From IMG/VR virus record IMGVR_UViG_3300037264_007278, positions 1 to 33,792 of that record: a stretch of DNA of 33,792 nucleotides; one strand, 5' to 3'. Source of the DNA: a virus. Below are positions 1 through 33,792 of this stretch, in pieces. Made by a program: the position numbers and the translations under genes. How positions within the stretch are numbered: the stretch's first letter is position 1; each line of letters starts with the position of its first letter. The notes below the pieces were generated by a model, which saw nothing but the letters and a program-made list of their open reading frames with translations, was not told the origin of the DNA and did no database searches.

Positions 1-232
1 TATCTGCGTCATACTCTGTGGATTCGCGATGCCGGGTCCATGGACCACAGAAAACCCCAGCAGCGCGGACAGTCTTGTCAGCAGCCTGCCTGGCAGAGTC
101 CAGTAACTCTAGCAAGATCCTGGCGCCTTCGATGACTGGCTCATGCTGTCTCTTGTATGCTTCAAGGCGTTGTTGAAGGGCTAGGTAGTTAGCAACTTCT
201 GGGATGCTGTCTGGGTCTACGGTTTGTGTCAT
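1..232 (-). CDS. hypothetical protein, 3' end outside window
   Basis: A leftward open frame starts at ATG 232-230 and stays open to the left edge (77 codons). Its start overlaps the stop of the uracil-DNA glycosylase gene as ATGA, the usual junction in this operon, so translation is probably coupled. The visible N-terminus is mostly helical and charged, with a LALQQRLEAYKRQHEP stretch, followed by a DKTVRAAGVFCGPW segment with one Cys-Gly-Pro. I do not recognise the family. It is the last visible gene of the leftward operon that begins at 3792. Confidence 0.6.
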   Translation of the reverse strand, partial: MTQTVDPDSIPEVANYLALQQRLEAYKRQHEPVIEGARILLELLDSARQAADKTVRAAGVFCGPWTRHRESTEYDAD

Positions 233-1065
233 GTTATCTCTATACCTCTGATGTCATCTTCTGTTAGGTCTCGTTCCCCGGGCAATATCCCAAAGGCTTC
301 CTGCATATACCTATCGTACACAGCAGCGGCGTGTTTCATATCCTTCGCGAAGCATTCTACTGGGCTACCCGGGCTGCGGTCTGGCAGTTTTCTTAGGACA
401 TAAGCGGGGTGCAACGTCGGCAATAGCAGGTAGCGCACGCGGTTGAGCTCTACGGGCAAGGAGAGCTGCCCTTGTATCTTGCGCTCCCAAACTTTCTTTT
501 TGGCTGTCAGCGTGGGTACGTGCCAGCTGCCCTCTATCTCGATTTCTTGGACACACCCACGGATGCTGGTGATGGGCGTTGCTTTACCTGTTAGTGCTTT
601 AACCGCAGCAGCGCCTAGGGCGACGATCAGAACAGGGTCTACTAAATAAATCTGTTCATGGAGCCTAGCTTCACAGGCAGCTTGCTGTATTTGTGTCGGG
701 GCTTCGTCACCTACGAAGTGCTCTTCCAATCTAGTGCGGTAATTGGTACGCATGATAGGTTGCCCTTCGCTGGTGTAGGCTGGGGCACAAGATCTGCACG
801 CTACTGTATTTGTGATGTACGCATCGCGAAGGTTCAGCAGCCGGATGGTATCTCTGAGGATCTGGCCAGACTTGCCTACGAATGGTTGCCCAGACTGCTC
901 CTCGTTCTTACCCGGCCCCTCACCTATGAACATGATTCCGCCAGTGACTCCCTCACCGAAGACTAGCGGGAAGCCATTTCCTAGGCGCCTCTCTGCGAGG
1001 TTGCAGCGTGTGCAGTTTTCCCACTCCTGGCGTAGTTGCGGTAATGACTTCCTGTAGTCCCTCAT
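229..1065 (-). CDS. uracil-DNA glycosylase family 4-like, Fe-S type
   Basis: This 278-residue protein looks like a family 4-type (bacterial/SPO1-like) uracil-DNA glycosylase, which removes uracil from DNA and carries a 4Fe-4S cluster. Visible evidence: a CTRC pair at residues 18-21; the active-site motif GEGPGKNEEQSGQPFVG near 48-64, matching the family pattern GEAPGxxEDxxGxPFVG; NTVACRSC at 86-93 and a further Cys at 131, giving the four cluster ligands; VALGAAAVKAL near 148-158; and the LHPAYVLRK motif at 218-226. The spacing between the third and fourth cysteines is long, an insertion at about 94-130. The start at 1065 overlaps the upstream stop as ATGA. Likely roles are repair or replication of phage DNA, or handling of uracil-containing DNA. 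Family assignment is strong; the biological role is inferred. Confidence 0.85.
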   Translation of the reverse strand: MRDYRKSLPQLRQEWENCTRCNLAERRLGNGFPLVFGEGVTGGIMFIGEGPGKNEEQSGQPFVGKSGQILRDTIRLLNLRDAYITNTVACRSCAPAYTSEGQPIMRTNYRTRLEEHFVGDEAPTQIQQAACEARLHEQIYLVDPVLIVALGAAAVKALTGKATPITSIRGCVQEIEIEGSWHVPTLTAKKKVWERKIQGQLSLPVELNRVRYLLLPTLHPAYVLRKLPDRSPGSPVECFAKDMKHAAAVYDRYMQEAFGILPGERDLTEDDIRGIEIT

Positions 1066-1460
1066 ACCAATCTGTTGTTGCCTGCTATTGTTATCCCCGA
1101 CCTAACAGCTCGTTGTTGTAGGACGATTTGCTCACCTCTTGCTATGAGCTCCTGGTAGGCCTCTTGGTCTTCTTTAGGCAGTTCGGTTAGGAGCTGAACA
1201 GCTGTGGGTTTAACGTAGAGATGCGATTGCTCCCACGCTAGGCTTACCCCCAAGGGCAGGGCGGTCACATTGTGCCGTATGACTGGTTGGTGGGTTCTTT
1301 CGTCCATCATAGTCATGTGCTGGTCTATCAAAAGCAGAACTGGGCTTAACTTGATGGTGGACCCACATAGTTTTGCTAGTTCGTGATCCGCCGGTACTAA
1401 CCGACCTATGTAACTGTTGCTACCGCTGTAGGCGACTAACCAAAAAGTGAGGTCTTGCAT
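1062..1460 (-). CDS. hypothetical protein (132 aa)
   Basis: This small leftward gene lies between the helicase and the glycosylase. The ATG at 1460 has a strong ribosome site (AGGAG, 7 bases upstream) located inside the end of the helicase gene, so the 25-bp overlap is believable. The stop overlaps the next start as ATGA. The protein is soluble and mixed alpha/beta, with no recognisable motif. Its last third (PKEDQEAYQELIARGEQI) should be helical. Operon position suggests a DNA-metabolism accessory, but that is only context. Confidence 0.65.
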   Translation of the reverse strand: MQDLTFWLVAYSGSNSYIGRLVPADHELAKLCGSTIKLSPVLLLIDQHMTMMDERTHQPVIRHNVTALPLGVSLAWEQSHLYVKPTAVQLLTELPKEDQEAYQELIARGEQIVLQQRAVRSGITIAGNNRLV

Positions 1461-3178
1461 GAGCGTACTCCTGGGTGTCCGTGTAACTCATAGGTGAATG
1501 GCCCACCGCTCTCTATGGGCCAACTACGCAGATGACTGCGAGTCTTTTGGCACATACCAATTACTGGGCCTATGTTGTGCTCGATGATAAGTAACAAGGG
1601 TGCTTTCTTGCCGCTCTTAGCCCGCTCTGTGCGGCCCTTTATCTGCTGAAGTGACCACTTATTGGAAAAGGGCATGGTGGTAATGACCGTGTCTAGAGCG
1701 CGGCTATCTAAGCCCTCTTTACCGTACTTGGTGATAGCAAAAACCACCTGTTTCTCAGCAATGTACTTATAGCGCACCGAGGGCTTTATGTCGTAGATCA
1801 TTAGACCACCAGTTGTTAGCTGTACCTGCAGGTTCTTTAGATACTCGCGCTGTCTACGGTTGTGCTCTTGGGTTATCTTCGCTTGAATCTCACATTGGAG
1901 CAGGCACTGCTCAAGTTCTGCTTGTTCTGCTAGTAATGCCCCCCGGTCCACGACCGCCAAAGTGCTAGAAGCGAGTTTGGTATTTACGGCGGCTAGGGCT
2001 TTCTGTTTGGCGTGCTTCTTCTTCTTTGGCAGGTCCAGTGGTGTTAGCACCTCTCCTACGTCTTGTGGGGTTGGCACAGGGATGTCTGTATAGAGAGCTG
2101 TAACCCCATTCCACATGGCGCACAGGTTCACGGCTTCGTCTACAGAGTTACAAAGAACAAGTACCTTTCTACCCTCTTGAACGGCAGTACCAACACGTGC
2201 CAAGACATGATGGAGATGCTCTGCCCACTGTCCGTAGTAAACAGCCAGCATGGACAGATGCAACTCCCCACGCTTATCCCGTATTCGGCAGCCTGGCCTG
2301 GTCTCGTCTGGCGTAAGCCCCGTCCAGTCAAAGGCAACTCTGGCAGTTAGGTCCTGTGTGAGGTTCTTGTGAAGAACTGGGCCAACGTGCATGTCGTAAA
2401 TGACGTGCAGGCCGTCTACACGCTCAGGTGTAGCAGAGAGCAACAGTCGGTACCCGTAGAATAGCTCTGCTACAGGGGCGAAGGTAGGGGCGCTAATGTG
2501 GTGCCCCTCTTCGAAGATAGCAATGCGGAAGTGCCTGCGAAAGTCCTCCCCAACCGTCGATGCTAGCTTTCCCAACGTGTGGTACGTTGCTAAAACTATG
2601 TCCTTCTTCCAGTCAAAGACGCCGGCTTGAACCCTGCCTACACCGGTTGGCACTACTAAGAGGCTCGCTATCTCTTTGGTCCACTGTTCTAGTAGCTGGG
2701 TGTTGTCAACAACTACAATAGCTGGACCGCCGTACTTAGCCACGAAGTCGAGAGCGATTACAGTCTTTCCTGCGCCGCAGGCTAATTGCAGGATGCCACT
2801 ATGCCCCGAGAGCAGAGCGTGCATGGACTGCTGCTGCACACTCTTTCCAGTGGGTTGGAGCACATCAATGCCGTCCTCTACTTTCCAGGTATGGTCTAGT
2901 AGGACCTTGCTGGCGATAGAGGAACTAACAAGATCTTGTGGTCTGCAGTCCACGATTGGGAAAGGTAGCCCTTCGAGCCGCCAGAAGTAGCGTGGCACTA
3001 CTAAGTGGTGTGGTGTCTCCCTCCACAAGGTTAGCGTGCGAACCTTATTTTCCAGGCGTGGATCTTGAAAAGTGTAGGTGAGGGCGCTCTTCACGCCCTC
3101 GACACTCACTAACGACTTCGGTATCCAGAGATGTGCATCTAGGTACCCCTGGTCTGGTCTACGAAGCACTATTCTCAT
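1436..3178 (-). CDS. superfamily 2 DNA helicase (XPB/UvsW-like)
   Basis: A 580-residue ATP-dependent helicase or translocase. Visible motifs: ACGAGKT Walker A at 133-139; motif Ia-like VVVDNTQLLEQW at 155-166; motif Ib-like VLATYHTL at 195-202; motif II as FEEGHH at 222-227, where DEAH is more usual; SAT motif III at 248-250; motif V region ITKYGKEGLDSRALD at 482-496; and motif VI QQIKGRTERA at 511-520. The order matches the ERCC3/UvsW type of SF2 proteins used for branch migration or recombination-dependent replication in phages. A Lys-rich, coiled-coil-like segment of about 75 residues (roughly 380-455) interrupts the second RecA domain. The start at 3178 overlaps the previous stop as ATGA. 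The exact DNA substrate cannot be told from sequence. Confidence 0.88.
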   Translation of the reverse strand: MRIVLRRPDQGYLDAHLWIPKSLVSVEGVKSALTYTFQDPRLENKVRTLTLWRETPHHLVVPRYFWRLEGLPFPIVDCRPQDLVSSSIASKVLLDHTWKVEDGIDVLQPTGKSVQQQSMHALLSGHSGILQLACGAGKTVIALDFVAKYGGPAIVVVDNTQLLEQWTKEIASLLVVPTGVGRVQAGVFDWKKDIVLATYHTLGKLASTVGEDFRRHFRIAIFEEGHHISAPTFAPVAELFYGYRLLLSATPERVDGLHVIYDMHVGPVLHKNLTQDLTARVAFDWTGLTPDETRPGCRIRDKRGELHLSMLAVYYGQWAEHLHHVLARVGTAVQEGRKVLVLCNSVDEAVNLCAMWNGVTALYTDIPVPTPQDVGEVLTPLDLPKKKKHAKQKALAAVNTKLASSTLAVVDRGALLAEQAELEQCLLQCEIQAKITQEHNRRQREYLKNLQVQLTTGGLMIYDIKPSVRYKYIAEKQVVFAITKYGKEGLDSRALDTVITTMPFSNKWSLQQIKGRTERAKSGKKAPLLLIIEHNIGPVIGMCQKTRSHLRSWPIESGGPFTYELHGHPGVRSCKTSLFG

Positions 3179-3792
3179 TTTGGAGGCTGCATGATGGTGG
3201 GCTGCGGTCCGGGTTGTGGTGCTGGGTGTGACCGAAGTGGGTTATGGTCGAAGAAGCTAGCTGTGGAATGGCCCAGTGCTTTTGCCATCGACCTGCCGAC
3301 TTCAGCTAATAGTCTAGCCCACCAGGGCGTTCCATCTAGAGGTTCCGGCACGGCCAGGTAGGTCGGCATCTGAGCTCCGGGTTGCTGATAAGGAAGCGGC
3401 ACCTGTTGTGGTCCTTGCTGAGCCACCCAGGGTGCTGCATACCCAGTAGTTGGGTACCCAGTCATAGGTGGCTGCATCGGCCTGAAGCCCGGAGCTGGTT
3501 GTGCTAACGGGAACAGCGCTGGAGGTGGTAGTGGCGGGGCTTGTAGCTGCGGTGCTTGCGGTTGTGCTGGGATTGGCTGGAATGGTTGTTGGTAAGGTTG
3601 GTACGGTGGGTATTGTGGGTAGCTCACTTTGTTTTCCTTGGCTGCTCTACACCGGTCATAGGCTGAACATCTCTTACGTAGGCTACTCTCGTTGTCTGGG
3701 TCGATGTATGCAAGGTCAAAACCACCCGCACACTCGACACGGTTTTGCTCCCAGAGTCTGCCGAAGCAACTCCAGGATGCTGGATTACTCAT
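3175..3792 (-). CDS. Cys-motif protein with long Pro/Gln-rich tail
   Basis: First gene of the left operon (205 aa). ATG 3792 has GGAGG about 5 bases upstream. Residues 1-50 hold four cysteines (C9, C21, C42, C48) in a compact region with CFGRLW, ECAGGFD and RCSAYDRC, which looks like a small metal-binding or disulphide-like domain. Residues about 57-150 are almost wholly Pro, Gln, Tyr and Ala (repeats of the PYQPYQQPFQP kind) and should be disordered. The C-terminus contains a short helical patch (WWARLLAEVGRSMAKAL) and another Pro-rich end. I cannot name the family. The architecture suggests an adaptor or DNA/RNA-binding tether, but that is inference. Confidence 0.7.
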   Translation of the reverse strand: MSNPASWSCFGRLWEQNRVECAGGFDLAYIDPDNESSLRKRCSAYDRCRAAKENKVSYPQYPPYQPYQQPFQPIPAQPQAPQLQAPPLPPPALFPLAQPAPGFRPMQPPMTGYPTTGYAAPWVAQQGPQQVPLPYQQPGAQMPTYLAVPEPLDGTPWWARLLAEVGRSMAKALGHSTASFFDHNPLRSHPAPQPGPQPTIMQPPK

Positions 3793-3812
3793 AGCGCCTC
3801 CATAGTTCGTGT

Positions 3813-3831
3813 CTCAGAGTTCTTATCCCTG
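3813..3831 (-). promoter_or_regulatory. shared 19-bp element upstream of leftward operon 1
   Basis: Read leftward, the element is CAGGGATAAGAACTCTGAG, 20 bases before ATG 3792. The same sequence with one change occurs at 13313-13331 before the other leftward operon. It contains a GATAAG core that could act as a -10-like box and a partial dyad (CAG.G...CTCTG). Because it heads both leftward operons, a promoter or operator is the simplest reading; which polymerase uses it is unknown. Confidence 0.55.
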
Positions 3832-3864
3832 AACCTGCTGTATATTCCCTTCCTCATGTGGGCG

Positions 3865-3892
3865 TTGTACCCTTGCAAAAGAGCCCTATTAA
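3865..3892 (+). promoter_or_regulatory. possible rightward sigma70-like promoter
   Basis: TTGTAC at 3865-3870 and TATTAA at 3887-3892 are separated by 16 bases, about 20 bases before the start of the first rightward gene. The -35 box matches the consensus at three positions and the -10 box at four, so this is weak. The region from 3793 to 3913 has no gene and lies between divergent operons, so a rightward promoter must be here or be supplied from elsewhere. Confidence 0.3.
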
Positions 3893-3913
3893 CGTACTGA
3901 CTCTGGAGTGTGC

Positions 3914-4411
3914 ATGGAAAAGCTCAGTGGATTGATCCTGGATTACTATGATGACACCTCCGGGGAGGTTCTTAGGGCTATCGAGGGGTCAGACGAGCTG
4001 GTCAAATCAGCTGAAGTACTAGGTACGGAGGAGCGCAGCAGGTTGCCAGACGACACGTTCGCTCTAGTGTTGTTGGACGGGACCAACTCCCTCCAGAAGT
4101 TTTCTATGCTGGATGAGGGGAACACTCGGCTCAGCATCGAATACTTCTTGCGGACTGGCCACAAGTTACCGGAGGAGGCACAAAAGGTTGCTGCAGAGAA
4201 TCTCCTTATTGGCTGCGGTTGGTACGGAATAAAAACCCCGCCGGAGTTGGAGAAGATTGCTATCGGAGCACTCGGGTTGTTGGGCGCTGGGTTGGTTCTG
4301 CCGGGAGTTGCTAGCGAGGCTTCCGGTAACCTCAAGGCAGTACGTACTGCTGGCGGTGCTATAATTACACCCAAGCAGATTAAGTTGATACGGATGCAGA
4401 CGGGAGTTTGA
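3914..4411 (+). CDS. hypothetical virion-operon protein with helical module
   Basis: I chose ATG 3914 (165 aa) because GGAG lies 5 bases upstream; the in-frame GTG at 3908 would overlap that ribosome site. The central part has the order LPDDTFAL, a basic/hydrophobic strand, then LSIEYFLRTGHKLPEEAQKV and AAENLLIGCGWYGI. This resembles a helical module seen in some phage structural or protease-linked proteins (pattern FAL, then aromatic-Pro/Ser, then YF, then P-helix, then GI). The C-terminal third has a hydrophobic Gly/Leu stretch (IGALGLLGAGLVLPGVA) that could insert in a membrane or pack in the capsid. It is the first gene of the virion operon ending with the portal. Exact function unknown. 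Confidence 0.65.
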   Translation: MEKLSGLILDYYDDTSGEVLRAIEGSDELVKSAEVLGTEERSRLPDDTFALVLLDGTNSLQKFSMLDEGNTRLSIEYFLRTGHKLPEEAQKVAAENLLIGCGWYGIKTPPELEKIAIGALGLLGAGLVLPGVASEASGNLKAVRTAGGAIITPKQIKLIRMQTGV

Positions 4412-4414
4412 TTG

Positions 4415-5311
4415 ATGCACGAGCTTGAAGACTACCTGCTGGGTAAGAATGCAGAGACGAGTGGTACAGACTTGATGCCGTACAGCCCATCACCGGCCAG
4501 TAAAAATAAGGATCAGTCACCTACCAAAACGATCCCAAAGGTGGGCTCGACGCAGGTTGGTAAGGTACGTCCCCACGTGGATGTGACTGACAAAGAGGCG
4601 ACTAAGGCGGCCGAGTCCTCGGAAGTACGGTTTTTAGCATTGCCTAGTCTGGGGCGTTACCCGTTAGATAGCTATGAGCAGGTGAAGACTGCCTGTACGT
4701 ACTTCCAGGAATGGGGTCGACGATTTACTCCTGAGCACAGACATGAATACTGCGCCAATCTTGTGAAGAGGGCTAGCTCCTTGGGGATCTCTGTTACTGA
4801 GGAGATCTCTAAGTATGGCTCTGTCACATATGCATCGTCTGCAGAGCTGGAACTTGCTCTTGCTGGTAGGGCGAGTGTTACGTCTAGCGATGAGCATAGA
4901 GCTCTGCTCGAGAGTATAAAGGTCGCCCAGCCAACGGTTGAGCCAGAGGTGTTCGCCAGGTTGCTATCGGAATTCGATAAGTTGGCGGGGATAGCTCACT
5001 TGTACGATGCTGAGATATACGACCCGTTCTTTACCACATTCGGGGTTAAGGCTGCTACAGATACGGGTGTGAAGTCAGAACTGTCCGATTCCCCTAGCGG
5101 TGCTCTCATCATCGGTAATGACTATGTCACCGCTAAGAACCTGAAAGAGTTTGCCCTGACGGGGTTGGCGTCACTGCCAATGTACAAAGAAGAGTTCTAC
5201 ACGAAGTTTCGAAAGGACCCGATAGGCACTTTCAATTCGTTGCCGCTAGACCAAAAGAAACAGATAGCCAGGCTAGCTTCTAGCCTTACAGAAGATGTAG
5301 CCTCCACGTGA
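4415..5311 (+). CDS. hypothetical virion-operon protein, same module as preceding gene
   Basis: ATG 4415 lies 3 bases after the previous stop with GGGAG about 8 bases upstream; a TTG at 4412 is a less likely start. The 298-residue protein begins HELEDYLLGKNAE, then a low-complexity Ser/Lys/Pro stretch to about residue 60. Residues about 70-135 hold FLALPSLGRYPLDSYEQV, ACTYFQEWGRRFTPEHRH and SSLGISVTEEISKYGS, a clearer version of the helical module in the preceding protein. The C-terminal half is helical with no motif I know. The two neighbours probably arose from a common module. Probably virion or assembly-related by position. Confidence 0.68.
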   Translation: MHELEDYLLGKNAETSGTDLMPYSPSPASKNKDQSPTKTIPKVGSTQVGKVRPHVDVTDKEATKAAESSEVRFLALPSLGRYPLDSYEQVKTACTYFQEWGRRFTPEHRHEYCANLVKRASSLGISVTEEISKYGSVTYASSAELELALAGRASVTSSDEHRALLESIKVAQPTVEPEVFARLLSEFDKLAGIAHLYDAEIYDPFFTTFGVKAATDTGVKSELSDSPSGALIIGNDYVTAKNLKEFALTGLASLPMYKEEFYTKFRKDPIGTFNSLPLDQKKQIARLASSLTEDVAST

Positions 5312-6153
5312 GGAATGGTAGTGTGCAGGCACCTACAGGGACTCACTTCTTAGCGGCGTTACGTTCATTGCGGGGGAGCCCTGCCACTCTGACGGCAATA
5401 GCAGAGCAGGGGTTAGCTACTGAACCTGGGTTAGGGGAAAGTGATCCTACGCAGGCACTTGAGACTATCGAGGAAGACACTGAGATAGCGAAGACCTCTG
5501 CAGAGGCTACTTCTGGGGCAGTGACACGTAGTAACTTCTTTCAGCATCCTGATGCTCATCCAGTAGCTTTAGACCTGTTGCTGCTACAGCATTATGGGCC
5601 TGAGTGGCTGACCTGGGAGCCAGAGGTTTTGGAGTGGCGCATACCACAAGACTTTCGGTCGCCAGACGTTAGCTCGTTGTGCATGACTAAGATCCAGGCC
5701 ATGAAGACGTTACATTTCGTGGATGCTCCCTGGGAGAATTGGGAGGTATTCCTGTGGGTGTGCATGAGCGTGAATGGCTTCTACCCAGATTTTGAGATGA
5801 TGCAGGCTCCAACTGCTGCCCAGACTATGGTGGCTATCGACATCTTCTTCAAAGTGCGCCAGGACGTGCAGTGGAGTGAAGAAATCAAGGTATACCTAGG
5901 AACTGTGTGGCGTGCTGACGGCATCCTGCAGCCGATACCCCCCGCTGACTTTTTTGCGATTGACACTGAGGGGCTGCCACTAGACATTGAGTCTGTGAAA
6001 GCTCGCTGGCCAGAGGTTCTCCGGTCTGGGGTAGCCCCCATTGTGGAGACTGTGGAAAATGAGCAATTAAGGCGACTGCTCGTAGTGCACCGGCATCTGC
6101 TGGCAGATCGGGCTAGACTCGACGGGCAACTACCTCTGGTACTGGATGGCTGA
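5308..6153 (+). CDS. hypothetical protein (281 aa), conserved-looking
   Basis: Starts at GTG 5308, overlapping the previous stop as GTGA. A second GTG at 5323 has AGGA 8 bases upstream and could be the true start. The first ~90 residues are low in complexity (Glu/Thr/Ala), then comes a compact, Trp-rich domain (HYGPEWLTWEPEVLEWRIP, WENWEVFLWVCMSVNGFYPDFE) and helices to the end. The aromatic-rich core looks like a folded, conserved domain, perhaps a neck or head-completion type, but I cannot name it. It is placed between the module-sharing genes and the portal. Confidence 0.62.
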   Translation: MRNGSVQAPTGTHFLAALRSLRGSPATLTAIAEQGLATEPGLGESDPTQALETIEEDTEIAKTSAEATSGAVTRSNFFQHPDAHPVALDLLLLQHYGPEWLTWEPEVLEWRIPQDFRSPDVSSLCMTKIQAMKTLHFVDAPWENWEVFLWVCMSVNGFYPDFEMMQAPTAAQTMVAIDIFFKVRQDVQWSEEIKVYLGTVWRADGILQPIPPADFFAIDTEGLPLDIESVKARWPEVLRSGVAPIVETVENEQLRRLLVVHRHLLADRARLDGQLPLVLDG

Positions 6154-7231
6154 GCTCACCAAAACATCGCTTGCGTCTTTCCACACCGAGTTGGTGAAGG
6201 AGGCCCTGGGTGGAGATCTTCTCCGCTTGGCCCGCAATGCTTCGCGGTCGGTGCGCGGCGCTGTCACCAGCCCAGCTACCCACCGTGTGGCAGGTGGCTT
6301 AGCAGGTGGCGTGGGGGCAGGTGGGTTAGCAGGTGGTGTGTTGGGCGCTGGCTATGGCGGTGCCAAGGGTTACCAAGAAGCTAGGGCGCAAGGACAGACG
6401 GTCGGTGGAGCCCTGAGAGCTGGTTTATCTGCAGGCACACGTCAGGGAGTCCGCGGTATAGGACAAGGGGCCCTTGTGGGCGGAGCTCTAGGTGGGGTGG
6501 GCGGAGCTCTCTCTAAGAGGGTGCCTACTGCTTTGGCACAAGCACCCCTTGTAGGAAGTGGGGCCAGATTTGGCCAGAGGCAACTTCATGGGATTACCGG
6601 ATGGACACCGGAGGCTGGCGTACGGTCTATTAGGGGTGGGGCTTACGGAGCTGAGCGTGGTGTTGAAGAGGCCCTTGGGTCTTTGGAGAAGGCCCATCAA
6701 AAAAGTAGGGGTGTAGCAAGTGCGCAGAGGGGATTGGACCGGGCAGTTACATATAGAAGGGCTGCTGGGCGTGCCGAAGAGTTAGGGCTTACCAGTCTTC
6801 CAGGGTATGCAAAGGCACTTCGGAAGGACCCTGTGGGGGCGTTGAAGGCGGGCTTTGGGGAGCAGTGGCATGGAGCCACTGGAGTACCCAGGGTTTTGGC
6901 GTATGGTGGCTCTGGAGCTCTTGTGGCGGGGGAGGCTTTGAAGGATGACCCGGGTGGCAAAGGTAGGCTGGAGCGTGCTGGTAGAGCTTTGGGTAGTACC
7001 TTACCTATGTTGGCTGGGCCACTCCCTATAGCTGCGTCTCTTGCGGCTACTCCGGCTATGGCTGCAGTGGGTGGATTACCCGGCAAAATCAAAGAAAGGA
7101 TAACCCGAAGAAAAGCGTCTGGGCACTTAGCAGCCCCGCCTTCCTTGGAACCGGCGAATGCGACTACCCAGCCTTCGGGATACCTGTATGCTGACAGGGG
7201 CCCAGGCGGCATGGAAGGACCTGTCGGATGA
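6146..7231 (+). CDS. glycine-zipper virion-type protein
   Basis: 361 residues, overlapping its upstream neighbour by 8 bp and the portal start as ATGA. Residues about 47-75 and 105-122 are dense in Gly/Ala/Leu/Val with GxxxG spacing (GGLAGGVGAGGLAGGV), typical of glycine zippers that pack in membranes or oligomers. Later hydrophobic runs (LPMLAGPLPIAASLAATPAMAAVGG) could also insert in a membrane. Basic residues flank these runs. Such proteins in phages are often packaged head or ejection proteins, but no catalytic domain is visible. A 27-bp-period DNA repeat encodes part of the first zipper. The product class is inferred from composition and position before the portal. Confidence 0.68.
   Translation: MAELTKTSLASFHTELVKEALGGDLLRLARNASRSVRGAVTSPATHRVAGGLAGGVGAGGLAGGVLGAGYGGAKGYQEARAQGQTVGGALRAGLSAGTRQGVRGIGQGALVGGALGGVGGALSKRVPTALAQAPLVGSGARFGQRQLHGITGWTPEAGVRSIRGGAYGAERGVEEALGSLEKAHQKSRGVASAQRGLDRAVTYRRAAGRAEELGLTSLPGYAKALRKDPVGALKAGFGEQWHGATGVPRVLAYGGSGALVAGEALKDDPGGKGRLERAGRALGSTLPMLAGPLPIAASLAATPAMAAVGGLPGKIKERITRRKASGHLAAPPSLEPANATTQPSGYLYADRGPGGMEGPVG
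6290..6340 (+). repeat. 27-bp-period tandem repeat in glycine-zipper gene
   Basis: A 24-base unit, GCAGGTGG[C/G]TTAGCAGGTGG, followed by [C/T]GTG, occurs at 6290-6313 and 6317-6340 with two mismatches. It encodes repeated AGGLAGGV and looks like a short in-frame duplication. Confidence 0.75.
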
Positions 7232-9174
7232 GTATTGTAGGCGGTAGCTTCGGATTCTCTGCGGGTCCTGCCAACGCTATGCGTTTCGCTCCAACTCGTG
7301 GGCGGATCGGTGGGGCGCCGATGCAGGGGGTTAATTACCCGAGTCCGTTTTTCGATGTCGCGCATACATACTTGCCGGTCACCATCAAACAGATGTTCCG
7401 GTGGTGTCGCTACTACTTTCTAACCAACCCACTGATAAACGCGACTGTCTTTAAGCTGTCCGAGTATCCGGTTACAGACATAGTCGTAGACCACCAAGAT
7501 GCGCAGGTCCGTAAGCGTTGGACTAGTTACTTCCAAGAGCACTTGGCGATACGCCCGTTTCAAATCGAGTGCGGGTTGGACTACCACGCTTACGGTAACT
7601 CTCTCGTAAGTATAGGGTTCCCCTTCAAGAAGTTTCTACGGTGTGCTTCTTGTGGTTTCCAAGAGAGGGCTGACAAGATACGGCAGCACTGGACCTTTAC
7701 CAACTACGCGTTCAGGCTTTCGTGCCCCGGTTGTGGAATGACCTCAGAGTCAGAAGCTAAGGATGTGTACTACAAGAATGCTAGCGGGATAAACCTGATC
7801 CGCTGGAACTGCGAGCATGTTGAGATCAACTACAATGATATAACTGGCGAGAGCACTTACTTCTACACCATCCCACCGGCTGTGCGGAACGACGTGGTGA
7901 TTGGGAAGAAGGATGTAGTTGAGTCTGTTCCACAAGTCTTTATACAGGCGATGAGGCAGCAGAAGGGGGTGGTGTTCGCGAAGGATAACTTCTTCCACAT
8001 GAAGCGAGCCACACTAGCGCAGCAAGATCGTGGTTGGGGTATCCCACTGTCGCTGCCAGTTCTGAAGGATGTTTTCTACCTGCAGCTAATGAAAAAGGCC
8101 CAAGAGGCCGTGCTGCTTGAGCATATGTTGCCACTTCGTGTCTTGTTCCCACAAGCTGGCTCCGGGACAAGTGACCCGTACGTGACCCTGAACCTCAGAG
8201 ATTGGAAAGACCATATTGCGGCTGAGATAGCGCGTTGGAGGCTCGACCCACTATATATTCCGATTTTGCCGCTACCCATAGGTCATCAATCTATCGGTGG
8301 GGATGGTAGAGCACTGTTGCTGACTCAAGAGATTCAAGTGTGGTCTGAGCAAATCATGGTAGGAATGGGGGTTCCAAAAGAGTTCCTCCTTGGAGGGCTT
8401 TCCTATGCGGGCTCATCTGTCTCTATGCGTATGCTGGAGAACGCCTTTCTCAATTACATTCTTCGGCAGAAGCAGCTAGCTAACTGGGTCATGAAGATGG
8501 TCGCTGCCTATATGGATTGGCCTGTGGCTCGGATACGATTCAAGCCCTTCAGAATGGCGGATGATATACAGCGCAAGGCTTACCTGTTCCAACTCAATCA
8601 AGCCCAAAAGATCTCTGATACGACACTCCTCGCTGATGCAGACCTTGCGCAGGATGAGGAGGATGAGATTATGCTGCAGGAGACCGATAAGCGACTCGAG
8701 TCCACGAAGAAGCAGCAACTCGCACTGGCTGAGGTACAAGCAGAAGCTCAGCTTATTCTGGCGAAGGCGCAGGTTAAAGCTCAGCAAGTTTCGCAAGAAG
8801 CGCTATCTGCACCCGTTGCGCCAGGTGAGCCTGGAGGACCATTGGATGGTATGCAGAGTCAACTAACTGCTAAGTCTGATATGGGGCTCAAGCAACCTGA
8901 TGCTATGCCAGGGAGAGGTCAGATGGCTGGGGCTTCGATTACTGACTTGGCGAATCTCTATGCACAACAGCTTTCGGCAGTACCCGAAAAGCAGCGTGAG
9001 CTCTCGCTGCAGACCATCGAGGCGCAAAGTCCAGAATTGGCGCAGCTCGTAAGGCAGATCCTTAGCCAGCAAGAACCTGGGCAAGATACTACTGCAGGGG
9101 CTGCAGCCTCAGCTGTGGATATGCGCCCGTTACCGGAGCAACGAAGCCCAAGACGCATGGCTGCTGCAATCTGA
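7228..9174 (+). CDS. portal protein with inserted zinc ribbon
   Basis: A 648-residue portal: the dodecameric channel at the capsid vertex through which DNA is packaged and ejected. Family-like features: an N-terminal segment with FRWCRYYFLTNPLINATVFKLSEYP near 50-75 and YHAYGNSLVSIGFP near 117-130, as in many portals; NFFHMKRATLAQQDRGWGIP near 255-273; and QIMVGMGVPKEFLLGG with SYAGSSVSMRMLENAF near 375-412, followed by a helical wing/stem and an Ala/Gln/Glu-rich coiled-coil-like tail (about 480-540) and a low-complexity end. Unusually, two CxxC knuckles, C139/C142 and C166/C169, form a zinc-ribbon-like insertion. The start overlaps the previous stop as ATGA. It ends the rightward operon, and a hairpin follows. 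Confidence 0.82.
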   Translation: MSIVGGSFGFSAGPANAMRFAPTRGRIGGAPMQGVNYPSPFFDVAHTYLPVTIKQMFRWCRYYFLTNPLINATVFKLSEYPVTDIVVDHQDAQVRKRWTSYFQEHLAIRPFQIECGLDYHAYGNSLVSIGFPFKKFLRCASCGFQERADKIRQHWTFTNYAFRLSCPGCGMTSESEAKDVYYKNASGINLIRWNCEHVEINYNDITGESTYFYTIPPAVRNDVVIGKKDVVESVPQVFIQAMRQQKGVVFAKDNFFHMKRATLAQQDRGWGIPLSLPVLKDVFYLQLMKKAQEAVLLEHMLPLRVLFPQAGSGTSDPYVTLNLRDWKDHIAAEIARWRLDPLYIPILPLPIGHQSIGGDGRALLLTQEIQVWSEQIMVGMGVPKEFLLGGLSYAGSSVSMRMLENAFLNYILRQKQLANWVMKMVAAYMDWPVARIRFKPFRMADDIQRKAYLFQLNQAQKISDTTLLADADLAQDEEDEIMLQETDKRLESTKKQQLALAEVQAEAQLILAKAQVKAQQVSQEALSAPVAPGEPGGPLDGMQSQLTAKSDMGLKQPDAMPGRGQMAGASITDLANLYAQQLSAVPEKQRELSLQTIEAQSPELAQLVRQILSQQEPGQDTTAGAAASAVDMRPLPEQRSPRRMAAAI

Positions 9175-9184
9175 GGCTAAGAAG

Positions 9185-9202
9185 TAGGGCCCGAAGGCCC
9201 TA
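9185..9202. terminator. bidirectional hairpin between convergent operons
   Basis: A perfect 7-bp stem, TAGGGCC and GGCCCTA, closes a CGAA loop. On the opposite strand the loop reads C(TTCG)G, an especially stable tetraloop. It lies between the portal stop (9174) and the convergent gene end (9217). A short T-rich run (TTATTGT) follows on the plus strand. The palindrome suits termination from both sides. Confidence 0.72.
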
Positions 9203-9216
9203 TTATTGTGGTCCCC

Positions 9217-10575
9217 TCACGTTGTGTTGTAGCTATCTCGCACTTCTTGGCTGTCACTCATGATGATGGTGGTCCCCCAGTCTGCGGGCACTCGTTGGTA
9301 GCTTGACGGCACGATGCACCACACAACCTCCATTCGCTTAGGAGGTTCATCCGGAGCTGTGCCGTCACCGTCAGTGAAGTAGATAACCAGATCGGGTCTT
9401 GGCCGCATTGCCTCAAGAGCTTTTAGGGCTGGCCTGAAGTCTGTGCCACCTCTACCTGTTACGGGCAGAGTGGGTATATCCCTCACCCGGATGTATTGCA
9501 TGCTCGCTACGTCTGCGTCTGCATCTAGAAACAGGGCCTGGTCTATGCCTAGTTGGGTTAGGACACTGCAAGCCTCCGTGCGTGCAGTGAGGATTTGTTC
9601 CTCACCCATCGAGCCCGAGCTGTCCTCTATCAGTGCGACTTGGGTCTTCTGGCTGATCAGCCCTGGTCGCAGCATGCCCCGGGCGTAAGATCTCTTGGAT
9701 GGTCTTTTCAGTGAGAAGTCAGAATGCCCAGCCATGATGCGGCCAGTCGATTTGCGAATTACGTACCGGAGGATTTCCCTCCAAGGCACTAATGGCGCCT
9801 GGTCTTCCCAGGTTAGGAGGTCCTTTAGGAAGTCTGGTGTGCTGCCTCTGCCCCTTCGTTCATGTGCCTGCAGGGCCCTAATACTCTCTTTGCGGATGTG
9901 GGATACCTCTGCGCTACTTCTCCCATGGGCGGCATTGAGCTTTTCCTCTAATCCCTGCGAGAGTGGGTTGCCCGCGATGCTGCCACAACCGCCCGCGAAT
10001 ATCTTGTTCTCTATCTTTTGGCCTCCTACGGAATAGGGTTTTCCACCGGCACCTCCCTGCTTACCGCCAGCGCCCTTACCGTTTTTAGGGCCCCCCTTGT
10101 TGCCCATGGGCTCTTTTGGGAGAGCTTTCAGTAAGTCGTAGTATTCCTCCATAGTCAGCCCAGCCACAAATTGTGCGAGGCCCTTTTCTCTGAATTTCTC
10201 ACTTGTGCATGCCCAGCTAGGAAGTTCCCACGTCCAGGCCGTATTTTTTATGCTGAGCATGTCATCGTTGATCGGTATGTCTGCAGCGACGTTGGCGAGA
10301 TCCTTGTCCTCCATACCGAGAATCCGGTCCATACCCCGTAGTATGTGCATGCATTCGTGGGCCAGACACGAAGCTCGCATCTTTACTGAGCTGAGGCTTA
10401 GGAACCACTCAGGGTCTATCGCGCAGACCAGACTTGTGGTGACACCCAAGGTTTTTAGGTCTGGTACCCACACAATCCTGAAGGCATACACCGTAGAAGA
10501 GAAGTACGGTGCAGCCATCTTGAGATAGGCCCTTGCTTCGGCAAGGGCCATATGTGCCTCTCTGTAATCTCCCAT
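9217..10575 (-). CDS. VWA/metallopeptidase-like protein (COG3864/DUF2201 type)
   Basis: 452 residues. The N-terminal half carries an HExxH metal site, AHECMH at residues 72-77 (H73, E74, H77), as in the putative metallopeptidase domain of this family. A Gly/Lys-rich linker (about 158-185) follows. The C-terminal half is a von Willebrand A-like domain with the MIDAS signature DSSGS at 318-322, GGTDFRP at 376-382 (T378) and YFTDGDG at 399-405 (D402). In bacteria such proteins pair with MoxR-type AAA+ ATPases and act as chaperone-like remodelling systems; here the partner ATPase is immediately upstream, joined by TGATG. The phage target is unknown. Whether the peptidase half is active cannot be read from sequence. 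Confidence 0.87.
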   Translation of the reverse strand: MGDYREAHMALAEARAYLKMAAPYFSSTVYAFRIVWVPDLKTLGVTTSLVCAIDPEWFLSLSSVKMRASCLAHECMHILRGMDRILGMEDKDLANVAADIPINDDMLSIKNTAWTWELPSWACTSEKFREKGLAQFVAGLTMEEYYDLLKALPKEPMGNKGGPKNGKGAGGKQGGAGGKPYSVGGQKIENKIFAGGCGSIAGNPLSQGLEEKLNAAHGRSSAEVSHIRKESIRALQAHERRGRGSTPDFLKDLLTWEDQAPLVPWREILRYVIRKSTGRIMAGHSDFSLKRPSKRSYARGMLRPGLISQKTQVALIEDSSGSMGEEQILTARTEACSVLTQLGIDQALFLDADADVASMQYIRVRDIPTLPVTGRGGTDFRPALKALEAMRPRPDLVIYFTDGDGTAPDEPPKRMEVVWCIVPSSYQRVPADWGTTIIMSDSQEVRDSYNTT

Positions 10576-11840
10576 CAGTTATCCAATTGGGTGGCTACGT
10601 ACTTGAGCATGCCACTTTCCGCAAGCCAGTAAATTAGAGGTTCGCACGCAGCCTTGAGCTTTTCGTTGTCGTGCCCCTTCCTAGATAGGCCTGCCGTAAT
10701 CAGCGTTTGAGCAGGTCCGATGACTAGGTCTGGCATTCCTGCTTCTTTGACAGAGGTCAGAAACTTCCAGCCAGCAGCCGCGAGCTCGTACTTCTCTTTG
10801 GGGTCTACCAGCGTTGTGATATAGGCTGTCACCGAGGACAAGACTGCTAGGGTGAGGTCCAAGCGACTGTTGTCTGGCTTCCAGCCTTTCACTAGTACCT
10901 GCAGTGGGGAGGGGAGATCTGCCGACTTTGACCAGGTAAGGAACTCCGCGGCTGGGCCCTCACCAACGCAACCTTCGAGGAAGACCGACTCCAGTGTCTT
11001 GTCGTACCCCAATGCATTTATGGTGGCTACGGCTCTGCAGGCCATCGCCCAGGTTCGCGGAGAGGCCCAACAGTAGCCAGCTTGTGGGTGTGACGACAGG
11101 GGCTGCCGGTGCAACATGACTTGGCGGTCGTGCATGAATCCAGCAAACAACCCCTTTGCATGGCTGTACGCCATGTCCCAGTGGGCTTTAAGCTGAGTCT
11201 CTGACAGGGTCACGTCTAATTGCCGGTGGACGTTTTCTGAGAGGAGCCATGCTATCCAGGCTGAGGGGGTCGGAGATCGTGTTTGGAAGTGAGCCATGCG
11301 ATTGGCCATCGGGGCCTCTAAGGCCCAGCCACCAGCAGATAACTTAGGTGGATTGGCCGCGCCCAGTACGCGGATTCCGGGAGAGAACTGTACGTCTCCA
11401 ACGATGCGGTCGTTCACCATGCCTAGCATGGCACCTTGTGTCGCTGGCGTTGCGCAACTCATCTCGTCAATGAAGAGGATACCTCTCTTAGCCGCGTTTA
11501 ACTTACGCACTTGGGGCAACAGGCATTCTACGCGCACTTCGCCGTTGCCTACTGGGATTGGGACGCCAGAGAAGTCCTCTGGCTGTTTCTGCCCTGGCAG
11601 AATGACTTCACAGATGAGGCCTGCGCTGGCGGCCACCTGTTTGATCCTGTCTGACTTTGCTATGCCTGACCCTCCCCAAAATATGCTGGGCAGTCCCCAC
11701 GTGCAGGTGGGGTCATGCGGGTTGCCCATGGGTGTCATGATTGACACGGCTGCAACTTCGGTGAACTTGTCGGAGACGTCAGGTACTGTGGCATCTGTAA
11801 TGCAGGTCTCTACTACGGCGGCTTTACTTGATTTTGCCAT
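10575..11840 (-). CDS. MoxR-type AAA+ ATPase
   Basis: 421 residues. Walker A reads GGSGIAKSD at 56-64 (K62, S63), Walker B ILFIDEM at 121-127 (D125, E126), sensor 1 AANPP at 161-165 (N163) and a likely arginine finger in MANRMAHF at 178-185 (R181). The QPEDFSGVPIP segment at 86-96 is the typical MoxR/RavA pre-sensor region. Residues 190-421 are a helical lid. The stop overlaps the start of the VWA protein as TGATG, so the two are made together, as MoxR/VWA pairs usually are. Such ATPases remodel or load metal-binding or multi-subunit complexes. The start at ATG 11840 follows the previous gene by 8 bases and lacks a strong ribosome site. Confidence 0.88.
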   Translation of the reverse strand: MAKSSKAAVVETCITDATVPDVSDKFTEVAAVSIMTPMGNPHDPTCTWGLPSIFWGGSGIAKSDRIKQVAASAGLICEVILPGQKQPEDFSGVPIPVGNGEVRVECLLPQVRKLNAAKRGILFIDEMSCATPATQGAMLGMVNDRIVGDVQFSPGIRVLGAANPPKLSAGGWALEAPMANRMAHFQTRSPTPSAWIAWLLSENVHRQLDVTLSETQLKAHWDMAYSHAKGLFAGFMHDRQVMLHRQPLSSHPQAGYCWASPRTWAMACRAVATINALGYDKTLESVFLEGCVGEGPAAEFLTWSKSADLPSPLQVLVKGWKPDNSRLDLTLAVLSSVTAYITTLVDPKEKYELAAAGWKFLTSVKEAGMPDLVIGPAQTLITAGLSRKGHDNEKLKAACEPLIYWLAESGMLKYVATQLDN

Positions 11841-11848
11841 GGCTATTC

Positions 11849-12475
11849 TTACTGTCCTTGTATCACGGGTAGTGCGTATCGATTCTGCAGGAGCATGCAG
11901 CGGTCTTTATGCGCCTGACAACCATGCCGCCAGCAACGGCTTTGCGTACCGTGGGCACATTCATTGCTTTGCTTCACTGGTTCTTCCCATAGCTGCAAGA
12001 TCTTGCCGTGCAGTACGTTCTCACAGGCAGTGCAGATTATTGTGGGGTTGTTGTCTAGCATCTCAAAAGTGTTGAGCCCATCTGTGCCGTTCGGTGTTCG
12101 CTTCGATCGGTGTATCTCACCGAAGGCTGCTAGCAGGATAACCTCTCCTGAGCGGATGCTGCTTTTGCAGACCCCACAGTCACAGATCCCGTAAGGATCC
12201 TTTATGCTGCCTGCGCTAGATCTAGCTTCCTCCAGTTCCTCGAAAGTATCTTCCCAGGCCGAGGATGGAATGAATTGCGGTGTGTAGAGCAAATCGTCTT
12301 TTTCGTCAGTGACGGCTAGTTGTGGCTGTAACCTACCATCATGTGTTTGCGCGGCCACGACTACTGTGATGGCTAAAACCCCCTCAACGTAGGCGATGCT
12401 TTCGCCAGACACTGGGCAGGTTAATCCCGTCTCTGCCAAAGAAGTGACCCAGTTGCTATCCGTATCTTCCGTCAT
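11849..12475 (-). CDS. hypothetical Cys-rich protein
   Basis: I use ATG 12475 (208 aa), which follows the previous stop by 8 bases with GGAG further upstream; a GTG at 12523 would add 16 residues and overlap the previous gene by 40 bp with no ribosome site. Cysteine groups are CPVSGE near the start, CDCGVC in the middle, IICTAC later and CAHGTQSRCWRHGCQAHKDRC near the C-terminus. These pairs suggest one or two zinc-binding folds. I do not recognise a named family. It is co-transcribed with the MoxR/VWA pair and may be a partner or substrate, but that is only context. Confidence 0.62.
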   Translation of the reverse strand: MTEDTDSNWVTSLAETGLTCPVSGESIAYVEGVLAITVVVAAQTHDGRLQPQLAVTDEKDDLLYTPQFIPSSAWEDTFEELEEARSSAGSIKDPYGICDCGVCKSSIRSGEVILLAAFGEIHRSKRTPNGTDGLNTFEMLDNNPTIICTACENVLHGKILQLWEEPVKQSNECAHGTQSRCWRHGCQAHKDRCMLLQNRYALPVIQGQ

Positions 12476-12483
12476 CAGGTTTA

Positions 12484-13062
12484 TTATCTCCACTCCAAGC
12501 GGTTTCTTTCTACTCTCTTCCACCTGTCAGAGATGGTCTCTAGTCTGGTGTCTGGAGCTACACCTGTACTGTTGTCTCTGTCCCAAAGGAGCGTGAACAG
12601 TTCCTCTACGTCGTTGTTGGCATCAAGGTGCACCCGCCGTACTATCTCAAGACCGGAAGGTAGAGCTCCAGCATTGCCACTATTACGCAGTCTTAATTCA
12701 CGCTCGAATAGGTCATCGATGAGATCCTCCTCATCTGCGCAAGGGCCGTACCACTCATGGTCTTCTGGACTTGGGTAGCTGCGGTGTAACCAAGAACAGT
12801 GCTGTCCTGGGAAAGCGTAGCCCAGCAGAACTTCTAGGTCTCGCTGGTTGCAGAAACTGACGAAGCCGTGTTGGTCCATCAGTTTAGCGCGCACACCGCC
12901 TAAAGCTCGCCCGGCCACTGGGGCGAATAGCCATTGGATGGTCCATACTCGCCAAGGTTCTCTGGGATCGCACACTCCATACCCTGATAGCCCTAAGGAG
13001 TCTGCTAACATTCTAGTACCCGGTAGGGTGTCTAGATGTGTCGTGTACGGATTTAACAGCAT
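12484..13062 (-). CDS. hypothetical protein (192 or 175 aa)
   Basis: Soluble alpha/beta protein with several Trp and an acidic middle (CADEEDLIDDLFERELRLR); no recognisable motif. Start choice is open. ATG 13062 has GGAG only 1 base upstream, too close to be efficient, and would overlap the small membrane ORF by 50 bp. ATG 13011 begins 1 base after that ORF's stop, giving 175 residues and a tidy tandem. The stop (12484) is 8 bases before ATG 12475 of the next gene. It is part of the MoxR/VWA operon. Confidence 0.6.
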   Translation of the reverse strand: MLLNPYTTHLDTLPGTRMLADSLGLSGYGVCDPREPWRVWTIQWLFAPVAGRALGGVRAKLMDQHGFVSFCNQRDLEVLLGYAFPGQHCSWLHRSYPSPEDHEWYGPCADEEDLIDDLFERELRLRNSGNAGALPSGLEIVRRVHLDANNDVEELFTLLWDRDNSTGVAPDTRLETISDRWKRVERNRLEWR

Positions 13063-13144
13063 ACTCCGCCATTTGAGTTTCTTGCGCCCACAGCACTAGC
13101 CCATTGAGGACACCGGTAATGAATGCGAGAAGGAAGAGGATCAT
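13013..13144 (-). CDS. predicted 43-aa single-pass membrane peptide
   Basis: A short leftward frame begins at ATG 13144-13142, overlapping the upstream stop as ATGA, and ends at TAG 13015-13013. Residues 2-19 (ILFLLAFITGVLNGLVLW) are an uninterrupted hydrophobic helix, followed by a polar tail (QETQMAEYAVKSVHD). It fills the only gap in this otherwise gap-free operon. Its 3' part overlaps the next gene if that gene starts at 13062, but not if it starts at 13011. A small phage membrane peptide could be a spanin-, holin- or superinfection-type factor, but no specific role is shown. Reality of the gene rests on coupling and the membrane helix. Confidence 0.5.
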   Translation of the reverse strand: MILFLLAFITGVLNGLVLWAQETQMAEYAVKSVHDTSRHPTGY

Positions 13145-13305
13145 TCTCTGGCTTTCGGCTCTTCCTCATCTTCTTTCACCTCTTCGGCTGTAACCTCTTT
13201 TGGCGGCCCTGCTTTGCCTAGAATTTCATCTAGGGCTGACTCCAAAGCCTGCCCTGAATTGGCGAAAGCTTCCCCCTCATCTTCGTCTGGTTTGATTGGT
13301 TCCAT
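13141..13305 (-). CDS. acidic 54-aa peptide, first gene of leftward operon 2
   Basis: ATG 13305 has a strong ribosome site (GAGGAG, 4-5 bases upstream), so the longer open frame up to 13392 is not the real start. The 54 residues are highly acidic (PDEDEGEAF, AEEVKEDEEEPK) with a short helical centre (SGQALESALDEILGK). Small acidic phage proteins often mimic nucleic acid or bind host proteins, but nothing here is specific. The shared 19-bp element lies 7 bases upstream and actually runs into the ribosome site. Confidence 0.6.
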   Translation of the reverse strand: MEPIKPDEDEGEAFANSGQALESALDEILGKAGPPKEVTAEEVKEDEEEPKARE

Positions 13306-13312
13306 CGTACTC

Positions 13313-13331
13313 CTCAGAGTTCTTATCTCTG
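13313..13331 (-). promoter_or_regulatory. shared 19-bp element upstream of leftward operon 2
   Basis: Read leftward: CAGAGATAAGAACTCTGAG, identical to 3813-3831 except for one base. Here the arms CAGAG and CTCTG form a perfect 5-bp inverted repeat around a 7-base centre. It is 7 bases before the acidic peptide's ATG and overlaps its ribosome site, so a protein bound here could also affect translation initiation if transcribed. Candidate promoter or operator. Confidence 0.55.
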
Positions 13332-13355
13332 CCACTTGCAGAGGTTTGCAGCACT

Positions 13356-13367
13356 GTTGTATCCTAG
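13356..13367 (+). promoter_or_regulatory. possible rightward element before RNA polymerase gene
   Basis: GTTGTATCCTAG here matches GTTGTACCCTTG at 3864-3875 in 10 of 12 bases. Both lie 36-50 bases before the first gene of a rightward operon and 25-33 bases from the leftward 19-bp element. A weak TTGCAG (13336)/TATCCT (13360) pair overlaps it. With only two copies this may be chance. Confidence 0.28.
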
Positions 13368-13391
13368 ATTGAGCCAACCCTTTGGTAACCA

Positions 13392-16300
13392 ATGGCGTAT
13401 CTCGATTACAACAAAGCGAATAGCGAACTGAAGGAGAGAACGCTCGCTGGGATCAGAGAGCACTTTCCGATGACTGGCTCCTCTCAGAAGATAGAGCTGC
13501 AGGGGTTAGAGGTCGCAGTAGATGCTAAACACGCTGATGACATACAGGGGCAGCAAGAAGCAAAGACGACAGGCAAGACCTGGTCAGCTCCTGTGTATGG
13601 CGACTTAGTGTTGAAGGATGCGGCTGGTGGGGTAGTGCAGCGTAAGAGAGTCCGTTTGGCTGACTTGCCCCTAGTTACAAACAGGCACAGTTATATAATT
13701 GGTGGGCAGGAGTGGCAGGTAGACAGCCAATGGCAGTTGATGCCTGGTGTGTATACCCGACGTAAGAACAATGGGATGCTGGAGGCTCGCTTCACTGTCC
13801 CTGACGCTAAAGAGTTCAATGTCTCTTTCGATCCTGCGACTAAGGAGTTCATGTTGACTAGGGGTAAGTCCGGTAAGATACCGGTATACCCACTGATGAA
13901 GTCGTTAGGTGTCGACGACGCTACTTTGGAGAATACCTGGGGCAAGGAGATACTGGCAGCCAACAAGACCGCGCGTGGCGTGGGCTCTGCGCTAGATAAG
14001 TTTTATAGGTCTGACAAGAAGGTACCACCAGCTACGAAAGAGGAGGCGGAGACATACTTCTTGAAGAAGATGCAGGAGGCCCGTTTACGTCCTGAAGCTA
14101 CGCAGGCTACTTTAGGGAAGGCTTTCGAGAACGTAACTGGGGATACCTTCACTAGGGCTACCAAGCGCATACTGCAGGTGCATGGGGGTGCTTCAGAGGA
14201 TGATAGAGACTCGCTGGAGTTCAAGGACCTGCGGACTATCGGGGACTACATACACGATCGATTGCTGGGCCACGCTGTCAGAAGTTCAATACGGGGGAAG
14301 GTGCTGCGGAAGGTTAACCACGCAACCGACATCCGCGACGTGGTCAAGTTTGATATGTTCAACGACCCGGTGCGGAAGTCATTCTCTGATAACCCCCTCG
14401 CGCGTATAGCTGAACAAGTCAACCCTGTGGAGATGCTCGCGTCATCCATGCAAACCTCGATAGTTGGCCCGGGGGGAGTGCAGAATGCGGAGGCCATCAA
14501 CAAGATGATCGGGACGAAGTTAGTAAACCCGTCCCACTTAGGGTTTCTAGATCCCATTCGAACGCCAGAGAATGAAAACACGGGTATCTCATTACGTATG
14601 CCCGTTGGTGTCACAAAGGTAGGTAAAGAGCCTCGCGTGAAGGCTTACAGTATGCGGAGTGGGGAGATAGAACTAGTGAACCCCCGTACGTTCGCGAAGG
14701 CCACAGTGGCTTTACCTGATCAGGTAGAGTGGGGAAAGAACGGTAAGCCCTCGTTTATAGGATCTTCTGTGAAGGCCTCGCTACCGGGGAATGAGTTGGG
14801 GACGACCAAGTCAAAGGAGGTTGACTATGTTCTGCCGAATCCCTCTCAGCTGTTTAATTACACCACGAACTTAATACCATTTCTGAGCAGCAACTCTGGT
14901 AATAGGGCTACGTATGCTGGGCAGCATATTGAGCAGGCTATATCCCTGAAAGACAGGGAAGTACCCTTAGTGCAAGTTAGTACAGGAGGGGCTGTCGATG
15001 GGCACTCGTGGGAGAACGTGCTGGGTAAATACACGAGTCATGTAGCCCCCGTAGCTGGAAAGGTTGTTGGGGTAAACAAGCAAGCGATAATGGTTCGCAG
15101 TAGCACTGGGGAAGAACATAAGGTGTCGCTGTACAACAACTTTCCGTTGAATGACCGCAAGAGTCTGCTCCATTCGACACCTACAGTTAAGGTAGGTGAT
15201 GCGGTTAGTAAGGGGCAACACATAGCTGACACGAACTACACTAGCGGTGGCACTTTGGCGCTAGGTACGAATCTTCGCGTCGGGTACATCCCCTACAAAG
15301 GCTATAACTTCGAGGATGGTGTTGTCATTAGTCAGTCAGCGGCCAAGAAACTCTCTAGTGAGCATCTCTACAAGCCGGCGACAACGCTGACTGAGAGCGC
15401 CGTAAGAGACGCAAAGAAGTTTCAGATGCAGCACCCCGAAGCTTTCAAGAAGGACCAGTACGCCAAGTTAGGGGCAGATGGGGTTGTTCAGGTAGGGCAG
15501 AAAGTACTACCAGGGGATCCTCTTGTTCTAGCGATGCAGCCTTACCAACTGCGCGGGCGAATGGGCTTAGACCCTCTTAGGCGAGTGATGTCTGGTATTC
15601 ACAGTGACACTAGTCTGCGCTGGGAGTCTGACTACCCAGGGGAAGTCGTTGGTGTGCACACCAAGAAGGACGGCGAAGTGACGGTTCATGTTCGTACCGT
15701 GGAACCGATGCAGATAGGAGACAAGATTGCTGGGAGGGTTGGCAATAAAGGGATTGTCACGTTGATCGTTGACGATGACAAAATGCCTCACACCCGTGAT
15801 GGTAAACACATTGAGGTTGCACTATCCCCGTCTGGAGTGCCTGGGCGTATGAACACTGGGCAGATCTTGGAGACAGCGGCGGCTAAAGTGGCTGAGAAGA
15901 CTGGTAAGCCCTACATGGCTCAGAGTTTCTCTAAAGACAGTGCCTTGAACTCAGTAAAGCGAGCTCTGAAAGCCCATGGGCTTACAGACCAGGAAGAGCT
16001 CTTTGACCCAACGACAGGTGTCGCCATCGGTAAAGCTCTGGTGGGACCGCAGTACATGTTGAAGTTGGTTCATCAGGTGGACAAGAAGATTTCTGCTAGG
16101 TCAGGTATGGTCGGCGCAGAAGGTCATCCTGAAGGGTATGACTCTAACTTGATGCCTGCCGGGGGTGGGGGTGCAGGGGGTAAGACCCTTAGTCACTTGG
16201 GTGTGTACAGCTTACTAGCCCACGGAGCTAGGGCGAACTTGAGGGAGATGCAGACATGGAAGTCTGAGGGCCCAGATCCTCAGACTAACGAGGGTAAGAA

Positions 16301-19300
16301 GTGGCCGTCGCAGCACAACATTGTGTGGAAGGCTATCCAAGAAGGTACGCCGCTGCCGACACCGAAGCCCACATTCGCGTTTAAGAAGTTTACGGACATG
16401 CTGCGAGGTGCCGGCATAAATGTAGAAAAGAACGGCCATCAATTACAGCTATCTCCGCTAACTAACGACCAGGTTTTGGCCATGTCCGCTGGGGAGTTGA
16501 AAAACCCAGGGCATCTCACCTACGCTAAGATAGACCCTAAGACTGGTGAGTTGAAACCGCGCCCTGGTGGTCTTTTCGACGAGAAACTCACAGGCGGTAT
16601 GGGTGGCACCAAGTGGTCACACATCAAATTGCCTGAACCTGTCCCTAACCCGGTCTTTGAGGGAGCTATACAGAAACTGACTGGGTTGAAGCAGTCTGAG
16701 TATGCTGCGTTGGCCACTGGGGAAAAAGCGCTGAATAAGGATGGCACACTTACGGAGTTAGGGACCAAGAACTCTCTCTCAGGGGGCGCAGCGATAAAGC
16801 ACCTGCTGGATAGAATCGATGTGTCAAAAGACCTAGCTGCGGCGGAGAAGTCACTTTCTACGATGCTGGTGCCGTCCTCACATTCATATAAGGCCACACC
16901 AAAGGTGGATGTCCTTGTGAAGAAGGTTAAGTATCTGCGGGCGTTGCAGGCTACTGGGGTTAGTCCTTCTGATGCGTACATCCTGCACAATGTGCCTGTA
17001 CTGCCACCTGCGTTGCGGACTCCGTCACTGCTGCCAAATGGGGCTGCGCGTTGGGAGGACGTGAACAAACTGTACAAGCAGCTTGGGGAACAAACTAGTC
17101 AGATGACGCCAGCGTTTATGGGTGCCTTGACAGAGGAAGGTAAGCGCAAGTTTAGGGCTAGTCTGTACGATGGTGTCTCGGCGCTCATGGGGCTGGGCTC
17201 TATAAAGAGAGATCAGAAAGACCGTGGGCTGTTGGAGCAGATCGCAGGCACTTCTCCTAAGAAGGGCTTTTTCCAAAAACAGCTATTGAACAGGCGGCAG
17301 GATTTGACGCTGAGGTCCACTATTGTGCCTGAGCCTGCTTTGGGCTTGGACGAAGTTGGCCTCCCTAGGGAGAAGGCTATTACGCTGTACAAGCCTTTTG
17401 TGATCAAGAAGCTGCAAGATATGGGAGCAGCTAGCCACCCGCTAGAGGCGCAGGATCTGATCAAGCAGAAGAGCCCTATGGTAATGTCCGCGCTCGAAGC
17501 GGTGGTGAAGGAACGCCCCGTACTACTCAAGCGAGACCCAGCTTTGCACAAGCACAGTGTGCAAGCTTTCAGGCCAGTGTTAGTACATGGTAAGGCTGTG
17601 CAGATACATCCGTTGGTTACTGGAGGCTTCTCCGCAGACTTCGACGGTGATACGATGACTGCATATGTGCCTATATCTCCAGAGGCCGTCCAAGAGGCTC
17701 AGAAGATGTTTCCGTCCAACAACCTTTACAACGAAGCTACTGGGAGGATGGTGCATATCCCGACGTTAGAGAGTGCGCTGGGGCTCTACAAACTGAGTCG
17801 ATCGGGGGAAGAGACCAAAAAGAAGTACGACACGCCCGGGGCGGCAATAGCAGCGGTGCAGGCTGGGGCTATTGGTGCCACTGATGTCGTGAGGATCGGA
17901 GGTGTCAAGACAACTCCGGGCAGAGTCTTACTGGCGTCAGCTCTACCAGAAAAGATGAGACCTCAGATCCTCACTAATCTTGGGAAGCATATAGATAAGA
18001 CTGTGCTAGCTGAGCTCTTTACAGAGGTGGCGAAGAATCACAAGGAGGACTATGGGTTAGTAGCCAACCGTCTGAAGGACTTGGGTAATGGTGCTTCTAG
18101 CGGGGCTATCCCTGTCATTGACTCTGGAGCTTCGGGGCCTGCTGTGATCGCAGCCGCTGAAGATCCTAAGAAACGACGTCAGTATGTACCTTTTCCAGTG
18201 CATACCTTAGGGCTCGCGGACTTTGAGCCTGACAGCCAGGTTCGAGAGAAGCATCTCCGGAGAGCGCAAGCCGACGTAAAAGCTCTGGAGAGGACCTCGC
18301 TCTCTAGGCCAGAGAAGGACCGAAGGTCTATCTTGGCGTGGGATAGAGCCACGAAAAATATGACTGACGAGCATATGCGGAAGATGGACAAGAGTCCTAC
18401 GAATCTAGCGATTATGGTCCAGGCTGGCGTAAAGCCAAGTGTCGATCAGTACAGACAGATGGTGCTGGCACCCATGATTATGGATGATGCGTCAGGAAAG
18501 CCAGTCAAGAATCCTGTGCGGGAGTCTTACTCTGAAGGGTTAGACGTTGCTGGCTATTGGACTCAGATGCACGGGGCGAGGAGCGGTACGATCAAGAAGG
18601 TCCAGGAAGTGCGCGATCCAGGCGTTCTTTCAAAGCAGCTCATGCAAACCGCTATTAGTATGGTGGTCTCTGCAGATGATTGTGGCACGGCGCGTGGTAT
18701 AGCAATGCCCCTTGGCAGCAAAGATCTACATGACAGGGTTTTAGCAGCAGACTTCAAAGCCCGTGGTGCGCATATCCCCAGGGGCACGATTGTTACGCCC
18801 AGCATCATCGACCAGATGCGGGTTGCTGATAAGGGTGCTACTGTCCTAGTGCGCTCAGCGTTAAAGTGTGAGCATGGTAAAGGCGTTTGCCAAAAGTGTG
18901 CTGGTGTGGGACCTACAGGGCAGCTGTATCCGATGGGGACCAATGTTGGTGTGCTAGCGGCACAGGCTTTGGGAGAGAGATCAGTGCAGCTAGCTATGAA
19001 GCAGTTTCATACTGGTGGTAGTAGAGCCGCTGGCGGGGCTCATCTGTTAAGCAACTTTAGTCGTATTGAGCAGCTCACTAAGTTGCCGGACAAGCAAACT
19101 GCAAATGACGCTGTGTTGTCCATGCGCACCGGTAAGGTAGAGAAGGTTGAGGAAGACCCAACAGGCGTTAAGGTATGGGTCGGGGGTAAAGTACACCATG
19201 TTGGGAAGGACCGAACGGGTATGTGGTTGAGCAAAGATCTGCCCCATGCTCGAACTCAAGCTGGTTATAAATCATGGCAACCCCCGAAGGTAGGGCAACA

Positions 19301-19853
19301 TATAGAAGCTGGAGAGTTACTCTCGGACCCCAATAGGACTGTCATAAACCCACATGACTTGTACCGGGCCACGGGTAATATGGAGAAGGTGCAGAACTTT
19401 CTGACTGATGAGCTCCATGGAATTTATAAACAGGAGGGTGTGCGCCGCCAACACGTAGAGATGATGGTGCACTCTATGGGGCAGATGACTAAGGTGCAGG
19501 ACCCTGGTGACGCTATAGGAGTGCTAAGGGGCGACTTTCAAAATGCCTCTAAGGTGCGCTCGCTTAACAAGCAGCTTCTAAAGAGTGGATTACAGCCTAT
19601 CCTGCACTCGCCCGTACTCAAGGGCGTGAATGTGCTGCCGGTGCAGATGCAGGAAGATTGGATAGCTAAGTTGATGCATGAAAGACTGACGAGTAGCTTA
19701 TTGGAGTCTGTTGCTACAGGCGCTGTCAGTAATCTACACGGCATTCACCCAATACCAGGATTGGCCTATGGTGCAGAATTTGGTTTAACAAGAGCAGACC
19801 GACTTAAGCCTGGTCTTGGCCACCTAAGAGATGTGCCGGGGCACTACTACTAA
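13392..19853 (+). CDS. single-chain beta-beta' multisubunit-type RNA polymerase
   Basis: 2153 residues carrying a whole RNA polymerase core. Beta landmarks in order: LPLVTNRHSYIIGGQ near 92; LGFLDPIRTPENENTG near 384-400 (bacterial GRICPIETPEGPN); GYNFEDGVVIS with E641/D642; GDKIAGRVGNKG with K778 and K786; GVPGRMNTGQILE near 815-828; and the C-terminal LREMQTWKSEG near 950-960. After a linker of about 60 residues come beta' landmarks: GLFDEKL near 1060, HNVPVLPPALR near 1200, R1381 of KRDPALHK, metal triad D1416/D1418/D1420 in SADFDGD, bridge helix HGARSGTIKK near 1725-1750, zinc site C1764/C1826/C1833/C1836, trigger helix with Q1866, M1869, K1870, H1873, and the clamp end LHGIHPIPG. The N-terminal beta' zinc ribbon is absent. 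No good ribosome site precedes ATG 13392. No sigma, alpha or omega gene is visible. Confidence 0.95.
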   Translation: MAYLDYNKANSELKERTLAGIREHFPMTGSSQKIELQGLEVAVDAKHADDIQGQQEAKTTGKTWSAPVYGDLVLKDAAGGVVQRKRVRLADLPLVTNRHSYIIGGQEWQVDSQWQLMPGVYTRRKNNGMLEARFTVPDAKEFNVSFDPATKEFMLTRGKSGKIPVYPLMKSLGVDDATLENTWGKEILAANKTARGVGSALDKFYRSDKKVPPATKEEAETYFLKKMQEARLRPEATQATLGKAFENVTGDTFTRATKRILQVHGGASEDDRDSLEFKDLRTIGDYIHDRLLGHAVRSSIRGKVLRKVNHATDIRDVVKFDMFNDPVRKSFSDNPLARIAEQVNPVEMLASSMQTSIVGPGGVQNAEAINKMIGTKLVNPSHLGFLDPIRTPENENTGISLRMPVGVTKVGKEPRVKAYSMRSGEIELVNPRTFAKATVALPDQVEWGKNGKPSFIGSSVKASLPGNELGTTKSKEVDYVLPNPSQLFNYTTNLIPFLSSNSGNRATYAGQHIEQAISLKDREVPLVQVSTGGAVDGHSWENVLGKYTSHVAPVAGKVVGVNKQAIMVRSSTGEEHKVSLYNNFPLNDRKSLLHSTPTVKVGDAVSKGQHIADTNYTSGGTLALGTNLRVGYIPYKGYNFEDGVVISQSAAKKLSSEHLYKPATTLTESAVRDAKKFQMQHPEAFKKDQYAKLGADGVVQVGQKVLPGDPLVLAMQPYQLRGRMGLDPLRRVMSGIHSDTSLRWESDYPGEVVGVHTKKDGEVTVHVRTVEPMQIGDKIAGRVGNKGIVTLIVDDDKMPHTRDGKHIEVALSPSGVPGRMNTGQILETAAAKVAEKTGKPYMAQSFSKDSALNSVKRALKAHGLTDQEELFDPTTGVAIGKALVGPQYMLKLVHQVDKKISARSGMVGAEGHPEGYDSNLMPAGGGGAGGKTLSHLGVYSLLAHGARANLREMQTWKSEGPDPQTNEGKKWPSQHNIVWKAIQEGTPLPTPKPTFAFKKFTDMLRGAGINVEKNGHQLQLSPLTNDQVLAMSAGELKNPGHLTYAKIDPKTGELKPRPGGLFDEKLTGGMGGTKWSHIKLPEPVPNPVFEGAIQKLTGLKQSEYAALATGEKALNKDGTLTELGTKNSLSGGAAIKHLLDRIDVSKDLAAAEKSLSTMLVPSSHSYKATPKVDVLVKKVKYLRALQATGVSPSDAYILHNVPVLPPALRTPSLLPNGAARWEDVNKLYKQLGEQTSQMTPAFMGALTEEGKRKFRASLYDGVSALMGLGSIKRDQKDRGLLEQIAGTSPKKGFFQKQLLNRRQDLTLRSTIVPEPALGLDEVGLPREKAITLYKPFVIKKLQDMGAASHPLEAQDLIKQKSPMVMSALEAVVKERPVLLKRDPALHKHSVQAFRPVLVHGKAVQIHPLVTGGFSADFDGDTMTAYVPISPEAVQEAQKMFPSNNLYNEATGRMVHIPTLESALGLYKLSRSGEETKKKYDTPGAAIAAVQAGAIGATDVVRIGGVKTTPGRVLLASALPEKMRPQILTNLGKHIDKTVLAELFTEVAKNHKEDYGLVANRLKDLGNGASSGAIPVIDSGASGPAVIAAAEDPKKRRQYVPFPVHTLGLADFEPDSQVREKHLRRAQADVKALERTSLSRPEKDRRSILAWDRATKNMTDEHMRKMDKSPTNLAIMVQAGVKPSVDQYRQMVLAPMIMDDASGKPVKNPVRESYSEGLDVAGYWTQMHGARSGTIKKVQEVRDPGVLSKQLMQTAISMVVSADDCGTARGIAMPLGSKDLHDRVLAADFKARGAHIPRGTIVTPSIIDQMRVADKGATVLVRSALKCEHGKGVCQKCAGVGPTGQLYPMGTNVGVLAAQALGERSVQLAMKQFHTGGSRAAGGAHLLSNFSRIEQLTKLPDKQTANDAVLSMRTGKVEKVEEDPTGVKVWVGGKVHHVGKDRTGMWLSKDLPHARTQAGYKSWQPPKVGQHIEAGELLSDPNRTVINPHDLYRATGNMEKVQNFLTDELHGIYKQEGVRRQHVEMMVHSMGQMTKVQDPGDAIGVLRGDFQNASKVRSLNKQLLKSGLQPILHSPVLKGVNVLPVQMQEDWIAKLMHERLTSSLLESVATGAVSNLHGIHPIPGLAYGAEFGLTRADRLKPGLGHLRDVPGHYY

Positions 19854-21118
19854 TGCCTTTGAAGGGTCTTAATACCGGGGCACAGCAAGATCCACTGCAG
19901 AGGTCTGCGTTCCGCACTTCTTGGACTCAGCCAGAGGGAGGAACGCCGGCACACATACTCGAGGGGGTAATAGTAGATATAAACCTTGTCAATTGGACAG
20001 TGGACTTTGCCTCAAAGTACGACCAGCGCTCTTACTTGAACGTCCAGATTTCTAGCCCGTACATGCACTATAATAACGGTGAGGGCTTCTACGTGATGCC
20101 TGACATTGGGGCTAAGTGCTACCTGTGTTTACCAAGTGATGGTCCTCCGCCGTTCATACTTGGGTTTATTATGCCTATGGAGGCTGTGCCCCAAGCTGGC
20201 ACGGATGATGCCCCAGAGGGTACTGTCTCTGACAAAGGTGGTGTTACACAAGCAGCGGGGGATGCTTCATTCGCTGGTGGGCGCTTTAGAGCTAAGCCTG
20301 GGGATATGGTCTTGCGCAGTCGTGACGGTAGCTTTGTAGTTCTCCATAAGGGTGGCGTGCTGCAAATCGGGTCGAGTGAGTTGGCCCAACGTATCTACAT
20401 CCCCCTCATGAACCTGATCACGGACATCTCGCAGAACTACCGGCACCATAACGCTGGTGGTTCTATGAACTGGTTTGTGAACTCAGGCGAGTCCGAGGAG
20501 AATCCTTCTACTGTGTGGCGGCACACATTCCGTCTCTTGGCTAATGACGAGAAGGCTACTGTGCGTGTCGCATTCGGGAAACTTAGCGATGTAGTTGTGG
20601 AGACCGACAGTGAGATACTATCAGATCTGAGCCAACTGGGGATTGGTACTACAGATCCTACGGTCTGTGAGGTAGTCATTGCTCCTGATGGCTTTGATGC
20701 TGATAGTGGGGACCGCCAAAGTGACGTGACTAAGAAGACGGTGCTGCGCTACTTTGTGGATAAGGCTGGCGGGGTTATGCTTCGTGCTACCGGCAGTCTT
20801 TATTGCCGCGTTGACAAGAAGCTTCGTGTGCGGGTTCGTGACGACATAGAGCTTCTTGGCAAGAAAGACCTACGTGTTGAGGTGGAGGGGATAGGTAGAA
20901 TACAGGCGGGGGCTAGTCTAGACGTGTCGGCTGGTGTGCTCAGGCTCAACGGTGGCAGCAAACCAGTTGCACACGTGGGCTCGCAATTGAAGATAGTCAC
21001 CATAGCGCCTATCCCGATTACAGTAGTTGTCGGTGGGGTTCCTTCTCCCGGTGTTATCGCGATAGGTGCTGTGTTTACGGGTATGGTCGTAACAGGTAAC
21101 CCAACAATCTTGGTCTAA
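19853..21118 (+). CDS. baseplate central spike-like protein
   Basis: 421 residues, starting inside the polymerase stop as TAATG. The N-terminal ~120 residues are an OB-fold-like domain (IVDINLVNWTVDFASKY, YLNVQISSPYMHYNNGEGF, MPDIGAKCYLCLPSDG), as in gpV/gp5-type spikes of contractile tails. Next come VLRSRDGSFVVLHKGGVLQIG and beta-rich repeats (LRVRVRDDIELLGKKDLRVEVEG), typical of a beta-helical trunk. The end, GGSKPVAHVGSQLKI followed by a short hydrophobic strand, resembles spike tips. It should form the membrane-piercing needle of the tail. No lysozyme domain is present. The contractile tail type is inferred from this gene alone. Confidence 0.68.
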   Translation: MPLKGLNTGAQQDPLQRSAFRTSWTQPEGGTPAHILEGVIVDINLVNWTVDFASKYDQRSYLNVQISSPYMHYNNGEGFYVMPDIGAKCYLCLPSDGPPPFILGFIMPMEAVPQAGTDDAPEGTVSDKGGVTQAAGDASFAGGRFRAKPGDMVLRSRDGSFVVLHKGGVLQIGSSELAQRIYIPLMNLITDISQNYRHHNAGGSMNWFVNSGESEENPSTVWRHTFRLLANDEKATVRVAFGKLSDVVVETDSEILSDLSQLGIGTTDPTVCEVVIAPDGFDADSGDRQSDVTKKTVLRYFVDKAGGVMLRATGSLYCRVDKKLRVRVRDDIELLGKKDLRVEVEGIGRIQAGASLDVSAGVLRLNGGSKPVAHVGSQLKIVTIAPIPITVVVGGVPSPGVIAIGAVFTGMVVTGNPTILV

Positions 21119-21769
21119 ATGGCACTCGTAACTGAAGTAGGCGGAGGCACACTCGGAAGTTTCAATGTTGGGCTATCAGCCTCATTGGGGTTTCTATTCC
21201 CACTAAGTGCCCAGGTAGATGCCTTGCTCGGGGTAGCACTCGGCCCGCTGCAGGTAGACTTAGGGATACAGCTGAATGCTGCTTTAGCGTTGCAGGCAAC
21301 ACTAGTCTTGGAGATAAGCGACCCACTTGCGGCCCTGAGATTGGCTATTGCTGCAGCTGCGCAATTGCAGGCTGCTCTTACTGCTGCGTTAACCCTGCCA
21401 CCTGTACAGCTCTCTTTGTCAGCAGAGCTCTCTGCAGCGGCTGCTCTGGCTGGGGCCCTTACGGCGAGGATAGGAGGTCTGAAACTTCTTATTGCCGCAG
21501 CTCTGCAGGTGAAGATCCCGGCCATAAAACTGGCCAGTGACCTGGCTTTAGCTGCCAGTGCCGGTCCGGCCATAATACTTTCGTTTGACGGGATCGCGGA
21601 CGGGACCAACCTTGCTCAGATAGGCGGCCAGATCCAGTCGAAGTTCTCAAGTGGTGTATCGTTCGGCCCTGATTCCATAGGTCCAGCGACTCCCGTGTCT
21701 GGTGTTATTATAGTCACTGCCGGCGCTTCGGTTTTTGCCTCGTTGGGGGCCATACTTACGGTACAGTAG
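21119..21769 (+). CDS. Ala/Leu-rich repetitive protein next to spike
   Basis: 216 residues starting directly after the spike stop. Residues about 35-160 are nearly all Ala, Leu, Val, Gln and Ile with repeating LxAALxLxA patterns (AQLQAALTAALTLP, AELSAAAALAGALTA). It has almost no charge, so it could be a membrane-active or tightly packed helical or beta stack. The final third (SFDGIADGTNLAQIGG to the hydrophobic end) is more ordinary. The position suggests a tail or baseplate role. I do not recognise a family. Confidence 0.65.
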   Translation: MALVTEVGGGTLGSFNVGLSASLGFLFPLSAQVDALLGVALGPLQVDLGIQLNAALALQATLVLEISDPLAALRLAIAAAAQLQAALTAALTLPPVQLSLSAELSAAAALAGALTARIGGLKLLIAAALQVKIPAIKLASDLALAASAGPAIILSFDGIADGTNLAQIGGQIQSKFSSGVSFGPDSIGPATPVSGVIIVTAGASVFASLGAILTVQ

Positions 21770-21777
21770 GAGCAACC

Positions 21778-23910
21778 ATGAACCTATTCATAGAGCCAGT
21801 TACATTCGAGAAGTCAGCAGCCGAGACCACCCTCTCTGAGGACCCCAATGCTTGGCCACACGAGGCATTGCAGGAGCTGTACAAGCAGGTGCCCTACATC
21901 GCTGATTTTTCACCGCATGTGAGTATGGATAAGGTTGATGGGGAGCGAGGCTATGGGTTTGGCTACATCGAAGTGATGAACCAAACGGAAGCTCAGACTG
22001 GTGAAGACCCAGCTGCTATGCAGGCAGCAGGGATTCGACAAGTGCGCATCCCGGTGGTTATCAAGGATGGCAAGCTCCAACCTTTTGACCTTCTAGTTAC
22101 GGCTGACTCTAAGGTACTGCCACTGACCGAAGCTCGGTTACGCTCCGCTATTTTCAGACCACAAGCTTTTGACGTCACCAGTAGGACACCTGGGGATCAA
22201 AGCATGATCGGGCAGCTGTACCCACCATACAGGCAGAACTACGGATTTGGGGGTGGCGGTATCGCCATGCATGCGGGGATGGGCAAGGAGTCCAGTGCTC
22301 TTGAGGAGTACTTGAGCAAAGAGGAAAAGACTGCGTCTGCCCTAGACGAGTACGCAGCAGCCAACGTTAAACATGGGCGGTTGGGCAAAGTGATGTATTC
22401 TGGCGATGCCTGTTCAGGGGCGTTAGATGCTTTTATCACTAAGCATGCTGGGGTAGGTAGCTTACTCCAGGCAATTGCTCCCACTATTAGTGCTACTGAC
22501 CAAGCAGCATTTGCAGACTTCGTTGCAGATCAATCTGTGCAGTCGTTACTCCACAAAAACGCCGCAGCTGTGACTCCAGCCGTGCAGTGCATTCTCAGTG
22601 TTGAGCCAGAAAGTAAAGAGAAACGGGCTTCTGCTCTGCTGGGGTTAATTGCGCCGACGGTAGTGCAGGTTGTCCGGCATGACGACGGATATCGGGTGAA
22701 GACTGCCAGCCACCTGTACTGGGATCCAAGCATAGAGCTCGTGGATAGGGGTGCAGTCATACAGAGATTCGGCACCAAGGTAGCCTTGGCAGCAGATTTG
22801 AACGGCGCGGTAACTTTGGCAGAGGGCGTAGACAGCACGACAGCGGCAGAAGCTCCAAAAGCAACTCCGGTTGCGGAGCCTGGTGTATACAAGGTGCATA
22901 CAGAAGCAGGTAAAGAGCTGATAGGCACAGTTATCCCCAACCTACTGGATGTCGATGGTACGGTACTGCCATTGGCTTTGTTTACTAACGGGTCTCAGTC
23001 GGCGATTCAGACTGATATCTTAGGTGCCCCCACGGAAACTTCAGGGGTAACCCTCCCGGTCAGTCTTCCTGCTGGCCGAGGGTTCTTCTTTCATGTGGCT
23101 GGCGACGTGGCTGTAGCTACCGTCCCTTTGACTATCAGAGGTTCCTTCGGGAGCACTGAGGGGCCTGTTACGTATGAGGCTGAAACTTTTGACGGGCGGC
23201 CTGTGCAGATTTCCGCACAACCCAATCTGCAGACTGTGGCTGGGGTTGACGGGAAGATGCTGGTGCCTGAGGATTGGCAGTGGTCTTCGATGGGTGGTGA
23301 GGAGGGGGTTGCGTTAAACAGTGTGGAGGAGCCAGCAAATATGGTTGAGAAGGCAGCTCAGGTTGAGATCCTTTCGGGTGGTGGTGCCTTCTCTTTTCGT
23401 GGGCCACCTGTAGATAAATTGGCCTACGACCAGCGGGAATTTCTCAGTTTGGATGCTGCTATGTTCCTTCTGGCCGGACTGGGTGTTGAGCAGGGTCACG
23501 GCGCTGAGAAGTTAGCTGTAGCTATGGCAGGCAGAGCTCCGGAGAGAGTTAGCTGCGGTAGGGAGATCACTTTGGCGGACCAGCAGAAGTCGGCTGCGGT
23601 ACAACGTGCCGAAGAGCGCCTGAGGGAGTTTCCGTCCCTGCGTCGGAATCTGTGGAAGGAGGCAGCTGTAGTTACGGATCCTATGGCTGTGGACACGGTG
23701 TTGTCTCTAGGCTTCCTGACACCGGATAACCTATTGACCTTCATAGGGTATTTGCCAACTATAGAAGAGTCACAACATCGTATGTGTGACCTGTTGCTGG
23801 CCGTGCGCTTGGGGCAATCCGACATTCCGCAGACGGCTTTGGAGAAAGCGGTCCGGAGCACGGAAGAAGTATTGGAGGGCCTGAAGGCTCTTGCCTTTCA
23901 GGCTAACTGA
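21778..23910 (+). CDS. large virion structural-type protein
   Basis: 710 residues; ATG 21778 has AGGAG about 7 bases upstream. The N-terminal ~130 residues form a conserved-looking domain (WPHEALQELYKQVPYIADF, GYGFGYIEVMNQ, RQVRIPVVIKDGKLQPFDLLV). A Gly-rich stretch (YGFGGGGIAMHAG) leads to two EYLS-type peptides (ALEEYLSKEEK and ALDEYAAAN) near residues 172-195, similar to the N-termini of two other proteins in this window. A beta-rich middle (about 270-540) and a helical end (about 570-710) follow. No enzyme motif is seen. Probably a major tail, baseplate or internal virion protein by length and place. Confidence 0.66.
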   Translation: MNLFIEPVTFEKSAAETTLSEDPNAWPHEALQELYKQVPYIADFSPHVSMDKVDGERGYGFGYIEVMNQTEAQTGEDPAAMQAAGIRQVRIPVVIKDGKLQPFDLLVTADSKVLPLTEARLRSAIFRPQAFDVTSRTPGDQSMIGQLYPPYRQNYGFGGGGIAMHAGMGKESSALEEYLSKEEKTASALDEYAAANVKHGRLGKVMYSGDACSGALDAFITKHAGVGSLLQAIAPTISATDQAAFADFVADQSVQSLLHKNAAAVTPAVQCILSVEPESKEKRASALLGLIAPTVVQVVRHDDGYRVKTASHLYWDPSIELVDRGAVIQRFGTKVALAADLNGAVTLAEGVDSTTAAEAPKATPVAEPGVYKVHTEAGKELIGTVIPNLLDVDGTVLPLALFTNGSQSAIQTDILGAPTETSGVTLPVSLPAGRGFFFHVAGDVAVATVPLTIRGSFGSTEGPVTYEAETFDGRPVQISAQPNLQTVAGVDGKMLVPEDWQWSSMGGEEGVALNSVEEPANMVEKAAQVEILSGGGAFSFRGPPVDKLAYDQREFLSLDAAMFLLAGLGVEQGHGAEKLAVAMAGRAPERVSCGREITLADQQKSAAVQRAEERLREFPSLRRNLWKEAAVVTDPMAVDTVLSLGFLTPDNLLTFIGYLPTIEESQHRMCDLLLAVRLGQSDIPQTALEKAVRSTEEVLEGLKALAFQAN

Positions 23911-23918
23911 GTTGACCC

Positions 23919-23935
23919 GCCGCCCTAGGTGCGGC
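23919..23935 (+). other. short hairpin between structural genes
   Basis: GCCGC and GCGGC form a 5-bp stem around a 7-base loop that itself contains CCTAGG. It sits in the 38-bp gap before the next gene and is followed by CTTTC rather than a long T run. It could be a weak terminator, an RNA-processing or stability hairpin, or nothing. Confidence 0.35.
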
Positions 23936-23948
23936 AGTCTTTCAAAAG

Positions 23949-24872
23949 ATGGCTATCCGTAGGAGCCCGGCAGAGTACTACCTGAAGTACCTCGTGGTGC
24001 ATCCGGATGACTATGCAAATGAGCAGATACGCAACCTGCTGCAGATGCAGCAGCTTGATTTCATAGGAATGCCTTATCTGGACCGGTTGCGGATGTCTCT
24101 AGCCACACCGGCACCCTTCTATCCCGAGGATAGGAATCACAAGCGCTCCCAGACGTTTTTGTTCAAAGAACGGATTTGGGGGCTATTCCATCCTGATGAG
24201 GATGTCTTAGGGGCCCAGGCTGTTCTGGATAAGCCTCGGGTCAAGGAGACCTTAGAGGCGCTCTTAGTTTCTCTAGCAACTCCTGAGTATACCGCAGCCG
24301 TTCTTCGCAGTAGGGCTGGTATCGATATGACCTCAAGGTCAGTGCAGCTCTACAAGCACTTCTTTTTTAACACCGACTTAGTGGACAGTATAGAACTACA
24401 GGCACTGCTGGAGACTAGGGTGGGTATCACTGACTTGTCAGATCCTGATGTCAATAGGCAGCAGACGGCCTTGCTGGCCGCAAGTGCAAGAGACCCTCGG
24501 AGACTAGCTGCTAGGGTTTCAGTCTCTCCTTTAGCGGGTTTAATGAACAGTATGCGTATGGGATATCTCCCGACTAACTTGAACATTAGTAAATTGGCTG
24601 CTGCTACTAGGGCAGCAGCTTTAGTGCAGACGCACCACGCGGCTATGACTGGTAGTTCTGAGCGCACTCGTGACTTTGCATTAGCCACGAAGATGATGTC
24701 AGAGATTCTGGAGAATGTAGGGGATGCCAGTCAAGATTTGCAGGGCGATTTGGCCCAGATGCTTTTAGCAACCGAGCATACGGAAGTTCCACACATAGAT
24801 GATCTGCGAGAGCCCAAAGAATTGCCAGCGCTCATCGTAGAAGCAAAGGGTGAGAGCATTGAACCAAGATGA
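23949..24872 (+). CDS. hypothetical helical protein upstream of terminase
   Basis: 307 residues, ATG 23949 without a clear ribosome site. Mostly helical: YYLKYLVVHPDDYANEQIRNLL at the start, then aromatic/charged helices (KERIWGLFHPDEDVLG) and VQLYKHFFFNTDLVDSIELQALL near residues 130-155. Phage small terminase subunits often have such a layout upstream of the large subunit, but no helix-turn-helix is plain to me. It could be the small terminase; that is only a positional guess. The stop overlaps the next start. Confidence 0.62.
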   Translation: MAIRRSPAEYYLKYLVVHPDDYANEQIRNLLQMQQLDFIGMPYLDRLRMSLATPAPFYPEDRNHKRSQTFLFKERIWGLFHPDEDVLGAQAVLDKPRVKETLEALLVSLATPEYTAAVLRSRAGIDMTSRSVQLYKHFFFNTDLVDSIELQALLETRVGITDLSDPDVNRQQTALLAASARDPRRLAARVSVSPLAGLMNSMRMGYLPTNLNISKLAAATRAAALVQTHHAAMTGSSERTRDFALATKMMSEILENVGDASQDLQGDLAQMLLATEHTEVPHIDDLREPKELPALIVEAKGESIEPR

Positions 24873-25320
24873 ACGGGTTGTACACATTAGGCCTGGTACC
24901 AAGGAAGAAGCTGTGCGCATCGGTGGGGAAAAGCCGATAGGTATAGCCAAGGAGGGCATACCTTCCTTTACGAAGGTGAAGGACTACACCACCTTCGAGG
25001 CTGAGTACGCGCTAAAGGGACGCGACTTGGTATTCCACTTCTTCTTACCGAAGGAGCTAACACCGGTTGAAGGAGCTCGGCTTCCTCCAGCTACCGTACA
25101 GTATTGGACAGTAGCTTTTGCCAAAGCGCTAGATTCAGTTGCTAGGAGTCACTTTGAGGCTCAGCAGCCGCGTCTACAGGCGAAGTACACAGAGGAGTTA
25201 CACTCGTGGTGGCTGCGGGCACAGGGGTATGATCATCTATTGGATGTGCCAAGGTTTGTTGCGTCTTTCTTCGAGAAGCTCGACGCGACTTTAGAGCATC
25301 GGTCAGCACCTGAAATGTGA
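24850..25320 (+). CDS. hypothetical protein (156 aa)
   Basis: GTG 24850 overlaps the previous gene by 23 bp; a TTG at 24859 with GGTGAG just upstream is an alternative start. A short basic/Gly-rich start (RPGTKEEAVRIGGEKPIGI) leads into a beta-like strand pair (FEAEYALKGRDLVFHFFLPKEL) and helices (YWTVAFAKALDSVARSHFE, SWWLRAQGYDHLL). No family recognised. The last 179 bp face a leftward gene on the other strand. Virion-operon member by position. Confidence 0.6.
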   Translation: MRALNQDERVVHIRPGTKEEAVRIGGEKPIGIAKEGIPSFTKVKDYTTFEAEYALKGRDLVFHFFLPKELTPVEGARLPPATVQYWTVAFAKALDSVARSHFEAQQPRLQAKYTEELHSWWLRAQGYDHLLDVPRFVASFFEKLDATLEHRSAPEM

Positions 25321-25576
25321 CTTTGTGGCTGTCAGCTTTCAGGCCTACGATACTCCATCCGTGTTCTGCGGCGCAGCCCCTAAGATACCTAGAGAAGTGC
25401 CGGAAAGCCTCTGGAGGTATCTTCTCGGCGAGGTCAAGTCGAACGTTGTAGTACTCCTCAGCAGAGTCCTTGTAAGCATGCGCTTGTCCATTGAGATGGC
25501 CACCAGCTCTGGCTAAGGATTCCGCAGTTGTTACTACCCACTCCTGTAGGTTTGTGATTTCATCGAGTTGAGACAT
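25142..25576 (-). CDS. leftward hypothetical protein between structural gene and terminase
   Basis: 144 residues, ATG 25576, only 2 bases from the terminase start on the other strand. Residues 1-95 read as a real protein: amphipathic helices (SQLDEITNLQEWVVTTAESLARAGGH; EEYYNVRLDLAEKIPPEAFRHFSRYLRG) and a beta-like end (WSIVGLKADSHKVTFQVLTDAL). The last ~50 residues are Thr/Pro/Ala-rich and antisense to the previous gene, so they may be disordered. Without it, 25321-25578 would be an unusually long gap in this dense region. No good ribosome site is seen. Function unknown. Confidence 0.58.
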   Translation of the reverse strand: MSQLDEITNLQEWVVTTAESLARAGGHLNGQAHAYKDSAEEYYNVRLDLAEKIPPEAFRHFSRYLRGCAAEHGWSIVGLKADSHKVTFQVLTDALKSRRASRRKTQQTLAHPIDDHTPVPAATTSVTPLCTSPVDAAAEPQSDS

Positions 25577-25578
25577 TT

Positions 25579-27363
25579 GTGGCGGCAGAAGCAGTCTACA
25601 TAGATTTTGATGACGAGCAACCTCTGGCGGAGGATGAGATCTGGAAACCAGAACCAGATATTGTGGAGGATCCCATACTCGTTGCCAGGAAGATGTCTCG
25701 GCTTAAAGCTCTGCCAGAGATAAGGCCGTCTCAGTTTGTAGCTCATGCTTTTCATATGCCTACTGAAGTAGAGGTGGCAGGTCAGACAAGGATAGAGCTA
25801 CGACCATTCTCCTTCAAGGAGCGCAGGCATCTCATACGTTGCTACGACACGCCCGCCCGTAGAGTGCTTCTTATGTGTGCTAGACAAGTGGAAAAATCCA
25901 CATTGCTCGGGAACACCATGCTTTGTTATAGCTGCATCGTGCCTGGGTACAAGTCTTTGTACGTGTCTTCTTCTGGGAGGCAGACGGACACTTTCTCTAA
26001 GGACCGGTTGAGGGAGCCAATCGAGACAAGTCCTGTCTTGAAGCAGTTCACGACTAAGATGCTCTCGCAGAATATCTTGGAGAAGCAGTTCGTGAATCGC
26101 TCTAAGGTCACATTGCGGTACGCTTTTTTGAATGCCGACCGCTGCCGCGGGGTCCCCGCATGGTGTTTGGCGATTGATGAGATTCAGGACATTTTAGCTG
26201 ATAACATACCGGTTATTGAGCAATGCTTGTCACACGCCCCAGAACATTGGCGCCGCCGCATATACGCAGGAACTCCGAAGTCCTTCGACAACACGATTGA
26301 GGAGTACTGGGCGCAGAGCTCTACTCAGAATGAGTGGGTTGTTCCTTGTGAGGCTTGCAACCACTGGAATATCCTGGACGAGGCGAACATAGGTAAGAAG
26401 GGGCTTATCTGCAGCAGAGCTGATTGTGGTAGGCCTATCCAAGCCATGCACCCACGATCTCAGTGGGCGGCACAAGTAAAGCTCGACCCACCAAAGATAT
26501 CCTTCGAAGGTTACCGCATTCCGCAGTTGATGGTCCCATGGCGGAAGTGGGACGAGATTTTAATAGACTATGAGAAGTACTCACGCGCTCGTTTCTACAA
26601 CGAGGTCCTTGGGCGCTCCTTTGACTCTGGCCTTCGGCCGCTCACGCAGAAAGATATCCAGCGGTGCTGCCGAGCTGACATCAAGATGTCTGAGAGTGTG
26701 AAGTATCGGCAAATAGGCTTCGGCCAACCAATTTTTGCGGGCTTAGATTGGGGCACGGGCGAACAGTCGTATACTGTTTTAACCCTAGCAACGTACGTCG
26801 ATAGCAAGTTCAGGGTGTTCTACATGCACAGATTTACTGGGCCGGAGGTTGAGCCTGACACTCAGATGGCTATGATCATTCAGATGCTTGATTACTTCAA
26901 TGTGGACTGTATTGGTGCGGACTACGGCGGAGGCTACTACCCGAATGATAAGCTGACGAGGCGCTACGGTAAGAACAGGGTGTGGAAATACCAATATGTT
27001 GCACAAGTTCGCACGAAGGTGCTGTGGCAGCACAAACTTGGTAGGTTCGTAGTGCGCCGCAATGACGTAATGGCGGACATCTTCAACGCCATCAAGCGGG
27101 GCAACCAGTGCCAGTTCCCTGTTTGGGAGGAGTTCAAGGAACCCTACGCGCAAGATATGCTGAATATATTTAGCGAGTACAACAACACGCTAAGGTGCCT
27201 GCAGTTCAAACACGCACCGAGTAAGCCTGATGATGCTTTCCACTCGCTCCTCTATGCATGGCTTGCCTCCATGATGAGGTTCCCCCGTCCGGACATCATA
27301 TCCGCGGATCGAGAGGACCAACACGGTAACCCGATTCCTGGCTATGTAGGGCCTAGCGTTTGA
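25579..27363 (+). CDS. large terminase subunit (GpA-like)
   Basis: 594 residues; GTG 25579. This is the packaging motor ATPase and headful/cos nuclease. Walker A is ARQVEKST at 101-108 (the more usual form has Gly at E105); Walker B is LAIDE at 197-201. A zinc ribbon follows the ATPase domain, C257/C260 and C278/C283, as in lambda gpA-type enzymes. The RNase H-like nuclease has D390 in GLDWGTGEQ, D448 in GADYGGG and D551/D552 in KPDDAFHSLLYA. The order and spacing fit a complete enzyme. It is flanked by leftward genes on both sides, so its expression may be controlled separately. The small subunit is not certain. Confidence 0.9.
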   Translation: MAAEAVYIDFDDEQPLAEDEIWKPEPDIVEDPILVARKMSRLKALPEIRPSQFVAHAFHMPTEVEVAGQTRIELRPFSFKERRHLIRCYDTPARRVLLMCARQVEKSTLLGNTMLCYSCIVPGYKSLYVSSSGRQTDTFSKDRLREPIETSPVLKQFTTKMLSQNILEKQFVNRSKVTLRYAFLNADRCRGVPAWCLAIDEIQDILADNIPVIEQCLSHAPEHWRRRIYAGTPKSFDNTIEEYWAQSSTQNEWVVPCEACNHWNILDEANIGKKGLICSRADCGRPIQAMHPRSQWAAQVKLDPPKISFEGYRIPQLMVPWRKWDEILIDYEKYSRARFYNEVLGRSFDSGLRPLTQKDIQRCCRADIKMSESVKYRQIGFGQPIFAGLDWGTGEQSYTVLTLATYVDSKFRVFYMHRFTGPEVEPDTQMAMIIQMLDYFNVDCIGADYGGGYYPNDKLTRRYGKNRVWKYQYVAQVRTKVLWQHKLGRFVVRRNDVMADIFNAIKRGNQCQFPVWEEFKEPYAQDMLNIFSEYNNTLRCLQFKHAPSKPDDAFHSLLYAWLASMMRFPRPDIISADREDQHGNPIPGYVGPSV

Positions 27364-28036
27364 ATATGGTGGCTGCGAGTGCCGCTAGTTCCTCATGCAC
27401 GTCCTGACGAGATTCTGAGAAGAGTTTCAGAGCTTTTCGTTTTCCGTGCCGCCCCTGCACGTAGAAGAAGGCGGCTTGACGCATGGTGCGCCGAGCCATA
27501 TCTAGATATTGGTATGCTGCTCTGACTTCCAAGTCCTGTCCTGCTAAACGTTCAGGCGCCTGAGTCAGAATATGCTTACTCAGATCTACGAACGGTCTCC
27601 ACGGGTCTTCAAGTCCTACATGGAGGTTTATGGCTTCAAAGAACTCCTCGCCGGCAGCATAGAAGATGCGTGCCCATTCGAAGACACGTTGGCTGCTCCA
27701 ATAGATTGCTGGCTCTAGGAGGGCGGCGTTGGCTTCAATGCACATCGACCTGACAGCCCCAGGGGATAGGTCAAGTTGCGGTATGTCAGCCCCCACAACG
27801 AGTAAGAGTTGTGACACCAGCCGCTCTAGCTTTTTGGAGGCTAAGCTGGCTTGCATGGCCATAGCCGATACTGTGGGTAGGTCGAGTTCGCGTTTACGAA
27901 GATCTGCTAGAACGGCAACATCCTCTAACCGGTACTGATTACCAGGATAGGTCTTTAACTGGCCTGTGGCTGTGATCGGGCGTAGGCGCCTTACCCCAAC
28001 GCCGAGCATACGGGCTGCCTCCTCGGCGGGGATCAT
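27353..28036 (-). CDS. MerR/excisionase-like helix-turn-helix protein
   Basis: I start at ATG 28036 (227 aa); the open frame reaches 28357 but that part lies antisense to the next gene and reads as noise. Residues 1-50 form a winged-helix/MerR-like DNA-binding domain: IPAEEAARMLGVGVRRLRP, then GQLKTYPGNQYRLEDVAVLADLRKRE. The rest is helical (AMAMQASLASKKLERLVSQLL and later amphipathic helices). It could be a regulator, or a DNA-recognition packaging factor given its place beside the large terminase. It converges on the terminase with an 11-bp overlap and diverges from the next structural gene. Confidence 0.72.
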   Translation of the reverse strand: MIPAEEAARMLGVGVRRLRPITATGQLKTYPGNQYRLEDVAVLADLRKRELDLPTVSAMAMQASLASKKLERLVSQLLLVVGADIPQLDLSPGAVRSMCIEANAALLEPAIYWSSQRVFEWARIFYAAGEEFFEAINLHVGLEDPWRPFVDLSKHILTQAPERLAGQDLEVRAAYQYLDMARRTMRQAAFFYVQGRHGKRKALKLFSESRQDVHEELAALAATIFKR

Positions 28037-28112
28037 CTCGTTGAACACACTGGGAAGGCTACTCAAAAAGTCTTGGCAAGCCAGGCCTTTCTTCCCTTGA
28101 GGAAAGAGCAGG

Positions 28113-29411
28113 GTGTACTCTTTACCTATGGAAGACCTACCAGCGTTTCTGTCACTGCAGCAGATAGCCGCTAAGCCTCGTAGTGGGGAAGAGCTGGAGA
28201 TGTTTGGGAAGCAGGCGGCAGCTGTGTACACACAGGGGCACTGCCCTAATCTATCGGATGCTGTGGTGGAGACAATTAAGAGAGCTGGGCTTTCGCCAGA
28301 GCAAGTCCGCAGGGTTGTGGAGTTCGCTAACACCACGGCGTATCTGACTGAGTTCAAGAAAGAGGGTAGTCCTCATCGCGTTGTGCACTTCGTCGGTGGG
28401 CCTGCTGACCCAGCTGCTGTGCTCCAAGACCTCAATGATGGTGGTGGGGGGACTGTCTTTGATAAGGGGGCTGCGGACTATGCGCTACCCCCGCCTGATG
28501 TGGCTAGTGCGCTCATGAAGAACGCTCACCGCCTGGGTCTCATAGAGCATGAGATAGCTTCTGCTTTTGCTTCTGAGCCGGCATACATCCCATATGAGAA
28601 CCCTCTGAGTGACGCAGTTGAGGCCAAGGAGAAGTTGGCCAGTGCGCGAGATGAGGCTGTGGCAGAGCTCGGGGCGGAGGAGAGTCGATACTTCGATATC
28701 TGCGACAGTTTGTTCCGAGAGGTGAAGCAAGCCTACCTGGGGGGGATTCCATTAGCTCATGTAGTGGCTGCATGGGGTGAGGTGACCACTGAGCCTACTT
28801 TCATCAAGGCAGCCTTTCAGATGTTGACTCCGCGGCTTTTGGAGAATGGGGTCATCGACTCCACGAGGTCAATTGGTGACTCTCTGACTAAGACGGCTGG
28901 TGCGGGCCAAGCGAATTTAGACCATCCGCTCGTGCGGACCTACCAGGACTTCTGTGAGTCCTTGACTAAGCTCTCAGCGCTTAGGCAGGTTAGGGGAGAA
29001 CTGTCTGCAAACGTTGCTGTGCTACAGACCTTTTTGTCGGCTCTCCATAAAGAGGCTGGGCCGAGTGTGGCAGAGAGTGTGGGTAAGGGTTTGGCCCTCG
29101 TCCCAAAAGCGTGGAGGTCGGCTACGGGCGCTACGGCTAGGGCAGCTGAGCCAGTGCGGACTGCGGTCCAGACTGCTGTGCAGGAGGCTGGCGGGAGCCC
29201 TAGGGCGGCGGGCACCGTCGGTAGGTTAGCCGGGGGTGCTGTTAAATACGCTCCGCACGCAGTGGCTGGTCTTGCTGCAGAGGAGGCATACCAGCACGCT
29301 AAGTACAGCCCGACGTTGCAGGGGCTGAAGAACATGGCTCTGAGCCGTGTTCCCTACACGCACCCATACCTTGTACGCCAGTATGATTTGCAACAGAGGA
29401 TGTTGTTCTAA
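28113..29411 (+). CDS. hypothetical virion protein with helical N-terminal module
   Basis: GTG 28113 is preferred because GAGGAAAG lies about 7 bases upstream; ATG 28128 has none. 432 residues. The first ~95 residues (ELEMFGKQAAAVY, LSDAVVETIKRAGLSPEQVRRVVEFAN) form a compact helical module. The middle is helical and Ala/Glu-rich (EAKEKLASARDEAVAELGAEESRY). The C-terminal third is Gly/Ala-rich (AGTVGRLAGGAVKYAPHAVAGLAAEE) and could contact a membrane or pack within the capsid. No enzyme motif. Probably a packaged or head protein by company. Confidence 0.63.
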   Translation: MYSLPMEDLPAFLSLQQIAAKPRSGEELEMFGKQAAAVYTQGHCPNLSDAVVETIKRAGLSPEQVRRVVEFANTTAYLTEFKKEGSPHRVVHFVGGPADPAAVLQDLNDGGGGTVFDKGAADYALPPPDVASALMKNAHRLGLIEHEIASAFASEPAYIPYENPLSDAVEAKEKLASARDEAVAELGAEESRYFDICDSLFREVKQAYLGGIPLAHVVAAWGEVTTEPTFIKAAFQMLTPRLLENGVIDSTRSIGDSLTKTAGAGQANLDHPLVRTYQDFCESLTKLSALRQVRGELSANVAVLQTFLSALHKEAGPSVAESVGKGLALVPKAWRSATGATARAAEPVRTAVQTAVQEAGGSPRAAGTVGRLAGGAVKYAPHAVAGLAAEEAYQHAKYSPTLQGLKNMALSRVPYTHPYLVRQYDLQQRMLF

Positions 29412-29905
29412 TGAATCCCCTAGATGAGTATTTGAGCTGTCGCCCCAATTTACAGAAAGAGGCAGTGCTCGGCAGTCAACAAGTTCTGTCTGGCCTGCAG
29501 AGGTATCTTGGGTCTGCGGCTATGTCTGACATTGCAGCCGGGGCTCGTGCTGCTGGCGGGGCAGTTGCACTGTACGGTCTTGTTGGGGTTGCACGGAAGG
29601 CACATCAGGCGCTAACGAAAAAGAGAGATTTTACTGCGATGTTGGAGGCCAACCCTGACCTACAGCAGTACCAAGAAGAGAACCCGCAGCAGTTCAATCA
29701 CCATTACAACTCCATGCGTGGGACCAATCCGTCTCTGGCGGCTGACCCTGTTGTATCTGGCACGATGATGCGGCAGATGTCACAACAGCCGCAGGTAGCT
29801 GGGCGTACGTTAGTGGAATACATGCGGTCAGCGCCACGAGGCTCGTCCCTGGATATCAGCATGGGTGGTGGGAAACCATCGGTTGGTGTCAAGTCTAGTT
29901 ACTGA
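29411..29905 (+). CDS. hypothetical protein (164 aa) with EYLS-type N-terminus
   Basis: ATG 29411 overlaps the previous stop as TAATG. The N-terminus MNPLDEYLSCRPNLQKEA resembles the N-terminus of the 4415 gene and a peptide inside the 21778 gene. A hydrophobic helix (AARAAGGAVALYGLVGVARKA) lies near residues 44-66, followed by a Gln/Asn/Met-rich stretch (PDLQQYQEENPQQFNHHYN) and a Gly-rich end. No family recognised. It precedes the protease. Confidence 0.62.
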   Translation: MNPLDEYLSCRPNLQKEAVLGSQQVLSGLQRYLGSAAMSDIAAGARAAGGAVALYGLVGVARKAHQALTKKRDFTAMLEANPDLQQYQEENPQQFNHHYNSMRGTNPSLAADPVVSGTMMRQMSQQPQVAGRTLVEYMRSAPRGSSLDISMGGGKPSVGVKSSY

Positions 29906-29907
29906 GC

Positions 29908-31626
29908 ATGTTCTACAAGTACAGTCACTTCAGTGGCTCAGGTGACTGGGGGCCTACTGTAGTCCCCTTACTGGGGCCTGCTGCTAAGCACTTTGAAAAG
30001 GTTGCTTCTGCGCATCTTATGCCAGAAGTAGCGCGCTATATAGCTAGCCTTCGACCAATACAGACGTCGCAGTATGTGCTCGTCAATGCTATGGGCGCGA
30101 GCGAATATTACAGCAGCAACGTGAACGGCGATGCTTTCCCAGAAGTTGCTCTGTTGCACAGACCCGATGACTGGACCGGCAATCCTATACTGGACCGGAT
30201 AAAAGCACAGAAGTGGCCGTACGGTTACCCCACGTTTTACTCAGCCCACCCATTTGCACATCATCAGAATAAAGATCCCAGCCGTGCTTTTGGGGAGGTA
30301 GAGTTAGCTGTCTGGAATCCGCACATGCGTCGTGTAGAGCTCGTTGTGCGGGTGGACCACGATAAATGTCATCAGTACGGTGGCACTGGGGCCTGGGATC
30401 GCCTGAAAGCTGGTGAGTACATCGATGTATCGATGGGTACTCGCGTACCGTTTGATCGGTGTTCCATATGTTCGGATTGGGGTTTGTATGCAGAAGCACT
30501 AGCCACATTCGACCCTAAGAAGCACCCATCTCCTGCCAAGGCAGTTCTAGAGTTTCACACCACTCAGAAAGCTAAAGACGGTATTGGGATTCGGGGCTTA
30601 TCGATAACCAGAAAAGATTACTGCCCGCACGCACTCAAGCTGATGAACAGAATCTTGCCTGACGGTAGGAAGGTGTTCGTCTTCAATGACTTCCCGCGCT
30701 TCTTCGATATCTCTTTTGTGTTCATCGGTGCGGATAGAACAGCGAAGACGATGCTGTTCATCTTTAGTGGCGGTAAACAACTACAGTTGAAACCCTCGGT
30801 CGAGGCCTCGGAGATCTCGCTGACTGAGGATGAGAAGACGGCTGCGGTAGGCGAAGAGCCCGAGTCGAAGGTAGGTACAATCAGCAAGGACTACGTACCC
30901 AGTAACTTGGTTGATAAAGCTGTGCCTCTTCTCACGAATTGCGAACCCGACATACCCAGGGAGACCCTTGATGGTTTGGGGGCCTTCCCCTTGGAGCAGT
31001 CTCTATCCACGTTGGGCGGGGTAGGTATAGTCCTCCGTCCACGAGAGTTTCAGCGGGTAGTTTTGATTCGGCTGGGCCAAGGGGGGCTGGCGGACCAGCT
31101 AGATGCCTCGGGTAGTATATTCCCCAAGGTGCGCGAAGAGGCGCCAGTGGGGTTGTCTACAGCGAGTGTCCTACCAGGGCTTTTAGCATTGCTGCGGCCT
31201 TTATTGAGTATGCGGTCTGGCCTAGGCCCTATCATCGAACCTAGAGCTATTACCCTCTTGGGGGCTCCTCAGAAGGAGAAGGTGGCCCGTACTTCCCTTA
31301 GTACCGAACTACTGCTTAAGATTGGGGCAGCATATAACGGATACCGAGCTGAAGTTATGGACTTAGTCCCTCACTCTCAAAACTTGATTAGCGCGAGTGG
31401 TACCACCGACTCGGTGCTACTCAAACTAGCAACGGTACCCACCGTCGATATGTTTACCCCTCTTGCTGCCGGTTATCTCAAACACGCCTTTCTTGACGAG
31501 GTTGGGTTAGAGGGCAGCGAGATGGTAAAAGATCTAGGACAGGCACCCGCCGACGTGGAGAGGGGCTTCCCCTCAAAGACCGCGTATAGAAGTAATCAGC
31601 AAGTCTTTGAAGGAGTTTCAACATGA
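29908..31626 (+). CDS. prohead-protease-like protein with long C-terminal extension
   Basis: 572 residues. Residues 55-245 resemble phage head-maturation proteases: NAMGASEYYSSNVNGDAFPE at 60-79, AHPFAHHQNKDPSRAFGEVELAVWNP at 113-138 with candidate catalytic His at 118/119, and EYIDVSMGTRVPFDRC at 170-185 with candidate catalytic Ser175. CSIC at 185-188 and YCPHAL at 238-243 (C185, C188, C239, H241) likely bind zinc. A serine-protease type (S78-like) is my best guess. The C-terminal ~280 residues are helical and may be scaffold or delivery. It shares an ATGA junction with the next, scaffold-like gene. Confidence 0.68.
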   Translation: MFYKYSHFSGSGDWGPTVVPLLGPAAKHFEKVASAHLMPEVARYIASLRPIQTSQYVLVNAMGASEYYSSNVNGDAFPEVALLHRPDDWTGNPILDRIKAQKWPYGYPTFYSAHPFAHHQNKDPSRAFGEVELAVWNPHMRRVELVVRVDHDKCHQYGGTGAWDRLKAGEYIDVSMGTRVPFDRCSICSDWGLYAEALATFDPKKHPSPAKAVLEFHTTQKAKDGIGIRGLSITRKDYCPHALKLMNRILPDGRKVFVFNDFPRFFDISFVFIGADRTAKTMLFIFSGGKQLQLKPSVEASEISLTEDEKTAAVGEEPESKVGTISKDYVPSNLVDKAVPLLTNCEPDIPRETLDGLGAFPLEQSLSTLGGVGIVLRPREFQRVVLIRLGQGGLADQLDASGSIFPKVREEAPVGLSTASVLPGLLALLRPLLSMRSGLGPIIEPRAITLLGAPQKEKVARTSLSTELLLKIGAAYNGYRAEVMDLVPHSQNLISASGTTDSVLLKLATVPTVDMFTPLAAGYLKHAFLDEVGLEGSEMVKDLGQAPADVERGFPSKTAYRSNQQVFEGVST

Positions 31627-32312
31627 ACAGCGCGTTGGCAAAAGAGTACGGAACCATCTCGACGGAAGATCTGGAGAAGCAGGCAGAGGTTGAGCTCTTC
31701 GTGAAGCTCGCCGCTGAGAATGGCATTGATCTCGGTCAGCTCTCTGATGAGCAGATTGAATCTCTGTATGCCAGTACCTTCTCGAAAGCGGCGGAGGACG
31801 AGGGAAAAGACGAGAAGAAAGAGGAAAAGAAAGACGACAAACTGCCGCCTTTCATGAAGAAGGACGAGAAAGAGGAGGCTGAGAAGGCTGCGGCTGCAGA
31901 GCTCGCTTCTGCTCAGGAGTGGCAGGCTGAGCAGGAGAAGGCAGATTACCTCGGTCGGAAGATGGCCCATGCCATGACAGATGAGCTCAGGAAGATTGCC
32001 GCTGTTCAGAATGGCGCTCCGGTAGCTACGGCTCCGGTGGTTGGGGCAGAGAAGCAGGCTTCTGCGGGTACGAAGCAGCTCTCGCCGCTGGACAAACTAG
32101 CTGCTGAGCATGCAGTCAAGTTGGCAGCGGAGAATGGCTTTGACGCTGAGGAGGCCGGGCAGCGAGTGGGCGCTGTTTCTCTCCTCGGGTTGGCTCCTGT
32201 AGACAGCAAAGTCGCCTCCGCGAAGGGCCTTGACCTCGAAGGCGCGACGCACGTTCGAGCTTTGGAGTACCTCGAAGCGGCTGGTTACCCGGTAACTTGG
32301 GACAAAGCGTAA
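31623..32312 (+). CDS. charged coiled-coil, scaffold-like protein
   Basis: 229 residues; ATG 31623 has AAGGAG 8 bases upstream and overlaps the protease stop. The first 60 residues contain ELFVKLAAENGIDLGQL, and AVKLAAENGFDAEEAG recurs near residue 165, an internal duplication. Between them is a very charged stretch of Lys/Glu/Asp (about 60-100), then helical ADYLGRKMAHAMTDELRKIAA. High charge, helices and the position after the protease fit a scaffold or assembly core, which the protease would cut. Inference from composition and order. Confidence 0.68.
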   Translation: MNSALAKEYGTISTEDLEKQAEVELFVKLAAENGIDLGQLSDEQIESLYASTFSKAAEDEGKDEKKEEKKDDKLPPFMKKDEKEEAEKAAAAELASAQEWQAEQEKADYLGRKMAHAMTDELRKIAAVQNGAPVATAPVVGAEKQASAGTKQLSPLDKLAAEHAVKLAAENGFDAEEAGQRVGAVSLLGLAPVDSKVASAKGLDLEGATHVRALEYLEAAGYPVTWDKA

Positions 32313-32332
32313 GGAATAGCGGAGTATGGTCA

Positions 32333-33754
32333 GTGGTGGCATTGAAGCAGGCAGAAGCAGTGGGTTCGGCTCTCCCGGACCCGGTGCATACTGCCGCCAC
32401 CACTGTGCCGACCCCACGTCCGGCGGTCTCAAACAAGCCAGCGCCTGGGCAGCTAGGCCCGAAAGGGATGCAGCCCCGACAAACCTACTCTCGAGTGAAT
32501 ACGGGCATACCGTCAACACCAGAGGCAGGTATGGGCGCGCAGAAGAGCAGTCTCAGAGGAACAGAGTTTTTGCCCGCCAAAGTAGCGGGAGCAAAGGTGA
32601 GTAACATGGGTAGCTTGATGGCACGGCCAGATCTGAACACGTTGCTGAAGCACGCAATGGAGGGCACGATCAGCAGGGTCGATATCAACGCAGAAGTTGC
32701 TCGTCAGATGGGGCAGCACGATGGGTCTGAGAAGACTGCGTCTGCAGAAGATGATGAGGTTCATGTCTCTACAGAGCAGGTGGAGAAGCTTGCTGCCGCT
32801 GTGGGGTATATAGCGGAGCAGCTCGCGAAAGAAGCAGACCAGATGGAGGTCTCGGAGTCTGCTGTCGGCGGGAGCAACATCGACGCTGGGCAGATGGGCC
32901 AAGCCACCAGTGGGAATCAGCCGCCTATGACACCAGCCCTTCAAGGGGAGAAGGTGCAGAGCGGTGCTGCCAATACAGGGCTTGAGACCAATGATGCGAT
33001 GAAGCATCCAGCTCAACCGGTTGAACCCATAAAGAATGAGAAGACAGCTGAAGCGGACCCAGAGAGTCACTTTATTCGTAGGCATTTTCTTGGTACCCCG
33101 ATCTCTGCTGCGATAGAGGCAGAGAGGGGCAAGAAGCTGAAAGCATTAGCTAGTACCGGGGGGCATGGTTTAGAGGAAACCCTAAAAGGAACGGGCATCG
33201 GCGCCGTCGGGGGCACGGCAGCTGGGGCACTATACGGGCTCGCTGCCGGTCCACAACTTCGCAGAGTGGGCATGCCATTGTCCCAAGCTATCGGTACAGC
33301 AGGTATTCTTGGTGCAGGCCTTGGTGCAGGCCTTGGTGGCCTGAAAGGGAAGATGGGTAGGGAAGCTAGCCGTTTGCATGGGGAGTACAGTAAGCATAAG
33401 AAGACAGCTGCCGACGAAGACCCAGAAGGGCACAAGGTACGTAGATTCTTTTTGGGTAATCCCGTCTCGGCTGCCATCGAGGCAGAGAAGGGCAAGAAGC
33501 TCAAGTCTTTTGGTAGGGCAGCTGGGCATAGCGCTGTAGAACAGGCTAAAGGTATGGGCATAGGTGGTGTAGGTGGGGCTGGTCTTGGTGCTGCTATCGG
33601 GGCAGCGGTTGGGGCTAAGAAAGGCATTCCTCTTAAGCGTGCTCTCTCACGTGGGGCTGTGGTAGGAGGTCTCGGAGGTGCCTACGCAGGTGGTGTTGCT
33701 GGTAGCACTAAAGGCCAGTTAGACCGTAGAGCTTCTGAGATACATGGAGAATAA
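32333..33754 (+). CDS. glycine-zipper protein with tandem duplication, 3' end doubtful
   Basis: GTG 32333 (473 aa) is chosen because GCGGAG lies about 8 bases upstream; the longer frame from TTG 32297 overlaps the previous gene without a ribosome site. Residues 1-235 are low in complexity, with a helical segment (EQVEKLAAAVGYIAEQLAKEADQ). Then two copies of a ~120-residue unit follow: basic start (RRHFLG / RRFFLG), SAAIEAE.GKKLK, then Gly/Ala-rich zipper segments and an HGE end. Likely a membrane-active or packaged virion protein. The apparent stop TAA is immediately followed by sequencing-adapter sequence, so the real protein may continue. Confidence 0.66.
   Translation: MVALKQAEAVGSALPDPVHTAATTVPTPRPAVSNKPAPGQLGPKGMQPRQTYSRVNTGIPSTPEAGMGAQKSSLRGTEFLPAKVAGAKVSNMGSLMARPDLNTLLKHAMEGTISRVDINAEVARQMGQHDGSEKTASAEDDEVHVSTEQVEKLAAAVGYIAEQLAKEADQMEVSESAVGGSNIDAGQMGQATSGNQPPMTPALQGEKVQSGAANTGLETNDAMKHPAQPVEPIKNEKTAEADPESHFIRRHFLGTPISAAIEAERGKKLKALASTGGHGLEETLKGTGIGAVGGTAAGALYGLAAGPQLRRVGMPLSQAIGTAGILGAGLGAGLGGLKGKMGREASRLHGEYSKHKKTAADEDPEGHKVRRFFLGNPVSAAIEAEKGKKLKSFGRAAGHSAVEQAKGMGIGGVGGAGLGAAIGAAVGAKKGIPLKRALSRGAVVGGLGGAYAGGVAGSTKGQLDRRASEIHGE
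33041..33754 (+). repeat. ~360-bp tandem duplication within CDS
   Basis: Both copies begin AAGACAGCTG (33041 and 33401, exactly 360 bp apart) and encode DP[E]..H..RR.FLG..[IV]SAAIEAE.GKKLK then a zipper. The first copy ends HGEYSKHK and runs into the second; the second ends HGE at the window's edge. Confidence 0.82.
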
Positions 33755-33792
33755 ATCGGAAGAGCGTCGTGTAGGGAAAGATGTTCAGGCTT
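33753..33792. other. Illumina adapter-like contig end (artefact)
   Basis: From 33755 the sequence ATCGGAAGAGCGTCGTGTAG and the following GGAAAGA match the common Illumina TruSeq adapter read-through for about 27 bases. It then diverges. This is very unlikely to be phage sequence and makes the last gene's stop unreliable. Confidence 0.9.

Follow-up and report, generated by a model that had tools for sequence, protein, structure and literature searches.

The 19-bp element that heads both leftward operons of the analysed viral DNA almost certainly represents a class of promoters, judging from its sequence, its spacing and its placement in related phages. With rather less assurance, we consider it probable that these are the early or middle promoters of a clade of ~185-kb phages, read by a phage sigma factor together with the phage's own fused β–β′ RNA polymerase (RNAP).

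Copies of the element in the window

The analysed DNA (the window) is a whole IMG/VR record of 33,792 bases, which is probably a fragment of a larger phage; megablast of its first 25 kb gave no match among named phages. The sequence-only reading had described two near-identical 19-mers in the same orientation, 20 and 7 bases before the first gene of each leftward operon, and we confirmed their coordinates, their minus-strand orientation and their distances to the leftward ATG codons (gene starts at 3792 and 13305). Both copies are located in divergent intergenic regions, at 3793–3913 and 13306–13391 (Table 1). When up to 3 mismatches were allowed, these were the only two matches in the window, vs. 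a mean of 0.03 matches per dinucleotide shuffle; two matches were observed in 0 of 100 shuffles. The exact 19-mer had no match outside the window in a scan across IMG/VR. Thus, what is shared with other phages is a profile and not the 19-mer itself.

To score the window we used a refined weight matrix trained only on other phages. Four leftward sites reached at least 16 (at 13329, 3829, 1097 and 12490; scores in Table 1), whereas shuffled windows gave a mean of 0.1 such sites over 150 shuffles and none reached four. The earlier statement that there is no third copy thus holds for the 19-mer, but not for the profile, which adds two weaker leftward copies (~1097 and ~12490). A fifth leftward match, with a score of 13.1 at 30023, was left uncounted because it lies in the structural region and a match of equal strength arose in one shuffle. 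No rightward site in the window scored 12 or more with this matrix. For copy 1, the −35 part adds little to the score.

Genes with family matches downstream of the window sites, i.e., those for a helicase, a uracil-DNA glycosylase and a DUF2201/VWA protein, are non-structural. The second leftward operon encodes, at 9217–11840 on the minus strand, a DUF2201 metallopeptidase/VWA-domain protein and a conserved 421-aa neighbor, both of which are present in most relatives. The first gene opposite RNAP in many relatives, as well as that at 13141–13305 (minus strand) in the window, encodes a short acidic protein, often with an MGP start and with NSG.

Table 1. Coordinates of the promoter-like elements and neighboring genes in the window
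Feature	Position	Strand	Remarks
Uracil-DNA glycosylase superfamily gene	229–1065	−	PF03167, E 1.7e-21
Third, weaker copy, GGGATAACAATAGCA	1083–1097	−	score 17.2; 18 nt before the uracil-DNA-glycosylase-like gene
Helicase gene, left operon	1436–3178	−	phrog_16 DNA helicase, E 7e-27; ResIII/DEAD
First gene of left operon, 205 aa	3175–3792	−	no Pfam or PHROG match
Copy 1 of the 19-mer, CAGGGATAAGAACTCTGAG	3813–3831	−	exact motif; score 22.3, matrix trained without the window
Putative transcription start of copy 1, G	~3815	−	predicted
−10 region of copy 1, GGGATAAGA	3829–3821	−	from sequence
Weak −35-like GGGAA of copy 1	3845–3849	−	from sequence; poor match to consensus GCAAA
Fourth, weaker copy, GAGATAATAAACCTG	12476–12490	−	score 16.8; ends just before an in-frame ATG at 12475
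First gene of second leftward operon, 54-aa acidic protein	13141–13305	−	divergent from RNAP; no family match
Copy 2 of the 19-mer, CAGAGATAAGAACTCTGAG	13313–13331	−	exact motif; score 27.0, matrix trained without the window
Putative transcription start of copy 2, G	~13315	−	predicted
−10 region of copy 2, GAGATAAGA	13329–13321	−	from sequence
Candidate rightward RNAP promoter, TTGCAG-N18-TATCCT	13336–13365	+	interleaved with the −35 of copy 2; scoring favored TTG at this spacing
−35-like GCAAA of copy 2	13345–13349	−	from sequence; 15 nt upstream of GAGATAAGA
Fused β–β′ RNA polymerase gene, 2153 aa	13392–19853	+	divergent from copy 2; PHROG RNAP beta families

A bipartite signal in related phages

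The window RNAP has many relatives of 50–59% identity, some of them in records of 185–196 kb. We ran the scan of related phages relative to gene starts that the sequence-only reading had proposed, and found that the motif both recurs upstream of RNAP and clusters before gene starts. The same element, in the same orientation (pointing away from RNAP), was present upstream of the RNAP gene in 28 of the 30 relatives aligned; no convincing match was found upstream of RNAP in the other two (L007 and L015), which were excluded from the motif model. The aligned RNAP-upstream sites revealed a second block, GCAAG, at a constant distance, and in eight relatives of 185–196 kb the bipartite motif reads GCAAA-N15-GGGATAAGA-N4-TG. 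The distance from TG to the start codon was most often 14 nt with a ribosome-binding site in between, a leader that has space for little beyond this site.

For the genome-wide scan of these eight relatives we used a matrix derived from the sites found upstream of RNAP in the relatives, excluding the window. It gave 195 matches scoring at least 12, only a few of them training sites, vs. a mean of 38 for twenty column-permuted matrices. Of these matches, 95 had a called gene start no more than 60 nt downstream, vs. a mean of 2.2 for the permuted matrices; both near-start counts are approximate, as the genes were called with a simple script. Copies are thus found near gene starts far above chance, as for a phage-specific promoter class. 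With the refined matrix, 27–39 matches per genome were detected in relatives of 185–196 kb, vs. 0–10 in one shuffle each. When sites were picked on the −10 block alone, GCAA appeared upstream at a fixed spacing, with one position being A in 95% of cases, and the best −35 offset was 0 in 146 of 236 sites. Two elements at a fixed spacing make up the bipartite arrangement of sigma-70-type promoters. In a model-free 7-mer count on the strand opposite RNAP, GATAAGA and GGGATAA ranked first.

Strong matches were rare downstream of the RNAP start: the following 35 kb contained 5 of the 204 found genome-wide, vs. 37 expected by length, and none of the 204 was located there on the structural strand. 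With so few strong sites there, the promoters would serve mainly the non-structural part of the genome, a placement that suggests early or middle expression. In L003, which shares the helicase (46% identity), a consensus site, GCAAA-N15-GGGATAAGAAGAATG, lies ahead of the helicase gene. Clustering of the genes downstream of sites yielded one low-complexity supercluster and tied the promoter to only a few protein families.

Two cultured relatives, Salmonella phage Arash and Vibrio phage D69, encode interrupted RNAPs of about 30–32% identity. They resemble the window clade in having a homologous RNAP, an orthologous sigma factor, a motif variant with the conserved TG of the start at the same place, and the same divergent layout before the portal/RNAP operon. 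They differ from it in the −10 element, which reads G[G/T]TATAAG...TG when given with its TG, and in a weaker (CAA-like) upstream element. The non-structural strand carries 34 of 36 variant copies in Arash and 39 of 48 in D69. In each phage 21 copies lie near starts, vs. 0–1 (Arash) and 0–5 (D69) for scrambled cores.

Candidate promoters were also observed in the rightward direction. The element TTGCAG-N18-TATCCT (Table 1) is suggestive of a rightward promoter of the RNAP gene. In six relatives (L005, L009, L011, L018, L034, and L038) the leftward −35 (GCAAG) reads on the opposite strand as TTGC, 18 nt before a TANNNT facing RNAP; the two divergent promoters at RNAP may share one element. A sigma-70-like class, TTGC-N18-TANNNT, was considered for the rightward RNAP promoter and not adopted: it is suggestive at the RNAP site, but the model-free 7-mer count revealed no second strong promoter class when applied to the structural strand in the soil phages. 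Both divergent regions of the window also share GTTGTA[C/T]CCT on the plus strand (3864–3873 and 13356–13365), the only two occurrences of GTTGTAYCC in the window. This sequence could mark a second class of promoters, oriented towards the rightward genes (RNAP among them). In the cultured phages, a model-free count on the structural strand detected a second class, CTAAAATA in Arash (L150–L153) and TAAAATA in D69 (L147–L149 and L154). Both are enriched upstream of structural genes and are likely to form a late promoter class; CTAAAAT is found 9 times on the plus strand of Arash, 8 times before a start.

The phage sigma factor and the fused RNA polymerase

A sigma-like protein of about 250–270 aa was found in 12 of 19 records, among them all ten that measure 167 kb or more; no sigma gene was found within the 33.8 kb of the window. 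The protein matches phrog_351, “RNA polymerase sigma factor”. Among four such proteins tested, regions 3/4 were above the cut-off in two (Sigma70_r3 and r4 in the G006 protein, r3 in that of G009) and weak elsewhere, and Sigma70 region 2 was only weak. For the predicted fold, the top 50 PDB matches were all sigma-containing entries, with a model pTM of 0.43 and poorly determined domain placement. Regions 2–4 of the sigma-70 family are thus represented in this protein, region 2 weakly. In each of the eight genomes checked, the motif stands at the head of the sigma operon, on the same strand. We rejected the stricter statement that the motif immediately precedes the sigma gene in every genome: this is the case in three of the eight (G006, G007, and G016), while elsewhere it heads the operon further upstream.

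Orthologues of this sigma factor are present in both Arash and D69 (E 4e-34 and 3e-33, respectively), and Arash, which has the motif variant only twice on the plus strand, carries one of these two copies immediately before its sigma operon gp9–gp10. A strict motif was not found before the orthologous sigma gene of D69. Both phages encode a second sigma family as well, of the gp196 (Arash)/D69_0246 type. Each isolate thus has two different sigma-70-family proteins, gp10 and gp196 in Arash and those encoded at 10995–11684 (plus strand) and 133187–133963 (minus strand) in D69; the first, of the Arash gp10 type, is orthologous to the soil-phage sigma and is located among structural genes. As two families are carried by these phages, genomics does not fix which sigma is paired with the motif.

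The RNAP β′ match was contained in one open frame in each of the 14 records tested, and no second RNAP was found in them. Residues 1131–2118 of the window RNAP match bacterial β′ (E 3e-99), and the alignment extends across the clamp-helix region, the sigma-binding site in bacteria. The clamp-helix hairpin is kept in all relatives examined, but the residues that contact sigma in bacteria are not conserved in the phage RNAP. Some RNAP genes (L027, L029, L032, and L038) reach 7.5–8.6 kb owing to long insertions, and the RNAP open frames of G014, G016, and G017 have 3259, 2493, and 2517 aa, respectively. The long insertions, several of which are in frame, are possibly inteins.

Reading of the promoter and comparison with known systems

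In the mechanism that we propose, the 19-mer would cover the −10 element and the start of a phage promoter. In its entirety, the signal would consist of GCAAA, 15 nt, GGGATAAGA, ~4 nt and TG at the transcription start, with a ribosome-binding site most often directly after. Such promoters would drive the non-structural (early/middle) operons in the clade of ~185-kb phages; a phage sigma-70-family factor would bind GCAAA and GGGATAAGA, and initiation would occur at TG. The core used by this sigma would most likely be the phage's own fused β–β′ RNAP, perhaps injected from the virion. We infer the exact starts, the pairing of sigma and motif, the core enzyme, its packaging and the timing from sequence comparisons. 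The phage core is favored because sigma and RNAP co-occur, because the clamp hairpin is retained, and because virions of phage YerA41 contain RNAP subunits and a sigma factor. The earlier guess that the element is the promoter of the phage RNAP comes close to this.

It is known for SPO1-type phages that their own sigma factors act with the host core RNAP. The same promoter could accordingly be read by the phage sigma on the host core, with the fused RNAP serving another class, e.g., the structural operons. Besides this known mode of action, the lack of conservation of sigma-contact residues in the clamp helices and the second promoter-like class that Arash and D69 show on their structural strand are consistent with such a division. 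We consider it unlikely, given that sigma, fused RNAP and motif co-occur throughout the clade and that both RNAP subunits and sigma are found in YerA41 virions (PMC7354516).

A reader other than the gp10-type sigma is improbable. The second sigma family could take this role, as Arash and D69 encode both families, or RNAP could act with a non-sigma factor as in AR9, since the phiKZ and AR9 enzymes use such factors at promoters (PMC7598289). Yet every one of the ten relatives of 167 kb or more encodes the gp10-type sigma, in an operon with the motif; the loci compared showed a gp196-like protein in G018 alone, and the bipartite spacing is sigma-like.

The sequence-only reading had also considered a host sigma promoter with a GATAAG core. 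Its type, a bipartite −35/−10 promoter, agrees with our results, but the phage's own sigma is a likelier reader than that of the host, since all relatives of 167 kb or more have a sigma-70-family gene and the motif stands before its operon. The GGGATAA −10 presumably resembles the −10 elements of group-3 (sigma-28/sigma-B-type) factors, which would point to an alternative sigma of the host. This is highly improbable, as the motif is kept across very different hosts (soil contigs, Salmonella, Vibrio) and co-occurs with the phage sigma. Finally, a repressor operator or RNA hairpin formed by the CAGAG/CTCTG arms, also suggested earlier, is hardly credible: both window copies pair 5/5 (one with a G-U pair possible only in minus-strand RNA), but conserved inverted-repeat arms were lacking, full pairing being limited to 3 of 32 RNAP-upstream-type sites (of which the window contributes two) and 6 of 204 strong sites genome-wide, and leader RNAs fold no better than shuffles, so that we regard the arms as incidental.

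Because one clade combines RNAP, sigma and an evident bipartite promoter, the question of whether the multisubunit RNAP of a phage is able to work with a bacterial-style sigma can be addressed directly by experiment. The clade in question is little studied, slightly smaller than jumbo phages, common in metagenomes and has cultured relatives; the motif allows early/middle operons to be called from sequence in its uncultured members. We found no literature on Arash or on this promoter in a search without preprints and most subscription papers. Within the literature so covered, both this class of promoters and its association with the sigma operon seem to be new.

Phages of the SPO1 and T4 type have their own sigma but no RNAP, and their sigma redirects the host core to phage-specific promoters. 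The window clade is similar in that a phage sigma would redirect transcription to phage promoters; it differs in also carrying its own core. The combination of RNAP and sigma in one phage is not wholly unreported, the precedent being YerA41, which has RNAP subunits and a sigma factor, both in virions (PMC7354516). Its RNAP is a distant relative of that of the window clade, and the likeness is drawn from the presence of a sigma, not from its sequence. Unlike for the window clade, no promoter motif is reported in the YerA41 paper (PMC7354516).

RNAP-encoding jumbo phages are described in reviews as being without sigma factors, their promoters being recognized by other means (PMC7824862, PMC7598289). 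Phages phiKZ and AR9 resemble the window clade as large phages with their own two-barrel RNAP and dedicated promoters, and the TATG at the start of phiKZ late promoters resembles the TG described here (PMC7598289, PMC7824862). In those phages, however, RNAP is divided among several subunits and exists as two sets, with neither sigma nor a −35/−10 pair. A promoter of the phiKZ/AR9 type was therefore set aside for the window clade, whose single RNAP is fused and which has a sigma-70-family protein as well as a bipartite motif. We put forward, as a tentative possibility that we lean slightly against, that the clade has a complete machine of its own: a single-chain β–β′ core and a bacterial-type sigma, co-packaged and injected, with dedicated early promoters and a sigma that is self-amplified through its own promoter. 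If so, this would be a viral multisubunit RNAP that, in contrast to the enzymes of phiKZ and AR9, still initiates with sigma as bacteria do.
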